64,000 nucleotides of DNA from assembly GCA_002951995.1 (NCBI GenBank), contig CP019797.1, positions 1,348,501 through 1,412,500 on the forward strand, read 5' to 3'. Below the pieces are notes generated by a model. It had not been told where the DNA came from, ran no database searches, and saw only the letters and a program-made list of their open reading frames with translations. Origin of the DNA: Stenotrophomonas acidaminiphila (lineage in GTDB: Bacteria > Pseudomonadota > Gammaproteobacteria > Xanthomonadales > Xanthomonadaceae). Both the position numbers and the translations under genes were made by a program. Below, piece by piece: positions 1-64,000 of the stretch. How positions within the stretch are numbered: position 1 is the stretch's first letter; each line of letters opens with the position of its first letter.

Positions 1-199
1 AGGCATGCGGCCGGGAGCTGCGGTCGGCCAAGCCAGCAGGACCCTCTTCCCGGTACCGCTTCAGCCACTTGTAGGCCGTGCGCACGCTCACGCCAGCTGC
101 ATGGGCGGCCTCCGCGATGCGCAGGCCCTGCACGAGGATGCGGTCCACAAGCAGGGCTCGACCGCGAGGCGTCAAACGGGCATGTTTATGCAGGTTCAT
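1..199 (-). CDS. IS481-family transposase, N-terminal part (runs off the window)
   Basis: The start is the ATG at 197-199 on the minus strand, equivalent to the start at 23160 in the other copy. About 66 codons are visible and translate exactly as there: a basic N-terminus followed by the helix-turn-helix typical of IS481 transposases (motif AGVSVRTAYKWLKRYREEG). The window ends just before the position where the second copy changes reading frame, so this copy cannot show whether that frameshift is real. It would bind the element's ends during transposition. Confidence 0.85.
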   Translation of the reverse strand, partial: MNLHKHARLTPRGRALLVDRILVQGLRIAEAAHAAGVSVRTAYKWLKRYREEGPAGLADRSSRPHA

Positions 200-281
200 C
201 CGGGGCTCCTGGGGCTGGGTTGGTGTCGTAACCCCCATCTTCCAGCGATGCCCCGGATGAACAACCTACTGAGAGATCACA
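1..281 (-). mobile_element. IS481-family insertion sequence, left part only (cut by window edge)
   Basis: Reading the minus strand from 281 inwards, the sequence repeats the start of the complete element at 23077-24098, beginning with the same TGTG terminus. The only difference I find over the shared 281/282 bases is a run of four C here against five C in the other copy, just upstream of the transposase start. The flank at 282-287 is GCTAGT, which fits the NCTAGN target known for IS481. The other end lies outside the window, so the target duplication cannot be confirmed. The two copies are in opposite orientation. Confidence 0.93.
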
Positions 282-331
282 GCTAGTCCACGCCGCACGC
301 AGCCGCTCCCCCGAAACGCAACGCGCCGCTC

Positions 332-688
332 ATGATTCCCCTGTTTCTGAAATCCCTCCTGGGCGCGCTGGCGGTACTGGCCATCGCGCTGCTGGCCAGG
401 TCGAAGAGCTTCTTCATCGCCGGCCTGGTGCCGCTGTTCCCGACGTTCGCGCTGATCGCGCACTACATCGTCGGCAGCCAGCGCACCGGTGCCGACCTGC
501 AGAAGACCGCCCTGTTCGGGCTGTGGTCGCTGTTTCCCTATGCCGGCTACCTGGTGGCGGTCTACTTCGGCAGCGTGCGCTGGCCGCTGGCGGTCACGCT
601 GGGCGTGGCCACCGCGGCCTGGGTGCTCCTGGCGCTGGCGATGATCGTGTTGTGGGCGCGGCTGCATCCGGCGGTGGCCGGCGCCTGA
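332..688 (+). CDS. glpM: GlpM family inner-membrane protein
   Basis: A 118-residue, almost wholly hydrophobic protein with about four membrane segments (roughly residues 4-20, 27-47, 62-80 and 86-110). The sequence around [22 protein letters not shown] and the following [10 protein letters not shown] stretch is the GlpM pattern; family members are about 110 residues. In Pseudomonas aeruginosa glpM is linked to alginate production, but its biochemical role is unknown. The IS copy ends only 50 bp upstream, so the gene's native promoter may have been displaced; whether the IS supplies one cannot be seen. Confidence 0.85.
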
Positions 689-908
689 GCCGCCCGCTGC
701 CGTGCGTGGTCGCCGTGTCCGCAGAGCCGGTCGCCGCGGCGGGCGACGGCGCGCGCTGGCCGCTGGCGGTACCTGCCGGCGCGGGAGTGCCCGCGCGATC
801 TGGTTGGGGTTGAAACCAACGTGCGCGGCATCGGACGGACAGGGCCGCGTGCCCGGCTTCACGATTAGAATCGACGCTTCCTTCTCCCCGACGCCCCCGG
901 ATACCGCG

Positions 909-1808
909 ATGACCTCCTCCCACGTCCCCCTGCGCGGCAGCATCGTCGCGCTCGTCACGCCCATGCACGAAGACGGCAGCGTGGATTACCCGGCGCTGCG
1001 CCGGCTGGTGGACTGGCACGTGGCCGAGGGCACCGACTGCATCGGCGTGGTCGGCACCACCGGCGAGTCGCCGACGGTCACCGTGGAAGAGCATTGCGAG
1101 ATCATCCGCGTGGCGGTGGAGCAGGCGGCCGGGCGGGTGCCGGTGATGGCCGGCTGCGGCGGCAATTCCACCGCCGAGGCCATCGCGCTGGCGCAGTACG
1201 CGCGCCAGGTCGGCGCCGACAGCCAGCTGCAGGTGGTGCCGTACTACAACAAGCCGGGGCAGGAAGGGCAGTACCGCCATTTCCGTGCCATCGCCGAGGC
1301 CACCGGTGACCTGCCGATCGTGCTCTACAACGTGCCCGGCCGCAGTGTCGCCGACCTGCAGCACGACACCGTGCTGCGGCTGGCGCAGGTGCCGGGGGTG
1401 ATCGGCATCAAGGAAGCCACCGGCAACCTGGAGCGCGCGCAGTGGCTGATCCGCGACGTGCCGGACGGGTTCGCGGTGTACTCCGGCGACGATGCCACCG
1501 CGGTGGCGCTGATGCTGTGCGGTGGGCATGGCAACGTGAGCGTGACCGCCAACGTGGCGCCACGGCTGATGCACGAGCTCTGCGTGGCCGCGCTGGCCGG
1601 GCAGGTGCCGGCGGCGATGGCGATCCAGCGGCGGCTGCTGCCGCTGCACCGGCAGCTGTTCGTCGAGGCCAACCCGATCCCGGTGAAGTGGGCGATGCAG
1701 CGGCTGGGCCTGTGCGGCGGCACCCTGCGCCTGCCGATGACCGAACTGGAGTCGGGCAACCAGCCGCGGGTGGAAGCGGCGCTGCGCGAGGCCGGCTTGC
1801 TGGCCTGA
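909..1808 (+). CDS. dapA: 4-hydroxy-tetrahydrodipicolinate synthase
   Basis: Condenses pyruvate with aspartate semialdehyde, the first committed step of lysine and diaminopimelate synthesis in the cytoplasm. The 299-residue TIM barrel carries the family landmarks: the pyruvate-binding GTTGES loop, the YYNKP segment (about residues 112-116), the catalytic Tyr at about 140 (LYNVPGRS) and the Schiff-base Lys at about 168 (GIKEATG). Length matches the family (about 290-300). The ATG at 909 was chosen because homology begins there; the open frame extends upstream without family sequence. A GC-rich inverted repeat at 1822-1856 lies between this gene and the convergent PepSY gene but has no T-tract. 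Confidence 0.96.
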
Positions 1809-1891
1809 CGCGATCCACGCACGCCGCGGGCCCGTGGCCTGGGCCGGCCCGCGGCGGCCACCGCTGCGTCATGCGCCCGGCATGGCGGCGG

Positions 1892-2326
1892 TCAGTCCTT
1901 TTCCAGTGCGATCACTTCACCCGTCGCCGGATCCAGCTGCACCTTCACCTTCTCGCCCGCGGCGGTCGTGCCCTTGGCCTGCCACAGGCCATCGTCGAGC
2001 TTGACGTCATGCACCCCGCTGTAACCGGCGGTGGCCAGCTGGGCGCGGATATCGGCCTCGCCCAGCGGCGACACCGCCTTGTCCGGGTACACCTTGCCGG
2101 TACGCGGATCCAGGCGCACATCCACGTGCTTGCCGTTGGCGCTGGTGGCATCGGCCTTCCACATGCCGTCCTTGAACTCCAGGTTCTTGACCTTGGTATA
2201 GCCCTGCGCCTCCAGCTGCGCGCGTACCTGCGGCGCGGTGAGCGCGTCCTGCGCGTGGGCGGCGCCGGACCCGGCCAGCGCCAGCGCGGCGGCGAGGAGG
2301 GCGGTCTGTAGCGGTCGATCGTTCAT
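1892..2326 (-). CDS. PepSY domain protein, secreted
   Basis: A 144-residue protein with a clear signal peptide (residues 1-25, ending AHAQ) and two tandem PepSY-like units of about 55 residues, each running from an ALTAPQVRAQLEAQGY or SPLGEADIRAQLATAGY type helix into a beta-hairpin with a DPRTGKVY or DPATGEVI turn. PepSY domains are small periplasmic or cell-surface modules often linked to control of secreted proteases. The internal duplication is visible in the protein. Substrate or partner cannot be deduced. It is divergent from the transporter at 2709. Confidence 0.85.
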   Translation of the reverse strand: MNDRPLQTALLAAALALAGSGAAHAQDALTAPQVRAQLEAQGYTKVKNLEFKDGMWKADATSANGKHVDVRLDPRTGKVYPDKAVSPLGEADIRAQLATAGYSGVHDVKLDDGLWQAKGTTAAGEKVKVQLDPATGEVIALEKD

Positions 2327-2431
2327 GGCTGCTCCTGTCGTTTCGGCGTGTCGATATGCGCACGGCCGAACCTAGCCGAGCGCCCGTGCATGCGACCGTG
2401 AACCGGCAGCGTGGCGCGGCTCGCCGCTGCG

Positions 2432-2447
2432 CCGCGGTTAACCGCGG
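2432..2447. promoter_or_regulatory. 16-bp perfect palindrome in a divergent intergenic region
   Basis: CCGCGGTTAACCGCGG reads the same on both strands. It sits in the 382-bp gap (2327-2708) between the minus-strand PepSY gene and the plus-strand MHS transporter, about 105 bp from the first and 260 bp from the second, where a dimeric regulator could act on either. The TTAA core stands out in very GC-rich DNA. No regulator can be named. I see nothing else convincing in this gap; open frames there lack homology. Confidence 0.4.
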
Positions 2448-2708
2448 TGGAGGGCGCGGCAAGGCCGCGTTCAATTCCCGTTGCGGGGACGTCGCGCGGG
2501 CGTGAACGCACGCCGTCGTGGCCGGGCCCGGGGCAACGTGCCGGCGGGCCGCGGTGGGTCGCTTCGCGCAGCGCCGGGCAGCGTGCCGGGCAGGCCAGGA
2601 GGGGGCGATGCAGGGGGCGGTGGACGCGCTGGCGTGTTGCCGCCGGCGGCCGGCAGTGGCTGCCCGCGGCGTGGCAGACTGCGCGGACATCTCCCCACCC
2701 TGGCGCCC

Positions 2709-3989
2709 ATGCCCTCGATCGCGACTCCCGCCAATTCCCCGCGCCGCGTGCTCGCCGCCAGCCTGGTCGGCACCACCATCGAGTTCTTCGATTTCTACAT
2801 CTATGCCACCGCCGCGGTGCTGGTGTTTCCCACGCTGTTCTTTCCCGAGAGCAGCGCCAATGCGGCGCTGCTGCAGTCGCTGGCGACCTTCGCGGTGGCC
2901 TTCATCGCGCGGCCGGTGGGCTCGGCGCTGTTCGGCCACTACGGCGACCGCATCGGCCGCAAGGCCACGCTGGTGGCGGCGCTGCTGACCATGGGCCTGT
3001 CCACGGTCGCCATCGGCCTGTTGCCCACCCATGCCGATATCGGCCTGCTGGCGCCGGCGCTGCTGGCGCTGTGCCGCTTCGGCCAGGGCCTGGGCCTGGG
3101 CGGCGAATGGGGCGGGGCGGTGCTGCTGGCCACCGAGAACGCGCCGCCGGGCAAGCGCGCCTGGTACGGCATGTTCCCGCAACTGGGCGCGCCGCTGGGC
3201 TTCCTGATGTCGGCCGGCATCTTCCTGCTGCTGGGCCGGCTGCTGGACGATGCCGCGTTCCTGGCCTGGGGCTGGCGCGTGCCGTTCCTGGCCAGTGCGC
3301 TGCTGGTGATCGTCGGCCTGTGGGTGCGCCTGAACATCCACGAGACCCCGGATTTCCGCCGCGCGGTCGCGCACGGGCAGCGGGTGCGGCTGCCGATGCG
3401 CGAGGTGATCGCCGGCCATGGCTTCGCGCTGGTGGCCGGGACCCTGGCGGCGTTCGCGACCTTCGTGCTGTTCTACCTGATGACGGTGTTCACCCTGGGC
3501 TACGGCACCTCGGCGCTGGGCTATACGCGCGAGCAGTTCCTGCTGCTGCAGATGGTCGGCATCCTGTTCTTCGCCGCGGGCATCCCGCTGGCGGCGCTGC
3601 ACGGCGACCGCCACGGCACGATCCGCACGATGCTGTGGGCGACCCTGGCGATCTTCGTGTTCGGGCTGCTGTTCCAGCCGCTGTTCCAGGCCGCGCACCC
3701 GTGGCAGGTGCTGGGCTTCCTGTCGCTGGGGCTGTTCCTGATGGGCCTGACCTACGGCCCCTGCGGCACCATGCTGGCCAGCCTGTATCCGGTGCAGGTG
3801 CGTTATACCGGCGCCTCGCTGTCGTTCAACCTGGCCGGCATCCTCGGCGCCGCGCCGGCGCCCTACGCGGCGACCTGGCTGGCCGGGAAGTTCGGGGTCG
3901 GTGCGGTGGGCGGTTACCTGTGCGCCACCGCGCTGGCCACCGCGCTGGCGTTATGGGCGATCCAGCGCCGCGCGGCGCCGCGGCGCTGA
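2709..3989 (+). CDS. MFS transporter of the metabolite:H+ symporter (MHS) family
   Basis: A 426-residue, 12-segment inner-membrane transporter. The N-terminus has the MHS signature (SLVGTTIEFFDFYIYATAA), the loop 2-3 motif appears as GHYGDRIGRKATL (about residues 77-89), and the GLGLGGEWGGAVLL segment in membrane helix 4 is typical of the ProP, KgtP and ShiA group. These use the proton gradient to import small acids, betaines or shikimate; the substrate cannot be told from sequence. The ATG at 2709 puts the first membrane segment at the usual position. An upstream in-frame extension to 2481 is rejected because it lacks family sequence. Confidence 0.92.
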   Translation: MPSIATPANSPRRVLAASLVGTTIEFFDFYIYATAAVLVFPTLFFPESSANAALLQSLATFAVAFIARPVGSALFGHYGDRIGRKATLVAALLTMGLSTVAIGLLPTHADIGLLAPALLALCRFGQGLGLGGEWGGAVLLATENAPPGKRAWYGMFPQLGAPLGFLMSAGIFLLLGRLLDDAAFLAWGWRVPFLASALLVIVGLWVRLNIHETPDFRRAVAHGQRVRLPMREVIAGHGFALVAGTLAAFATFVLFYLMTVFTLGYGTSALGYTREQFLLLQMVGILFFAAGIPLAALHGDRHGTIRTMLWATLAIFVFGLLFQPLFQAAHPWQVLGFLSLGLFLMGLTYGPCGTMLASLYPVQVRYTGASLSFNLAGILGAAPAPYAATWLAGKFGVGAVGGYLCATALATALALWAIQRRAAPRR

Positions 3990-4137
3990 TCCGTGCCGCG
4001 CGTGGTGGGCAAGGGGGGCCGCCATCCCTGGCGGCCATCGGCCGTTCATGGCCGGGTGCCGGGCATCGCTCCCGGCGGTTCCATGGTGCACGAACCGCCG
4101 CCATGCGCCGCGCGGCGCCGGCAGGCGTGCGCTGCGC

Positions 4138-4599
4138 TCAGCGGAACAGGCGCTTGAGCGTGCGCCCGAGCCAGCCGCCTTCCTCGTGTTCGCGGGCGAA
4201 CTTGTTGAGGTGGCGCTTGACGTGCTCGGCGTAGGCCTTGTCGTCGCCGCGGATGTGGTTGAACAGCCAGCGCGAGAGCATGTTGCGCAGGTCGTCGGTG
4301 ATGTCCTCGCCCGACTCGAAACGCATGCGGTACTCGGAGACGCGCTTGATGAACACCTCGTGCACGCGCTTGTGCGCGGCGCAGAACGGGTAGCCCGCCT
4401 CCTCCATGAGCTCTTCCTCGAAGGCGAAGTGCGACAGGGTGTAGTCGATCAGCTCGTCGATCACCTCGCCCACGGCGACGCGCTCCATGCTCTTCTGGGT
4501 CACGTGCAGGTGGTTGAGCATCTCCACGATGCGCATGTGCTGGTGGTCGATGACCTCCACGCCCGTGTTGAGATCGTCCTGCCAGACCAAAAGTGCCAC
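4138..4599 (-). CDS. bacteriohemerythrin
   Basis: A 153-residue four-helix protein that should bind oxygen at a di-iron site in the cytoplasm. The ligand pattern of the family is visible: [16 protein letters not shown] (His near residue 20), HFAFEEELM (about 57-65), HKRVHEVF (about 76-83) and HIRGDDKAY near residue 115. No signal peptide and no fused signalling domain, so it is a stand-alone oxygen carrier or sensor. A basic tail follows the domain. It lies downstream of, and on the same strand as, the diguanylate cyclase at 4670, separated by 70 bp, so co-transcription is possible. Confidence 0.92.
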
Positions 4600-4669
4600 C
4601 GCCGCTTCTCCAAGTAGGTGCTGTCGGGCGCACTCTAGGCAGGGCGGCGGCGCGCCGCGTTGATCTGGA

Positions 4670-5998
4670 TCAAAGCACGCAGGCGGTTTCGTCCAGGGTA
4701 ATGCCGTGCACGCGGTTGCGGCCGCCGGCCTTGGCCAGGTAGAGCTGGCGGTCGGCCTCGGCGATCAGCGCGTGCAGCGTGCAGCTGTGCGCCGGCATGC
4801 GGCACACGCCGATGCTCACGGTCATGCGCAGCGTGCTGCCGCCCAGGGTCAGCTCCAGCGCGGCCACGGCCGCGCGCAGCTGTTCGAAATGGCGCGCGCA
4901 GGCGTCCTCGTCCTCCACGGTGACCAGCAGGCAGAACTCCTCGCCGCCGAAACGGGCGCTCAGGTCCTGCGGCCGGGTGTGGGCGTGCAGGACCCCGGCC
5001 ACCGCGCGCAGCGCCTGGTCGCCGGCCTCGTGGCCGAGGCTGTCGTTGATGTGCTTGAAATGGTCGATGTCGACCATCGCCACCGCCACGCTGCCGGCAT
5101 CGGCGGCGCGCCGCTCCAGCTGGCGCTGGCTGCGCTCCAGGAAGCTGCGGCGGTTGGGCAGGCCGGTGAGGAAGTCGCGGGTGGCCAGGTCCTGCAGGGT
5201 GCCGATCAGCTCCAGCTGGTCGACGTTCTGCGACACCCGGCAGAAGAACTCCTCGCGCGAGAAGGGTTTGCGCAGGAAGTCGTTGGCGCCGTTCTTCAGG
5301 AAGCGCGGGATCAGCGACGGGTCGGAGTTGCCGGAGATGCCGATCACCGCCACCCGGTCGCGCGCGCGCAGGGCGCGCAGCCGGCGGGTCAGCTCGACCC
5401 CGTCCATCCCCGGCATTTCCTGGTCGACGATGGCCAGGCGGATCGCCGGGTCCGCTTCCAGCGCCTGCAGCGCGGCCGGGCCGTCGCCGGCCTGGGCGAC
5501 GCGGTAGCCGTACATGGCCAGCAGCGAGGCGGCGTAGCCGCGCGCCGACGGCGAGTCGTCCACCACCAGCGCCGAGATGCGGCGGTTGCGCTCCAGCCGC
5601 TGCACCAGCCACACCAGGTAATCCAGGCTGCCGGGCGTGTTCTTCAGGACGTAGTCGATGATGTCCTGCTGCAGCACCCGCCGGCGCAGGTCCTCGTCGT
5701 AGACGCTGCTGACCACGATGGTCGGCAGCCCGCGTTCGACGAAGTAGGCCACCACGCCGTCGCGGTCGCCGTCGGCAAGCACCAGCCCGGTCAGCACCAG
5801 GAACCAGTCGTCCTCGGCGTCGAGCAGGGCGCCGGCCTCGGCCAGCGAGGACGCCACGCTCACCGGCAGCTCCAGGCGCTGCTCGATGGCCTCGCGCAGC
5901 ATCGTAGTGAAGGTGCGCGAGTTCTCGACCAGCAGGATGCGCTGGGGCAGGGGGGTGATCGGTCGGCTGTCGAAGCCGGCCGGCGGCGACACTGTCAT
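4670..5998 (-). CDS. Two-receiver response regulator with GGDEF diguanylate cyclase
   Basis: A 442-residue cytoplasmic protein. Receiver 1 (about residues 18-140) keeps the acidic start LLVEN but has Thr in place of the phospho-Asp ([13 protein letters not shown]), so it is probably a pseudo-receiver. Receiver 2 (about 143-260) is complete, with VVDDS, phospho-Asp in [13 protein letters not shown] and Lys in LRKPF. The GGDEF domain (about 280-435) has an intact GGEEF active site and a product-inhibition site RPQD five residues before it, so it should make cyclic di-GMP from GTP with feedback control. Divergent from the metal-responsive regulator at 6157. Confidence 0.93.
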
Positions 5999-6156
5999 GG
6001 GTGGGGGAATCCGGTGGCGGGTCGTCGCAAGCAGTTAGCGGCCGGCGTGCGGCGGACTTTAGCCCGGCGCCGGCGACGGCGGCATGACCGGCCCGCGGTG
6101 CATTGGCCGGACGGACAGGGCATGATGCCGCGGTCTCCGGTGATGTCGTCTGCCCC

Positions 6157-6822
6157 ATGCGGTTGTTGCTTGTCGAGGATTCCACCGCCCTGCGCGAGAG
6201 CCTGGCCATCGCCCTGGCCGCGGAGGGCCACGCGGTCGACGCCGCCGCCGATGGCAGCCAGGCGCTGGGGTTCCTGGCGCATTACGACTATGACCTGATG
6301 GTGCTGGACCTGGCGCTGCCGGGCATCGACGGGCTGGGGGTGCTCGACGGCCTGCGCGCGCAGCGGCGCGCCACCCGCGTGCTGGTGCTGTCCGCGCGCG
6401 ACCAGGTCAGCGACCGGGTCGAGGCGCTCAACCGCGGCGCCGACGACTACCTGGTCAAGCCCTTCGCCATCGACGAACTGCTGGCGCGGCTGAAGGCGCT
6501 GGCGCGGCGCCGCTTCGACGACGCGTCGCCGCGGCTGGTCGCCGGCGCGCTGAGCGTGGATACCGCGACCTGCCTGGTGACCGGTCCGCACGGGGCGATC
6601 GCGCTGTCGCCCAAGGAGTACGCGCTGCTGGAACTGCTGCTGCGCGAGCGCGGCCGCGTGCATACCCGCGGCGGCCTGTTCGAGCGCCTGTATGCCGGCA
6701 GCAGCACCGCCTCGGACAAGGTGATCGAGGTACTGGTCAGCACCCTGCGGGCCAAGCTCGCGCGTGCCGGCGTCGATGGCCTGATCGAGACCCGCCGCGG
6801 GTTCGGCTATGTGGTCGTCTGA
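6157..6822 (+). CDS. OmpR-family response regulator of the metal-efflux locus
   Basis: 221 residues: a receiver domain (VEDS acidic pair, phospho-Asp in MVLDLALPG near residue 51, Lys in VKPF) followed by a winged helix (SPKEYALLELLL through TRRGFGYVV). The ATG at 6157 was chosen because the receiver begins at once with MRLLLVED. The gene overlaps the sensor kinase by 14 bases, so they form one transcription unit. Position directly before a heavy-metal RND pump indicates that it activates the pump genes when metal is sensed, as CzcR, CusR and CopR do; the target site was not identified. Confidence 0.93.
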   Translation: MRLLLVEDSTALRESLAIALAAEGHAVDAAADGSQALGFLAHYDYDLMVLDLALPGIDGLGVLDGLRAQRRATRVLVLSARDQVSDRVEALNRGADDYLVKPFAIDELLARLKALARRRFDDASPRLVAGALSVDTATCLVTGPHGAIALSPKEYALLELLLRERGRVHTRGGLFERLYAGSSTASDKVIEVLVSTLRAKLARAGVDGLIETRRGFGYVVV

Positions 6823-8206
6823 GCGGCACTGGCTGAGGTCGATCCGGCGGCGCCTGATCGTGGCGCTGGTGGGCGGGCTGGGCAGCCTGCTGGTGGTGTT
6901 GTTCCTGCTGCTGGACCAGGTGCTGGACCACCACCTGTACGCGCGGCTGGACGCGCAGCTGCTCGACCGCGCGCGCGCGGTCGGCGCCATGCTTGCCAGC
7001 GGCACCCCGGTGGATGCGCTGATGCCCGAGTTCCGCGAGCACGGGCATACCGATTTCTACACCATCTGGGACCGCACCGGCGCGGTGCTCGCGCGCTCGT
7101 CCTCCAGCGGCGCGCAGGCACTGGCGCGCCCGCCGCGGCTGCCCGCCGCCGAGCCGTTGTATTACGACCTGGTGCTTCCCGACGGCCACCGCGGCCGTGC
7201 GGTGGCACAGCCGGTGGCCCCGGGCCCGGCCGGCGACCCGCGCGCGGCGCTGCTCACCGTCGCCATCGAACGCACCGACGTGGACCTGCTGGAACGGCGC
7301 ATCCACCTGTCGCTGCTGCTGGTCAGCCTGCTGGCGGCGCTGGGCGCGGCGGCGCTGGCGATCGTGGTGGTCAACCGTGGCTTGCGGCCGCTGCTGCGGC
7401 TGGGCAGACGGGTGGGGGCGCTGTCGCCGGAAACCGCGCAGGTGCCGCTGCTCGACGCGACGCTGCCGTCCGAGCTGGCGCCGCTGGCCGCGGCGCTGGA
7501 CAGCGCGTTCGGCCGCCTCTACGACGCGCTGGAACGCGAACGCCGGTTCGCGCGCGACGTCGCCCACGAGCTGCGCACGCCGCTGGCCGAGATCCGCACC
7601 AGCGCCGAGCTGGCGCTGCGCGGTGGCGACCCCGGCCGCGCGGCGGCGGCGCTGGCGATATCGCTGGCGGCGGTGGAGCGCATGCAGCGCAGCGTCGATG
7701 GCCTGCTGGCGTTGTCGCGCTACGAGTCCGGCCAGGCCGAGCCGCAGCCGGAGCCGCTGGACCTGCGCGCGCTGCTCGAGCAGCAGCGCCAGGTATTGGC
7801 GCGGGCCACGTCCGCGGGCGCGCGCATCCAGCTCGATGACGCGGTGGAGTGGTGGACGTCGAGCGACGTCGCGCTGCTCGAGCGCATCGTCGCCAACCTG
7901 CTGCAGAACGCCGCCGAATACGCCCCGCCCGGCAGCCGCATCGTGGCCGGGGTGCGGGTGCTGGCGGAGGGCGCCTGGCTCGAGGTCCGCAATCCCGCGC
8001 CCGATCTGCACGACAGCGACCTGCCGCGGCTGGGCGAGCGCTTCTGGCGCAAGCGCCCGGAGCATGCGCCCGACACCCACGGCGGCCTCGGCCTGGCCCT
8101 GGCGCGGACCCTGGCGCGGATACTGGCGCTGGACCTGCAGTTCCGCCTCGAAGCGGGCGAACTGGTCGCCCGCCTGGGCCCGTTCCCGGCGCTGCCGGAG
8201 GCCTGA
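6809..8206 (+). CDS. Sensor histidine kinase of the metal-efflux locus
   Basis: A 465-residue inner-membrane kinase: first membrane segment about residues 14-36, a periplasmic sensor region of about 130 residues, second segment about 170-192, HAMP linker, then the His box (FARDVAHELRTPLAEIR, His about 253), N box (ANLLQNAAEY, about 360) and G2 box (HGGLGLALARTLA). The G1 box reads VRNPAPDL instead of the standard DxGxG, a variation also seen in CzcS and QseC-like kinases. Overlap with the regulator and linkage to the RND pump imply detection of a periplasmic metal ion; which ion is unknown. Confidence 0.92.
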   Translation: MWSSERHWLRSIRRRLIVALVGGLGSLLVVLFLLLDQVLDHHLYARLDAQLLDRARAVGAMLASGTPVDALMPEFREHGHTDFYTIWDRTGAVLARSSSSGAQALARPPRLPAAEPLYYDLVLPDGHRGRAVAQPVAPGPAGDPRAALLTVAIERTDVDLLERRIHLSLLLVSLLAALGAAALAIVVVNRGLRPLLRLGRRVGALSPETAQVPLLDATLPSELAPLAAALDSAFGRLYDALERERRFARDVAHELRTPLAEIRTSAELALRGGDPGRAAAALAISLAAVERMQRSVDGLLALSRYESGQAEPQPEPLDLRALLEQQRQVLARATSAGARIQLDDAVEWWTSSDVALLERIVANLLQNAAEYAPPGSRIVAGVRVLAEGAWLEVRNPAPDLHDSDLPRLGERFWRKRPEHAPDTHGGLGLALARTLARILALDLQFRLEAGELVARLGPFPALPEA

Positions 8207-8459
8207 CCGCGGTCGCCACGGCCGTGCCGGTGCGACCCAGCACGGCCGCTCCATCGTGCACGGCAGCCACTGGCCCGGCGCTCGCAACCGGCGTGCACGG
8301 GGGCGGTGCCGCCGTGTGCAGGCACGCCGCCGGCGGCAACCCGCCGGATGCCGGCAGCGGGACGCAAACGCAACTGCTTCGCACTCGAGCGCCTTAAGCG
8401 TTTCCAAAGCCACGCCCGGCAGACTCCCGGCACCCCGTACCCCACGTCGAGGTTGTTCG

Positions 8460-9542
8460 ATGTCCTGCCGTCCCCGTTTCCTTCCGGCGCTGCCGTTCGG
8501 CCTGGCGCTGCTGCTGGCCAGTTGCACCGCGGTGGCTGCCGCGGCGCCGGCGGCGATCCGCCTGCCGGCCGAGCAGGCGCGCGCGCTGGGCGTGCGCAAC
8601 GCGGCGGCGGTCGCGGCCACCGGCATTCCGCTGGAACACCTGCCGGCGACGGTGGAGCCGGCGCTGGAGCGCAGCGCGGTGGTGACCGCGCCGTACGCCG
8701 GTACGGTGACCCGGGTGCTGGCGGTCGAGGGCAGCCAGGTCGCGGCGGGTGCGCCGCTGGCGCGGGTGCAGAGCCGCGAACGGATGATGCTCGAGGCCGA
8801 CGCCGGGCGCGCGGCCAGCGAAGCACGCCTGGCGGCGCGGCAGGCGCGGCGCGATGCCGAGCTGCTGGCCGAGGGCATCGTGCCCGCCGCGCGTGCCGAG
8901 AGCAGCCGCGCGCTGCAGGAGCAGACCGGGGCCACCCAGGCGCAGTTCGCGCGGGCGCTGGCGCTGGCGCCGGCGGCCAGGGGCGGGCTGCCGGGCGAAT
9001 ACGAACTGCGCGCGCCGCTGGCCGGGCGCGTGCTCGAGCGCAAGGTTGCGCCGGGGCAGGCGCTGGAGGCCATGGCCGCCGCGTTCGTGGTGGCCGATAC
9101 CGCGCAGTTGGACGTGGCCATCCGCGCGCCGGTGGCAGCACGCATGCGCCTGGCGGCCGGGCAGGTGGCGCGCATCGACGGCACCGACGCGCGCGGCCGG
9201 ATCACCGCCGTGGGCAGCGCGGTCGATGGCGCCAGCCAGACCGTGCCGGTGCGCGCGCGCTTTGCGGCCGCCAGCGCACTGGTGCCGGGCCAGCCGGTGG
9301 CGGTGACGCTGGAACTGCCGGCACCGCAGGGAGCGCTGGCGCTGCCGCGCGGTGCGTTGGCACGGGTGGGCCGCGACAGCGTGGTGTTCGCCGCCACGCA
9401 GGGCGGCTACCGGGTGGTGACCGTCGAAGTGCTGGGCGAATCGGCGACCCAGGTGGTGGTGCGCGGGCCGCTCGCGGCCGGTAGCGCGGTGGCGGTGGCC
9501 GGTACCAGCGCATTGAAGGCGCTGCTGGCGGCCGGGGAGTAA
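8460..9542 (+). CDS. RND efflux periplasmic adaptor (CzcB/CusB type), lipoprotein
   Basis: 360 residues. The N-terminus has a lipobox (LLLASC), so it is probably anchored to the inner membrane by lipid. Then come a split biotinyl-lipoyl hairpin (YAGTVTRVLAVEGSQVAAGAPL and the matching LAGRVLERKVAPGQAL), a short coiled-coil arm between them, a beta-barrel and a membrane-proximal domain. It would bridge the inner-membrane pump and the outer-membrane channel. I see no His-rich or Met-rich N-terminal metal site. It starts 253 bp after the kinase, so the pump genes may have their own promoter, and ends 4 bp before the pump gene. Confidence 0.9.
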   Translation: MSCRPRFLPALPFGLALLLASCTAVAAAAPAAIRLPAEQARALGVRNAAAVAATGIPLEHLPATVEPALERSAVVTAPYAGTVTRVLAVEGSQVAAGAPLARVQSRERMMLEADAGRAASEARLAARQARRDAELLAEGIVPAARAESSRALQEQTGATQAQFARALALAPAARGGLPGEYELRAPLAGRVLERKVAPGQALEAMAAAFVVADTAQLDVAIRAPVAARMRLAAGQVARIDGTDARGRITAVGSAVDGASQTVPVRARFAAASALVPGQPVAVTLELPAPQGALALPRGALARVGRDSVVFAATQGGYRVVTVEVLGESATQVVVRGPLAAGSAVAVAGTSALKALLAAGE

Positions 9543-9546
9543 GCCG

Positions 9547-12500
9547 ATGCTCGGACGCCTGGTCGAATTCTCCCTGACCCAGCGGGTGCTGGTGCTGGTA
9601 GCCGCCGCGGGGCTGGCGCTGGCCGGCGCGCTGGCGTTCCTGGAACTGCCGGTGGATGCCTACCCGGACATCGCGCCGACCCAGGTCAAGCTGATCCTGA
9701 AGGCGCCGGGGATGACCCCGGAGGAAGTGGAGAGCCGCGTCGTCGCGCCGCTGGAGCTGGAGCTGCTCGGCCTGCCCAACGGCACCATGCTGCGCTCCAC
9801 CGCCAAGTACGCCATCGCCGACATCACCCTGGACTTCGCCGAAGGCACCGACATCTACTGGGCGCGGCAGCAGGTCGCCGAGCGCTTCGGCAACGTCGCG
9901 CTGCCGGACGGGGTCGGCGGCGGGCTGGCGCCGATCGCCACGCCGCTGTCCGATCTTTTCATGTTCACCATCGAGGGCGGCGACCTGCCGCTGGCCGAGC
10001 GCCGCGCGCTGCTGGACTGGGTGATCCGCCCGGCGCTGCGCACCATCCCCGGCGTGGCCGACGTGAACGCGCTCGGCGGCGAGGTGAGCAGCTACGTGGT
10101 GGTGCCCGACCGCGCCGCGCTGTCGGCCGCCGGCCTGCATTTCCGCGACCTGGCCGACGCGCTGGAGCGCAACAACCGCAACGACGGCTCCGGCCGCCTC
10201 GGCGACGGCGAGGAAGCGCTGGTGGTCCGCGCCGAGGGCGCGGTGCGCGGGCTGGAGGACCTGCGCAACATCGTGTTGCGGGTGCAGGACGGCATCCCCC
10301 TGCGGGTCGGCGATGTGGCCCAGGTGCGCATGGCCGGAATGACCCGCTATGGCGCGGTCACCCGCGACGGCCAGGGCGAGGCGGTGCAGGGCATCGTGGT
10401 CGGCCTGCGCGGCGCCGATGCCGGCGCGGTGGTCGGCGCGGTGCGCGCGCGCCTGGCCGAACTGGCGCCGCAACTGCCGGCCGGGGTGCGGGTGGAGCCG
10501 TTCTACGACCGCAGCGCGCTGATCGACCGCGCGGTCGGCACCGTGACCAAGGCCCTGCTCGAGGCCACCGTGCTGGTGGTGGTGCTGCTGCTGCTGTTCC
10601 TGGGCGAGCTGCGCGCGGCGCTGGTGGTGGCGCTGACCCTGCCGTTCGCGGCGCTGCTCACCTTCCTGATGATGCGCGCGTTCGGCATGAGCGCGAACCT
10701 GATGAGCCTGGGCGGGCTGGCGATCGCCATCGGCATGCTGGTCGATGCGGCGGTGGTGGTGGTGGAGAACACCGTCAGCCGGCTCGACCCGGCTGCGTCC
10801 GGCGCGGGCCTGCCGCGCCTGCACCGGGTGTTCGCCGCGGTGCGCGAAGTGGCCGCGCCGGTGGCATCGGGCATTCTCATCATCTGCCTGGTGTTCCTGC
10901 CGCTGCTGGCGCTGGAAGGCCTGGAGGGCAAGCTGTTCGGCCCGGTGGCGCTGACCATCGTGTTCGCGCTGGCCGGCTCGCTGCTGCTGTCGCTGACGGT
11001 GATCCCGGTGCTGGCGTCGCTGCTGCTGCGCGAACGCGCCCACGCCGAGCCGTGGCTGATGCGCAGGCTCGACGCCCTGTACATGCCGCTGCTCGATGGT
11101 GCGCTGGCGCGGCCGCGGCGCGTGGCGATCGGCGCCGGCGCGGCCTTGCTGCTGGGCGTGGCGGCGTGGTTCGGGGTCGGCAAGACGTTCCTGCCGACCA
11201 TGGACGAGGGCGACCTGCTGGTGCAGCTGGCCAAGCTGCCGTCGATCGGCATCGAAAGCAGCGTCGAACAGGACCTGGCGGTGGAACGGGCGCTGAAGGC
11301 GCGGGTGCCGGAGATCCTGCACGTGATCGCGCGGGTGGGCTCGGACGAGCTCGGCCTGGACCCGATGGGCCTGAACGAGAGCGACGTGTTCCTGGAGCTC
11401 AAGCCCAAGGCGCAGTGGCGCAGGCCGGACAAGGAATGGCTGGCCGACCAGATCCGCACCGTGCTGGAGGATTTCCCCGGCATCGACTACGGCTTCACCC
11501 AGCCGATCGAGATGCGGGTCAGCGAGATGCTCACCGGCAGCCGTGGCGACGTCGCGGTCAAGGTGTTCGGGCCGGAGCTGGCCACCGTCAACCAACTGGG
11601 CACGCGCATCGCGCAGGTGCTGCAGGACGTGGCCGGCGCGCAGGACGTGCTGGCGCAGACCGCCGAGGGCGTGGAATACCTGCGCCTGCAGATCGATGCC
11701 CAGGCCGCTGGCCGCGCCGGCCTGGCCGTGGCCGACGTGCAGGACGAACTGCGCGCGCAGATCGAAGGCCTGCCGGCCGGCACGGTGATCGCACCAGACC
11801 GGCGCATCCCGGTGCTGGTGCGCGGGGATGCCGGCGTGCAGCAGGATCCGGCGCGCTTCGAGCGGCTGCTGCTGGCGCGCGGCGATGGCACCGGCGAGGT
11901 GCCGTTGTCGGCGCTGGCGCAGATCGAGCGCAGCACCGGCCCGGTGGCGGTGCGCCGCGAGAACGGCTCGCGCTTCGCCCTGGTGCAGGCCAACGTCGAC
12001 GGCCGCGACCTGGTCGGCTTCGTCGAGGAGGCGCGTGCCCGGGTCGCCGGCGAGGTGCCGTTGCCCGAAGGCTACCGCATCGTCTGGGGCGGCCAGTTCG
12101 AAAACCAGCAGCGCGCCGCCGCGCGCCTGGGCATGGTGGTCCCGGTCGCCATCGGCCTGATCTTCCTGGTGCTGTTCTCCACCTTCGGTTCGATGCGGCA
12201 GGCGCTGCTGGTGCTGGGCAACGTGCCGTTCGCGATGGTCGGCGGCGTGCTCGCGCTGTGGCTGACCGGCCAATACCTGTCGGTGCCGGCCTCGATCGGC
12301 TTCATCGCCCTGCTCGGCATCGCGGTGCTCAACGGGCTGGTGCTGGTCGAGCACTTCAACCAGTTGTCCGCCACCGGCATGGCCATGGCGAGCGTGGTGC
12401 GCGAAGGCGCGCGGCGGCGCCTGCGCCCGGTGCTGATGACCGCCAGCATCACCGGCCTGGGGCTGGTGCCGCTGCTGTTCGCCAGCGGCCCCGGCTCGGA

Positions 12501-12606
12501 GATCCAGCGCCCGCTGGCGATCGTGGTGATCGGCGGGCTGGTCAGTTCGACCGCACTGACGCTGTTGCTGCTGCCGGTCCTGTTCCGCCGCTTCGGAGCC
12601 CGTTGA
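9547..12606 (+). CDS. Heavy-metal efflux RND pump (CzcA/CusA family)
   Basis: A 1019-residue inner-membrane proton antiporter that exports metal cations through a trimeric complex. It has the HME-RND layout: a first membrane helix, large periplasmic loop, helices 2-6, a second large loop and helices 8-12. Signatures include LPVDAYPDIAPTQV near the N-terminus and IAIGMLVDAAVVVVEN in helix 4 (proton-relay Asp about residue 400). That helix-4 motif is closer to CusA (IAxG...VDAA) than to the DFG...DGAV of CzcA, weakly suggesting monovalent copper or silver; substrate remains uncertain. Its stop overlaps the next start (TGATG). Confidence 0.94.
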   Translation: MLGRLVEFSLTQRVLVLVAAAGLALAGALAFLELPVDAYPDIAPTQVKLILKAPGMTPEEVESRVVAPLELELLGLPNGTMLRSTAKYAIADITLDFAEGTDIYWARQQVAERFGNVALPDGVGGGLAPIATPLSDLFMFTIEGGDLPLAERRALLDWVIRPALRTIPGVADVNALGGEVSSYVVVPDRAALSAAGLHFRDLADALERNNRNDGSGRLGDGEEALVVRAEGAVRGLEDLRNIVLRVQDGIPLRVGDVAQVRMAGMTRYGAVTRDGQGEAVQGIVVGLRGADAGAVVGAVRARLAELAPQLPAGVRVEPFYDRSALIDRAVGTVTKALLEATVLVVVLLLLFLGELRAALVVALTLPFAALLTFLMMRAFGMSANLMSLGGLAIAIGMLVDAAVVVVENTVSRLDPAASGAGLPRLHRVFAAVREVAAPVASGILIICLVFLPLLALEGLEGKLFGPVALTIVFALAGSLLLSLTVIPVLASLLLRERAHAEPWLMRRLDALYMPLLDGALARPRRVAIGAGAALLLGVAAWFGVGKTFLPTMDEGDLLVQLAKLPSIGIESSVEQDLAVERALKARVPEILHVIARVGSDELGLDPMGLNESDVFLELKPKAQWRRPDKEWLADQIRTVLEDFPGIDYGFTQPIEMRVSEMLTGSRGDVAVKVFGPELATVNQLGTRIAQVLQDVAGAQDVLAQTAEGVEYLRLQIDAQAAGRAGLAVADVQDELRAQIEGLPAGTVIAPDRRIPVLVRGDAGVQQDPARFERLLLARGDGTGEVPLSALAQIERSTGPVAVRRENGSRFALVQANVDGRDLVGFVEEARARVAGEVPLPEGYRIVWGGQFENQQRAAARLGMVVPVAIGLIFLVLFSTFGSMRQALLVLGNVPFAMVGGVLALWLTGQYLSVPASIGFIALLGIAVLNGLVLVEHFNQLSATGMAMASVVREGARRRLRPVLMTASITGLGLVPLLFASGPGSEIQRPLAIVVIGGLVSSTALTLLLLPVLFRRFGAR

Positions 12607-12908
12607 TGGAACTGCGTCGCCTGAACCTGGTTTTCTCCCCCGTACTGGAGGACGCGGTGATCGCCGCGCTGCTCGACATGCCCGACCTGCCCGGTTTCAC
12701 CACGCTGCACGGCGAGGGCCATGGCAGCAGCTTCGATACCGCCAGCGTGCGCGAGCGCGTACGTGGCCGCGTCGCCCGCGACCTGGCCTGGCTGGTGCTG
12801 CCGGCCGAGCGCGTGGACGAGGTGCTGGACGGACTGCGCCAGCGCCTGCCCGGTGCCGACATCCGTTGGTGGAGCGAGATCGTCGAACGCTTCGGGAGGC
12901 TGGCATGA
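12606..12908 (+). CDS. DUF3240 family protein
   Basis: A 100-residue soluble protein with the ferredoxin-like fold expected of DUF3240: an N-terminal LNLVFSPVLEDAVIAALLDMP helix, a GFTTLHGEGHGSSF loop and a C-terminal DVRWW-like strand (DIRWWSEIVERFG). This family is found next to CzcCBA-type pumps, and here it lies between the pump and the outer-membrane factor with one-base and four-base overlaps, so it is translated with them. It resembles PII-like metal-binding regulators (CutA or CzrI-like folds); a role in metal sensing is inference only. Confidence 0.85.
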   Translation: MELRRLNLVFSPVLEDAVIAALLDMPDLPGFTTLHGEGHGSSFDTASVRERVRGRVARDLAWLVLPAERVDEVLDGLRQRLPGADIRWWSEIVERFGRLA

Positions 12909-14161
12909 AGCCGCTGCGGCTGACCCTGGCGCTGGCCGCGTGGCTGGCCGCCCCCGGCCTGGCGCTGGCCGCGCCCGATGCCGCCTACCTGCCGCCCGAG
13001 CCGCTGGTCCTGCAGGCCATCGCCGTGCACCCGGACGTGCAGGCGGCCGCCGCACGCGCCAGCCGTGCCGAGGCCGAGGCGCGCGGGCTGGCCGCCGGGC
13101 CGCACGAACCCACCCTGAGCCTGATGTCGCAGCAGCGGCGCGTGCATGGCGGCCTGGACTACCGCGAATACGAAGCCCAGCTCAGCCGCGGCGTGCGGCT
13201 GCCCGGCAAGGCACGGCTGGACCGCGAGATCGGCCGGTTGGGGCGCGAGGTCGCCGGCCTGCAGCTGGCCGACGCCGAGCACCAGGCCGCGCGCCTGCTG
13301 CTGGCGCAATGGATGGAATGGTTGCGGGCCGAAGCCGGGGTGGCCCAGGCGCAGGCGCAGCTGGCGCTGGTGCAGCGCGACCGCGATGCCATCGCCCGCC
13401 GCGTCGCTGCCGGCGATGCCGCCCGGCGCGACCTCGACAGCGCGCAGGCCGCGGCGGCGCAGGTCCGCGCGCAGGCGACCGCGGCGGCGGCGCGCTGCGA
13501 GGCCGCGCGCATCGCCCTGCGCACCACGTTCCCCTCGATCCCGCTGCCCGAACGTGCGCCGGCGCTGCCCGAGCCGGTCGCCGACGACACCGGCGCGCAA
13601 TGGCACATCGACCACATCGTCAGCCGCAGCCATGAGATCGGCGCCGCCGAGCGCGAGGCCGAACGGCTGGAGCGCGCGGCCCTGCGCGCCCGCGCCGAGC
13701 GCCGCCCGGATCCCAGCGTGGGCCTGCGCTGGCTGGACGAGCGCGGCGGCGAGGAACGTTCGCTCGGAGTGGTGGTCAGCATTCCGTTCGGCGGCGCGCT
13801 GCGTTCGGCCAATGCCGATGCGCAACGCGCCAGTGCCGAGGCCGGCAGCGCCGTGGCCGAGGGCATGCGCCGGCTGATCCAGCGCGAGGCCGAGCAGACT
13901 GTGCGCCAGGCCGATGCCGCCTGGCGGCTGTGGCGCGACAGCTGGCAGGCGCTGGAGGCGGTGCGCGCCAGCACCGGCAAGGTCCGCCGCGCCTATGCGC
14001 TGGGCGAAGCCGGGATCGCCGAACTGATCGCCGCGCAGCGCCAGGAACAGGACAGCGCGCTGGCCGAAGCCGAGGCCCGTGCCAATGCACTGGAGGCGGC
14101 CCTGCGCATCCGCGTCGACGCGCACGAGCTGTGGCACGACGCCGGGGACAACGACGCCTGA
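12905..14161 (+). CDS. Outer-membrane efflux factor (TolC/CzcC family)
   Basis: 418 residues with a signal peptide (residues 1-23, ending ALAA) and two long alpha-helical repeats rich in Ala, Glu, Arg and Gln, typical of the trimeric TolC fold; the second repeat runs about residues 230-410. It is the exit duct for the RND pump encoded upstream. The ATGA overlap with the DUF3240 stop supports coupled translation. Length matches CzcC proteins (about 400-430). Only 48 bp separate it from the convergent puuB gene. Confidence 0.9.
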   Translation: MKPLRLTLALAAWLAAPGLALAAPDAAYLPPEPLVLQAIAVHPDVQAAAARASRAEAEARGLAAGPHEPTLSLMSQQRRVHGGLDYREYEAQLSRGVRLPGKARLDREIGRLGREVAGLQLADAEHQAARLLLAQWMEWLRAEAGVAQAQAQLALVQRDRDAIARRVAAGDAARRDLDSAQAAAAQVRAQATAAAARCEAARIALRTTFPSIPLPERAPALPEPVADDTGAQWHIDHIVSRSHEIGAAEREAERLERAALRARAERRPDPSVGLRWLDERGGEERSLGVVVSIPFGGALRSANADAQRASAEAGSAVAEGMRRLIQREAEQTVRQADAAWRLWRDSWQALEAVRASTGKVRRAYALGEAGIAELIAAQRQEQDSALAEAEARANALEAALRIRVDAHELWHDAGDNDA

Positions 14162-14209
14162 GCGCAGCGCCGGGCGCGGGACACGGCCCGGCCGCACGCG
14201 GCCGGCGGT

Positions 14210-15502
14210 TCACCACAGCAGGTCGCGCAGCTTGTACCAGGCCATCGCCGCCACCAGCAGCGGGCGGCGCAGCGCGCTGCCGCCGGGAAAGCGGTGGTGC
14301 GCGATCCGTTCGAATACGTCCAGCCGCTGGGCCTGGCCGGCGATGGCCTCGGCGATGACATCGCCGGCCAGGCCGCTGCTGGCCACGCCGTGGCCGGAAA
14401 AGCCCTGCGCGAAATAGATGTTCGGCCCGAGCCGGCCCCAGTGCGGGGCGCGGTTGCGGGTGATGTCGATGTAGCCGCCCCACACGTACTCCAGCTCCAC
14501 GTCGGCCAGCTGCGGGAACACCGCGCGCATGCGCCGGGTCATCACCCCGCGCAGGCCCGGCGGCGGCAGCGCCGAATAGCTGGCCTGGCCGCCGAACAGC
14601 AGCCGGTGGTCGCGGCTGAGGCGGAAATAGTCCAGCGCCCAGTTCACGTCGGCCACGGCCATGTCGTTGCCGATCAGCGCACGCGCGCGTTCGGCGCCGA
14701 GCGGCGTGGTCGCGCCGATGTAGGTGCCGACCGGCATCATCCGGGTCTCCAGTTCCGGGGCGATGCCCTGCAGCCAGGCGTTGCCGGCCAGCACCACGAA
14801 GTCGGCCTCGAGCCTGCCCTGCGCGGTGTGCAGGACCGGGCGCGCGCCACGTTGCAGGCGCTGCACCGGCGAATGTTCGTGCAGCGTGGCACCGGCCGCC
14901 TCGGCCGCGCGCGCCAGCCCCTGCGCATACGCCAACGGGTGCAGGTGGCCGCTGCCCGGGTCGTACAGCGCGCCGCGGTAGCGGTCGCTGGCCAGCACCT
15001 GGCGCAACTGCGCGCGGTCCCACCATTGCAGCGGGTAATCGTAGCGCCGCGCCAGGGTGTCCATGTCCGCGCGCAGCGCCCGTTCCTGGCGGCGGCGGAT
15101 CGGCACGCTGGCATGGCCATCGCGCCAGTCGCAGTCGATGCCGTGGCGCGCGATGCGCTGCCTGAGCCGGTGCAGGCCCTCGCGCGAGAACTCGAACAGC
15201 AGCCGCGCATCGCGCTCGCCGAGCAGCGATTCCAGCGTCTGCGCGTCGCAGCCGTAGCCCACCAGCGCCTGCCCGCCATTGCGGCCGGAGGCGCCCCAGC
15301 CGACCCGCTCGGCCTCCAGTACGCTCACCCGGTAACCCTTTTCGGCCAGCGCCAGGGCGGCGGTCAGCCCGGTGTAGCCGGCGCCCAGTACCGCCACGTC
15401 GGCGCGCGCGTGGCCACGCAGCGGCGCGCGCGGCGCCAGCGGCGGCAGGCTGGCCGCATACCAGCTGGGCGGATAGTCGGGCCGGGCGGCGGCGTCGGGC
15501 AT
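14210..15502 (-). CDS. puuB: Gamma-glutamylputrescine oxidoreductase (FAD-dependent)
   Basis: A 430-residue DAO-fold flavoprotein. The N-terminal FAD motif is clear (AVLGAGYTGLTAALALAEKG, then Glu in LEAE), followed by WGASGRNGGQ, a hallmark of PuuB and related amine oxidases, and the C-terminal GFSGHGV flavin segment. It oxidises gamma-glutamylputrescine to the aldehyde with release of ammonia and peroxide. Divergence from a PuuA-type gene 175 bp away, with putrescine transport genes beyond, supports this substrate. The start at 15502 (MPDAAAR) is used; an ATG at 15511 is also possible. Confidence 0.88.
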   Translation of the reverse strand: MPDAAARPDYPPSWYAASLPPLAPRAPLRGHARADVAVLGAGYTGLTAALALAEKGYRVSVLEAERVGWGASGRNGGQALVGYGCDAQTLESLLGERDARLLFEFSREGLHRLRQRIARHGIDCDWRDGHASVPIRRRQERALRADMDTLARRYDYPLQWWDRAQLRQVLASDRYRGALYDPGSGHLHPLAYAQGLARAAEAAGATLHEHSPVQRLQRGARPVLHTAQGRLEADFVVLAGNAWLQGIAPELETRMMPVGTYIGATTPLGAERARALIGNDMAVADVNWALDYFRLSRDHRLLFGGQASYSALPPPGLRGVMTRRMRAVFPQLADVELEYVWGGYIDITRNRAPHWGRLGPNIYFAQGFSGHGVASSGLAGDVIAEAIAGQAQRLDVFERIAHHRFPGGSALRRPLLVAAMAWYKLRDLLW

Positions 15503-15677
15503 CGGGCGCATCGAAGCAGGCGGGCAGTGCAGTCTACGTGTCCGGGCTGCCCCGGGCACGGTGGCGGGCGGTTGCCTAAACGCCGGGGCGGCAGTAGCGT
15601 GCCAGCACGCCTGTCCACCGGGGCAGGGCCTGCATACCGGTGGCGGGCGCCTGTCATGCCACCGAAGCCGAACCGTC

Positions 15678-17068
15678 ATGAGCTCCCGTCCCCGTTCCCG
15701 CCCCCGCAAGCCCGCCGCCGTGCAGGAAGACAGCACCCTGCTGCGCTGGCTCAAGCAGCGCAACATCACCGAGGTCGAATGCCTGGTGCCGGACATCACC
15801 GGCAATGCGCGCGGCAAGATCATCCCGGCCGACAAGTTCTCGCACGACTACGGCACGCGCCTGCCCGAGGGCATCTTCGCCACCACCGTCACCGGCGACT
15901 CGCCCGACGACTACTACGAACTGGTGGCGCCGGCCGATTCGGACATGGTGCTGCGCCCGGACCCGGACACGGTGCGCATGGTGCCGTGGGCGACCGACCC
16001 GACCGCGCAGGTCATCCACGACTGCTACACCCGCAGCGGGCAGCCGCACGAGCTGGCGCCGCGCAACGTGCTGCGACGGGTGCTGGCCGCCTACGAGGAA
16101 CTGGGGCTCAAGCCGATCGTCGCGCCGGAGGTGGAGTTCTTCCTGGTGCAGAAGAACACCGACCCGGACTTTCCGCTGCTGCCGCCGGCCGGCCGCTCCG
16201 GGCGCCCGGAAACCGCGCGCCAGTCGTATTCGATCGACGCGGTCAACGAGTTCGACCCGATCCTCGACCTGATGTACGACTACTGCGACGCGATGCAGCT
16301 GGACGTGGACACGCTGATCCACGAATCCGGCGCGGCGCAGCTGGAGGTGAACTTCACCCACGCCGACGCCATGGCGCTGGCCGACCAGGTGTTCCTGTTC
16401 AAGCGCACCATGCGCGAGGCGGCGCTGCGCCACGGGGTGTACGCCACCTTCCTGGCCAAGCCGATGGAGAACGAGCCGGGCAGCGCCATGCACATCCACC
16501 AGAGCCTGCTGCGCACCCGTGACGGCGCCAACGTGTTCGCCGGTGAAGGCGAGGGCGAGTACAGCGCACTGTTCATGCAGTACCTGGCCGGGCTGCAGAA
16601 GTACGTGCCGATGGCGATGGCGTTCTTCGCCCGAACGTGAACTCCTACCGCCGCCTGGTGTTCGGCGAGGTGTCGCCGAGCAACGTGGAATGGGGCTTCG
16701 ACAACCGCACCTGCGGGCTGCGGGTGCCGATCGACAGCCTGGAGAACAGCCGCGTGGAAAGCCGCTTCGCCGGCTCCGACGCCAACCCCTACCTGGCGAT
16801 CGCCGCGACCCTGGCCTGCGGCCTGCTCGGCATCCGCGAGAAGCTCACTCCGACCGCGCCGGTGGCCGGCAATGCCAAGGCGCCGGGCTATGCACTGCCG
16901 CGCTCGCTGGGCGAGGCGCTGGACGGGCTGGAAGGCTGCGCGCCGCTGCAGGCGCTGCTCGGCCCCCGCTTCTGCCGGGCCTATGTGTCGGTCAAGCGCA
17001 AGGAATACGAGACCTTCTTCCGCGTCATCAGCTCCTGGGAGCGCGAATTCCTGCTGCTCAACGTGTGA
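15678..17068 (+). pseudogene. puuA: Gamma-glutamylputrescine synthetase, frameshifted (probably a base-calling deletion)
   Basis: A glutamine-synthetase-fold ligase that joins glutamate to putrescine using ATP. The first frame gives the metal and ATP motifs (APEVEFFLVQ, ESGAAQLEVNF, GSAMHIHQSL) and ends at 16640 just after MAMAFFA. The missing C-terminal part continues in another frame (NSYRRLVFGEVSPSNVEWGF through LLNV) to 17068. One extra C in the CCC at 16630-16632 restores APNVNSYRRL, and the whole then has 463 codons, the normal length. No other damage is visible, so a consensus error is more likely than gene loss. It heads the run puuA-potFGHI. Confidence 0.9.
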
Positions 17069-17200
17069 ACGCGCGGCGGCCGCAGCCGGCGCTCCGGGGT
17101 GAAGGCCGGGGCGGGCGGCGTCGCCCCGGCCGGTGCTTCGTGGGACAATGGCCGGCCACGCCGGTTCAGCCGGCCCCTCCCGGATCACACTGGAGAACCC

Positions 17201-18328
17201 ATGAATCTGCGCATCCTGACCGCTGGCGTCGCCCTGTCCCTGCTTGCCGCCTGTGGTGGCAAGGAGCAGGGCGCCCCGACCGCCGACGCCGGCGGCGAGG
17301 CCAAGGTCCTCAACGTCTACAACTACTCGGATTACATCGCCGAGGACACCATCCCGAACTTCGAGAAGGCGACCGGCATCAAGGTCACGTACGACGTGTT
17401 CGACAGCGACGAGATGGTCGAGACCAAGCTGCTGACCGGCGACAGCGGCTACGACATCGTGGTGCCGACACTGAACTTCTTCGGCCGCCAGATCCAGGCC
17501 GGGGTGTTCCTGCCGCTGGACAAGAGCAAGATCCCGAACCTGGCCAACCTCGACCCGGAGGTGATGGCGCGCATCGCCGGCCAGGACCCGGAGAACAAGT
17601 ACGGCGTGCCGTACATGATGGGCACCACCGGCATCGGCTACAACGTGGCCAAGCTCAAGGAGCGCTTCGGCGGCAGCACCGACATCGCCGGGAGCTGGGA
17701 CCTGGTGTTCAAGCCGGAGAACATCGCCAGGATGAAGGATTGCGGGGTCACCCTTCTCGACACCCCGGCGGACATGATTCCGATCGCGCTGCACTACCTG
17801 GGCCAGGATCCGCACAGCACCGATCCGGCCACCATCCAGAAGGCCGCGGACCTGCTCAAGAGCATCCGCCCGTACGTGCAGAACTTCCACTCCAGCCAGT
17901 ACGTCGGTTCGCTGGCCAATGGCAGCACCTGCCTGGTGGTGGGCTGGTCGGGCGACATCATCCAGGCCCGCGACCGTGCCGAGGAGGCCGGCAACGGCGT
18001 GGAAGTGGCGTATTCGATCCCGAAGGAAGGCGCGCCGCAGTGGTTCGACATGCTGGCCATCCCGAAGGACGCCAAGCACCCGCAGAACGCCTATGCGTTC
18101 ATCAACTACCTGCTCGAGCCGCAGGTGGCCGCCAACAACACCAACGTCACCCACTACGCCAACCCGGTGAAGCCGGCCACGCCGCTGGTGGACGCGGCGA
18201 TCCGCGAGGACCGCACCATCTATCCGCCGCAGGACGTGGCGGCGAAGATGTTCACCTATGCGATCAACCCGCCGGAAGTGGACAAGCTCTATACCCGGCT
18301 CTGGACCGAGATCAAGACCGGGCGCTGA
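17201..18328 (+). CDS. potF: Putrescine ABC transporter, periplasmic binding protein
   Basis: A 375-residue spermidine/putrescine-binding protein with a lipoprotein signal (SLLAAC, Cys about residue 19). Typical features are LNVYNYSDYIAEDTIPNFE at the mature start, the YDIVVPT segment, and the late WFDMLAIPKDAKHPQNAY and TIYPPQDV segments of PotF/PotD proteins. It delivers putrescine to the PotGHI permease. It follows puuA by 132 bp. A run of three strong hairpins lies between it and potG (18327-18439), so it may be made in excess over the membrane parts. Confidence 0.94.
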   Translation: MNLRILTAGVALSLLAACGGKEQGAPTADAGGEAKVLNVYNYSDYIAEDTIPNFEKATGIKVTYDVFDSDEMVETKLLTGDSGYDIVVPTLNFFGRQIQAGVFLPLDKSKIPNLANLDPEVMARIAGQDPENKYGVPYMMGTTGIGYNVAKLKERFGGSTDIAGSWDLVFKPENIARMKDCGVTLLDTPADMIPIALHYLGQDPHSTDPATIQKAADLLKSIRPYVQNFHSSQYVGSLANGSTCLVVGWSGDIIQARDRAEEAGNGVEVAYSIPKEGAPQWFDMLAIPKDAKHPQNAYAFINYLLEPQVAANNTNVTHYANPVKPATPLVDAAIREDRTIYPPQDVAAKMFTYAINPPEVDKLYTRLWTEIKTGR

Positions 18329-18439
18329 ACTACGCATTCGCGTAGTTCCCCAAGGTTTGCAAGGCAAACCTTGGGCCCCGGCTCATCTTCATCCACATCC
18401 CCGCGCCTATGGCGCGCCCCCCTTGGACTCCAAGGGGGG
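18327..18439 (+). promoter_or_regulatory. Three consecutive perfect hairpins between potF and potG
   Basis: Hairpin 1 starts in the potF stop codon: GAACTACGC, loop ATTC, GCGTAGTTC (18327-18348). Hairpin 2 follows at once: a 12-bp stem CCCAAGGTTTGC with loop AAG (18349-18375). Hairpin 3 has a 10-bp stem CCCCCCTTGG with loop ACT (18417-18439). None has a clear T-tract. Within an operon such stems usually protect the upstream message from 3' exonucleases or attenuate transcription, giving more binding protein than permease. That role is inference; the hairpins are directly visible. Confidence 0.7.
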
Positions 18440-18589
18440 GCTTCTCCTTCGGCCGGCATTTCTGGCGCGCCACCCGGTCCATACAGCGTCGAACAGGGCA
18501 TTCCTGCGTGGAACGGCAGGGTGTCCCCGGCAAAACGCCGGCACTACACTACGCGCGCCCGTCCGTCCCGCCCGTTCCCGGAACCCTTC

Positions 18590-19731
18590 ATGCCCGTTGA
18601 TGCCAAGCCCGACATCCGGCCCGACGCCATCGCCCTGAACAGCGAGCCCGGCTACCTGTCCATCCGCGACCTGCGCAAGGAGTTCGATGGCTTCGTCGCC
18701 GTCGACGACGTCAACCTGGACGTGCGTAAGGGCGAGATCTTCGCGCTGCTGGGCGGCTCGGGCAGCGGCAAGTCCACGCTGCTGCGCTGCCTGGCCGGCT
18801 TCGAGACCCCGACCCGCGGCCGGATCCTGCTCGACGGCCAGGAGATCAACGCGCTGCCGCCCTACGAGCGGCCGATCAACATGATGTTCCAGTCCTACGC
18901 GCTGTTCCCGCACATGACCGTGGAGCAGAACATCGCCTTCGGCCTGAAGCAGGACGGCATGGCCCGCGACGCCATCGCCCGCCGCGTCGGCGAGATGCTG
19001 GAACTGGTGCAGCTGCAGAAGCTGGGCAAGCGCAAGCCGCACCAGCTCTCCGGCGGCCAGCAGCAGCGCGTGGCGCTGGCGCGCTCGCTGGCCAAGAGCC
19101 CCAAGCTGCTGCTGCTGGACGAGCCGATGGGCGCGCTGGACAAAAAGCTGCGCTCGAAGATGCAGCTGGAGCTGGTCAACATCATCGAACAGCTCGGCGT
19201 GACCTGCGTGATGGTCACCCACGACCAGGAAGAGGCCATGACCATGGCCACCCGCATCGCGGTGATGGACCAGGGCTGGATCCAGCAGATCGGCAAGCCG
19301 GACGACATCTACGAGCAGCCGGCCAACCGCTTCGTCGCCGGCTTCATCGGCTCGGTCAACCTGTTCGAGGGCGTGATCGACGAGGACCTGCCCGAGTACG
19401 TCACCGTGCGCACCGCCGACTTCCCGGCGCCGATCTATGTCGGCCACGGCATCACCGGTTATGAAGGGCAGCCGGTGGCCTTCGCGCTGCGCCCGGAAAA
19501 GGTGCACATCGCCAAGGACGAGCCCGCCGGCGACACCAACAAGGCGTTCGGGTGGTCGAGGACATCGCCTACTTCGGCAGCCACTCGGTCTACCACGTGC
19601 GCCTGCCCAGCGGCGCCAAGATCCTGTCCAACTTCGCCAACATGAAGCGCTGGGACAGCGACGGCATCACCTGGAACGACGAGGTCTGGGTGAGCTGGGA
19701 CGACAACGACGGCGTGGTGCTGACTTCATGA
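18590..19731 (+). pseudogene. potG: Putrescine ABC transporter ATP-binding protein, frameshifted (probably a base-calling deletion)
   Basis: The ATPase of the PotFGHI putrescine importer. The main frame has Walker A (GGSGSGKST, about residues 57-65), the Q loop in MMFQSYALFPHMTVEQN, LSGGQQQRVALARSLA and Walker B LLLLDEPMGALD; these wordings match PotG more than PotA. At 19550-19552 the frame is lost: ttcgggtgg would need a fourth G to give FGVVEDIAYFGSHSVYHVRL, which then runs in phase to the stop at 19729-19731. Repaired length is 380 residues, as in the family. The final ATGA overlaps the potH start, as expected for an intact operon. Confidence 0.9.
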
Positions 19732-20654
19732 GCGCGCGCGGGCCGAACCCTGGCGGTTGGCGGCGCTGGCTGCCGGGCGTCCGCGCCGGCGTGATCGGCG
19801 TGCCCTACCTGTGGCTGCTGCTGTTCTTCGCGATCCCGTTCCTGATCGTGCTGAAGATCTCGTTCGCGAAGATGGCGGTGGCGATGCCGCCGTATACGTC
19901 CATCGTGGCGTACGTGGACAACGCCTTCACCGTCAACCTCAACCTGGGCAACTACACCCAGCTGTTCGCCGACAGCCAGTACGTGGTCGCCTACCTCAGC
20001 TCGATCCGGATCGCGGTCATCGCCACCGTGTTCACCCTGCTGATCGGCTACCCGATGGCCTACGTCATTTCGCGCCTGTCGCCGTCGGCGCGCAACATCG
20101 CGATGATGCTGGTGGTGCTACCGTCGTGGACCTCGTTCCTGATCCGCGTCTATGCCTGGATCGGCATCCTCGACAGCAACGGCCTGGTCAACCGCACGCT
20201 GCTGGGCATGGGTCTGATCGACCAGCCGCTGCAGATCCTGTACACGCCGCTGGCGGCCTATATCGGCATCGTCTACTGCTACCTGCCGTTCATGGTGCTG
20301 CCGCTGTACGCCAACCTGGTCAAGCTCGACCACCGCCTGCTGGAGGCGGCCTACGACCTTGGCGCCAGGCCATGGCAGGCGTTCATGCGCATCACCCTGC
20401 CACTGTCGCGCAGCGGCATCGTCGCCGGCTGCATGCTGGTGATGATCCCGGCGGTGGGCGAATTCGTCATCCCGGAAATGCTCGGCGGGCCGGACACGCT
20501 GATGATCGGCCGCGTGCTGTGGGGCGAATTCTTCAACAACCGCGACTGGCCGCTGGCCTCGGCGGTGGCGATCGTGATGCTGCTCCTGCTGCTGGTCCCG
20601 ATCCTCATCTTCAACCGCTCCCAGCAACGCACGCTGGAAGGGAAGTTGGCATGA
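19728..20654 (+). CDS. potH: Putrescine ABC transporter permease PotH
   Basis: A 308-residue inner-membrane permease with about six membrane segments, the first at residues 22-44. The ABC-permease EAA loop that contacts the ATPase is EAAYDLGARPWQAFMRITLP (about residues 206-225). Wording such as IPAVGEFVIPEMLGGPDT is typical of PotH/PotB. The ATG lies inside the end of potG (ATGA overlap) and the stop overlaps potI in the same way, so the three are translationally coupled. Confidence 0.93.
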   Translation: MSARGPNPGGWRRWLPGVRAGVIGVPYLWLLLFFAIPFLIVLKISFAKMAVAMPPYTSIVAYVDNAFTVNLNLGNYTQLFADSQYVVAYLSSIRIAVIATVFTLLIGYPMAYVISRLSPSARNIAMMLVVLPSWTSFLIRVYAWIGILDSNGLVNRTLLGMGLIDQPLQILYTPLAAYIGIVYCYLPFMVLPLYANLVKLDHRLLEAAYDLGARPWQAFMRITLPLSRSGIVAGCMLVMIPAVGEFVIPEMLGGPDTLMIGRVLWGEFFNNRDWPLASAVAIVMLLLLLVPILIFNRSQQRTLEGKLA

Positions 20655-21496
20655 GCGGCGTCCGTGGCCACCGCTGGCTGGGCTGGGGCGTGCTGCTGCT
20701 CGGCTTCGCCTTCCTGTACCTGCCGATCCTGCTGCTGATGCTGTACTCGTTCAACGCCTCGCGGCTGGCGACGGTGTGGGCGGGTTTTTCCACGCAGTGG
20801 TACGGCGAGCTGCTGCGCGACCGGCAGCTGCTGGACGCGGCCTGGGTCAGCGTCAAGGTCGCGTTCTGGACCGCGAGCGCGTCGATGGTGCTCGGCACCA
20901 TGGCGGCGATGGCGATGACCCGCTTCCGCCGCTTCCCCGGCAAGACCGTGTTCGGCGCGCTGGTGACCGCGCCGCTGGTGATGCCGGAGGTGATCATCGG
21001 CCTGTCGATCCTGCTGATGCTGGTGTCGATGGGCGGCCTGTTCGGGCTGCCGTCCAAGGGCGTGGTGGCGATCTGGATCGCGCACGTCACCTTCACCCTG
21101 TCGTTCGTGACCGTGGTGGTGTCCTCGCGCCTGCAGGAGCTGGACCGCTCGCTGGAGGAGGCGGCCATGGACCTGGGCGCCAACCGGCTCAAGGTGTTCT
21201 TCCTGATCACCCTGCCGATCATCGCCCCGGCGCTGCTGTCCGGCTGGCTGCTGGCCTTCACCCTGTCGCTGGACGACGTGGTGATCGCCAGCTTCGTCGC
21301 CGGGCCCAGCTCGACCACGCTGCCGATGAAGATCTTCGCCTCGGTGCGCATGGGCGTGAGCCCCAAGATCAACGCGCTGGCCACGCTGCTGGTGCTGGCG
21401 GTGTCGACCGTGGCGGTCCTCGGCTGGTGGATCTCCGCCCGCGCCGACCGACGGCGCCAGCGCGACATGCAGCTGGCGCTGCAGGACAACGGTTGA
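20651..21496 (+). CDS. potI: Putrescine ABC transporter permease PotI
   Basis: A 281-residue permease, the second membrane subunit of the putrescine importer. About six membrane segments; N-terminal FLYLPILLLMLYSFNASR and the EAA loop EEAAMDLGANRLKVFFLITLP (about residues 173-193) are typical of PotI/PotC. A basic tail (RADRRRQRD) follows the last segment. Start overlaps the potH stop. An inverted repeat (CGGGCAAGCC at 21515-21524 with its complement at 21567-21576) lies in the 156-bp gap before the dehydrogenase gene. Confidence 0.93.
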   Translation: MSGVRGHRWLGWGVLLLGFAFLYLPILLLMLYSFNASRLATVWAGFSTQWYGELLRDRQLLDAAWVSVKVAFWTASASMVLGTMAAMAMTRFRRFPGKTVFGALVTAPLVMPEVIIGLSILLMLVSMGGLFGLPSKGVVAIWIAHVTFTLSFVTVVVSSRLQELDRSLEEAAMDLGANRLKVFFLITLPIIAPALLSGWLLAFTLSLDDVVIASFVAGPSSTTLPMKIFASVRMGVSPKINALATLLVLAVSTVAVLGWWISARADRRRQRDMQLALQDNG

Positions 21497-21652
21497 GCGG
21501 CCTCGACGGCCACGCGGGCAAGCCCCGCATCCGTGGTGCCTGCGGCGACCCTGCGCCGTAAGCGCCGGCTTGCCCGGCACCAAACCCGTCAACGCGAACG
21601 CAACGTCACCGGCGCTATCCTGCGGGCCTTCGTTGGATGCAGGTGCAGCGCA

Positions 21653-23020
21653 ATGACTTCGTACCAGACCCTCAACCCCTTCGACGGCCGCGTCCTGCGC
21701 ACGGTCGAGCTGATGAGCGCCGTCGCCGTCGAGCAGCGGCTGGCCGCCGCGCAGGCGGCGTTCCCGGCGTGGTCGGGCCTGCCGCTGGCGCAGCGCGGCG
21801 CGCTGCTGCGCCAGGTGGCCGCGGCGCTGCGCGCGCGCCGCGACGAGATCCAGCACGCGATGACCCGGGAAATGGGCAAGCTGCGCGGCGAGGCGCTGGC
21901 CGAGATCGAGAAGAGCGCGGCGGCCTGCGAGTACTACGCCGACCACGCCGCCGCTTACCTCAGCCCGCAGCCGATCGCGACCGAGGCGCAGCGCAGTTAC
22001 GTGGTGTACCCGCCGATCGGCTGCGTGCTGGCGGTGATGCCATGGAATTTCCCGATATGGCAGGTGTTCCGCTTCCTGGCGCCGTCGCTGATGGCCGGCA
22101 ACGTGGCGCTGCTCAAGCACGCCAGCAACGTGCCCGGCTGCGCCGACCTGATCGCCGCGGTGCTGGCCGATGCCGGCATGCCGGCCGGGGTGTTCGGCGT
22201 GCTGCACATCGACAACGAGCAGGCGGCCGCCGTGCTGCGCGATGGCCGGGTCAAGGCGGTCACCCTGACCGGCAGCGAGCGTGCCGGGCGCTCGATCGCC
22301 GCCAACGCCGGCGACCAGTTGAAGAAGTGCGTGATGGAGCTGGGTGGCAGCGACGCCTTCGTGGTGCTGGACGATGCCGACCTCGACGCCGCCGTCGCCG
22401 CGGCGGTGAAGTCGCGCTTCGACAATGCCGGGCAGACCTGCATCGCCGCCAAGCGCTTCGTGCTGGTGGATGCCATCGCCGACCGCTTCGTGCAGCGCTT
22501 CGTCGAGGCGGCGAAGGCACGGGTGTACGGCGACCCGCAGGACGAGGCCACCACGCTGGCGCCGCTGGCGCGCGCCGACCTGCGCGACGGCCTGCACCGG
22601 CAGGTGCGCCAGAGCATCGACCAGGGCGCCCGGGCGTTGCTGGGCTGCGAGCCGCTGGCCGGCACCCATGCCGGCTACCCGGCGTCGATCCTCGACCACG
22701 TCGCGCCGGGCATGCCGGCCTACGAGGAGGAGTTGTTCGGCCCGGTGGCGGCGATCCTGCGGGTCAAGGACGAAGCCGAGGCGGTGCGGGTGGCCAACGA
22801 CACCGCGTTCGGCCTCGGCGGCAGCGTGTGGAGCGGCGATGCCGCCCGCGGCGAGCGGGTCGCCGCGCAGCTGCAGTGCGGCGCGGCGTTCGTCAATGCC
22901 GTGGTCAGGAGCGACGCGCGGCTGCCGTTCGGCGGCACCAAGCGCTCGGGTTTCGGCCGCGAACTGGCCGAGCACGGCATCCGCGAGTTCACCAACATCA
23001 AGACCGTCTACGTGGCGTAG
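21653..23020 (+). CDS. sad: NAD(P)-dependent succinate semialdehyde dehydrogenase, Sad/YneI type
   Basis: A 455-residue aldehyde dehydrogenase that would oxidise succinate semialdehyde to succinate, closing putrescine and GABA breakdown. Motifs: MPWNFPIWQVFRFLAPSLMAGN (about residues 126-147), LLKHASNVPGCA, catalytic Glu in MELGGSD, catalytic Cys in NAGQTCIAAKRF (about residue 263) and EELFGPVAAI. The Trp-Gln-Val wording and the LLKHASN segment match E. coli Sad (YneI) rather than GabD. Start at 21653 gives MTSYQTLNPFDG, the usual N-terminus. A 9-bp hairpin with a TT loop (23021-23040) follows the stop immediately. Confidence 0.9.
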   Translation: MTSYQTLNPFDGRVLRTVELMSAVAVEQRLAAAQAAFPAWSGLPLAQRGALLRQVAAALRARRDEIQHAMTREMGKLRGEALAEIEKSAAACEYYADHAAAYLSPQPIATEAQRSYVVYPPIGCVLAVMPWNFPIWQVFRFLAPSLMAGNVALLKHASNVPGCADLIAAVLADAGMPAGVFGVLHIDNEQAAAVLRDGRVKAVTLTGSERAGRSIAANAGDQLKKCVMELGGSDAFVVLDDADLDAAVAAAVKSRFDNAGQTCIAAKRFVLVDAIADRFVQRFVEAAKARVYGDPQDEATTLAPLARADLRDGLHRQVRQSIDQGARALLGCEPLAGTHAGYPASILDHVAPGMPAYEEELFGPVAAILRVKDEAEAVRVANDTAFGLGGSVWSGDAARGERVAAQLQCGAAFVNAVVRSDARLPFGGTKRSGFGRELAEHGIREFTNIKTVYVA

Positions 23021-23040
23021 GTACGGGGCTTGCCCCGTAC
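23021..23040 (+). terminator. Hairpin immediately after the dehydrogenase stop codon
   Basis: GTACGGGGC, loop TT, GCCCCGTAC: a perfect 9-bp stem abutting the stop codon. There is no T-tract, so it may act as a transcript-end stabiliser rather than a full intrinsic terminator. A second palindrome just downstream (GCGGGGCTAGCCCCGC when the IS is removed) would have formed another hairpin in this convergent intergenic region before the insertion. Confidence 0.5.
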
Positions 23041-23076
23041 AGGGGTCTTCCCGGTGAAGCCGCATGCGGGGCTAGC

Positions 23077-24098
23077 TGTGATCTCTCAGTAGGTTGTTCA
23101 TCCGGGGCATCGCTGGAAGATGGGGGTTACGACACCAACCCAGCCCCCAGGAGCCCCGGATGAACCTGCATAAACATGCCCGTTTGACGCCTCGCGGTCG
23201 AGCCCTGCTTGTGGACCGCATCCTCGTGCAGGGCCTGCGCATCGCGGAGGCCGCCCATGCAGCTGGCGTGAGCGTGCGCACGGCCTACAAGTGGCTGAAG
23301 CGGTACCGGGAAGAGGGTCCTGCTGGCTTGGCCGACCGCAGCTCCCGGCCGCATGCCTGCCCCATGCCACACCGTCAACCATCGCAGCGCAGATGCTGGA
23401 ACTGCGACGCTCACGCCAGACCTATCGCCAGATCGCCCAGCGGCTGTCCGTGGCGCCAAGCACCATCGCCCGGTTGCTGCGCCGTGCCGGACTGCACCGC
23501 TTGGCCGAACTGGAGCCGGCGCTGCCGGAGAACCGCTATGAACACGCCCGGCCCGGCCAACTGCTGCATCTGGACATCAAGAAGCTGGGGCGGATCGGTT
23601 CCCCGGGCCACCGTGTGACCGGTGACCGCTCGCATCGACACAGGGGCATTGGCTGGGAATACGTCCATCTGGCCATCGACGATCACTCGCGCGTGGCCTT
23701 CGCCTCCATCGAGCCGGACGAGCGCGAGACCAGCGCCTGCAAGGCCCTTATCCGCACGGTGCGCTACTACCGCAGCCTGGGCGTGTGCTTCGAGCGGGTG
23801 TTGACCGACAACGGCACCTGCTACAGGTCGCGCCGTTTCCAGCGCCTGCTCCGTCGCCTTGGCATGCGCCACCTGCGCACGCGTCCCTACACCCCGCGCA
23901 CCAACGGCAAGGCCGAACGCCTGGTCCAGACCAGCCTGCGCGAGTGGGCCTATGCCCGCGCCTATGACAACTCCGGGCAGCGGGCTGGCGCCCTCCATGA
24001 CTGGCTGCATCACTACAACTGGCACCGCCCTCATGCAAGCCTCGGCTACAAACCACCCATCTCCCGCATACCCCTGAACAACGTGCTGGGTTTACACA
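23077..24098 (+). mobile_element. IS481-family insertion sequence, complete copy (1022 bp)
   Basis: Both ends start TGTG when read inwards. The left inverted repeat (23077-23107) and the right one (24071-24098) share TGTG, CAG, the block GTTGTTCA and GGGG. The left terminus closely resembles that of Bordetella IS481 (TGTGA...GGTTGT). Length is normal for the family. It carries one transposase gene with an apparent -1 shift. It is bounded by a GCTAGC duplication and lies about 22.8 kb from the inverted copy at 1-281. Confidence 0.93.
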
Positions 24099-24103
24099 GC
24101 TAG
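23160..24103 (+). pseudogene. IS481-family transposase, apparent -1 frameshift; stop codon lies in the target duplication
   Basis: The first frame (ATG 23160, preceded by GGAG) encodes the helix-turn-helix; the second (to 24103) encodes the rest, including the RNase H-like core with HLDIKK, LTDNG and the NGKAERL glutamate (DDE triad). They join at CCCC (23360-23363): re-reading one C, or one missing C, gives DRSSRPHACP-HATPSTIAAQ, the family pattern, and a protein of 314 residues. The element ends at 24098, so the TAG stop (24101-24103) is supplied by the duplicated GCTAGC, not by the element. Whether the shift is programmed, real decay or a lost C in the assembly is open. Confidence 0.82.
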
Positions 24104-24118
24104 CCCCGCGTCTACGGT

Positions 24119-25423
24119 TCAGCCGAACGGCTGGTCGATCGACGGGCTCTGCGGGGTCAGCAGTTCGGCGCCGTCGGCGGTGATGTGCAGGATGTCCTCC
24201 AGGCGCACGCCGAACCTGCCGGGCAGGTAGATGCCGGGTTCGTTGCTGAAGGTCATGCCGGGTTCGAGCAGGCGGGTGTTGCCGCGGACCAGGTAATCCC
24301 ACTCGTGCATGTCCATGCCGATGCCGTGGCCGAGGCGGTGGCTGAAGTAGGTGTAGTCCGGGCCGTAGCCGGCATCGACGATGCGCCTGCGCGCGGCCGC
24401 GTCCAGCGCTTCCATCGCCACCCCGGGGCGCGCTGCCCGCAGCGCGCTGGTCTGCGCCTTGAGCACCACGTCGAACACGCGGCGGACGTCATCGCCGGCC
24501 TTGCCCAGCACCACGGTGCGGGTGATGTCGCTGGTGTAGCCGTCGGCCCGGCAGCCGCCGTCGAAGATGACCGGCGTGCCCTCGGTCAGCCGCTGCGGTG
24601 CATCCGAGCCGTGCGGCGAGGCGGCGGCGGGGCCGATGTTGACGTCGGCGCTGCCGCGCAGGCCGGTGCGCGCATACGCCAGGCTCACCAGCGCGGCGAT
24701 GTCGTCCTCGGTCATGCCCGGCGCCAGCGCCTTCCACACCGCTTCGTACACCGCCAGGGTGGTCTGGTTGGCCAGCCGCATCAGCGCCAGTTCGGCCGCG
24801 CTCTTGATGCGCCGGCAGCCGGCGGTAACCGGCCAGGCATCGACGAACGTGGCGTGGGGCAGGGCGTTCATGATCCCGCGGCTGCGGAAGAACGGCACCG
24901 TTTCCTCGATGCCGACCGTGCCGCTGGCGGCGCCGAAGCCGCGCAGCACCTGCGCGACCAGCGCGTAGGGGTCCTCGTCTTCCTGCCAGCCGCGTACGTC
25001 GCTGCCGAGTTTGATCTGCTCCAGCGTGCGGCTGCGCTCGAACGCCGGGGTCACATAGACCGGCTCGCCGGTGCGCGGCAGGATCACCCCGGTCAGGCGC
25101 TCGCTGTTCCACCAGTGCATGCCGGTGAAATAGGCCAGCGAAGTGCCGGCGCCGATGAACACCGCGTCGATCCGCTGCTGGTCCATCAGCGCCTGCGCGC
25201 GTGCCAGGCGCTGCACGCGCTCGTCGACGCTGATCGGTACCACCCGCTGCGCCACCGGCTGCAGCGCGCGGATCGACGCGGGCAGCGTCGGCGCATCGCC
25301 CTGGCCATCGGCGGCCAGCGCGCCGCCGGACTGGCCCAGCAGTGGCAGGGCCACCGCGCCGGCAGCCACCGAGCCGCGCAGGAAACGCCGGCGGCGGTGG
25401 TCGGAAAGGGTGTCGTCGCGCAT
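24119..25423 (-). CDS. M24 family metallopeptidase (Xaa-Pro type), Tat-exported
   Basis: 434 residues. The N-terminus has a twin-arginine signal (RRRRFLRG followed by a hydrophobic AAGAVALPLL stretch), so it is probably folded in the cytoplasm and exported. The C-terminal pita-bread domain has the five metal ligands: two Asp in FDGGCRADGYTSDITRT, His in HRLGHGIGMDMHE, Glu in NEPGIYLPG and Glu in VRLEDIL. The N-terminal creatinase-like domain (about residues 60-200) is present. Likely an Xaa-Pro dipeptidase or aminopeptidase; exact substrate unknown. The stop lies 14 bp from the IS target duplication; the gene is intact. Confidence 0.9.
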   Translation of the reverse strand: MRDDTLSDHRRRRFLRGSVAAGAVALPLLGQSGGALAADGQGDAPTLPASIRALQPVAQRVVPISVDERVQRLARAQALMDQQRIDAVFIGAGTSLAYFTGMHWWNSERLTGVILPRTGEPVYVTPAFERSRTLEQIKLGSDVRGWQEDEDPYALVAQVLRGFGAASGTVGIEETVPFFRSRGIMNALPHATFVDAWPVTAGCRRIKSAAELALMRLANQTTLAVYEAVWKALAPGMTEDDIAALVSLAYARTGLRGSADVNIGPAAASPHGSDAPQRLTEGTPVIFDGGCRADGYTSDITRTVVLGKAGDDVRRVFDVVLKAQTSALRAARPGVAMEALDAAARRRIVDAGYGPDYTYFSHRLGHGIGMDMHEWDYLVRGNTRLLEPGMTFSNEPGIYLPGRFGVRLEDILHITADGAELLTPQSPSIDQPFG

Positions 25424-25475
25424 GCTGTTCCCCGCAGGGCAATGAAGGATGGGAAGGGCCGCGGGCGGCCCGGGC

Positions 25476-26495
25476 CTACAGCCAGCCCGAGCGCTTGAAC
25501 AGCCGGTACAGCACCGCGCAGACGGCGCCGACCAGCAGCACCAGCAGCGGGTAGGCGAAGCGTCCGGCCAGCTCCGGCATGTGGGTGAAGTTCATGCCGT
25601 ACCAGCTGGTGATCAGGGTCGGCGCGGCCAGCAGTGCCGCCCACGCGCCGAGCCGCTTGACGGTCTCGCCCTGCGCCAGGGTGACCAGCGACAGGTTCAC
25701 GCTCAGCGCGGTGCCGAGCATCTCGCGCAGGGTGTCGATGGCGTCGTTGACCCGCGCGGCATGGTCCTGCACGTCGCGCAGGTACAGCCGTGCCTCGTCG
25801 TTGAGCAGCTGCGCCGGATTGCGCTGCAGCTGCGACAGCGCGTCCTGCAGCGGGGTGACCGCCAGCCGCATCTTGTTGAGTTCGCGCTTGAGGTCGTACA
25901 GGCGGATGACGGTGCGGCGCCGGTAGTTCTCGGCGAAGATGTCCTTCTCCAGCGAATCCAGCGTATCGCCGAAGCTGTCGGTGATCGGCAGGTAGTTGTC
26001 CACCACCGCGTCGAGCACCGCATACAGGCAGAACGACGGCCCCCGGGCCACCAGGTCGTGCTCGCGCTCCAGCCGCGCGCGTACCGGCGCGTACGACAGC
26101 GAGGCGCCATGGCGCACGGTCACCAGGTAGCGCGGGCCGAGGAAGGCATGGGTCTCGCCATAGCGGATGCGCTCCTCGACCACCTGCGCGGTGTGCACCA
26201 CCACGAACAGCGAGTCGCCGTAGGTCTCCACCTTGGGCCGCTGGTGCGCCTTGCGCGTGTCCTCGATGGCCAGGTCGTGCAGCCCGAACTCGGCCTGCAC
26301 CTTGTCCAGCACCGCGTCGTCGGGTTCGTACAGGCCGACCCAGACGAAGCCGCGGCTGCTGGCTTCGAGCACGTCGCTGATCGAATCCAGCGCCAGGTTG
26401 CGCAGCGTGCCGTCCTCGCCGTACCAGGTGCAGTTGATGACGCAGGGCGGGTTGGCCGCCGCCATGGGGGAAATACCGAGGTCCATGGGCTGCAT
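25476..26495 (-). CDS. corA: CorA-family magnesium/cobalt transporter
   Basis: 339 residues: a long cytoplasmic N-terminal domain, a stalk helix and two C-terminal membrane segments (about residues 280-299 and 312-331). The signature loop between them is YGMNF, the GMN motif of divalent-cation CorA channels. The start at 26495 (MQPMDLG) is preceded by no better homologous start; a shorter start at MAAANPP is possible. It lies 6 bp from the DUF4105 gene on the same strand, so it is probably in the corC-DUF4105-corA run. CorA and CorC are both linked to magnesium handling. Confidence 0.9.
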   Translation of the reverse strand: MQPMDLGISPMAAANPPCVINCTWYGEDGTLRNLALDSISDVLEASSRGFVWVGLYEPDDAVLDKVQAEFGLHDLAIEDTRKAHQRPKVETYGDSLFVVVHTAQVVEERIRYGETHAFLGPRYLVTVRHGASLSYAPVRARLEREHDLVARGPSFCLYAVLDAVVDNYLPITDSFGDTLDSLEKDIFAENYRRRTVIRLYDLKRELNKMRLAVTPLQDALSQLQRNPAQLLNDEARLYLRDVQDHAARVNDAIDTLREMLGTALSVNLSLVTLAQGETVKRLGAWAALLAAPTLITSWYGMNFTHMPELAGRFAYPLLVLLVGAVCAVLYRLFKRSGWL

Positions 26496-26501
26496 CGTGC
26501 C

Positions 26502-27755
26502 TCAGCCCGGCACAGGCGCCAAGCCGCGCCGGCCCAGCACCAGGGCCAGCGCCAGGTGGACCGGCAGCAGCAGCACGATCCACTGCATGTTGAACTGGGC
26601 CTGCAGCGACAGCCAATGCAGCGGCAGCGACAGCGCGGCGATGCCGGCCAGCGTCCACAGCAGCGCGCCGAACGCGCGGCCCGGCAGGCGCCCGCGCAGC
26701 AGTTGCCAGGCGCCCGGCAGCAGGGCCAGCGCCAGCGGATTGAGCAGCAGCAGGTTGCGGTTGCCCCAGGCGGCGCGGTGTTCGCTGGCGCCCCACAGGT
26801 AGGCCAGCAGTACCCCGGCCACGCCGCAGAACAGCCAGAACGGCAGCGCGACGCCGCCGAGCACGCGCCGGTGGCCGCGCGCGGCGAAGATCCCGCCGGC
26901 CAGGACCAGCCCGGTCAGCAGCCACGGCCACCAGGCGCGGTCATGCTCGCCCGGTTCGGGCGCCAGCCGTTGCGGCAGCAGTTCCTGTTCGGCCTGCACC
27001 AGCGGGCGTCCCTGGCTGTTGCGGGCCTCGCGCAGGCCGTCGGCCAGGCGCATCGGCACGAACGCCTCCTGCCAGCGCGACAGTGGCTGGTCGGCCCATG
27101 GGCCCAGGCCCAGGTCGAAGCCCAGCCACATCCACGGCGACGGCGAGGCCAGCCGCACCGCTTCGCTGCGGTAGGTGTTGCCGCGCGAACGCCCGGCCAG
27201 CTGCGACCGCAGGCCGCCGCCCATGGCGCGGTCGAGCGCGTCGCGCACCATCGTCGAGCAGTTGGCGGTGAAGTAGTCGTAGCGGTAGCGCGCGTTCTCC
27301 GGGCGGGAGCGCTCGGCCAGGTCGTCGGCCAGCGCCCGCGCCTGCTGCGGTGGCAGGTCCAGCCACTGGATGGAGGCGCCGCGCCCGGCGTCGCGGTACT
27401 GCGCCAGGTCCTCGTCCAGCGGCAGCGCGACCAGGTAGTACATCATCCGCCCGCGCACGAAGTTGCCGATGAAGTCCGGCTCGGACGGGTCGAAGAAGCC
27501 GAAATTGTAGGAAATGGCCGGGCCGCCGCCGGGCTCGGCGACCACCAGCGCGTCGTGGCCGAAGCGCTCGAAGAACACCTCGCCCGGCTGCATCGTCACC
27601 ACGCCGATGCGCGGCGCGCTGCCCGTGGCATCGGCGGCGGGCGCGGCTGCGGCCGATGCCACGCCGGCCACCAGCAACCACAGCAGTGCGCACGCCAGCA
27701 GGCGCGTGAGCGGCAGGGCGGGACGCGGCCGCCGGAAAAGACCCGCGGCGATCAA
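26502..27755 (-). CDS. DUF4105 (Lnb N-terminal-like periplasmic) membrane protein
   Basis: 417 residues. A signal peptide or first membrane segment (about residues 17-37) precedes a periplasmic DUF4105 domain containing ERFGHDALVV, SYNFGFFD and the conserved YFTANCST segment with a likely catalytic Cys. At least four membrane segments follow (about residues 275-405). The NlpC/P60-like Cys suggests an acyltransferase or peptidase-type reaction; function is not established. The start is TTG overlapping the corC stop (TTGA), in the position where lnt follows corC in many other bacteria. Confidence 0.8.
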   Translation of the reverse strand: MIAAGLFRRPRPALPLTRLLACALLWLLVAGVASAAAAPAADATGSAPRIGVVTMQPGEVFFERFGHDALVVAEPGGGPAISYNFGFFDPSEPDFIGNFVRGRMMYYLVALPLDEDLAQYRDAGRGASIQWLDLPPQQARALADDLAERSRPENARYRYDYFTANCSTMVRDALDRAMGGGLRSQLAGRSRGNTYRSEAVRLASPSPWMWLGFDLGLGPWADQPLSRWQEAFVPMRLADGLREARNSQGRPLVQAEQELLPQRLAPEPGEHDRAWWPWLLTGLVLAGGIFAARGHRRVLGGVALPFWLFCGVAGVLLAYLWGASEHRAAWGNRNLLLLNPLALALLPGAWQLLRGRLPGRAFGALLWTLAGIAALSLPLHWLSLQAQFNMQWIVLLLPVHLALALVLGRRGLAPVPG

Positions 27756-28629
27756 GCGTCGTCCTGCGGGTCGGGCGGCAGCACGGTGACGTGGAAGGCC
27801 TGCACCCGCCGCGCGTTGGCGCGCGCCACCCGGAACACGAAACGGTCCAGGGTGAGTTCGTCGCCGATCTCGGGCAGGTGGCCGATGGCCTCGGTGACCA
27901 GCCCGCCGATGGTGTCGTAGTCGTCGTCGGAGAACCCGGCGCCGAAGCGTTCGTTGAAGTCCTCGATCGCGGTCAGCGCGTCGACCACGTAGCGGCCGTC
28001 GGCCTGGATGGCGATCTGCGCGGTGTGGTCCTCGGCCTCGTCATGCTCGTCGTCGATCTGGCCGACGATCTGCTCAAGCACGTCCTCGATGGTGACCAGC
28101 CCGGCGACGCCGCCGTACTCGTCCACCACGATCGCCATGTGGTTGCGCGAGAGCCGGAACTCCTTGAGCAGCACGTTGAGCTTCTTGGACTCGGGGATCA
28201 GTACCGCCGGGCGCAGCAGCTCGCGGATGCTGGCGTGGCTGTTGTCGGCGACGACGCCGCGCAGCAGGTCCTTGGCCAGCAGGATGCCGAGCACGTCGTC
28301 CTTGTTCTCGCCGTGCACGGGGAAGCGCGAATGGCCGGACTCGACCACCTGCTTCATCAGTTCCAGGAACGGCTGCTCGACCGGAAGGGACACCATCTGC
28401 GAGCGCGGGATCATCACGTCGCCGACGGTCAGCTCGGCCACCGCGATGGCGCCTTCCATCATGCGCAGGGTGTCGGCGGCGATCAGGCCGTCCTGCTCGG
28501 CCGTCTGCAGCACGGCCACCAGTTCGTCGCGGGTATGGGGTTCGCCGGAGAAGGCCGCGCTCAGGCGTTCAAGCCAGCCGCGTTTCTTTTCGCCCAGCTC
28601 CGGGGGGTACTACTGTCGTCTTCGGACAT
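27752..28629 (-). pseudogene. corC: CorC/YbeX CBS-domain protein, frameshifted near its start (probably a base-calling deletion)
   Basis: A cytoplasmic protein with two CBS domains (about residues 60-190, with VMIPRSQMVSL and DEYGGVAGLVTIEDVLEQIVG) and a C-terminal CorC/HlyC domain. The natural ATG at 28627-28629 opens MSEDDSSTP but the frame fails after about ten codons. Adding one base to the run of six G at 28602-28607 joins it to PELGEKKRGWLERLSAAF and the rest, 292 codons in all, the usual length. Without repair only an internal GTG start at 28519 remains. CorC/YbeX is linked to magnesium homeostasis and ribosome maturation with YbeY and YbeZ. Confidence 0.88.
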
Positions 28630-28698
28630 CTCTTCGTTCAGGGCACCCGGCGGACCGGGCGGTGCGGAAAGTCTAGCAGGATGTCCGCGCGCGCCCGC

Positions 28699-29301
28699 TC
28701 AGCCCGGCGGCGTGTCCGCCTTGGCGCCCGCGGCGGGGGGCGGCAGCTCGTTCTCGGCCGGCAGATCCAGGCTGTAGGTGCAGCCGGCCAGGGTCTTCCC
28801 AGGGTGCGATTTGACGTTGGACACGCTCAGGATCACCGACTCGATCAGCGCCTCGCCGGTGCTGGCGTCGTTCACGTCGCGGCTGACCAGTTCGCGGCCG
28901 GCCATGAACTTGCCGTCGGCGTCATAGCCGGTTTCCAGCTCCAGCGCCGTGGCCAGCGGCCGCGGATCGGCGAGGTCGAGGATCGCCATGATGCTGGAGC
29001 CGGCCATGGCGATATGGTCGGACGTATGCCCGAACACGGTCACCGGCGTGTTCAGCATGTACTCGTTCATGAACAGGTTGCCCTGCGGCAGCGGCCGCCA
29101 GCCCAGGGCCACCGCCTTGAGCGGATCGGCGGCGATCGGCGCCAGCGCGACGAACTCGCTCACGCTCTGGCGGCACTCGATCAGGGCGGGCAGGTCGATG
29201 GCCGGGTCGGCCGATGCGGTGGCCGGCAGCGCGGCGGCGAGCAGCAGTGGCAGCGGGCGGATCGTGGGCACGAGGGGCAGGGTGGTCGCAGGGGCCCCCA
29301 C
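28699..29301 (-). CDS. Hypothetical exported protein
   Basis: A 200-residue protein I do not recognise. The N-terminus has a signal peptide (hydrophobic PLPLLLAAALPATASA, cleavage near residue 31). The mature part has two Cys (in IECRQS and LAGCTY) that could form a disulfide, a hydrophobic block around HIAMAGSSIMAILD and a Pro/Ala-rich tail. High third-position GC supports coding. It lies between corC and the membrane protein at 29306, four bases from the latter, so the two are probably co-transcribed. Confidence 0.65.
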   Translation of the reverse strand: MGAPATTLPLVPTIRPLPLLLAAALPATASADPAIDLPALIECRQSVSEFVALAPIAADPLKAVALGWRPLPQGNLFMNEYMLNTPVTVFGHTSDHIAMAGSSIMAILDLADPRPLATALELETGYDADGKFMAGRELVSRDVNDASTGEALIESVILSVSNVKSHPGKTLAGCTYSLDLPAENELPPPAAGAKADTPPG

Positions 29302-29305
29302 GTTA

Positions 29306-29821
29306 TCAGTGCGCGCTCATCCGCCGCCACAGCCAGCCGCCGCCCCAACCCAGCAGGCGCCCCAGCAGGATCAGCGGAACCGCCAGCAGCGTGCACAGCG
29401 CCAGCAGTGTTGCCGCCGCGCCGATCGCCCGCAGGACCAGCGCCGTGTTGATGGGAAGGGTGAATGCCGCCTGGGCCGCATCGAGCCGCGGAGCCAGGGC
29501 GAAGTACGCCGCCGCCAGCGCGAACGCCAGGCCCAGCGTCAGCGGCGATGCACGGAAGAACCGCAGCGTTGCCACCGGGCGCCCGACGAACAGGCGGGCG
29601 ATCGCTCGCCAGCCCAGCGGCGCCGTCAACAGCGCCACTACCACCACGGCCAGCGCCCATGTGTCGGGAATCGTGCGCGGACCGAAGACAGGCGCAAGCA
29701 GCGACAGATAACAGGTGGCCGCGAACGACACCAGGAACACCGTGGCGGACAGCATGCGCACGACCTGCCCGATGCGATGGCGTGGAGCGGATGGAAGCGG
29801 GGCCTGCGTGTGGTCGTTCAT
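29306..29821 (-). CDS. Hypothetical inner-membrane protein
   Basis: 171 residues with about four membrane segments (roughly residues 21-41, 51-67, 83-103 and 122-150). No family recognised. The ATG at 29821 (MNDHTQ) is preferred to an upstream start at 29881. It ends four bases before the exported protein gene at 28699-29301. Both sit between ybeY and corC, which are usually adjacent, so they look like a later addition to this operon. Confidence 0.65.
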   Translation of the reverse strand: MNDHTQAPLPSAPRHRIGQVVRMLSATVFLVSFAATCYLSLLAPVFGPRTIPDTWALAVVVVALLTAPLGWRAIARLFVGRPVATLRFFRASPLTLGLAFALAAAYFALAPRLDAAQAAFTLPINTALVLRAIGAAATLLALCTLLAVPLILLGRLLGWGGGWLWRRMSAH

Positions 29822-29896
29822 CCTGAATGACTCCGTGGCGGTGGCTGGCGCGATTGAATGATGGATCGCCGCCGGTTTCAACCCGGGGGGTGGCGG

Positions 29897-30382
29897 TCAG
29901 CGCTCGCCGGCGTAGGGGTCGGCGATGCCCAGCTCGGCCAGGATCTCGCGCTCGAGCTGTTCCATCGCCTCGGCTTCCTTGTCGTCCTCGTGGTCCCAGC
30001 CGAGCAGGTGCAGTACGCCGTGCACGGTCAGGTGCGCGTAGTGCGCGTTGAGCGCCTTGCGCTGCTCACCGGCTTCGCGCGCCACCACCGGCGCGCAGAT
30101 CACCAGGTCGCCAAGCAGCGGGAACTTGACGCCCTTGGGCAGTCCTTCGGGAATCTCGGCCGGGAAACTGAGCACGTTGGTGGCGTAATCCTTGCCGCGG
30201 TAATGGCGGTTCAGCGAGCGGCCTTCGCGGGCATCGACCAGGCGGATCGCCAGGTCGGCCTCGCGGATCCGCCCCTCCAGTGCCGCGGCGACCCAGCGCC
30301 GGAAACTCACCGCGGCCGGCAACCCGGCGCGGGGCAGGGCGTAGCTGACGGCGACATCGAGACGGACGGGGCCCTTGGTCAT
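29897..30382 (-). CDS. ybeY: Endoribonuclease YbeY, 16S rRNA maturation factor
   Basis: 161 residues of the UPF0054 family, a zinc-dependent RNase that takes part in 16S rRNA 3'-end processing and ribosome quality control. The metal motif HxxxHxxxxxH is [11 protein letters not shown] (about residues 119-129). Other family stretches are [18 protein letters not shown] and [11 protein letters not shown]. Length is normal. In many gammaproteobacteria it forms phoH/ybeZ-ybeY-ybeX(corC); here extra genes lie on both sides. Confidence 0.95.
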
Positions 30383-30717
30383 GGCAGTTCCAGCGATCAG
30401 GCAGTGCGGAGACGCACAGTATCGCGCGCATGCCGTTTCACCGCGACTTCCACGGGGCCGCGTCGAGGGCGAAGCCCACGCTCGCGGCGCTGGCGCACCG
30501 GTCGACGATGCCGGCTTCTCCGGCAGCGCGGTGATCCGGTGCCCCGGTGTGGCGCTTCCGGCGCCGCCACGGTGGAGTCATGCAGGGTGTCGTCGGCGCG
30601 GCCGGCGACGTTGGCGACCAGCGGCGCCGGGGCCCGCACGCGCACGGCCGGGTCGGCCAGCACGTTGGATTCACCCGGCCGAATACGCGCCTGCGCGGCC
30701 GAGGCGCGCAGCGTGAA
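30383..30717 (-). other. Intergenic region with fragments of codon-like sequence, no callable gene
   Basis: No complete gene. On the minus strand, 30570-30717 reads in the frame of the preceding weak gene as a stop-free stretch with high third-position GC (LRASAAQARIRPGES, then VLADPAVRVRAPAPLV), and 30438-30530 reads likewise in another frame ([18 protein letters not shown]). Together they look like a small broken gene, through decay or a missing base as elsewhere here. I could not find a start or assign a family. Confidence 0.3.
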
Positions 30718-31272
30718 TCAATTGAACTGCTTGTACAGCCGGTAGCCGTTTGAATCCGGCAGCCAGTCCGGCGGCGGCAGGCGCATGCCCAGCTGCGGTT
30801 TGTGCCCAGCGGGTTGCCCGGCCTCGGCCTTGGCCGTGAGCACCGCCGGGTCGATGCCGTGGGCGGGTGGCGTGTTGCCCGTCTCCGGCGGGGTCAGCGG
30901 AAACGTGCCCTGGCGCAGTTCGCGCAACTGCATGCAGGTGTCTGGCGCGCCTGCCAGCCGCAGCTGCCGGCGGAAGGCTTGCCATGCCGCCCCCGCCCGC
31001 GGCGGCCTGCGGCATCGGGCTGGATCGACCTGCATGTCGACGCGGACCTGCGGGTGATCCTGCAGCGCATGGCGGAATCCCGCGCGCGCATGTTCCCGCT
31101 GCGGGTTGAAGCGGCTTTCTTCGCGCTCGAAATCGCCGGCCCGCCCGGGCGCGACCGTCGCAGCCGGTTTGCAGGCAGGCGCACGCATCGCGGCATTCCG
31201 GTGGCGGCGGCCGCCGGAATGCCGGTGGCAACGGCCAACAGCCCCCGGTGACAACGCACGCGGAAGGGCCAT
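30718..31272 (-). CDS. Hypothetical protein, possibly frameshifted near its N-terminus
   Basis: A 184-residue frame between ybeY and phoH. From about residue 45 on, third-position GC is high and the protein looks natural (REESRFNPQREH, VRVDMQVDPARC, then a Pro-rich tail LPPPDWLPDSNGYRLYKQFN). GGGAGG precedes the ATG at 31270-31272 at good spacing. The first 30 residues are odd, whereas another frame there gives a signal-peptide-like LLAVATGIPAAAATG. One base gained and one lost would join the two, giving an exported protein. No family recognised. Confidence 0.45.
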   Translation of the reverse strand: MALPRALSPGAVGRCHRHSGGRRHRNAAMRAPACKPAATVAPGRAGDFEREESRFNPQREHARAGFRHALQDHPQVRVDMQVDPARCRRPPRAGAAWQAFRRQLRLAGAPDTCMQLRELRQGTFPLTPPETGNTPPAHGIDPAVLTAKAEAGQPAGHKPQLGMRLPPPDWLPDSNGYRLYKQFN

Positions 31273-31311
31273 GGCACCTCCCGTGCGGGTCGGTGCCGGG
31301 CGTGCTGGCCG

Positions 31312-32295
31312 TTACCCGGCCGCGGGGTTGACCCGCTGCAGGTCGCGGCGGTCGTAGGCGCTGACGATGCGCGCCACCAGCGGGTGGCGGACCACGTCGC
31401 GCGATTCGAAGAAGGTGAAGCTCACGCCCTCGACGTCGCGCAGCACCTCGATGGCGTCGCGCAGCCCGGATTTGACGTGCTTGGGCAGGTCGGTCTGGGT
31501 GAGGTCGCCGGTGACCACCGCGGTCGAGCCGAAGCCCAGCCGGGTCAGGAACATCTTCATCTGCTCGATGGTGGTGTTCTGGGCTTCGTCCAGGATCACG
31601 AAGGCGTCGTTGAGCGTGCGCCCGCGCATGTACGCCAGCGGCGCGATCTCGATGACGTTCTTCTCCAGCAGCTTGGCGACCTTCTCCACGCCCAGCATCT
31701 CGTACAGCGCGTCGTACAGCGGGCGCAGGTAGGGGTCGACCTTCTGGGTGAGGTCGCCGGGCAGGAAGCCCAGCTTCTCGCCGGCCTCCACCGCCGGGCG
31801 CACCAGGATCAGCCGCTGCACGCGCGATTCGTTCAGCGCCTCCACCGCCATGGCCACCGCCAGGAAGGTCTTGCCGGTGCCGGCCGGGCCGATGCCGAAG
31901 TTGATGTCGTGGGTGGCGATCTGGTGCAGGTAGCGCGACTGGTTCTGGCCGCGGCCGCGCACGGTGCCGCGCTTGACCTTGATCGCCACGTCCTGCGCCT
32001 CGTAGGCGCGCTCGGCCACCTGTTCGACATTGGCGCGGCTCAGCAGCAGATGGATGGCGTGGCTGTCCAGGGTGGTGCCGGCGGCCTCGTCGTAGAGCGC
32101 CTTGAGCAGGCGCTCGGCTTCGCCGGCGGCCTTGCCCGGGCCGCTGACGCGGAACACGTTGCCGCGGTTGGCGATCTGCACGCCCAGGCGCAGCTCGATC
32201 TGGCGCAGGTTCTCGTCGAACGGGCCGGCGAGGTTGGCCAGCCGCTCGTTGTCGGCCGGGTCGAGGGTGAAATCGTGGTGGATGGTCGCAGTCAT
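31312..32295 (-). CDS. phoH: PhoH-like ATPase (YbeZ)
   Basis: 327 residues: an N-terminal KH-like region (about residues 15-80) and a PhoH ATPase domain with Walker A GPAGTGKT (about residues 136-143), Walker [10 protein letters not shown] and the [10 protein letters not shown] segment. PhoH/YbeZ is an RNA-associated NTPase that works with YbeY. It normally follows miaB directly; here a four-gene efflux cassette on the opposite strand separates them. It is divergent from the TetR gene, with the operator-like repeat at 32463-32486 in the shared 197-bp gap. Confidence 0.95.
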
Positions 32296-32462
32296 GGGTC
32301 CAGAAATGGTGCCGGCGCGCCCGGTATCAATGCCGCCGGGGCGAGGGTGGGCATCTTCTCACTTCCGGTCCGCGCGCTGTCCGGGGCGGTGGCGGGCTTC
32401 CGGTGGTTGGGGCATGGCGCGAAGACGACCGACCGGGAGGACTGCACCGGATCATCATTGAA

Positions 32463-32486
32463 ATTTAATTGTTCGTTGAATTAAAT
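32463..32486. promoter_or_regulatory. Inverted repeat, likely operator of the adjacent TetR-family regulator
   Basis: ATTTAATT, an 8-bp spacer, AATTAAAT: a perfect 8-bp inverted repeat in one of the few AT-rich patches of the window. It ends 6 bp before the ATG of the TetR gene, over the expected ribosome-binding region. TetR regulators usually repress their own operon through such palindromes, so binding here would shut off regulator and efflux genes together. Size and position fit; the protein-site match is inferred. Confidence 0.65.
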
Positions 32487-32492
32487 GTGGCG

Positions 32493-33197
32493 ATGAAACG
32501 TTCCCGGTCCACGACACCCGCCACTACCGCCAAGCCCGCCGCGCAGGCGCGCCCGCCGCGCAGGCGCGCACCGGGGCGGCGGCCCGGCGCCGATGCCGTC
32601 GACCTGCGCGAACGGCTGCTGGACGCGGCGCTGGCCTGCTTCGTCGCCCAGGGCATCGGCGCCACCTCGCTGCGCGACATCGCCCGTCGCGCCGGCGTGA
32701 CGCCAGCGCTGCTCCACTATTACTTCGGCGACAAGCTGCAACTGCGCCAGGCGGTGGTGGCCGAACGGCTGTGGCCGGTGATGGCCGAGGTCCATGCCGG
32801 GGTGGGCGGGGCGGGCGACGACGTGGCGGCGATAGTGGCCGCCTTCGTCGCTGGCATCACCCGCGCGGTGGCGGCCAATCCGTGGTTGCCGACGCTGTGG
32901 GTAAGGGAAATCCTCTGCGAAGGTGGTGCCCTGCGCGGGATGATGCTGGAGCAGGCCGGGCCGTTGCTGCCGCGCCTGCTGATGCAGCGGTTGAGCGCAG
33001 CGCAACAGGCCGGGCGGCTCGCCCCGGCGCTGGATCCGCGGCTGCTGGTGGTGTCGATGGTGGGGCTGACGATGTTCCCGCTGGCCAGTGCGCCGATCTG
33101 GCAGCAGCTGTTCGGCGCCGGGGAGCTGGGGGCCGATGCAGTGCAGCGGCATGCGATGGCGGTGTTGACGCGCGTTCTGGAGCCGGGGCATGAATGA
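32493..33197 (+). CDS. TetR/AcrR-family transcriptional regulator
   Basis: 234 residues. After a basic, Ala/Pro-rich tail of about 35 residues comes the TetR DNA-binding domain (LLDAALACFVAQGIGATSLRDIARRAGVTPALLHYYFGDK, here split for length: helix-turn-helix core TSLRDIARRAGV). The C-terminal ligand domain is all-helical. ATG 32493 is chosen; the frame could begin at 32469 but that would overlap the operator. The gene overlaps the next by 8 bases. Regulator plus HlyD-type protein, ATPase and permease resembles the E. coli cecR-ybhGFSR drug-efflux system. Confidence 0.9.
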   Translation: MKRSRSTTPATTAKPAAQARPPRRRAPGRRPGADAVDLRERLLDAALACFVAQGIGATSLRDIARRAGVTPALLHYYFGDKLQLRQAVVAERLWPVMAEVHAGVGGAGDDVAAIVAAFVAGITRAVAANPWLPTLWVREILCEGGALRGMMLEQAGPLLPRLLMQRLSAAQQAGRLAPALDPRLLVVSMVGLTMFPLASAPIWQQLFGAGELGADAVQRHAMAVLTRVLEPGHE

Positions 33198-34155
33198 CCG
33201 GGGCAACCCCGTGGCATGGGTGTTGGTGCTGGCGCTGGCGGGCTGTTCGCAGCAGGCGCCGCAGGCGCTGGGCACGCTGGAATGGGACCGGGTGACGGTG
33301 CCGGCGCCGGTGTCCGAGCGCATCGTGCGCCTGGATGTGCGCGAAGGCCAACGGGTCGCCGCCGGGGCGCCGCTGCTGCAGCTGGAACCGGCGCAGACCC
33401 GGGCGCAGCTGGATGCGCTGCAGGCGCGGGTGCAGCAGAGCGACGCCGCACTGCTGGAACTGCGCCATGGCCCGCGCAGCGAAGATATCGACCAGGCCCG
33501 CGCGGCGCTGGCCGCCGCGCAGGCGCAGGCGCGCCAAGCGCAGGCGTACCTTGCGCGACTGCGGCCCCTGGCGCAGCGCCAGTTGGTGGCGCCGGCGGAG
33601 CTGGATCGCGCGCTGGCCGCCGCGCGCAGCGCACAGGCGCAGGTGCGGCAGGCCGCGGCGGCGCTGGACGAACGCCTGCACGGCAGCCGCAGCGAGCAAC
33701 TGGCGCAGGGCGAGGCCGCGCTGGCGGCAGCCCGGGCCGCGGCCGCGACGCAATCGCTGCTGCTGGACAAGCTGACCCTGGTGGCCCCGCGTGCCGGTCG
33801 CGTCGACAGCCTTCCCTACAAGCTCGGCGACCAGCCGGCGGTGGGCGCGCCGCTGGCGGTGCTGCTGGTGGGGGAGGCGCCCTACGCGCGCGTCTACCTG
33901 CCGCAGGCGCTGCGCAACCGGCTGCAGGTGGGCGATCCGCTGCGGGTGCAGCTGCAGCCGGCCGGTCCGGTGTTCGCCGGCCGGGTGCGCATGATCCGCA
34001 GCGACCCGGTGTTCACCCCGTACTTCGCGCTGACCGGGCAGGACGCCGAGCGCCTGAGTTACCTGGCCGAGATCAGCCTGGGCAGCGACGCGGCGGCGCT
34101 GCCGGTGGGGGCCCCGGTACGGGTGCTGGCCGACGCCGCGGTGGGCGCGCGCTGA
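33190..34155 (+). CDS. HlyD/YbhG-type membrane fusion lipoprotein
   Basis: 321 residues. The start has a lipobox (LALAGC, Cys about residue 18). Then a lipoyl half (VRLDVREGQRVAAGAPLLQLEP), a long coiled coil (about residues 65-190, with the YbhG-like ELRHGPRSEDIDQARAALA repeat seen twice in related form) and the returning half (LVAPRAGRVDSLPYKLGDQP), followed by a beta-barrel. It would link the ABC permease to an outer-membrane channel; none is encoded nearby, so a chromosomal TolC is probably shared. Confidence 0.9.
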   Translation: MNDRGNPVAWVLVLALAGCSQQAPQALGTLEWDRVTVPAPVSERIVRLDVREGQRVAAGAPLLQLEPAQTRAQLDALQARVQQSDAALLELRHGPRSEDIDQARAALAAAQAQARQAQAYLARLRPLAQRQLVAPAELDRALAAARSAQAQVRQAAAALDERLHGSRSEQLAQGEAALAAARAAAATQSLLLDKLTLVAPRAGRVDSLPYKLGDQPAVGAPLAVLLVGEAPYARVYLPQALRNRLQVGDPLRVQLQPAGPVFAGRVRMIRSDPVFTPYFALTGQDAERLSYLAEISLGSDAAALPVGAPVRVLADAAVGAR

Positions 34156-35102
34156 TGGACGGCGCCGGCGTCGCGATCCGCGCGCGCGGCCTGAGCCGGC
34201 GCTTCGGCGCGCTGCGGGCGGTGGACGGCATCGACCTGGACGTGCCGCGCCGCCAGGTGTACGGCTTCCTGGGGCCGAACGGTTCGGGCAAGTCCACCAC
34301 CATCCGCATGCTGTGCGGCCTGCTCACGCCCAGCGCCGGCGAGATCGAGGTGCTGGGCCTGCGCATTCCCGCGCAGGCCGAGGCGCTGCGCAGCCGCATC
34401 GGCTACATGACGCAGAAGTTCTCGCTGTTCGACGACCTGGGCGTGCGCGAGAACCTGGAGTTCATGGCGGCCGTGCACGACCTGCCGGGAGCGCAGGCGC
34501 GGCGGCGCATCGACACGCTGGTCGAGCAATACCGTTTCCAGGACCGGCAGAAGCAGCTGGCCGGCACCCTGAGCGGTGGCCAGAAGCAGCGCCTGGCGCT
34601 GGCCGCGGCGGTCATCCACCAGCCGGAACTGCTGTTCCTGGACGAGCCCACCAGCGCGGTGGACCCCGAATCGCGCCGCGATTTCTGGGAAAAGCTGTTC
34701 GAACTGGCCGATGCCGGCACCACCCTGCTGGTCTCCACCCATTACATGGACGAGGCCGAGCGCTGCCACCGCATCGCCATCCTCGACCGTGGCGTGCTGG
34801 TGGCCGACGGCACCCCGGCCGAGCTCACCGCGCGGCTGGCCGGGCGCACGCTCGTGGTCGACGCCGATCCGCCGCGGCAGGCCGCGCGGGTGCTGGCGGC
34901 CTGCGCCGGCGTGGCCAGCGTGGCGCAGATCGGCAACCGCCTGCGCGTGCTGCTGGATCCCGGTGCCGCGCCGGCGCCACTGGCCGAAGCGCTGCAGGCG
35001 GCGGGCATCGCCGCGCGCATGCACCCCCAGCCCGCCAGCCTGGAAGACGTGTTCGTCGCCGCGACCCGCCAGCGGCCGGCTGCCGCCCGGGACGAGGCAT
35101 GA
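34155..35102 (+). CDS. ABC efflux transporter ATP-binding protein
   Basis: 315 residues: Walker A GPNGSGKSTT (about residues 40-49), Q loop in GYMTQKFSLFDDLGVREN, signature LSGGQKQRLALAAAV, Walker B LLFLDEPTSAVDP and switch His in STHYMDEAERC. The YMTQKFSLF wording is that of YbhF-type exporters. Only one ATPase domain is present, whereas E. coli YbhF has two. Start overlaps the previous stop (TGATG) and the stop overlaps the permease start (ATGA). Confidence 0.93.
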   Translation: MDGAGVAIRARGLSRRFGALRAVDGIDLDVPRRQVYGFLGPNGSGKSTTIRMLCGLLTPSAGEIEVLGLRIPAQAEALRSRIGYMTQKFSLFDDLGVRENLEFMAAVHDLPGAQARRRIDTLVEQYRFQDRQKQLAGTLSGGQKQRLALAAAVIHQPELLFLDEPTSAVDPESRRDFWEKLFELADAGTTLLVSTHYMDEAERCHRIAILDRGVLVADGTPAELTARLAGRTLVVDADPPRQAARVLAACAGVASVAQIGNRLRVLLDPGAAPAPLAEALQAAGIAARMHPQPASLEDVFVAATRQRPAAARDEA

Positions 35103-36187
35103 AGCTGCGCCGCCTGCTGGGGGTGATGCGCAAGGAGCTGCGGCAGATGCGGCGCGACCGCATCACCCTGGCGATGATCATCGGCATCCCGGTGATGCAG
35201 CTGCTGCTGTTCGGCTACGCCATCAACACCAACCTGCGCGATCTGTCCGCGGGTATCGCCGACCAGGCCCGCACCTCGGCCTCGCGGATGCTGGCGCGTG
35301 ACATCGTGGCCAGCGGCGTGGTGGCGCCGGCGCTGGAGGTGGCGACGCCGCGGCAACTGGTGGACGCGATGCGCCGCGGCGAGATCAGCATCGGCATCGT
35401 CATCCCGCCCGACTACGAGCGCCGCCGCGCCGAAGGCCGCGAAGCGCTGCAGATCCTGGTCGACGGCAGTGACAACGCGGTGCAGAGTGCGGCCGCGCAG
35501 CTGGCGCGGATGCCGCTGGACGGCATGGCGTTCGACCCGCTGGCGCCGACCCCGGTCAGCGTGGTCGCCTTCTACAACCCGCAGCGCAGTTCGGCGACCA
35601 ACATCGTACCGGGGCTGGTGGGGGTGATCCTGACCATGACCATGGTGCTGTTCACCGCGGTGGCGATCGTGCGCGAACGCGAACGCGGCAACATGGAACT
35701 GCTGATCGCCACGCCGCTGACCAGCGCCGAGCTGATGGTCGGCAAGGTCGTTCCCTACGTGGTGGTCGGGCTGGTGCAGACCAGCATGGTGCTGGCACTG
35801 GGCGCGTGGTGCTTCCACGTGCCCATGGGGGGCAGCCTGTGGCATGTGTTCATCGCCGCCAGCCTGCTGATCGTCGCCAACCTGGCGCTGGGGCTGCTGA
35901 TATCGACCCGCGCGCAGTCGCAGTTCCAGGCGATGCAGATGACCTTCTTCCTGTTCCTGCCGTCGATCCTGCTGTCCGGCTTCATGTTCCCGTTCGCGGG
36001 CATGCCGCGTCCGGTGCAATGGCTGGCGGAGCTGCTGCCGCTGACCCATTTCCTGCGCCTGGTGCGCGGGGTGATGCTGCGTGGCGCCAGCCTGTGGGAG
36101 CTGTGGCCCGATGCGCTGGCGCTGCTGGTCTTCAGTGCGGTGATGATGGCAGGCGCGATCCTGCGCTTCCGCAAGCGGCTGGACTGA
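35099..36187 (+). CDS. ABC efflux transporter permease (ABC-2 type, YbhR/YbhS-like)
   Basis: 362 residues: one N-terminal membrane segment (about residues 23-43), a periplasmic domain of about 130 residues and five C-terminal segments (from about residue 175). ERERGNMELLIATPLTSAELMVGK and the late GFMFPFAGMPRPVQWLAELLPLTHFLRLVRG are typical of ABC-2 drug exporters. Only one permease gene is present where E. coli has two (ybhS, ybhR), so a homodimer is expected. Last gene of the cassette. Confidence 0.92.
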   Translation: MKLRRLLGVMRKELRQMRRDRITLAMIIGIPVMQLLLFGYAINTNLRDLSAGIADQARTSASRMLARDIVASGVVAPALEVATPRQLVDAMRRGEISIGIVIPPDYERRRAEGREALQILVDGSDNAVQSAAAQLARMPLDGMAFDPLAPTPVSVVAFYNPQRSSATNIVPGLVGVILTMTMVLFTAVAIVRERERGNMELLIATPLTSAELMVGKVVPYVVVGLVQTSMVLALGAWCFHVPMGGSLWHVFIAASLLIVANLALGLLISTRAQSQFQAMQMTFFLFLPSILLSGFMFPFAGMPRPVQWLAELLPLTHFLRLVRGVMLRGASLWELWPDALALLVFSAVMMAGAILRFRKRLD

Positions 36188-36200
36188 GCATGCGGCGCGG

Positions 36201-36359
36201 TTGTCCACCGTGGGTGTGGATGCGCGCGCGACGAACCTGTGGATAGCTGCGCGCGCGCCTTGCGTGGCAAGCGGTTGCCGGTGGTGGTGAAAATCTGTCC
36301 ACGTGGCGCGGGGTTGTCCACAGCGGATGTGGATGAGGCCCGGGCGAACATGTGGATAA
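36201..36359. repeat. Duplicated array of DnaA-box-like sites (two copies, 113-bp period)
   Basis: Seven 9-mers close to TTATCCACA lie in 159 bp: 36201 TTGTCCACC, 36215 TGTGGATGC, 36238 TGTGGATAG, 36295 CTGTCCACG, 36314 TTGTCCACA, 36328 TGTGGATGA and 36351 TGTGGATAA (a perfect box on the minus strand). The first three and the last three recur with the same orientation and an exact 113-bp offset, so a block of about 46 bp is duplicated. It occupies most of the 270-bp gap between the convergent permease and miaB genes. Binding of DnaA is inferred, not shown. Confidence 0.7.
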
Positions 36360-36457
36360 GCCGTGGCGGCCGTTGCCGCACAAGGCGGCGCACGGGCTGG
36401 CCAGGAACTGGCCAGCGGCCGCGCGCACCGGCAGCCCGGGGGGCAGCCGGCTACGGC

Positions 36458-37880
36458 TCAGTCCGGGGTGACGATGCGTCCGCGCAGCGAGTTGGTCAGC
36501 GCCTCGGTGATGACCACGTCCACGAACTGGCCGATCAGCCGCTTCGGGCCCGGGAAATTGACCGAGCGCATGTTCTCGGTCTTGCCGGTCAGCTCGTTGT
36601 CGTCCTTGCGCGAGGTGCCCTCCACCAGCACGGTCTGCACGCTGCCTACCATGTTCCTGGAGATGCCGGCGGCATATGCGTTGATGTGCGCCTGCAGGCG
36701 CGACAGGCGCGCGTGCTTCTCCGCCTCGGGGTGGTGTCCTCCAGGTCGGCGGCCGGGGTGCCGGGGCGGCGCGAGTAGATGAAGGAGAAGCTCTGGTCGA
36801 AGCCCACGTCCTCGATCAGCTTCATGGTCTTCTCGAAGTCGGCCTCGGTCTCGCCCGGAAAGCCGACGATGAAATCCGAACTGATCGAGATGTCCGGGCG
36901 TACCGCGCGCAGCTTGCGGATCTTGGCCTTGAACTCGAGCGCGGTGTAACCGCGCTTCATGGCGCTGAGCACGCGGTCGCTGCCGGCCTGTACCGGCAGG
37001 TGCAGGTAATTGGCCAGCTTGGGCACGTCGCGGTAGGCGTCCACCAGCGAGTCGCTGAACTCCAGCGGGTGCGAGGTGGTGAAGCGGATGCGGCCGATGC
37101 CGTCGATCTCGGCGATGGTGCGGATCAGCAGGCCGAGGTCGGCGAACTGGGTTTCTCCGTCCGAGCCAAGGCTCGAACTCGGGCCATCGCCGTAAGGCCC
37201 GCGATAGGCATTGACGTTCTGGCCGAGCAGGTTGATCTCGCGCACGCCCTGCGCGGCCAGCTGCGCGCACTCCACCACCACGTCCTCGAACGGGCGGCTG
37301 ACCTCGGTGCCGCGGGTATAGGGCACCACGCAGAACGAGCAGTACTTGGAACAGCCTTCCATGATCGACACGAACGCCGAAGGGCCTTCGGCGCGTGGCT
37401 CGGGCAGGCGGTCGAACTTTTCGATCTCGGGGAAGCTGATGTCGACTTGCGGGCGGTTCTGCTCGCGGCGGGCACGGATCAGCTCCGGTAGCCGGTGCAG
37501 GGTCTGCGGGCCGAACACCAGGTCCACGTACGGCGCGCGCTTGACGATGGCCTCGCCCTCCTGCGACGCCACGCAGCCACCGACGCCGATGATCACGTCA
37601 CGACCGCCGGCCTTGAGTTCCTTCCAGCGCCCGAGCTGGCTGAATACCTTCTCCTGCGCCTTCTCGCGGATGGAGCAGGTATTGACCAGCACCACGTCCG
37701 CCTCCTCGGGGTTGTCGGTCAGCTCCAGGCCCTCGGCCTGCGCCAGCACGTCGGCCATCTTGGCCGAGTCGTACTCGTTCATCTGGCAACCGTGGGTCTT
37801 GATGTAGAGCTTGCCGCGCGCCGGCGTGCCGGCGGCCGCGCCGCGGGCACCGGGCAGGGGGATCAATTCGGGGTGTTCAT
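36458..37880 (-). pseudogene. miaB: tRNA-2-methylthio-N6-dimethylallyladenosine synthase, frameshifted once or twice (probably base-calling deletions)
   Basis: A radical-SAM enzyme that methylthiolates i6A37 of tRNAs. The main frame has the UPF0004 Cys residues (THGCQMN, NTCSIRE, GGCVAS), the cluster motif [11 protein letters not shown] and [10 protein letters not shown]. It breaks at 36727 (a C is missing; repaired sequence reads [12 protein letters not shown]) and the TRAM end continues in another frame to 36458. The natural ATG at 37878-37880 (MNTP) is also out of frame unless one C is restored near 37869; otherwise a TTG at 37866 must serve. With both repairs the protein is 474 residues. 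Confidence 0.9.
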
Positions 37881-38086
37881 GTCGACGGAAGACACGGCGG
37901 AAACCGCCATGTTCGGCAGGGGGAGGCGGGCGTCCCGGGCATGGCGCTTATTCCAGACGGGTGGGCGGGCAGGCGGCGCTGGCGCCGCGGCGGGGGGCGA
38001 TTGTACCGGGGTTGCCGGTACCGGGCGTACCGGCGGCGGCCGGCAGTTGGCATTCCGGGCGCGAAACTGGGACACTTCCGCCCGCA

Positions 38087-38989
38087 ATGAAGACCGGACT
38101 GGGGATTGCTGGGGTATTGATCGCCGCGCTGACGGCTATGCCGGCCAGTGCCGGTACCCTGTACAAGTGCCTCGGTGCCGATGGCGTCTCCAACTACGTC
38201 AGCAAGCGCATCCGCGGAGCCAGCTGCAGCGTGGTCGGCAGCTACCGGCCGTCGGCCCGGCCGGCCAGCCGGCCACCGGCCGCCGCGCCCGCGGCCAGTG
38301 CCGGGGGCGCCACCACCGCGGACCGCCCCGCGCCCACCACGGTGACCGCCAGCGCAGCGCCCGCCACACCGGCGCCAGCGCCGGCGCCCGTCAGCCGCGC
38401 GCAGCGGGTGGTCAGCGGGCAGGTCTATACCTACATGAAGGACGGCGTGCGCCACTACACCAGCGCCCGTCCGGCGCAGGTCGCCAGCCTGGGCGAAGTA
38501 CGCACCATCCGCTACAGCTACATCGAGCGCTGCTATGCCTGCGGCGCCAACCCTGGCGTCAACTTCGGCACGGTGCGGCTCAACACCCAGGCCTATCGCG
38601 CCGAAATCGCCGCCGCGGCGCGCGAGTTCGGGGTCGAGGAGGCGGTGGTGCGCGCGGTGATCCATGCCGAGTCGGCGTTCAATCCCACTGCCTTGAGCCG
38701 CGCCGGCGCGCAGGGGCTGATGCAGCTGATGCCGGCCACCGCGCGCCGCTTCGGCGTGAGCGATGCCTACGACGCCAGCCAGAACATCCGCGGCGGCGTG
38801 CGCTACCTGTCGTGGCTGCTGCGCCGCTTCAACGGCGACCTGACGCTGGCCGCGGCCGGTTACAACGCCGGCGAGGGCGCGGTGGACCGGCACGGGGGCG
38901 TACCGCCCTACAACGAAACCCAGTATTACGTAAAGCGCGTGGCGCAGTTGGCCGACCGCTACCGTGGCGAGCTGGGTTCGCGCCAATGA
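38087..38989 (+). CDS. Lytic transglycosylase with DUF4124-like N-terminus
   Basis: 300 residues. A signal peptide (residues 1-22, ASA-GT) precedes a DUF4124-like segment (LYKCLGADGVSNYVSKR) and a Pro/Ala-rich linker (about residues 55-105). The C-terminal SLT domain (about 175-285) has the catalytic Glu in HAESAFNP, then GAQGLMQLMPATARRFGV and AAGYNAGEGAVDRHGGVPPYNETQ. It cleaves the MurNAc-GlcNAc bond of peptidoglycan in the periplasm. Divergent from miaB with about 200 bp between. Confidence 0.92.
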   Translation: MKTGLGIAGVLIAALTAMPASAGTLYKCLGADGVSNYVSKRIRGASCSVVGSYRPSARPASRPPAAAPAASAGGATTADRPAPTTVTASAAPATPAPAPAPVSRAQRVVSGQVYTYMKDGVRHYTSARPAQVASLGEVRTIRYSYIERCYACGANPGVNFGTVRLNTQAYRAEIAAAAREFGVEEAVVRAVIHAESAFNPTALSRAGAQGLMQLMPATARRFGVSDAYDASQNIRGGVRYLSWLLRRFNGDLTLAAAGYNAGEGAVDRHGGVPPYNETQYYVKRVAQLADRYRGELGSRQ

Positions 38990-39160
38990 ATGCTGTTCTT
39001 TTTTATTCCAGGAGCGCGTGACAAAAGTCATGGACTCGTGTTTCATCGCGTTGTGCGGCCGCTGAGCGTTCAGCTAAACTCGGGGAGATTCGATTCTGAG
39101 CGGTCCGGTTCCACCGGTCGCAGGCAGCCGCAAGCCACCTAATCAATATCGGAGGGCCGG

Positions 39161-39781
39161 ATGGCCAACGATGGGGTAAATGATCCAGTCAATGCCGGAC
39201 GCCGGCGCTTCCTGACCGCGACCACCGCCGTGGTCGGCGCAGTCGGGGCAGGTTTCGCAGCAGTTCCTTTCATCAAGTCATGGAATCCCAGTGCCAAGGC
39301 CCAGCTGGCCGGCGCACCGGTGAATGCCGACATCAGCGCGTTGCAGGAGGGGCAGCGCCTGGTCCTAGAGTGGCGAGGCCAGCCGATCTGGATCGTCAAG
39401 CGCTCCAAAGCGGTGCTCGAGGCGTTGCCGACGCTCGATGGCCGCCTGCGCGACCCCAAGTCCGAGAATGCGGACCAGCAGCCGGATTATGTGCGCAAGG
39501 CCAACCCGGAGCTGCGCTCGATCAAGCCGGAAATCTCGGTGCTGGTCGGCCTGTGCACCCACCTGGGCTGCTCGCCGGAAATGGCCGCCGAGATCAAGCC
39601 CGAGCCGTATGACCCGGAATGGAAGGGTGGCTACTTCTGCCCGTGCCACAAGTCGCGCTTCGACATGGCCGGACGCGTGTTCCAGGGCGTGCCGGCGCCG
39701 ACCAACCTGGTCGTGCCACCACATCACTACGCCGACGACAACACCATCGTCATCGGCGTCGATCCGAAGGGGGCGGCGTAA
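39161..39781 (+). CDS. petA: Ubiquinol-cytochrome c reductase, Rieske iron-sulfur subunit
   Basis: 206 residues. A twin-arginine motif (GRRRFLT) and one membrane anchor (about residues 18-37) precede the soluble Rieske domain, with cluster ligands in CTHLGC (about residues 127-132) and CPCHKS (about 160-165), and the Pro loop GVPAP. It passes electrons from ubiquinol to cytochrome c1 on the periplasmic side. First gene of petABC; GGAGG precedes the ATG. The petB start is 2 bp after its stop. Confidence 0.97.
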   Translation: MANDGVNDPVNAGRRRFLTATTAVVGAVGAGFAAVPFIKSWNPSAKAQLAGAPVNADISALQEGQRLVLEWRGQPIWIVKRSKAVLEALPTLDGRLRDPKSENADQQPDYVRKANPELRSIKPEISVLVGLCTHLGCSPEMAAEIKPEPYDPEWKGGYFCPCHKSRFDMAGRVFQGVPAPTNLVVPPHHYADDNTIVIGVDPKGAA

Positions 39782-39783
39782 TC

Positions 39784-41046
39784 ATGGCTGACAACATCCT
39801 CGTCCGCGCCGCCAATGGCGTGATGGGCTGGGTCAACGACCGCGCCCCCGCGCTGATGCCGATGTACCGGAAGCACATGTCCGAGTACTACGCGCCGAAG
39901 AACTTCAACATCTGGTACATCTTCGGCGTGCTGTCGATGGTGGTGCTGGTCAACCAGATCGTCACCGGCATCTTCCTCACCATGCATTACAAGACCAGCG
40001 CGGCGGAAGCCTTCGCCTCGGTCGAGTACATCATGCGCGACGTGGAGTGGGGCTGGCTGATCCGCTACATGCACAGCACCGGCGCCTCGCTGTTCTTCAT
40101 CGTCGTCTACCTGCACATGTTCCGCGGGCTGATGTACGGCTCCTACAAGAAGCCGCGCGAGCTGGTCTGGATCCTGGGCATGCTGATCTACCTGGCGCTG
40201 ATGGCCGAAGCCTTCATGGGCTACGTGCTGCCGTGGGGCCAGATGTCGTTCTGGGGCGCGAAGGTCATCATCTCGCTGTTCGGCGCGATCCCGGTGATCG
40301 GCAACGGCCTGACCGAGTGGATCATGGGCGACTACCTGCCGTCCGACGCCACCTTGAACCGCTTCTTCGCCCTGCACGTGATCGCGGTGCCGCTGGTGCT
40401 GCTGTTGCTGGTGGTGCTGCACCTGGGGGCGCTGCACGAGGTGGGCTCCAACAACCCCGACGGCGTGGAGATCAAGAAGGGCCCGAAGGGCAACCGCTGG
40501 TCGCCGACCGCGCCGGCCGATGGCGTGCCGTTCCATCCGTATTACACGGTGAAGGACACCTTCTACGTGTTCGCGATGATGGTCATCGCCGCCTTCATCA
40601 TCTTCTTCGCCCCGGCGTTTGGCGGCTGGTTCCTCGAGCACGACAACTTCACCGAGGCCAACAGCCTGGTGACCCCGGCGCACATCAAGCCGGTGTGGTA
40701 CTACACGCCGTACTACGCGATGCTGCGGGTGATCCCGCACAAGCTCAGCGGCGTGCTGGTGATGTTCGGTGCCATCGCGATCCTGTTCCTGGTGCCGTGG
40801 CTGGACCGCGCCAAGGTCAAGTCCTACCGCTACCGCGGCCTGCTGTCCAAGCTGCTGCTGTTCGGCTTCGCCATCAGCTTCGTGTGGCTGGGCAAGATCG
40901 GTGCGGGCCCGGGTACCGACCCGGTGGAGACCATCATCGGCCGTTTCCTGACCGCGTATTACTTCCTCTTCTTCCTGACCATGCCAGTGTGGACCAAGCT
41001 GGACAAGACCAAGCTGGTGCCGGAGCGGGTGACGACGCATGACTAA
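39784..41046 (+). CDS. petB: Cytochrome b of the bc1 complex
   Basis: 420 residues, eight membrane segments. Four haem-ligand His are visible: HSTGASLFFIVVYLHMFRG (two) in helix B and FFALHVIAVPLVLLLLVVLH (two) in helix D. The quinol-oxidation-site PEWY motif appears as PVWYYTPYYAMLR (PVWY), a common variant. It holds the two quinone sites of the complex in the inner membrane. Coding overlaps petC by 8 bases. Confidence 0.97.
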   Translation: MADNILVRAANGVMGWVNDRAPALMPMYRKHMSEYYAPKNFNIWYIFGVLSMVVLVNQIVTGIFLTMHYKTSAAEAFASVEYIMRDVEWGWLIRYMHSTGASLFFIVVYLHMFRGLMYGSYKKPRELVWILGMLIYLALMAEAFMGYVLPWGQMSFWGAKVIISLFGAIPVIGNGLTEWIMGDYLPSDATLNRFFALHVIAVPLVLLLLVVLHLGALHEVGSNNPDGVEIKKGPKGNRWSPTAPADGVPFHPYYTVKDTFYVFAMMVIAAFIIFFAPAFGGWFLEHDNFTEANSLVTPAHIKPVWYYTPYYAMLRVIPHKLSGVLVMFGAIAILFLVPWLDRAKVKSYRYRGLLSKLLLFGFAISFVWLGKIGAGPGTDPVETIIGRFLTAYYFLFFLTMPVWTKLDKTKLVPERVTTHD

Positions 41047-41782
41047 GAAATGGATTGCCTTGCTGGCATCGGCCGCTGCCGCGCTCCTGTTCTCGGCCAC
41101 CACCTTCGCCGCCACCGAAGGCGCGCTGCAGCAGGCCGGCAACGACCTGTCCGACCAGGCATCGCTGCAGCGTGGTGCGCAGGCCTACATGAACTACTGC
41201 TCGGGCTGCCATTCGCTGAAATACCTGCGTTACTCGCGCATGGCGTCGGACCTTGGCCTGACCGAGCAGCAGGTCATGGACAACCTGAACTTCACCGGTG
41301 CCAAGTTCGGTGAGCAGATCCATGTGGCCATGACCAAGGCGCAGGGCGAGAAGTGGTTCGGCAAGATGCCGCCGGACCTGAGCCTGATCGCGCGCGTGCG
41401 CCAGAGCGACTGGGTCTACACCTATCTCAAGTCGTTCTACCTGGACGAGTCGCGGCCGCTGGGCTGGAACAACAAGCTGTTCCCGAACGCCTCCATGCCC
41501 AATCCGCTGTGGGAGCTGCAGGGCCTGCAGCATGCCGAGTTCGGCGAGCCCGACGCGGCCGGCGAGCGGCACCCGGAGCGGCTGGTGGTGACCAGTCCGG
41601 GCAAGGTGACGCCGCAGGAGTACGACCAGACCGTGCGCGACATCACCAATTTCCTGGAGTACGCGGGCGAGCCGGCCGCACTCAAGCGCCAGAGCCTGGG
41701 CGTGTGGGTGGTGCTGTTCCTGGCGCTGCTCTCCTTCCTGGCTTACCTGCTCAAGAACGAGTACTGGACCGACGTGCATTGA
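41039..41782 (+). CDS. petC: Cytochrome c1 of the bc1 complex
   Basis: 247 residues. A signal peptide (residues 1-24, TFAA) leads into the haem-binding CSGCH (about residues 54-58); the sixth ligand Met is in the NASMPNPLWELQG region. A single C-terminal membrane anchor (about residues 222-240) ends with KNEYWTDVH. Overlaps petB and completes the petABC operon; it is followed 152 bp later by sspA, an order common in gamma- and betaproteobacteria. Confidence 0.96.
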   Translation: MTKKWIALLASAAAALLFSATTFAATEGALQQAGNDLSDQASLQRGAQAYMNYCSGCHSLKYLRYSRMASDLGLTEQQVMDNLNFTGAKFGEQIHVAMTKAQGEKWFGKMPPDLSLIARVRQSDWVYTYLKSFYLDESRPLGWNNKLFPNASMPNPLWELQGLQHAEFGEPDAAGERHPERLVVTSPGKVTPQEYDQTVRDITNFLEYAGEPAALKRQSLGVWVVLFLALLSFLAYLLKNEYWTDVH

Positions 41783-41934
41783 CGTGAGGGTGGGTCCCGG
41801 ACCGGTGCGGGGGCAGGTTCCCCGGCACTTGGCATCGGCACCGGCTGACTGCACACTCAGGGAAGGTGGCGACCGCGGGCGCTGGGCCCGCGGCGCCGTA
41901 AGGCTGGCGGATGCCGGCCCTTGGAGAGCCCTTG

Positions 41935-42570
41935 ATGGCGGCGAGTGTGCGCATGCGAAATACCCTGACGTTGTTCTCGGCCAATGACGATGTCCTGTGC
42001 CATCGGGTGCGGCTGGTACTGGCCGCGAAGGGCGTCACCTACGATCTGGTCCCGGTCGATCCACAGAATCCGCCGGAAGATCTCATCGACCTCAATCCCT
42101 ACCATTCGGTGCCGACCCTGGTCGAGCGCGAGCTGGTGCTCTATGCGGCCTCGGTGGTCAGCGAGTACCTGGACGAGCGCTACCCGCATCCACCGCTGAT
42201 GCCGGTGGACCCGTTGTCGCGGGCGCGCCTGCGCCTGGCGATGTTGCGCATCGAGCACGACTGGGTGCCCCAGGTGCAGGCGATCCAGCTGGGCAACAAG
42301 AGCCAGACCGAAGCCGCCCGCAAGCGGCTGAAGGAGCTGGTGGCGCAGTCGGTGCCGTTGTTCAAGGCATCCAAGTTCTTCCTCAATCCGGAAATGAGCC
42401 TTGCCGACTGCGCGATGGCGCCGATCATCTGGCGGCTCGAGGCACTGGGCATCGCGCTGCCCAAGGACGGCAAGGCCATCGAGGACTACGGCAACCGCAT
42501 CTTCCGCAACCCGGGTTTCATCCGCAGCCTCACCGAACAGGAAAAGAAGCTGCGCGACCTGCCGGCCTGA
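41935..42570 (+). CDS. sspA: Stringent starvation protein A (GST-fold RNA polymerase-associated protein)
   Basis: 211 residues with a thioredoxin-like N-terminal domain (LTLFSANDDVLCHRVRLVLAAKG) and a helical GST-like C-terminal domain. SspA binds RNA polymerase and helps express stationary-phase and acid-stress genes. The ATG at 41935 is preferred because GGAGAG lies 8 bases upstream; an earlier in-frame ATG at 41911 lacks this. It lies between petC and sspB, the usual neighbourhood. Confidence 0.95.
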   Translation: MAASVRMRNTLTLFSANDDVLCHRVRLVLAAKGVTYDLVPVDPQNPPEDLIDLNPYHSVPTLVERELVLYAASVVSEYLDERYPHPPLMPVDPLSRARLRLAMLRIEHDWVPQVQAIQLGNKSQTEAARKRLKELVAQSVPLFKASKFFLNPEMSLADCAMAPIIWRLEALGIALPKDGKAIEDYGNRIFRNPGFIRSLTEQEKKLRDLPA

Positions 42571-42646
42571 CGCATCTGCTGTATGCAGACTTATCGATCA
42601 CCGCCGCAGGGCGGTGACGGCACCCGATGCCGCGTACACTTGCCCC

Positions 42647-43084
42647 ATGAGTGAAGAATCTTTCCGCATGAGCAGCCATCGCCCCTACCTGTTGCGGGCG
42701 CTGGTGGAGTGGATCAACGACAACGGCATGACCCCGCACATCATGGTCGACGCCGGCGTGCCCGGCGTGCAGGTGCCGGCCAGCGCCGTAAAGGACGAGC
42801 GGGTCGTGCTGAACATCGCCGAGCGCGCGGTGATGCGGCTGCACATCGACAACGATGCGGTGAGTTTCACCGCGCGTTTTTCCGGCGTCAGCTTCCCGGT
42901 GAACGTGCCGATCGCCGCGGTGCTGGCGGTGTATGCGCGCGAAACCGGGCAGGGCATGGCTTTGCCCGATGACATTCCGGGCAATGATGGGCCGGAACCG
43001 CACGACGACGACACCTCGCCGCCCACGCCACCGGATCCGCCGCAGCCCTCGGGCAAGCGCCCGTTCCTGCGGGTCGTGAAATGA
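42647..43084 (+). CDS. sspB: ClpXP adaptor SspB (stringent starvation protein B)
   Basis: 145 residues. The folded domain (about residues 8-115; RPYLLRALVEWINDNGMTPHI and SFTARFSGVSFPVNVPI) binds ssrA-tagged proteins. It is followed by a flexible acidic, Pro-rich linker and the C-terminal ClpX-docking tail LRVVK, exactly as in known SspB. It delivers tagged peptides to ClpXP. An alternative start at 42668 (MSSHRPY) is possible. A strong terminator follows. Confidence 0.95.
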   Translation: MSEESFRMSSHRPYLLRALVEWINDNGMTPHIMVDAGVPGVQVPASAVKDERVVLNIAERAVMRLHIDNDAVSFTARFSGVSFPVNVPIAAVLAVYARETGQGMALPDDIPGNDGPEPHDDDTSPPTPPDPPQPSGKRPFLRVVK

Positions 43085-43088
43085 ACCC

Positions 43089-43117
43089 ACCGCCGCCGCC
43101 AGGCGGCGGTTTCGTTT
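43089..43117 (+). terminator. Intrinsic terminator after sspB
   Basis: ACCGCCGCC, loop GCCA, GGCGGCGGT followed by TTCGTTT: a perfect 9-bp GC-rich stem and a short T-rich tail starting 5 bp after the sspB stop. It would end petABC-sspAB or sspAB transcription. Confidence 0.8.
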
Positions 43118-43150
43118 GCATGGCAGTGCGGATCGCGCCGCGTGCCGGCG

Positions 43151-43498
43151 TCAGATGTCCTCCGCCTCGTCGCGCGGCTGCAGCATGCTGACCCGGGCGC
43201 TGGCCGGGCCGACGAAGGACACCAGCTGCCTGCCGCGCAGCACCATGCGCCCGCTATGGCGCTCGACGCCATCGTAGGAATAGTCGAAGCGGAAACTGCG
43301 CTCGAAGCCCAGCCAGCCGCTGGGCAGCCGGCACAGCCGCAGCCCGGTGGCATGCACGCTCTGGTCCAGCCACTGCACGTCCGCGGCCTGGCAGGCGTTG
43401 CGGCCCAGTTCGGTCGCGCGTTCGGCTGCGGCCCGGGACGCATCCCAGAAGGCATAGCCGATGGCGCCGAGGATCATCAGGATCAACAAGGTAGGCAT
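43151..43498 (-). CDS. DUF3301 domain membrane protein
   Basis: 115 residues with one N-terminal membrane segment (about residues 2-18, PTLLILMILGAIGYAFWDA) and a soluble domain with LGRNACQAADVQWLDQSV, LRLCRLPSGWLGFERSFRFDY and YDGVERHSGRMVL, the pattern of DUF3301. Function unknown. Convergent with sspB and lying between its terminator and the DUF2272 gene. Confidence 0.8.
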   Translation of the reverse strand: MPTLLILMILGAIGYAFWDASRAAAERATELGRNACQAADVQWLDQSVHATGLRLCRLPSGWLGFERSFRFDYSYDGVERHSGRMVLRGRQLVSFVGPASARVSMLQPRDEAEDI

Positions 43499-43605
43499 GG
43501 CGCCACTTTAGGCGGCCGCGCGCAAAAGCGGAACCACGCCCGATGCGATGGGTGGCGTGTGCCACGCGACGATCGCGGCGCGGGGCCGGGCGTGCGCCGG
43601 GCTGT

Positions 43606-44532
43606 TCAGCGCTCGCTGGCCGCCGCGTCCACCGACGTCGGCGCGGACGCTTCCACCAGCTTCAGCAGTGCCGCCCAGTCCTGGCGGTTGAAGTCGCACT
43701 CCTCCTCGCGGCCGGGCGAGCACGCGGGCTCCAGCGTCAACGGCTGCGGGTCGGCCGGCGCCGGCATGAGCAGGCGCCCGGTCCGGTCCAGCGGCAGCTT
43801 GCGCATCACCACCGCGTTGGCGACGTTGCCGCCTACCAGGTACAGGGTGTGGTCGCCGCCGGCATTGGCGGCCACGACCACTTCGCAGTGCGACTTCCAG
43901 CGGTCGGCGCCGCCGCCGTCCAGGGCCTGCGCCAGGCCCGCGTAGCTGAGCGGCCTGCTGCGCTCGCGCAGGAAGCACAGCAGGTCGCCGGGCGCGGGTT
44001 TTTCCTGCATCGGATCGGTGAGCCGGTAGGGCCGGGCGGCAGTGCCACCGCGGCGGGCGGCACGGATGTAGTCGATATGCCGGGGCGAACGGGCGAAGCC
44101 CGGCACGCCGGCACGCGTCATTACCCAGGAAACGAACGCGGCCGACCAGGGATTGTCGACCAGGAACGCACGGCAATCGTTATCGGTGGTGCGCTCGCCG
44201 GGCAGTGCCATGCAACTGCGGGCGCCGGGCAGGGCGGCCATCGGCGACAGCGTGCCGCTCTCGCGCCAGTAGCCGGCCACCCGCTGCCATGCGACCATGC
44301 CATCGTCGGCCAGGCTGCCGCTCTCGGCCTCGGTGATGGCGAGGCTGGCGATGCGCCCGTCGCGGTCGATGAAAGGGCGGTACCAGAGTCGGTGCTCGCC
44401 GCACGCGGCGCGGATGACCGCCTTGGCGGTTTCGCCCACGCCGTAGCGCGGCGGGATGTCACAGACTTCCACCGCCGCAGCTGGCAGGGCGGGCAATGAC
44501 AGCGCACAGCAGAGCAGGAAGCGGTGGGCCAC
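43606..44532 (-). CDS. DUF2272 domain exported protein
   Basis: 308 residues with a signal peptide (RFLLCCALSLPALPAAA, cleavage near residue 22). The body carries NPWSAAFVSWVMTRAGV, PGDLLCFLRERSRP and HCEVVVAANAGG, the Ser/Cys, Asp and His positions of the NlpC/P60-like DUF2272 family, suggesting a cell-wall or peptide amidase-like role, unproven. A GTG start at 44530-44532 is chosen because AAGGAAA stands 8 bases upstream and the signal peptide begins there. Downstream of nadC on the same strand. Confidence 0.8.
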   Translation of the reverse strand: MAHRFLLCCALSLPALPAAAVEVCDIPPRYGVGETAKAVIRAACGEHRLWYRPFIDRDGRIASLAITEAESGSLADDGMVAWQRVAGYWRESGTLSPMAALPGARSCMALPGERTTDNDCRAFLVDNPWSAAFVSWVMTRAGVPGFARSPRHIDYIRAARRGGTAARPYRLTDPMQEKPAPGDLLCFLRERSRPLSYAGLAQALDGGGADRWKSHCEVVVAANAGGDHTLYLVGGNVANAVVMRKLPLDRTGRLLMPAPADPQPLTLEPACSPGREEECDFNRQDWAALLKLVEASAPTSVDAAASER

Positions 44533-44594
44533 GGCGGGTTTCCTTCGGGCATGCCTGCGAGCCTCGCAGAGCCGAGCGTGGCGGTGCCGTGAAA

Positions 44595-45467
44595 TCAGCG
44601 CGGCGGTGGGCCCAGCTTCAGCGACAGGTCGATCGCCTGCACATGCTTGGTCAGTCCGCCGATGGAAACATAGTCGACCCCGTCCTCGGCGATCGCGCGC
44701 AGCCCGTCCAGGCCGACGCTGCCGGAAACCTCCAGTGGAATGCGCTTCGCGGGCGCTTGGCTGGCGGCGATGCGTACCGCATCGCGGCGCATGGCCGGGC
44801 TGAAGTCGTCGATCAGGATGCGGTCGCAACCGACGGCCAGCGCCTCTTCCAGCTGCGCCAGGTCCTCCACCTCGACCACCAGCGGCAGGGCCGGTTGCTG
44901 CGCGCGCGCGGCGCGTACCGCGGCGGTCAACGAGCCGGCGGCGCGGATGTGGTTCTCCTTCAGCATCACCATGTCGAACAGGCCGATGCGGTGGTTGTCG
45001 CCGCCGCCGCAGCGCACCGCGTACTTCTGCGCCAGGCGCAGGCCGGGCAGGGTCTTGCGGGTGTCGAGGATGCGCGTCCCGGTGCCGGCCACGGCCGCGA
45101 CATGGCGCGCGGTGGTGGTGGCGGTGGCCGACAGCGTCTGCATGAAATTCAGCGACGTGCGCTCGGCGCTGACCAGGGCGCGGCTGCGGCCCTGCAGCGT
45201 GGCCAGTACGGTGCCGGCAGCGACCTGCTCGCCCTCCCGCACCCGCCAGTCGATCCTGACCTGCGGATCGAGCGCGCGGTGGGTGGCGTCGAACCAGGGG
45301 CGGCCGGCGATCACCGCGTCCTGCTTGCACAGCAGGTAGGCGCAGTCGGCGGTATCGGGCAGCAGCGCGGCGGTGACGTCGCCGCTGCCGATGTCCTCAG
45401 CCAGGGCGCGGGCGACGTCGGCGTCGATCTGCTCCTGCGGCGGAGCGGCCGGCGGCTGCGGCAGCAT
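44595..45467 (-). CDS. nadC: Nicotinate-nucleotide pyrophosphorylase (carboxylating)
   Basis: 290 residues. Converts quinolinate and PRPP to nicotinate mononucleotide in NAD synthesis. Family motifs: AEDIGSGDVTAALLP, the active-site block TRKTLPGLRLAQKYAV and RCGGGDNHRIGLFDMVMLKENH, VVEVEDLAQLEEAL, and a final ISIGGLTKHV-like VSIGGLTKH. The ATG overlaps the stop of the Trm112-like gene (ATGA), so the two are co-translated. Confidence 0.95.
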   Translation of the reverse strand: MLPQPPAAPPQEQIDADVARALAEDIGSGDVTAALLPDTADCAYLLCKQDAVIAGRPWFDATHRALDPQVRIDWRVREGEQVAAGTVLATLQGRSRALVSAERTSLNFMQTLSATATTTARHVAAVAGTGTRILDTRKTLPGLRLAQKYAVRCGGGDNHRIGLFDMVMLKENHIRAAGSLTAAVRAARAQQPALPLVVEVEDLAQLEEALAVGCDRILIDDFSPAMRRDAVRIAASQAPAKRIPLEVSGSVGLDGLRAIAEDGVDYVSIGGLTKHVQAIDLSLKLGPPPR

Positions 45468-45736
45468 CACTTGCCCGGGAAACCGTCGATCTGCGCGGTG
45501 GCGATGGCCTCCTCGGGCAGCAGCACCGGGATGCCATCCTCGACCCGGAACACCTGCCTGCGGTCGCGGGTGACCAGCGCCTCGCGCAGCGGTTCTGCCT
45601 GCGCGCTGCCGTCGGCGCGGGTGACGCCGCCGGCGGCGATGGCGCGGTTCAGCGCTTCCAGTCCGGCACTGTCCAGCAGGGCCAGCGGCTGGCGGGTGTC
45701 GGGCGAGACGAGCAGGTCGAGCAGTTTGCGGTCCAT
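45467..45736 (-). CDS. Trm112-like (UPF0434/YcaR) small protein
   Basis: 89 residues. The N-terminus LLDLLVSPDTRQPLAL and C-terminal EDGIPVLLPEEA are the two conserved ends of Trm112/YcaR proteins; those with zinc have Cys residues where this protein has none (SPDTRQ). It is longer than the usual 60-65 residues because of an inserted middle. Trm112 proteins act as partners or chaperones of methyltransferases; the partner here is unknown. ATGA overlap with nadC. Confidence 0.85.
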   Translation of the reverse strand: MDRKLLDLLVSPDTRQPLALLDSAGLEALNRAIAAGGVTRADGSAQAEPLREALVTRDRRQVFRVEDGIPVLLPEEAIATAQIDGFPGK

Positions 45737-45795
45737 CGGGTCGTGGTCTTGCGTGGAAGATGGCTAGAATACGTCTTTGCAGCAGGTGACGGCCA

Positions 45796-46299
45796 ATGAC
45801 CCCCAATTCCTCCGCGCCGCTCGTCGGCATCGTGATGGGTTCCCGTTCCGACTGGGAAACCATGCAGCACGCGGCCCAGAAGCTCGACGCGCTGGGCGTG
45901 CCCTATGAAGTGAAGGTGGTTTCAGCGCACCGCACGCCGGACGTGCTGTTCACCTATGCCGAACAGGCCGGCCCGCGCGGGCTGCGCGCGATCATCGCCG
46001 GCGCCGGCGGCGCCGCCCACCTGCCGGGCATGATCGCGGCCAAGACCGCGGTGCCGGTGCTGGGCGTTCCGGTGCAGTCCAAGGCGCTGAACGGCATGGA
46101 TTCGCTGCTGTCGATCGTGCAGATGCCGGCCGGGATCCCGGTGGCGACATTCGCCATCGGCAATGCCGGCGCGTCGAACGCGGCGCTGTTCGCGGCGGCG
46201 ATGCTGGCGCCGGCGCAACCGGCCATCGGCCAGGCGCTGGAGGCGTTCCGCGCGCGCCAGACCGCCGACGTGATGGCCGCCGACGACCCGCGCCAATGA
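45796..46299 (+). CDS. purE: N5-carboxyaminoimidazole ribonucleotide mutase
   Basis: 167 residues. Moves the carboxyl group of N5-CAIR to form CAIR in purine synthesis. Motifs: [10 protein letters not shown] (phosphate binding), SAHRTPD with the catalytic His, [14 protein letters not shown] and [13 protein letters not shown]. The stop overlaps the purK start. A TAGAAT hexamer about 27 bp upstream resembles a -10 box but I see no clear -35. Confidence 0.96.
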
Positions 46300-47441
46300 C
46301 CACGGTCGGCATCCTCGGCGGCGGGCAGCTGGCCCGCATGATGGTCCTGGCCGGTGCGCCGCTCGGCCTGCGCTTCGTGGTGTTCGATCCCGCCGCCGAC
46401 GCCTGCGCCGGGCAGCTGGCGCCGCTGCAGGTCGGGGCGTTCGACGACACCGCCGCGCTGGCCGAGTTCGCCGCACGGGTGGACGTGGTTACCTTCGATT
46501 TCGAGAACGTGCCGGCCGCAAGCGCGCGCTGGCTGGCCGAGCGCAGGCCGGTGTTTCCCAACCCCGCCGCGCTGGCGGTGGCGCAGGACCGGCTCAGCGA
46601 GAAATCCCTGTTCCAGGAGCTGGGCATTCCGCTGCCGCCGTTCGCCGATATCCGCAGCCGCGACGAGCTGGCGGCGAAGGCCGCCGAGTTCGGCATGCCC
46701 TGCATCCTCAAGACGCGCCGGCTCGGGTACGACGGCAAGGGCCAGTTCCGCATCCGCGGCGAGGCCGACATCGATGCCGCCTGGCAGGCGCTGGGCGCCC
46801 AGGTGGACGCGACCGGCCTGATCCTGGAGGGCTTCGTGGCCTTCGACCGCGAGGTCAGCGTGGTGGCCGTGCGTGGCCGCGATGGCGAGTTCCGCGCCTG
46901 GCCGCTGACCGGCAACTGGCACGTCGATGGCGTGCTGTCGGCGAGCCTGGCGCCGGCCCCCGCGGGCGCGGCCCAGCACGAAGCGGCCATCGGCTATGCG
47001 CGCCGGGTGGCCGAGCGGCTCGACTACGTCGGCGTGTTCGCGCTCGAACTGTTCTGCCGCGGCGACGAGCTGCTGGCCAACGAGATGGCACCGCGCGTGC
47101 ACAACTCCGGCCACTGGACCAGTGACGGCGCGGAAACTTCCCAGTTCGAGAACCATCTGCGCGCGGTGCTGGGCCTGCCGCTGGGCGACACCCGGGTGCT
47201 GGGCCACGCCTGCATGCTCAACTGGCTCGGCCGGATGCCGGATGCGCGTGCCGTGCTCGCCGAGCCCGCCGGCCACTGGCACGACTACGGTAAGCAGCCG
47301 CGCGAAGGCCGCAAGGTGGGCCATGCCAACCTGCGCGACGACGATGCCGAGGCATTGGCCGACGCGCTGGAGCGGGTGGGGCAGGCGCTTGCCCGGCCGG
47401 CGCAGGTCGAACCGGTGGTGCGCGCGCTGCGCGGCCGCTGA
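46296..47441 (+). CDS. purK: N5-carboxyaminoimidazole ribonucleotide synthase
   Basis: 381 residues, ATP-grasp fold. Makes N5-CAIR from AIR, bicarbonate and ATP, feeding PurE. Landmarks: GGGQLARMM at the N-terminus, [10 protein letters not shown], the [15 protein letters not shown] loop, [24 protein letters not shown] and [15 protein letters not shown]. Overlaps purE by four bases. Confidence 0.96.
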
Positions 47442-47471
47442 CCGCGCCAGCGCCAGCGCCGGATCGACGGC

Positions 47472-47501
47472 GTGGCGGTGCGCTCCCGTGCGCACCGCCA
47501 C
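47472..47501 (+). promoter_or_regulatory. Strong hairpin between purK and the AhpD-like gene
   Basis: GTGGCGGTGCGC, loop TCCCGT, GCGCACCGCCAC: a perfect 12-bp stem starting 31 bp after the purK stop. No T-tract follows, so it is either a stem protecting the purEK message or a terminator that depends on other factors. No match to a known riboswitch is visible. Confidence 0.5.
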
Positions 47502-47549
47502 GACCGGCCGGGTGGTAGCGTGGCGGCTCCTTCCCTCGGAGTGGCCGCC

Positions 47550-47885
47550 ATGCTGGACTGGAACGCATACCGTCGCGAGCTGAAGGGGCGTATCGGCGAG
47601 CTGGGCAAGCTCTCGCCCGATACGCTCAAGGGCTACATGACACTGAGCGGTGCCGGCGCGCAGACCGCGCACCTGGATGCCCGGACCCGCGAGCTGATCG
47701 CCCTGGCGGTGGCGGTGACGACCCGCTGCGACGGCTGCATCACCACCCATGTCGACGCGGCGCTGAAACAGGGCGCGAGCCGCGAGGAGATCGCCGAGGC
47801 GCTGGGCGTGGCGGTCGCGCTCAATGCCGGTGCCGCGCTGGTGTTCTCGGCGCGCGTGCTGGACGCGGTGGACGCCCACGGCTGA
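47550..47885 (+). CDS. AhpD-like carboxymuconolactone decarboxylase family protein
   Basis: 111 residues, all helical. The redox motif CDGCITTH (CxxC followed by His, about residues 57-64) and the KQGASREEIAEALGVAVALNAG helix mark the AhpD-like peroxidase/disulfide-reductase branch rather than true decarboxylases. It probably reduces peroxides or helps peroxiredoxins. It faces sodB convergently, and the two share an oxidative-stress theme. Confidence 0.9.
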   Translation: MLDWNAYRRELKGRIGELGKLSPDTLKGYMTLSGAGAQTAHLDARTRELIALAVAVTTRCDGCITTHVDAALKQGASREEIAEALGVAVALNAGAALVFSARVLDAVDAHG

Positions 47886-47949
47886 GGCGGCCCGGGCCGC
47901 GACCGGGGCGGTCGCGGGCGGTGACGCCCGCGCAGGCCCGCCGGCGCGC

Positions 47950-48528
47950 TCAGCGCAGCCGGGCGCCGACGAAATCCCAGTTCACCAGCTTCCAGAACGC
48001 CTGCAGGTAGCGCCCGCGGTCGTCCTGGAAGTCGGTGTAATAGGCATGCTCCCACAGGTCGCAGCCCAGCAGGGGCGTGCTGTCCCCGGTCAGCGGCGTG
48101 TTGGCGTTGCGGGTGGTGACGATGGCCAGGCGGCCGTCCGGATGCTGTACCAGCCACGCCCAGCCGGAACCGGCCAGGGCCAGTGCCGCGCGGTTGAATT
48201 CCTCGCGCAGTTTCTGGGTGTCGCCGAACTGGCGGGCGATCAGGTCGGCCAGCGCGCCGTGCGGCTCGCCGCCGGCCCGGGGGTGCAGGCACTGCCAGTA
48301 GAAAGCGTGGTTCCAGGCCTGCGCGGCGGCTTCGAACAGGCTGCCCTGGCTGGCGCGGACGATCTCCTCCAGTGCCAGGCCCTCCAGTTCGGTGCCGGCG
48401 ATGCGGGCGTTGACGGCTTCGATCTCGGCGCGCTGGTGGTGGCCGTGGTGCAGGTCCAGGGTCGCCGTGGTGAGATGCGGCTGCAGGGCGTCGCGGGGAT
48501 AGGGCAGGTCGGGCAGTTCGACGGGCAT
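47950..48528 (-). CDS. sodB: Fe/Mn-type superoxide dismutase with atypical active-site gate
   Basis: 192 residues, aligning without gaps to E. coli SodB. All four metal ligands are present: His26 (LDLHHG), His73 (AWNHAFYW), Asp156 and His160 (CDLWEHAYY); Gln69 (AAQAW) marks the iron type. However, the second-sphere Tyr34 is Glu and His31 is Gln (the HHQTYV of E. coli reads HQRAEI). Tyr34 controls substrate access and proton supply in this family, so activity may be altered. No signal peptide. Divergent from grxD. Confidence 0.92.
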   Translation of the reverse strand: MPVELPDLPYPRDALQPHLTTATLDLHHGHHQRAEIEAVNARIAGTELEGLALEEIVRASQGSLFEAAAQAWNHAFYWQCLHPRAGGEPHGALADLIARQFGDTQKLREEFNRAALALAGSGWAWLVQHPDGRLAIVTTRNANTPLTGDSTPLLGCDLWEHAYYTDFQDDRGRYLQAFWKLVNWDFVGARLR

Positions 48529-48650
48529 GGTCCGTTTCTTTTCGGTCTGGGGCGCCGGCAGCCGGCTGGCTCGGCTTACAATCGGCAGCCACGGGGGAAG
48601 AGTCTATCCGACCGGACAGGCCGTTCCTTCGCAGCAGCTGGGAGATTGCA

Positions 48651-48971
48651 ATGGCGGTGATGGAGCAAATCCAGGCGGAGGTGGAGCAGCATCCCCTCGT
48701 CCTGTTCATGAAAGGGACGCCGCAGTATCCGATGTGCGGGTTCTCCAGCCGGGCCGTACAGGCGCTGCTGGCGGCGGGCGCGGTCAACCTGCGCACCGTC
48801 AACGTGCTCGAGCTGCCCGAAGTGCGCGCCAACCTGCCGCGCTATTCCAACTGGCCGACGTTTCCGCAGTTCTTCATGCATGGCGAACTGATCGGCGGCT
48901 GCGACATCATCCTGGAACTGCTGGAGTCGGGCGAACTCAAGCGCATCGTCGCCGAGGCGGGCCAGGCATGA
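48651..48971 (+). CDS. grxD: Monothiol glutaredoxin Grx4
   Basis: 106 residues with the monothiol CGFS active site (PMCGFSSRAVQAL, about residues 29-32), FMKGTPQYP before it and WPTFPQFF and GGCDIILEL glutathione-binding segments. Carries and delivers iron-sulfur clusters in the cytoplasm. Its stop overlaps the start of the dehydrogenase gene; the three genes grxD-SDR-marC form an overlapping run. Confidence 0.96.
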   Translation: MAVMEQIQAEVEQHPLVLFMKGTPQYPMCGFSSRAVQALLAAGAVNLRTVNVLELPEVRANLPRYSNWPTFPQFFMHGELIGGCDIILELLESGELKRIVAEAGQA

Positions 48972-49726
48972 GCGCGCGATCGATCGACGCCGGCAACGCG
49001 CCGGCCCCGGGTTCGCGCCTGGACGGGCGCGTCGTGCTGGTCGCCGGTGCCGCCGGCGGCCTCGGTGCGGCGGCGTCGCGGGCCTGCGCCGCGGCCGGCG
49101 CCACCGTGGTCCTGCTCGGGCGCAAGGTCGCCAAGCTCAACCGCGTCTATGACAGTGCCGCGCAGCTCGGTCCCGAGCCGCTGCTGTATCCGCTGGACAT
49201 GGAGGGCGCCTCGCCCGATGACTACGCCGAACTGGCCACGCGGCTGGCGTCGGAAGTCGGCCGGCTGGATGGCCTGCTGCACTGTGCGGCCGACTTCGCC
49301 GGACTGACGCCGTTTGCGCTCGCGGACCCGGCGGCATTCGCCCGCGCCATCCACGTCAACCTGACCGCCCGCGCCTGGCTGACCCAGGCCTGCCTGCCGC
49401 TGTTGCGCCAGCGCGAAGATGCGGCGGTGGTGTTCGCGCTGGACGACCCGCAGCGGGTCGGCCAGGCCTACTGGGGCGGCTATGGCGTGGCCCAGTATGG
49501 CCTGCGTGGCCTGCTCGATACCCTGCACCACGAACTGCGCAGCGGTCCGGTGCGGGTCAGCGGGTTGCGGCCGCGGCCGATGCGCACGCCGCTGCGGGCG
49601 CGCGCCTTCACCCACGAAACCGACTACGCGCCGGTCGATCCGGCGGCCTGCGCCGATGCCTGCGTACAGCTGCTGGCCGCCGATGGCGCGGACTGGCGCG
49701 GCAAGGTGCTGGAACTGCGCGGGTGA
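48968..49726 (+). CDS. Short-chain dehydrogenase/reductase homologue with degenerate catalytic residues (YciK-like)
   Basis: 252 residues with a Rossmann nucleotide site (VVLVAGAAGGLGAAASRACA, about residues 22-41) and DGLLHCAADF. The order resembles YciK. The active site is unusual: the YxxxK motif reads YGVAQ (Lys replaced by Gln), and the Ser usually about 13 residues earlier is replaced (FALDDPQ). It may therefore bind NAD(P) without normal dehydrogenase chemistry. Start overlaps grxD; the stop overlaps the GTG start of the MarC gene. Confidence 0.85.
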   Translation: MSARSIDAGNAPAPGSRLDGRVVLVAGAAGGLGAAASRACAAAGATVVLLGRKVAKLNRVYDSAAQLGPEPLLYPLDMEGASPDDYAELATRLASEVGRLDGLLHCAADFAGLTPFALADPAAFARAIHVNLTARAWLTQACLPLLRQREDAAVVFALDDPQRVGQAYWGGYGVAQYGLRGLLDTLHHELRSGPVRVSGLRPRPMRTPLRARAFTHETDYAPVDPAACADACVQLLAADGADWRGKVLELRG

Positions 49727-50316
49727 CGATCCTCTCCGCCGCGCTGCTGCTGTTCCTGATCCTGGATCCGCTGGGCAACATCCCGGTGTTCCTCAGCCTG
49801 CTCAAGCCGCTGGCGCCCCGCCGCCAGCGCGTGGTCCTGGTGCGCGAACTGCTGATCGCGCTGGCTGTGCTGATGGCCTTCCTGTGGGGCGGCAAGTACG
49901 CGCTGGAGCTGATGCACCTGCGCCAGGAGTCGGTGGCCATCGCCGGTGGCATCGTGCTGTTCCTGATCGGCATCCGCATGATCTTCCCGCGGCCGGAAGG
50001 GCTGATGGGGGCGGTGCCGGACGGCGAGCCATTCATCGTGCCGATGGCGATCCCGCTGGTGGCCGGGCCGTCGGGCATGGCGGCGGTCATGCTGATGGGC
50101 AGCAACGAGCCCGACCGGCTCGGTGAATGGAGCCTGGCACTGCTGCTGGCGTGGGGCGCCACGGCGGCGATCCTGATGTCGGCAACGCTGCTCTACAAGC
50201 TGCTCGGGGCGCGGGCGCTGACCGCGCTGGAGCGCCTCATGGGCATGCTGCTCGTCGCGATTTCCGTGCAGATGTTGCTAGACGGTGTCGCCACCTACCT
50301 GGCGTCCATCCCGTAA
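49723..50316 (+). CDS. MarC family inner-membrane protein
   Basis: 197 residues with six membrane segments. LFLILDPLGNIPVFLSLL at the N-terminus and FIVPMAIPLVAGPSG in the middle are the two conserved MarC repeats. Function in the family is unknown; an early link to multiple antibiotic resistance was later withdrawn. A GTG start inside the previous stop (GTGA) is chosen. A 216-bp gap follows, holding an AT-rich patch (around 50395-50415) that probably includes the promoter of the receptor gene. Confidence 0.9.
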   Translation: MTILSAALLLFLILDPLGNIPVFLSLLKPLAPRRQRVVLVRELLIALAVLMAFLWGGKYALELMHLRQESVAIAGGIVLFLIGIRMIFPRPEGLMGAVPDGEPFIVPMAIPLVAGPSGMAAVMLMGSNEPDRLGEWSLALLLAWGATAAILMSATLLYKLLGARALTALERLMGMLLVAISVQMLLDGVATYLASIP

Positions 50317-50532
50317 GTCTTTGATTCGATTGTGCCGCATTTGCTGCAATGCAAGATGGCTGTCTTGCTGCGGTCATATTTGGTGCTTACCGTGTTAACC
50401 TTATCTTAACCGTTGCGCATGTAACCGCCGCGGAAGGTACCCCCAGATTCAAGCCGATCAGGCGCCCGGTGGCCCCGGGGCTGATGGATCGCGTTTTTTC
50501 CCAATCGCCAACTCGTATCGAGGCTACCCAGA

Positions 50533-53500
50533 ATGAACCACCCTCGCATCCGGATGTCCAAGCTTGCCCTTGGTCTCGTTGCCGCTCTCGCGGCCGCGCC
50601 GGCTTTCGCACAGAGCACCTCCGCCGGCGTCGGCGGCCTGGTCACCAACAACGGCGGTTCGCCGGTGGCCGGTGCCGAAGTCACCATCACCCACGTCGAG
50701 TCGGGCACGGTCAGCCGCGCCACCACCGATGCGTCGGGTCGTTACAACGCGCGCGGCCTGCGCGTGGGTGGTCCGTACACCATCACCGTGACCAAGCCGG
50801 GTGAGGGCACCAAGACCGAAGAGGGTGTGTACCTCAACCTGAACCAGGTCAACACCGTCAATGCGGCACTGGCCGGCGACGTGACGACCCTGCAGGGCGT
50901 GGAAGTGGTGGCCGCGATGGTCGGTTCCGACCTGTTCAGCGCCAACAAGATGGGCACCGGCTCGAACGTGACCCGCGAGCAGATGGATGCGCTGCCGTCG
51001 GCCAGCCGCAACATCCAGGACTACATCCGCCTGGACCCGCGCATTTCGCAGGTCAGCAAGGCTGACGGCGCGATCTCCGCCGGTGGCCAGAACACCCGCT
51101 ACAACGCCATCCGCATCGACGGCATCGGCGCCGGCGACCCGTTCGGCCTGGAATCCAACAACCTGCCGACCGAGCGTCAGCCGGTGTCGATGGACGCCAT
51201 CCAGGAAATCAACATCGACCTGGCCAACTACGACACCACCATCTACGGTGGCACCGGCGCGGTGATCAACGCCGTGACCAAGTCGGGCACCAACGAGTTC
51301 CACGGCACGGTCTATGGCTCGTACCGCAACAAGGACGACATGGTCCGCCGCCGCCTGGATACCGACAAGGGCGATTTCAACGGCTTCAACGACGAAAAGA
51401 CCTACGGCATGACCTTCGGCGGCCCGATCGTCAAGGACAAGCTGTTCTTCTTCGCCAACTACGAGAAGTACGAGCGTTCGGCCCCGGGCGTGGCGCTGGG
51501 CGACACCCCGTACGGCAAGGGCAACATCACCGACGCCGACATCAAGGCCGTGCAGGACTTCATGACCGGCAAGGGTTACGACGTCGGCAGCCTGTCGGCG
51601 CCGGACAGCAAGACCGAGATCGAGGAATACGCGGTCAAGCTGGACTGGAACATCAACGAGAACCACCGTGCCGCGCTGCGCTACAACAAGATGGAGCAGA
51701 ACGTCATGCGCTTCCCGGGCATGGCCTCGGGCACCGTCTCGCTGAGCAGCTACTGGTATGCGCAGCCGAAGACCTATGAAACCTGGATGGGCGAGCTGTT
51801 CTCCGACTGGAGCGACAACTTCTCCACCGAGTTCAAGGTCTCGTACAAGGACTACAACGCTACCCGCGTGCCGACCGTGAACCTGCCGCAGATCCGCATC
51901 AACGGCTTCGGTTCCAACAACTCGGCGCTGCTGCTGGGCACCGAGCAGAACACCCATGTCAACATCGTCGAGTCGAAGGAGCTGAGCGCCTTTGGTTCGG
52001 CGAACTGGTACATCGGTGACCACACCGTCAAGTTCGGCTTCGACTACTCGAAGAACGAGCTGATGAACTTCTATGGCCGCAACCTCAACGGCGTGTACGA
52101 GTTCAACAGCCTCACCGACTTCCTGGCCGGCAAGGTCAACCGTTACCAGCTGCGTGCGCCGCGCCCGAACGGTGGCAGCCTCAGCGACATCCCGGCGAGC
52201 TTCACCCTGAAGAACACCGGCCTGTTCGTGCAGGACACCTGGGCGATCAACTACAACCTGAACCTGATGTACGGCGTGCGCGTCGACCTGCCGGACTTCA
52301 GCAACCAGAAGCTGTACAACCCTCGCATCGAGCAGCTGTACGGCTACAACAACACCGTGCTGCCTGACAGCAGCCTGGTGCAGCCGCGCGTCGGCTTCAA
52401 CTACACCTTCGACTCGGATCGCCCGACCCAGCTGCGCGGCGGCGTGGGCCTGTTCGGCGGTGCGGCGCCGAACGTGTGGCTGGCGGGTGCCTACCAGAAC
52501 ACCGGCCTGAACTATGTCGAGTACGACCTGCGCGGCAACCAGGCCCCGGCGTTCAACCCGGCGCTGCCGCCGTCGACCGCCGGCCTGACCCCGGGCTCGG
52601 GTCGCATGAACGTGGACATCATCGAGCCGGGCACCCGCATGCCGTCGGTGTGGAAGGCCAACCTGGCGTTCGACCACGAGCTGCCGTGGTACGGCATCAC
52701 CGCGTCGGCCGAGCTGCTGGTCACCAAGGTCAAGGACGCGCTGTACTTCGAGCGTCTGGACGTCATGACCCCGACCGCCTACGGCCAGGACGGGCGTGCG
52801 ATCTACTGGAACGCCGCCGGTCTTGACCCGAGCAATTCGCGCATGAGCGGCAGCAACAACTTCGGCATTACCGATGGCACCAAGGGCGCCCTGACCCGTG
52901 CCAACCGTCCGTCGGATATCGGTGACGTGATGCTGCTGCGCAACACCGACAAGGGTGGCAGCTCGCAGGCGACGTTCGCCCTGAGCAAGCCGATGACCGA
53001 GAACTGGGGCTGGTCGCTGGGTTACACCTACACCGCCGCCAAGGAAGTCAGCTCGCTGACCAGCTCGCAGAACACCTCGAACTGGAACAACACGCTGATC
53101 TTCAACTCCAACGAGAACGTGGACTACAACTCGCGGTACGCCATCAAGGACCGCCTGACCGCGACGCTGGAGTGGAAGCACGCCTTCTTCGGTGACTACG
53201 CCACCCGTGCCGGCCTGTTCTACGAAGGCCGCACCGGCCGTCCGTACAGCTATATCTTCTACAACGACGTGAACGGCGACGGTGCCACCACCAACGACCT
53301 GTTCTACGTGCCGAAGGGTTATGGCGACGTGCTGTTCGGCAAGGTCGTGAACAACAAGTTCGAGCAGGATCCGGCCATGGAGAAGGCGTTCTTCGACTGG
53401 CTGGAGAACACCCCGGAACTGGCCGGCTACAAGGGTCAGGTGGTGCCGGCCAACTCGCACCGCGCCAAGTGGGTCAACAGCTTCGACGTGCGCCTGAGCC

Positions 53501-53784
53501 AGGAGCTGCCGGGCCTGTTCAAGGGCCACAAGACCGAGCTGTCCCTGGACATCATGAACGTGGGCAACCTGCTCAACAAGAAGTGGGGCCTGATCGACGA
53601 CTACGGCTTCTACTCGACCCGTCGCGTGGCCAACTACGGCGGTATCGATCCGGCGACCGGCAAGTACGTGTACTCGTTCACCGGCACCACCGACAACTCG
53701 TCGATCCAGGAAAACAACAACGACAAGGGCAACACCGCGGTGTCGCGCTGGTCGATGATGCTGAGCCTGAAGTACAAGTTCTGA
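50533..53784 (+). CDS. TonB-dependent outer-membrane receptor, Oar-like, with carboxypeptidase-like N-terminal domain
   Basis: 1083 residues. A signal peptide (residues 1-26, AFAQ) is followed by a carboxypeptidase-regulatory-like beta-sandwich (about 32-110, GSPVAGAEVTITHV and DASGRYNARGL), a plug domain (about 120-240, with SRNIQDYIRLDPR and INAVTKSGTNEFHG) and a beta-barrel ending in LSLKYKF, the aromatic C-terminus needed for barrel assembly. It probably imports a large nutrient, possibly a peptide or glycan, using TonB energy. Codon use looks more biased to GGT and CGT than in neighbours, suggesting high expression. A terminator follows. Confidence 0.93.
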   Translation: MNHPRIRMSKLALGLVAALAAAPAFAQSTSAGVGGLVTNNGGSPVAGAEVTITHVESGTVSRATTDASGRYNARGLRVGGPYTITVTKPGEGTKTEEGVYLNLNQVNTVNAALAGDVTTLQGVEVVAAMVGSDLFSANKMGTGSNVTREQMDALPSASRNIQDYIRLDPRISQVSKADGAISAGGQNTRYNAIRIDGIGAGDPFGLESNNLPTERQPVSMDAIQEINIDLANYDTTIYGGTGAVINAVTKSGTNEFHGTVYGSYRNKDDMVRRRLDTDKGDFNGFNDEKTYGMTFGGPIVKDKLFFFANYEKYERSAPGVALGDTPYGKGNITDADIKAVQDFMTGKGYDVGSLSAPDSKTEIEEYAVKLDWNINENHRAALRYNKMEQNVMRFPGMASGTVSLSSYWYAQPKTYETWMGELFSDWSDNFSTEFKVSYKDYNATRVPTVNLPQIRINGFGSNNSALLLGTEQNTHVNIVESKELSAFGSANWYIGDHTVKFGFDYSKNELMNFYGRNLNGVYEFNSLTDFLAGKVNRYQLRAPRPNGGSLSDIPASFTLKNTGLFVQDTWAINYNLNLMYGVRVDLPDFSNQKLYNPRIEQLYGYNNTVLPDSSLVQPRVGFNYTFDSDRPTQLRGGVGLFGGAAPNVWLAGAYQNTGLNYVEYDLRGNQAPAFNPALPPSTAGLTPGSGRMNVDIIEPGTRMPSVWKANLAFDHELPWYGITASAELLVTKVKDALYFERLDVMTPTAYGQDGRAIYWNAAGLDPSNSRMSGSNNFGITDGTKGALTRANRPSDIGDVMLLRNTDKGGSSQATFALSKPMTENWGWSLGYTYTAAKEVSSLTSSQNTSNWNNTLIFNSNENVDYNSRYAIKDRLTATLEWKHAFFGDYATRAGLFYEGRTGRPYSYIFYNDVNGDGATTNDLFYVPKGYGDVLFGKVVNNKFEQDPAMEKAFFDWLENTPELAGYKGQVVPANSHRAKWVNSFDVRLSQELPGLFKGHKTELSLDIMNVGNLLNKKWGLIDDYGFYSTRRVANYGGIDPATGKYVYSFTGTTDNSSIQENNNDKGNTAVSRWSMMLSLKYKF

Positions 53785-53808
53785 TGCCCTGACGGATCAG
53801 TGCTGCAC

Positions 53809-53845
53809 AAGGAAACGGCCGGGGCAACCCGGCCGTTTTCCTTTT
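53809..53845 (+). terminator. Intrinsic terminator after the TonB-dependent receptor gene
   Basis: ACGGCCGGG, loop GCAA, CCCGGCCGT followed by TTTCCTTTT; the flanking AAGGAA and TTCCTT extend the stem. Starts 25 bp after the receptor stop, before ppnN. One of the clearest intrinsic terminators in the window. Confidence 0.88.
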
Positions 53846-53892
53846 CATGGGGGCAGCGCTACATTCGACCAACTGTGAAGACGGAACCGACG

Positions 53893-55284
53893 ATGGAAAT
53901 GACGAAAGAAGCGGTGGCGCGGGCGCTGCCGGTGCAGGATGCGCGGATCTACCCGCGCGGCGGTCTGGACGTATTGTCGCGGGCGGAGGTCGCGCGCCTG
54001 CGCGATGCATCCAGCGGCGGCATGCACGAGCTGCTGCGGCGCTGCGCGCTGGCGGTGCTCACCAGCGGCAGTGCGTCGGACGACCCGCGTGCGGCGCGCG
54101 ACCTTTACCCCGATTTCGACATCCAGGTGGCGCAGCAGGACCGCGGCGTCCGCATCGACCTCACCAATGCGCCGGCGATGGCGTTCGTCGACGGCGAGAT
54201 CATCCGCGGCATCGCCGAGCTGCTGTTCTCGGTGGTGCGCGACCTGGCCTACATGGCCATCGAGCTGGGGCCGGAGTATGCCTCGGACCTGGAGACATCC
54301 GAGGGCATCACCAACGCGGTGTTCGGCGTGCTGCGCAACGCCCGCATCCTGCAGCCGAGCGAACCGAACCTGGTGGTGTGCTGGGGCGGTCACTCGATTT
54401 CCCGTGACGAGTACCTGTACACCAAGCAGGTCGGCTACGAGCTGGGGCTGCGTGGGCTGGACATCTGCACCGGCTGTGGCCCGGGTGCGATGAAGGGGCC
54501 GATGAAGGGCGCGACGATCGCCCATGCCAAGCAGCGCAGGACCAATACCCGCTACATCGGCATCACCGAGCCGGGCATCATCGCCGCCGAGTCGCCGAAC
54601 CCGATCGTCAACCACCTGGTGATCATGCCGGACATCGAGAAGCGCCTGGAGGCGTTCGTGCGCATGGGTCACGGCATCATCGTGTTCCCGGGCGGCGTCG
54701 GCACCGCCGAGGAGATCCTGTACCTGCTGGGCATCCTGCTGCGCGAGGAGAACAAGGCGCTGCCGTTCCCGCTGATCCTCAGCGGCCCGACCATCGCCGC
54801 GCCGTACTTCGAGCAGATCGACCGGTTCATACGCATGACCCTCGGCGAAGAGGCCGCCAGCCGCTACGAGATCATCGTCGGCGACCCGGTCGCGGTGTCG
54901 CGGCGCATGACCCAGGGCATCAAGCGGGTGCGCGAGTACCGCCTGGCGCACAAGGATTCATTCTTCTTCAACTGGTCAGTGGAGATTCCGCACGAGTACC
55001 AGCAGCCGTTCGTGCCGACGCACGAGGCGATGGCCGCGCTGGACCTGCACCACGGCCGTCCCGCGCCCGAACTGGCGGCGGATCTGCGGCGCGCGTTCTC
55101 CGGCATCGTTGCCGGCAACGTCAAGGAGGACAGCATGCAGCGGATCGAACGCTTCGGTCCGTTCAAGATCCACGGCGATCCGGACATGATGCAGGCGCTG
55201 GACGCGCTGCTGCGCGCCTTCGTCGAACAGCGCCGCATGAAGATCTCCGGCGAGTATCACCCCTGCTACCAGGTCGTGACCTGA
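53893..55284 (+). CDS. ppnN: Nucleotide 5'-monophosphate nucleosidase PpnN (YgdH)
   Basis: 463 residues. PpnN cuts nucleoside monophosphates into base and ribose 5-phosphate and is stimulated by (p)ppGpp. The central Rossmann-like LOG domain has GHGIIVFPGGVGTAEEILYLL (the PGGxGTxxE motif, about residues 268-288, quoted here as its core PGGVGTAEE) and CTGCGPGAMKGPMKGA. N- and C-terminal PpnN-specific domains flank it. The ATG at 53893 is used; 53899 is also possible. Length matches E. coli (454). Confidence 0.93.
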   Translation: MEMTKEAVARALPVQDARIYPRGGLDVLSRAEVARLRDASSGGMHELLRRCALAVLTSGSASDDPRAARDLYPDFDIQVAQQDRGVRIDLTNAPAMAFVDGEIIRGIAELLFSVVRDLAYMAIELGPEYASDLETSEGITNAVFGVLRNARILQPSEPNLVVCWGGHSISRDEYLYTKQVGYELGLRGLDICTGCGPGAMKGPMKGATIAHAKQRRTNTRYIGITEPGIIAAESPNPIVNHLVIMPDIEKRLEAFVRMGHGIIVFPGGVGTAEEILYLLGILLREENKALPFPLILSGPTIAAPYFEQIDRFIRMTLGEEAASRYEIIVGDPVAVSRRMTQGIKRVREYRLAHKDSFFFNWSVEIPHEYQQPFVPTHEAMAALDLHHGRPAPELAADLRRAFSGIVAGNVKEDSMQRIERFGPFKIHGDPDMMQALDALLRAFVEQRRMKISGEYHPCYQVVT

Positions 55285-55366
55285 GCCGGCGCGCCGCTGT
55301 GGCGCGGGCCCAATGCCGCTGGGCATCGGGCTTGGGCCGCCACCGCTGCCGGCCCGCTGCCCGCAC

Positions 55367-56371
55367 TCAGCCGGCCGGTACCCGCAACGAGGCCAGGTAG
55401 CGCCGGTCGGCGATCTCCGTGTGGACGTCGCCGCCCATCATCTGCACCCGCGCGCGCAACGCCTGCAGCCCCACGCTGTGGCCGCGGTGGATGCTGGTCG
55501 TGGTGGCGGGCAGGTCATTGCTGACCGTGATCCTGGCGCCCCCGGCTTCGGGCTGGATGGCGATCCGCAGCCTGCACGGCCCGGCGGAGGGTTCCACGCC
55601 ATGGTGGATGGCGTTCTCCACCAGCGGCTGGATCGACAGAATCGGCACCTGCAGGTCGGGCAGCGCGTCCGGCAACGCCCATTCCACCTGCATCCGCGCG
55701 CCGAAGCGCAGCTGCTCGATGGCGATGTAGCGACGGGCCAGTTCCAGCTCCTCGCGCATCGGGACCTGGCGCGAGTCGGTCAGGGCCGCGCGGAACAGAT
55801 CGGCCAGGTCCAGCAGCAGCTGCTCGGCCTTCTGCGGTTGCTGATGCACGAGCGCAGCCCCGGTATTGAGCGTGTTGAACAGGAAGTGCGGATGGATGCG
55901 CGCCTGCAGGGCCTCCAGTTCCGCCTGTTTGGCGCGCAATGCCAGTTGCCGGACGCGCCAGTGGTTCTGGAATGCAAGCAATACCAGCAGCCCGGCGACC
56001 AGCGCCAATGCCAGCGCGCGCAGCACGAACAGGGCGCCTTCGTGATCCCCCTCGACGTGGCGGAAGCTCATCAGCGTCCAGGCGGCCAGTGCCATCAACA
56101 GGGTGGTGACCAGCAGCACGCCCAGGCAGGCCCATGCCAGCGGCTGGGGGCCGAGCCGGCCCAGGACCGGGCGAAGCAGGTGGACCAGGGCCAGGGTGCC
56201 GAGGGTCGCCCACTGGATGCCCAGCGATGCCAGCCCGAACAGCACCAGCCGGTCGTCCACCGGTGCCGGCGACAGGGCAAGCAGCGCGGCCAGTGCCTCG
56301 CCGGCGAGGACCACCGCGATCAAGGTCGAGGGGCTGAGCAGGATGTCGATCGGGCGATGGGGATGCGGCAC
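55367..56371 (-). CDS. LytS/AlgZ (FimS)-type sensor histidine kinase, orphan
   Basis: 334 residues. Four membrane segments (about residues 15-33, 42-62, 76-98, 114-134), a short coil, then the His_kinase domain with IHPHFLFNTLN (phospho-His about residue 162) and an HATPase with QPLVENAIHHGV and SVGLQALRARVQ. Such kinases normally pair with a LytTR regulator such as AlgR, which governs the minor pilin operon in Pseudomonas. Here the kinase is divergent from exactly that operon (140 bp to fimU) but has no regulator gene beside it. Confidence 0.9.
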   Translation of the reverse strand: MPHPHRPIDILLSPSTLIAVVLAGEALAALLALSPAPVDDRLVLFGLASLGIQWATLGTLALVHLLRPVLGRLGPQPLAWACLGVLLVTTLLMALAAWTLMSFRHVEGDHEGALFVLRALALALVAGLLVLLAFQNHWRVRQLALRAKQAELEALQARIHPHFLFNTLNTGAALVHQQPQKAEQLLLDLADLFRAALTDSRQVPMREELELARRYIAIEQLRFGARMQVEWALPDALPDLQVPILSIQPLVENAIHHGVEPSAGPCRLRIAIQPEAGGARITVSNDLPATTTSIHRGHSVGLQALRARVQMMGGDVHTEIADRRYLASLRVPAG

Positions 56372-56511
56372 GGCACCAGCCTGGGCGGGGAACCGAGATC
56401 ATAGCCAGCGCGGGCTACCGCTGGCGCCCGTGATCGGTCCGCTCGTCGCCTTTGTATGGAACGGGGCGCTCGCAGGGCTTACTGTCGGGCCGGACAATCA
56501 TGGGGAGTGTC

Positions 56512-57045
56512 ATGTCGCGACGGGATGCTGGAACTCCGCGGCCATCGGCAGGGGCGGGGTTCACCTTGATCGAACTGATGGTGACGGTCGCCGTGCTGGC
56601 GATCATCGCCGCGATCGCCGTGCCTGCCATGCAGGGGCTGATCGCCGCCAATCGCCTCAGCGCCGCATCCACCGAGCTGGTCACCGCCCTGCAGTTGGCG
56701 CGTTCGGAGGCCATCCGCCGCAATGCGGCTGTCACCGTATGCGGCAGCGACAATGGTACGAGCTGCGCCAGCACGACCGACTGGAGCCGGTGGATCGTGA
56801 CCGGTCGCGACACTACCAGTGGCAGCGACGAGGTGATCCGCGATTCGTCGGTCACGGGCGACATGCAGGTCGCCGGCCCGGCCGCCGGCATCCGTTTCCG
56901 CCCGACGGGCCTGCTCGATGCGCAGGCCAGCATGACGGTCTGCCTGCCGGTCAGCAGCGTCGGCGACAACCAGCGCGTCGTGACCATGATGGTCGGCGGC
57001 GGAGTCACCACCAGCAAGCACAACGGAGCTGGAGCATGTCCATGA
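56512..57045 (+). CDS. fimU: Minor type IV pseudopilin, FimU/GspH family
   Basis: 177 residues. The type III leader ends AGAG/FTLIELMVTVAVLAIIAAIA with Glu at +5, then a GspH domain with two Cys pairs (TVCGSDNGTSC, VCLP...ACP). Processed by PilD, it joins the priming complex of the pilus. Start at 56512 chosen because GGGGAG lies 7 bases before; an ATG at 56500 is also in frame. First gene of the operon fimU-pilV-pilW-pilX-pilY1-pilE, whose members overlap. Confidence 0.9.
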   Translation: MSRRDAGTPRPSAGAGFTLIELMVTVAVLAIIAAIAVPAMQGLIAANRLSAASTELVTALQLARSEAIRRNAAVTVCGSDNGTSCASTTDWSRWIVTGRDTTSGSDEVIRDSSVTGDMQVAGPAAGIRFRPTGLLDAQASMTVCLPVSSVGDNQRVVTMMVGGGVTTSKHNGAGACP

Positions 57046-57530
57046 ACAGCGCTGTCCGCGGTCCGGTCCACGGTCCACGCCGATCGCCGGGGCGGCGGTT
57101 GCCCCGCCAGCAGCGTGGCGTCAGCCTGCTGGAAGTCATGATCTCGGTGCTGATCCTCGGCGTCGGCCTGCTCGGCATCGCCGCGATGCAGGCACTCGCG
57201 CTGCGCGGCGGCCAGGGCTCGCTGGAGAGCAGCCAGGCGGTCATGCAGACCACGTCGATCGCCGAGGCGATGCGCGCCAACCGGCTCAATGCGGGCAACT
57301 ATGCGATGGCCATGACCTGTACCGCAGGGTCCGGCGGAAGCCTGGCACAGAACGATCTGGCGGCCTGGATCAACGCGCTCAAGCGCACCATCGGTACGGT
57401 CGGCGATAGCAGCACCTGCGGCAGGATCGAGGCGCTGGGCAATAATCGTTTCCGGATCACGGTGCAGTGGGACGACCAGCGCGCCGGCGGCAGCAGTACC
57501 CGCCAGGTGGCCACCGAGGTGCGCATATGA
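57036..57530 (+). CDS. pilV: Minor type IV pilin PilV
   Basis: 164 residues. Basic leader ending RQQRG/VSLLEVMISVLILGVGLLGI, with Glu at +5, then a PilV domain containing ALRGGQGSLESSQAVMQ, SIAEAMRANR and one Cys pair (TCT, STCGR). The ATG at 57036 or the one at 57042 (which forms an ATGA overlap with fimU) may be used. Part of the tip complex with PilW, PilX and PilY1. Confidence 0.9.
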   Translation: MSMNSAVRGPVHGPRRSPGRRLPRQQRGVSLLEVMISVLILGVGLLGIAAMQALALRGGQGSLESSQAVMQTTSIAEAMRANRLNAGNYAMAMTCTAGSGGSLAQNDLAAWINALKRTIGTVGDSSTCGRIEALGNNRFRITVQWDDQRAGGSSTRQVATEVRI

Positions 57531-58387
57531 GCCGCTTTGCTTACCGTGCGGGTCGCCGGCATTCGGGCGGCTTCAGCCTGATCGAACTGATGATCGCGCT
57601 GGTGCTGGGGTTGCTGGTGCTGGGTGCGGCATTCGTCGTGTTCCAGTCCAATCAGAACTCATTCCGTGCCAATGAAGGGCTGAACCGCATCCAGGAGAGC
57701 GCGCGGGTTGCCTTCGAGGTGATGTCGCAGGACATCCGCTCGGCCGGCGGTTCGGCGTGTTCCACGGCCTCGGTCGTGGAAAGCTCCGGCGCCCAGTCCG
57801 ACGCGTTCCGTGATACTCCGATTACCGGTAACGCCAGCCAGTTGACCGTGGTCTCGGGCGAGGATGCGGCCTACAAGGTCACCGCTTCGACCGCCACCTC
57901 GGTCACCCTGGATTCAACGCAGGTGTCCGATGCCACGGACAAGTTCGAGGTCGGCGACTGGCTGCTGCTGTGCAACGCGCGCAAGAGCTTCGTGGTGCAG
58001 GCCACGAGCGTCAGCAGCAGCACCCTCGGGTTCGCCGCGCTGCCGGGCGGCTACAACCCGGGGGCCGACCAGCATGCGCCTCCCTCCTCGGTGGTGGTGG
58101 GGCGGTTGCGCAGCGCGCGCTGGTTCGTGGCCGACAATGGTCGTGGCGGCAGCTCGCTCTACGTCTCGCGCTTCGGCGGTGCCGCCGAGGAAGTCACCGA
58201 TGGCGTGCAGTCGATCGCCTTCTCGTACCTGCAGCAAGGGGGCACCAGCTATACGGCCACGCCCGCCGACTGGTCCACCGTGATCAGTGTGCGTGCGGAC
58301 ATGGTGCTCAATGGGCGTGACGTGGATGGCAGTGCGCTGACCCGCAATTCCTCGAATATCTTCAGTCTCCGGAGTCGTACGCTATGA
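57527..58387 (+). CDS. pilW: Minor type IV pilin PilW
   Basis: 286 residues. Leader ends HSGG/FSLIELMIALVLGLLVLGAA; the domain has NEGLNRIQESARVAFEVMSQDIRSAGG, cut here to its core ARVAFEVMSQDIRSAG, the PilW signature. Overlaps pilV (ATGA) and pilX (ATGA). Confidence 0.92.
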   Translation: MSRFAYRAGRRHSGGFSLIELMIALVLGLLVLGAAFVVFQSNQNSFRANEGLNRIQESARVAFEVMSQDIRSAGGSACSTASVVESSGAQSDAFRDTPITGNASQLTVVSGEDAAYKVTASTATSVTLDSTQVSDATDKFEVGDWLLLCNARKSFVVQATSVSSSTLGFAALPGGYNPGADQHAPPSSVVVGRLRSARWFVADNGRGGSSLYVSRFGGAAEEVTDGVQSIAFSYLQQGGTSYTATPADWSTVISVRADMVLNGRDVDGSALTRNSSNIFSLRSRTL

Positions 58388-58935
58388 GTCTTTCCGTCGG
58401 CGCGGGCGGCCCCAGCCTGGCGGCGAGCCGGGCCCAGCAGGGCATCACCTTGCTGGTGGTGATGATATTGCTGCTGATACTTTCGGTGCTGGGTATCGCG
58501 ATCCTGCGCAGCTCGGCCATGCAGGAGCGCATGAGTGCCAACATGCGCGACCGCAGCCTGGCCTTCCAGGGCGCCGAAACGGCCTTGCGTTATGCGCAGG
58601 ACGTGGTGCTGGCCGGAAATTCCGCCTGGGAGGCGGGAACGATCCCGGCCGCTGCCGATTGCACCAGCACCAGCGTCTGCCCAACCGGCGCCAGCCCGGT
58701 CTGGGCGAACCTGCCCGCGGGCACATATGACACCCGGCTGGCTGCGCCGCCGCAGTACTGGATCGAGTACCTGGGCGTCGGGCCCGGCTACAAGGGGAAC
58801 TGCGACAGCCTGCCGCCGTCCCCGGACTGCGAGAGCCCGCTTTTCCGCATCACCGCACGCAGTCGTTCCGCCGGGCGGGCGGATGTCCTGCTGCAGGCCA
58901 ATGTCGCCAGTCGCACTCCATCGCCGGGGCAATGA
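58384..58935 (+). CDS. pilX: Minor type IV pilin PilX
   Basis: 183 residues. The leader is SRAQQG/ITLLVVMILLLILSVLGIA; the +5 position is Val not Glu, as is usual for PilX/GspK-type proteins that cap the tip. ERMSANMRDRSLAFQGAETALR is the PilX_N pattern. Two Cys pairs follow. Overlaps pilW and pilY1. Confidence 0.9.
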   Translation: MSLSVGAGGPSLAASRAQQGITLLVVMILLLILSVLGIAILRSSAMQERMSANMRDRSLAFQGAETALRYAQDVVLAGNSAWEAGTIPAAADCTSTSVCPTGASPVWANLPAGTYDTRLAAPPQYWIEYLGVGPGYKGNCDSLPPSPDCESPLFRITARSRSAGRADVLLQANVASRTPSPGQ

Positions 58936-61900
58936 TCATGAAGCGCAAGCATTCCAAGCATCGGACGTCGCAGCCGGCCATGCGCCAGTGGTGGGCGGGT
59001 CCTGCCGCGTTCCTGGCCAGCATGCTGGCCCTGCCGGTCAACGCCGGCATCGTGATTCCCGATGACCCGCTGACCACGGCGGCGCGCGTCGCCCCCAACA
59101 TCCTGTTCATCCTGGATGACTCGGGGTCGATGGCCTGGCGCAACATGAACAACCAGGATGTCACCGAGATCACCGGCCCCGGCTCGTTCAGCAGCCGGCC
59201 CGATGCCAACGGTGTGTCCACGGGTACCAGCGTCACCAGCGAGACGCTGGACAACTCCAAGTTATACATGCAGAGCTATGCGACCAACACGCTGTATTAC
59301 AACCCGGCGGTGACCTACAAGCCGTGGATGGATGCCGATGGCAATCGGCTGACGGGCGGCATGAACTATACGGGGGTCTACAGCAGTGACCTCGTGGTAA
59401 CGCATTCCGGCGCCGGGACCAATGGTGGTTCGAAGGACCTGTCGGCCAACATCCAGACGTTCTACGTACCGAAGAACACCGCCAACAGCAGCGCGTCCTA
59501 TCTCTCCAGCGTGTCCAATTACTACCGCTACCAGATCCTGCCCGGCAACGGCGGAATCCTGCGCGGTGTCTACGGCACGGTGGTGACCAGCGCCAAGCAG
59601 ACGGTGCAGGTGGGGGGCAGCAATACGGCCACCGGCACGCTTTCCAACAACACGGCCGTCGACAACCGGCTGGCCTCCGTGTCCGCGGGCGTGGTGCTCG
59701 AGATCACCATCGACAACACCAGTTCGAACAATTCCCGGACCCTCAACTACTGGGTTTACGACCCTGCCGGCAACACGGTATGCAGTGGCGTTTCATCACG
59801 GAACAGTGCCGGTTACTGTCTGGTGCCCGAGACCGCTGCCGGCCAGTACACGGTGAGGGTGCAGCGCGCCACCAACAACAGCACCAGTTACCAGATTTCC
59901 GCGCAGCGTTACACCACCAACAGCTGTGACGGACAGGGCAGTGGCTATGGCTGGATCGACTGCACCGCGGCACTGCCTGCGCCGCGTACGGGGTCGGGCA
60001 ATACGGTGGCGGACGAGAAGGCCAACTTCGCCACGTGGTATTCCTATCACCGCACCCGCACCAAGGCGGCCAAGGCCGGTGCCGCCGAGGCATTCAGCCC
60101 CCTGAACAGCAAGGTGCGTGTCGGGTTCCGCACCATCTGGGGGCGCAACACGTTCGACATCCCGGTCCGTGACGGCAACGACGGACGCTTCGTCAACAAC
60201 GTGGCCGATCCCAGCGTGGCCGGCAGCACCAGCACCACCTCCCGCTCCACCTGGTACAACCGCCTGTTCGCCGCCGGTGCCAGCAACGGCACGCCGCTGC
60301 AGCAGGCGTTGGACGATGCCGGCACCTATTTCAGCCGCTCCGATTCGAGCGGTCCGTATGGCCCGGAGGCGGGCAGCGACCAGCTTTCCTGCCGGCAGAA
60401 CTTCGCGATCCTGACCACCGATGGTTACTGGAACACCTCCACGGTCGACAGCGGCAACGCCGACGGCACCAGTGGCAGCACCATCAAGGGGCCCAAGGGC
60501 AAGACCTATACGTACACGGCGGCCGCGCCGTTCAGCGACAGCTATTCCAGGACCCTGGCCGACGTGGCGATGAGGTACTGGAAGACGGACCTGCGCACCG
60601 AAGACTACATGGGGAACACGACCCGGCCGGACAACAACAATGTGCCCACGACGGACGCCGACCCCGCGTTCTGGCAGCACATGGTCACGTTCGGCATCTC
60701 GATCGGCCTGAAGACCACCATGGGCTGGTCCAGCGTCGACAGCGTGCCGGCGAACCCGGCCTGGCCGGACCCGGATACCTCCAACCCGGGCACGGACAAC
60801 GCACGACGCATCGACGATCTGCTGCATGCGGCGGTCAACGGCCATGGCCAGTTCGTGTCCGCATCCAGTCCTTCCGAGTTCACCGCGGGCCTGGGCAAGG
60901 CGCTAGCGGCGATCGCCCAGCGCACCGGGTCGTTCTCCAACGTCGCCACCAACTCCGCATCGCTCAATGCCGGCTCCAAGGTGTTCAGTGCCAGCTATGT
61001 ATCCGGCACCTGGACCGGCACGGTGAAGGGGCAGACGGTGACCCGCGACGGCGTGGGCAGCGGCTGGACGTCCAGCATTCCGTCGCTGGCCACCCGCAAG
61101 GTGTTCACCTACGGTGCGACCTTCCCCACGACGAGCCAGCAGGCGGCCCTGGCGCGCGTCGGTGGGCCGGCGGACTACGCAGTGACGGGCGCGGACAACG
61201 CCGCGTATATCAAGGGTGACAGCAGCAACGAGGAGCGTAACGGCGGGCTTCTGCGCAACCGGCCCAACACCGTGCTGGGAGACATCGTTGGTTCCTCTCC
61301 CTTCTACGTGAAGGAGACGGATACCCTGTACGTGGGTGCCAACGACGGCATGCTGCATGCGTTCGACGGCACCAGCGGCCAGGAACTGTTCGCCTACGTG
61401 CCCAATATCATCAATTTCACCCAGCTCGCCACCCTGAGCCGGGGTGACTATTCGCACAAGTTCTTTGTCGATGGTCCGGTGGTCGTGACCAACCGCGCGT
61501 TGACGCCCAACAAGAACATCCTGGTGGGCAGCCTCGGCAGGGGTGGCAAGGGCCTGTATGCGTTGAACGTGACCGCACCGGCGTCGGCCACCGCGAGTGG
61601 CGTCTCCCTGTGGGAGCGTTCGGAAACCACGGCTGGCAACATGGGGCAGGTGCTGGGCAGGCCGATCCTGGCCAATGTGCAGGGAGCGAGCAATGCCGCG
61701 GTCGTTTTCGGCAACGGCGTCAACAGCAGTCACGACCGGGCCGTGCTCGTCGTGCTGAACGCCGAAACCGGTGCCGTCATCCGCGAAATCGATACCGGCG
61801 CGGGTTCGTCCGCGGCGCCCAACGGTCTTTCCGCGCCGACCGGCGTCTACGGTCCCGATGGCAAGACCCTGGCCTATGTGTATGCCGGGGACATGCTCGG

Positions 61901-62642
61901 CAACGTATGGAAGTTCGACCTGACCAATACCTCGTCTGCTGCATGGAGCGCCACCCGGCTGTTCACGGCCCAGGACGCGGCCGGCAAGGCGCAGCCGATC
62001 AGTGCCGGCGTCACCGTTGCGACGCACCCGTGGACCAACAAGCGCTGGGTGTTCTTCGGTACCGGTCGCTATCTCACGACCGAAGATGCCGATTCCAGCA
62101 ACGTCAACGTGCAGAGCATGTATGGCTTCATCGACTCGGGTACGGCGGTCAGTCGTTCCGAGCTGACCCAGCGCACCGTCCAGGTGACCTCGGGCACCTC
62201 GAGCGGATACCCGGTGCGGGCCTTCCAGGGCAAGGCCAGTCTGCCAGCCGGGTCCAAGGGCTGGTATATCGACCTGCCCGAAGCAGGCGAGCGGATCGTG
62301 CAGGATGCCCAAGTGGTTTCCAGCTTCCTGCTCACCGCCAGCATGATACCCACCGGCAATGCCTGTGATGCGGATGGCCGCGGCTACATCAATGCGCTGG
62401 ATGCGTTTACCGGGACCAGTGCGGGCAGTTCCTATTTCGATCTGGACAGGAACTCCTCGACCAGCGATACGGTCAACAACCTGCCGGTCGGCTCGGTGGA
62501 CGCGGGCGTGGGCATGCCCACGTTGCCAAACCTGATGCGCGGCGTCATGTTGGTGGCGGGCAGCAACGGCGAGATCGTGGCTGTGCCGACGATTCCTCCG
62601 CGTTGGGAGCGGGTATCGTGGCGCGATCTGAAGGGAGATTGA
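58932..62642 (+). CDS. pilY1: Type IV pilus tip adhesin/biogenesis protein PilY1
   Basis: 1236 residues. Signal peptide (about residues 20-39). N-terminal von Willebrand A-like part with the metal site ILFILDDSGSM (about residues 57-67) and ILTTDGYWN. The C-terminal beta-propeller (about 780-1160) has DTLYVGANDGMLHAFDGTSG and YAGDMLGNVWKFDL. PilY1 sits on the pilus tip, supports extension and acts in surface sensing. Start ATGATCATG allows 58932 or 58938. Overlaps pilX; pilE follows after two bases. Confidence 0.94.
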   Translation: MIMKRKHSKHRTSQPAMRQWWAGPAAFLASMLALPVNAGIVIPDDPLTTAARVAPNILFILDDSGSMAWRNMNNQDVTEITGPGSFSSRPDANGVSTGTSVTSETLDNSKLYMQSYATNTLYYNPAVTYKPWMDADGNRLTGGMNYTGVYSSDLVVTHSGAGTNGGSKDLSANIQTFYVPKNTANSSASYLSSVSNYYRYQILPGNGGILRGVYGTVVTSAKQTVQVGGSNTATGTLSNNTAVDNRLASVSAGVVLEITIDNTSSNNSRTLNYWVYDPAGNTVCSGVSSRNSAGYCLVPETAAGQYTVRVQRATNNSTSYQISAQRYTTNSCDGQGSGYGWIDCTAALPAPRTGSGNTVADEKANFATWYSYHRTRTKAAKAGAAEAFSPLNSKVRVGFRTIWGRNTFDIPVRDGNDGRFVNNVADPSVAGSTSTTSRSTWYNRLFAAGASNGTPLQQALDDAGTYFSRSDSSGPYGPEAGSDQLSCRQNFAILTTDGYWNTSTVDSGNADGTSGSTIKGPKGKTYTYTAAAPFSDSYSRTLADVAMRYWKTDLRTEDYMGNTTRPDNNNVPTTDADPAFWQHMVTFGISIGLKTTMGWSSVDSVPANPAWPDPDTSNPGTDNARRIDDLLHAAVNGHGQFVSASSPSEFTAGLGKALAAIAQRTGSFSNVATNSASLNAGSKVFSASYVSGTWTGTVKGQTVTRDGVGSGWTSSIPSLATRKVFTYGATFPTTSQQAALARVGGPADYAVTGADNAAYIKGDSSNEERNGGLLRNRPNTVLGDIVGSSPFYVKETDTLYVGANDGMLHAFDGTSGQELFAYVPNIINFTQLATLSRGDYSHKFFVDGPVVVTNRALTPNKNILVGSLGRGGKGLYALNVTAPASATASGVSLWERSETTAGNMGQVLGRPILANVQGASNAAVVFGNGVNSSHDRAVLVVLNAETGAVIREIDTGAGSSAAPNGLSAPTGVYGPDGKTLAYVYAGDMLGNVWKFDLTNTSSAAWSATRLFTAQDAAGKAQPISAGVTVATHPWTNKRWVFFGTGRYLTTEDADSSNVNVQSMYGFIDSGTAVSRSELTQRTVQVTSGTSSGYPVRAFQGKASLPAGSKGWYIDLPEAGERIVQDAQVVSSFLLTASMIPTGNACDADGRGYINALDAFTGTSAGSSYFDLDRNSSTSDTVNNLPVGSVDAGVGMPTLPNLMRGVMLVAGSNGEIVAVPTIPPRWERVSWRDLKGD

Positions 62643-62644
62643 GA

Positions 62645-63049
62645 ATGAAGAGTGGACGATATGCCGGGGAATCCGGCTTCAGCCTGATCGAGTTGATGGT
62701 GGTGGTGGCGATACTGGCGATACTGGCCAGTATCGTGCTGCCCAGCTACAACAACCACGTGCGCAAGACGCGCCGGGCGGCCGGTGCCGCCTGCGTGGCG
62801 GCGGTGGCGCAGAGGCTGGAGCGCGTATACACGACCGACCTGAGCTACGCGGCTGCACCGAACATCGCCACGTTGACCGCTTCGTGCGACAGCGACGCGC
62901 TGCGTTACTACAGCCTGCAAAGGCAGGTCCAGGCACGGACATACACGGTGTCCGCCGCCCCGAAGGGCGCCCAATCGGGTGATTCGTGCGGGACGTTGAG
63001 CATCAACCAGCTGGGCGTGAAATCCCCGAGCAGCCCTGGCTGCTGGTAA
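62645..63049 (+). CDS. pilE: Minor type IV pilin PilE
   Basis: 134 residues. Leader YAGESG/FSLIELMVVVAILAILASIVLPSY with Glu at +5; a ComP/PilE-like domain with QRLERVYTTDLSY and a C-terminal Cys pair (DSCGTLSI...PGCW). GGGAG precedes the ATG. Last gene of the minor pilin operon, followed by a bidirectional terminator. Confidence 0.93.
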   Translation: MKSGRYAGESGFSLIELMVVVAILAILASIVLPSYNNHVRKTRRAAGAACVAAVAQRLERVYTTDLSYAAAPNIATLTASCDSDALRYYSLQRQVQARTYTVSAAPKGAQSGDSCGTLSINQLGVKSPSSPGCW

Positions 63050-63107
63050 TCCGGCAGCGCGGCACGTGTGGGGGAGCGTGGGCCGACAGGGAGGTTGGTC
63101 AGGCAAA

Positions 63108-63142
63108 TAAAAAAGCCTGCGAGTGATCGCAGGCTTTTTCTT
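63108..63142. terminator. Bidirectional intrinsic terminator between pilE and tRNA-Asn
   Basis: GCCTGCGA, loop GTGA, TCGCAGGC, with a run of A on the left and TTTTT on the right. On the plus strand it ends the pilin operon; on the minus strand, whose tail is even richer in T (TTTTTTATTT), it ends the tRNA transcript. Confidence 0.88.
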
Positions 63143-63146
63143 TATC

Positions 63147-63223
63147 TGGCGCCCGAAGTTGGACTCGAACCAACGACCCCCTGATTAACAGTCAAGTGCT
63201 CTAACCGGCTGAGCTATTCGGGC
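63147..63223 (-). tRNA. tRNA-Asn (anticodon GTT)
   Basis: On the minus strand: acceptor 5' half GCCCGAA, D arm GCTCAGCCGGTTAGAGC, anticodon loop CTGTTAA (GTT), T arm GTTGG-TTCGAGT-CCAAC and acceptor 3' half TTCGGGC, then discriminator G and an encoded CCA. All four stems pair. The terminator at 63108-63142 follows it. Confidence 0.97.
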
Positions 63224-63304
63224 GGGGAGGCGCATTCTACGCAGCGCCGCAGGGGCATGCAAGTCCCCGGTGCCCGTATCGGGCCGCTTTCGGCGGAGCA
63301 CGCT

Positions 63305-63885
63305 TCAGCCTGGACAGGCCTGCGGCGTCTTCGGGCGTTCGCTTCGTGCGCGGCCGGCGTTGTTGACGATGACCGCTGCCAGCAACTGCCCTTTGGCGTT
63401 GCAGAGCGAAAAGGTCAGGTTGCTGCTGGCGCTGCGGCCGTCGGGCAGGTAGCGGACCTGCCTGCGTCCGGCGGAGCTGACCACCCGCAGGTGGTGCGAC
63501 GCCGGGGGATGTCCTGCCGCACGATGTCGCCCGGGGTATCGGGCTGGCGGTTGCCGTCGCGATCAAGGAACAACAGCCAGCCACTGCTCCAGTCGGTCGA
63601 GCGCGCGCAGGTGATGCCATCCGTGGAGGGGCAGAGCGCGGCGGTGCTGCGCCTGCTGACCGCGGTGAGGCGGGCCAGGGCGAGGTTGTTGAGCAGCGCG
63701 TAGGTCGCCGCGCGGGTGCGTTGCCGTTCGATCAGGCCGTCCATGGACGGCAGGGCGATGAGGGCAAGGGTCGCCAGGATGAGGGTGCCGACCAGCATTT
63801 CCACCAGGCTCATGCCCCGCGGGTGCGGGCACGATGGGGCAGGGAGTGGGGTGAGGGGCGTCCAGGCCATGTCCGGCTTTCCCAT
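63305..63885 (-). pseudogene. fimT: FimT/GspH-like pseudopilin, frameshifted (probably a base-calling deletion)
   Basis: The first frame starts at 63885 (or 63870) and has a prepilin leader (CPHPRG/MSLVEMLVGTLILATLALIALPSM, Glu at +5; quoted across the cleavage site as RG/MSLVE) and the GspH stretch LLNNLALARLTAVSRRSTAALCPS. It loses phase in the run of five G at 63504-63508. With one more base it continues IPPASHHLRVVSSAGRRQVRY and NAKGQLLAAVIVNNAGRAR to the stop at 63305-63307, 193 residues, with the usual GspH ending. A second minor pseudopilin besides fimU, on the other side of tRNA-Asn. Confidence 0.85.
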
Positions 63886-64000
63886 GGAGCGGCGCGCGGC
63901 GCGCCTGCAGCCAGACTGGATGGTGGCGACGATGGCGGGAATCGGCCGCAGGGGCCGGCTGGCATGGGAAACATCCTCAGCCAGCCGTCATCCTTGCGCT

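Follow-up and report, generated by a model that had tools for sequence, protein, structure and literature searches.

The target-supplied stop codon of an IS481-family transposase: probably a by-product of overlapping gene, element end and target site

The window, a 64,000-nucleotide stretch of the Stenotrophomonas acidaminiphila genome (CP019797.1), contains an insertion sequence whose transposase frame is still open at the end of the element. The first stop codon lies in the adjoining copy of the duplicated target. An earlier note read this as a coding sequence that is completed only upon integration, which would tie target choice to transposase expression. Does the target act as such a gate, or does the borrowed stop merely follow from the position of the gene? 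That the target supplies the stop is confirmed here, is common in the IS481 family and has been published before. With a probability of about 85%, it is a by-product of the overlap between coding sequence, element end and target and not an expression gate.

The element starts with TGTGATC at 23077 and ends with TTTACACA at 24098 (Table 1). The genes on either side converge on it: that of an aldehyde dehydrogenase ends at 23020 and that of an M24 peptidase at 24119. At the right end the sequence is GGT TTA CAC A/GC TAG C, the slash marking the element border. The C-terminal frame stays open through the last element base, and the TAG is wholly target sequence within the right GCTAGC, as the earlier note had stated. 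The coding sequence described there does reach this TAG with its C-terminal frame; it is no intact gene in the window copy, which is frameshifted. The frame from the ATG at 23160 departs from the family frame after about 68 codons, and the listed ORF therefore represents the C-terminal part only. A further copy of the element occupies window positions 1–281 on the minus strand. It is truncated by the start of the window, has no internal stops and is followed by the CTAG of its repeat at 283.

Table 1. Features of the insertion sequence and its flanks, in window coordinates
Feature	Position	Strand	Basis
IS481-family insertion sequence, 1022 bp	23077–24098	+	Sequence, inverted ends, copies in the same genome, profile matches
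Left direct repeat GCTAGC, target duplication	23071–23076	+	Identical to 24099–24104
Right direct repeat GCTAGC, target duplication, contains the stop codon	24099–24104	+	NCTAGN at this place in 9/9 copies of the genome
Left end (IRL) TGTGATCTCTCAGTAGGTTGTTCA	23077–23100	+	Inverted ends
Right end (IRR), overlaps the last transposase codons	24075–24098	-	Inverted ends
Transposase N-terminal part, up to the departure from the family frame	23160–23363 (end approximate)	+	Frameshifted copy
ORF with transposase C-terminal part (catalytic core), runs off the element	23291–24103	+	ORF list, profile and domain matches
Junction codon AGC, with A of element and GC of target origin; specifies the partly host-encoded last residue (S, T, N or I)	24098–24100	+	
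Stop codon TAG, target-supplied	24101–24103	+	Sequence, ORF list, copies in the same genome

Profile searches placed the transposase in the family named after IS481 of Bordetella pertussis. The IS481 profile NF033577 (cut-off 224) gave 309.8 bits for the intact copy L002 and, for the window copy, 243.8 bits on its C-terminal ORF. The N-terminal leucine-zipper/HTH domain of IS481 transposases (PF13011) scored 88.8 bits on L002; the window copy has this part in a different frame. D139, D217 and E253, which we take to be the DDE catalytic triad, are invariant across 25 aligned sequences. The element has the inverted ends 5'-TGT...ACA-3' and the short direct repeats of the family. The IS3 profile NF033516 (110.3 bits, cut-off 160) and the IS630 profile NF033545 (59.5 bits, cut-off 100) stayed below their cut-offs, and both families were rejected.

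The genome holds nine full-length copies, including the window copy, together with two short matches (43 and 47 bases). The trait of the CTAG group within IS481, an NCTAGN duplication whose TAG serves as transposase stop, was present in all nine: CTAG adjoins the left end in 9/9 and the right end in 9/9, and TAG occupies the same codon in 9/9. The two 6-bp repeats are identical in eight copies; in the ninth, L005, the outer bases differ. Three copies (L002, L003 and L005, L003 being the copy that the window start cuts) match as one piece without a stop within the matched stretch. Homology among the nine ends at TTTACACA, and the flanks beyond differ except for NCTAGN. This supports two proposals of the earlier note, a right end at 24098 and not past 24104, and NCTAGN as the target that supplies the stop.

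The note also expected every copy, in relatives too, to have CTAG at the right end and TAG at the same codon. For the nine copies of this genome, this held without exception. In the protein group of the window element, the right end was placed in 76 distinct copies, which include these nine and are kin rather than independent cases. Another 14 rows had no recognised right end (seven were cut near a contig end), and many more distant family members without placed ends entered no count. The stop position is expressed as first stop base minus last element base. CTAG was found in the right flank of 72/76 copies and a stop at +3 in 70/76, that is, 69 TAG and one TAA. By chance, TAG is expected at one fixed codon in about 1/64 of cases, compared with 69/76 counted among these related copies. 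L048 has its TAG at +3 with a TTAG flank, and L058 has TAA at a CTAA flank. The expectation failed at the stop in six copies. Four of them (L059, L062, L070 and L072) have a stop at +3 once read in the frame of the element tail, their odd values being due to a frame that was broken or wrongly chosen. In L065, unrelated sequence adjoins the right end and the frame runs to +87. L246 is a mis-set row among the 76, an ISKpn27-like element admitted by a loose identity cut-off. Repeats were identical on both sides in only 40/65 copies with a called left end, in part because some left ends were mis-set; the remainder suggest recombination between copies. In a Streptomyces relative (L080/L166), an own TAA lies about 24 bases ahead of the CACA/GCTAGG junction.

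The same reading phase recurs in other lineages. Of 17 rows in a second CTAG-targeting group, 16 had a placed end, and 15 of these had a stop at +3. Sampling of genomes around the Streptomyces genome G300, which was reached via locus L090, yielded 30 loci; eight were short-flanked and not counted, and five of the other 22 had no placed ends. A stop at +3 in CTAG was found in 15 of the remaining 17. The other two, L366 and L368, carry own stops 14 and 6 bases before the last element base, apparently as separate gains. Both belong to the actinobacterial lineages of that clade; the target is GGTAGC in one and CCTAGG in the other.

A tree built from 49 selected transposases (target- or flank-made stops in 39, own stops in 10) required at least four label changes, compared with a mean of 9.3 after shuffling. 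The window group and the actinobacterial lineages formed one well-supported clade, and the second CTAG group and the ISKpn27-like group formed another. Own-stop lineages, whose repeats measure 7 or 5 bases or were not found, sat on long branches of unsure placement. The shared phase looks old on the basis of these sequences, as it appears in most sampled CTAG-targeting IS481 lineages, proteobacterial and actinobacterial, and in the ISKpn27-like lineage. One old arrangement kept by descent and two such arrangements are both possible.

IS481 elements are thought to work by a copy-paste mechanism, according to the accessible part of the ISRe46 report (PMC6794481). The circle that such a mechanism may involve was assumed by the earlier note to encode a C-terminally extended protein. 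The junctions computed on L002 do not bear this out. The left end begins with TGTGA, which places TGA in the transposase frame when the two ends abut: a spacerless junction reads CAC ATG TGA and stops at the same codon as CAC AGC TAG. A circle that retains the 6-nt flank as spacer keeps the CTAG and its TAG. With spacers of 1, 3, 4 or 7 nt, the last element codon would be followed by 2 to 7 residues instead of one, and with 2 or 5 nt by 29 or 30. Scanning the retrieved loci for a joined-ends pattern produced 38 matches, none of them a convincing junction, an absence that says little in these loci.

CTAG is kept so strictly in the window group that the question of a gate is testable only elsewhere, in the ISKpn27-like sister group. 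The group takes its name from the plasmid annotation of sequences that share 92% identity with the query, and the counts come from whole-genome copies, not from clinical ISKpn27 copies. ISKpn27 and its relatives share with the window element the IS481 family, TGT...ACA ends, the same phase and the lack of an internal stop. They differ in a target relaxed to NNTANN and in about three of ten insertions being without the stop. After omission of 18 rows without a placed end and of three that belong to the second CTAG group, the set comprised 108 copies whose ends were placed. The main test used the 69 with identical 6-bp repeats and excluded the other 39. In 68 of the 69, from 17 genomes, the repeat was TA-centred.

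In this group the stop codon consists of TA and base 5 of the target. Base 5 was a purine in 48/68 copies, all of which stop at +3. It was a pyrimidine in 20/68, found in 9 of the 17 genomes, and here translation reads through: 16 copies stop 12 to 243 nt past the end, and four run beyond the available sequence, which makes the read-through 12 to at least 243 nt over all 20. The transposase ORF was open and near full length in 20/20 stop-less and 47/48 stop-bearing copies. Because a palindromic target can be entered in both orientations, the absence of selection predicts equal frequencies of a purine at base 5 and a pyrimidine at base 2. The observed numbers were 48 and 44 of 68, and no asymmetry was detected (18 vs. 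14 discordant, p = 0.60), in a test whose 32 discordant pairs limit its power and which is compatible with a modest bias (95% interval of the stop share 0.38–0.74). Pooled flanks leaned weakly towards stops (72/95 vs. 64/97, p = 0.15). Single genomes vary, for example 11/15 vs. 5/15 in G552, and copies that share a genome are only partly independent. Stop-less insertions are without detectable depletion among standing copies. The proposed tie between target choice and expression is not borne out where the target leaves the choice open: 20 of 68 insertions have no target-made stop, and their ORFs are as open as those of the others. Some stop-less copies may have been placed by the transposase of another copy, and their presence is no proof of a working tailed enzyme.

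Could the target-made stop still be a regulatory safeguard, with circles and off-target insertions giving a tailed, inactive or unstable transposase? The stop is supplied by the target in nearly all CTAG copies and the phase is common to deep branches, as such a safeguard would have it. Against it speak the left-end TGTGA, which stops an abutted circle at the same codon, the CTAG retained by a circle with a 6-nt spacer, the stop-less ISKpn27-like insertions with open ORFs and no asymmetry (20/68), and the two lineages of the CTAG clade that have own stops (L366 and L368). A gate is quite improbable on this evidence. Less probability still is left for mere accident, an element that happens to have no stop next to a CTAG that happens to be in frame. 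With CTAG beside the end and no internal stop, TAG would fall into one frame of three; the same phase is found in three protein groups and in the actinobacterial lineages, even if descent may leave few independent events (at least four changes among 49 rows). An artefact of delimitation, in which the true element is longer, has its own stop and includes the TAG, can practically be dismissed. CTAG stands at both ends of every copy in the genome and is easily mistaken for a part of the inverted repeats, but the outer bases of NCTAGN co-vary on both sides in 8/9 copies, the flanks diverge beyond NCTAGN, and the NNTANN repeats of the ISKpn27-like group vary at four positions.

The by-product reading thus remains the preferred one, because the abutted circle also stops and stop-less insertions persist with open ORFs in the sister group. 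It would work as follows. An IS481-family element inserts at NCTAGN and duplicates these six bases. The transposase presumably picks the palindromic, TA-centred target for reasons of its own DNA contacts. Its coding sequence passes through the right inverted end, with the last element base as the first base of a codon. The N and C of the target complete this junction codon (S, N, T or I), and the target TAG ends translation. With gene and DNA end overlapping at the 3' side, the element could do without its own stop wherever the target puts TA(G/A) in frame, and this absence may spare the short overlap of gene and end. The coupling between coding phase and target could then be maintained by passive use. 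In an AlphaFold model of the transposase (mean pLDDT 81.4, pTM 0.55), residues 310–314 had a pLDDT below 50. Such a low value weakly suggests that an altered tail may be harmless.

For the ISKpn27-like group, a stronger proposal can be made, which is unlikely. Each insertion would write its own C-terminus: base 5 would pick between the normal enzyme and a tail of 4 to more than 80 residues, and the target would be a one-time, per-insertion setting of transposase activity or stability. Searches for relatives of the group in viral contigs found none. A literature search, with most subscription journals outside its reach, found no report of variable ISKpn27-like tails among the papers listed.

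The proteins offer an independent check of the borrowed stop. A last codon A-N-C whose second and third bases belong to the target can encode only Thr, Ser, Asn or Ile. Among the best 120 of 7999 database relatives, including those of this genome, it was S in 53, T in 34, I in 19 and N in 14; the penultimate residue was His in 120/120 of the same set. The proteins P0001 to P0004 share 313 identical residues and differ solely in the last one. P0085, P0095, P0098 and P0100 form another set of this kind, whose members differ only at this position.

The target itself has features beyond CTAG. The empty site of the window insertion (23066–23076 joined with 24105–24109) puts the element at the exact centre of a 16-bp perfect palindrome, GCGGGGCTAGCCCCGC, between the convergent genes. 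The palindrome resembles a terminator stem, and the sites of L056 and L082 are alike. A preference for palindromes was considered and not adopted, as the trend over 40 empty sites was weak. Compared with 66 control CTAGs, the paired run was longer (p = 0.008), total pairs gave p = 0.08, and a run of four or more pairs was found at three empty sites and none of the controls (p = 0.05). The joined empty site folded only moderately better than plain shuffles (z -1.8), and the two flanks folded separately gave no signal. CTAG is rare in the whole window, with 10 occurrences observed against 37 expected from trinucleotides; three of these occurrences adjoin IS copies. Such rarity of the target may direct the element away from genes.

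Stop codons supplied by the target have been described before. The phenomenon was reportedly the subject of Fournier et al. 1993 on IS870, judging from the title. IS870 is an IS630-type element of Agrobacterium vitis. In the accessible text on ISLxc2 and ISLxx4 of Leifsonia xyli, the transposase stop codon lies within the host insertion site (PMC2516522). Both resemble the window element in family, NCTAGN duplication and stop in the host site; host and sequence are different, and ISLxc2 also has an in-frame stop near its start (PMC2516522). For ISRe46 of the transposon TnRErm46 from Rhodococcus equi, an IS481-family element reported in 2019, the available part of the report gives the same NCTAGN duplication and the TAG of the right repeat as transposase stop (PMC6794481). 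TnRErm46 differs from the window element as a 6.9-kb transposon with cargo, the ISRe46 ends are TGTTGCGG in comparison to TGTGATCT of the window element, and the left repeat of ISRe46 also ends some host genes (PMC6794481). The reservation in the earlier note, which did not claim novelty for CTAG-targeting elements, was justified by these two reports. The 6-bp consensus of IS481 from B. pertussis, compared here by its description in the part of the text at hand, is likewise NCTAGN, and one copy is located at CCTAAC; the transposase stop is not mentioned in that part (PMC3053399).

Because its last residue is partly host-encoded, one transposase is filed as up to four proteins. This residue is an addition to what the accessible parts of the published accounts of ISLxc2/ISLxx4 and ISRe46 describe. 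A coupling of this kind should not be taken for regulation unless circles and insertions that give no stop have been tested. The sister group, in which the stop is likewise missing and the target provides it in only some insertions, is the most useful new point. The ISKpn27-like group is a ready-made experiment on the tolerance of a transposase for host-encoded tails, and if each insertion does write its own C-terminus, the family would constitute a natural library of transposase tails.
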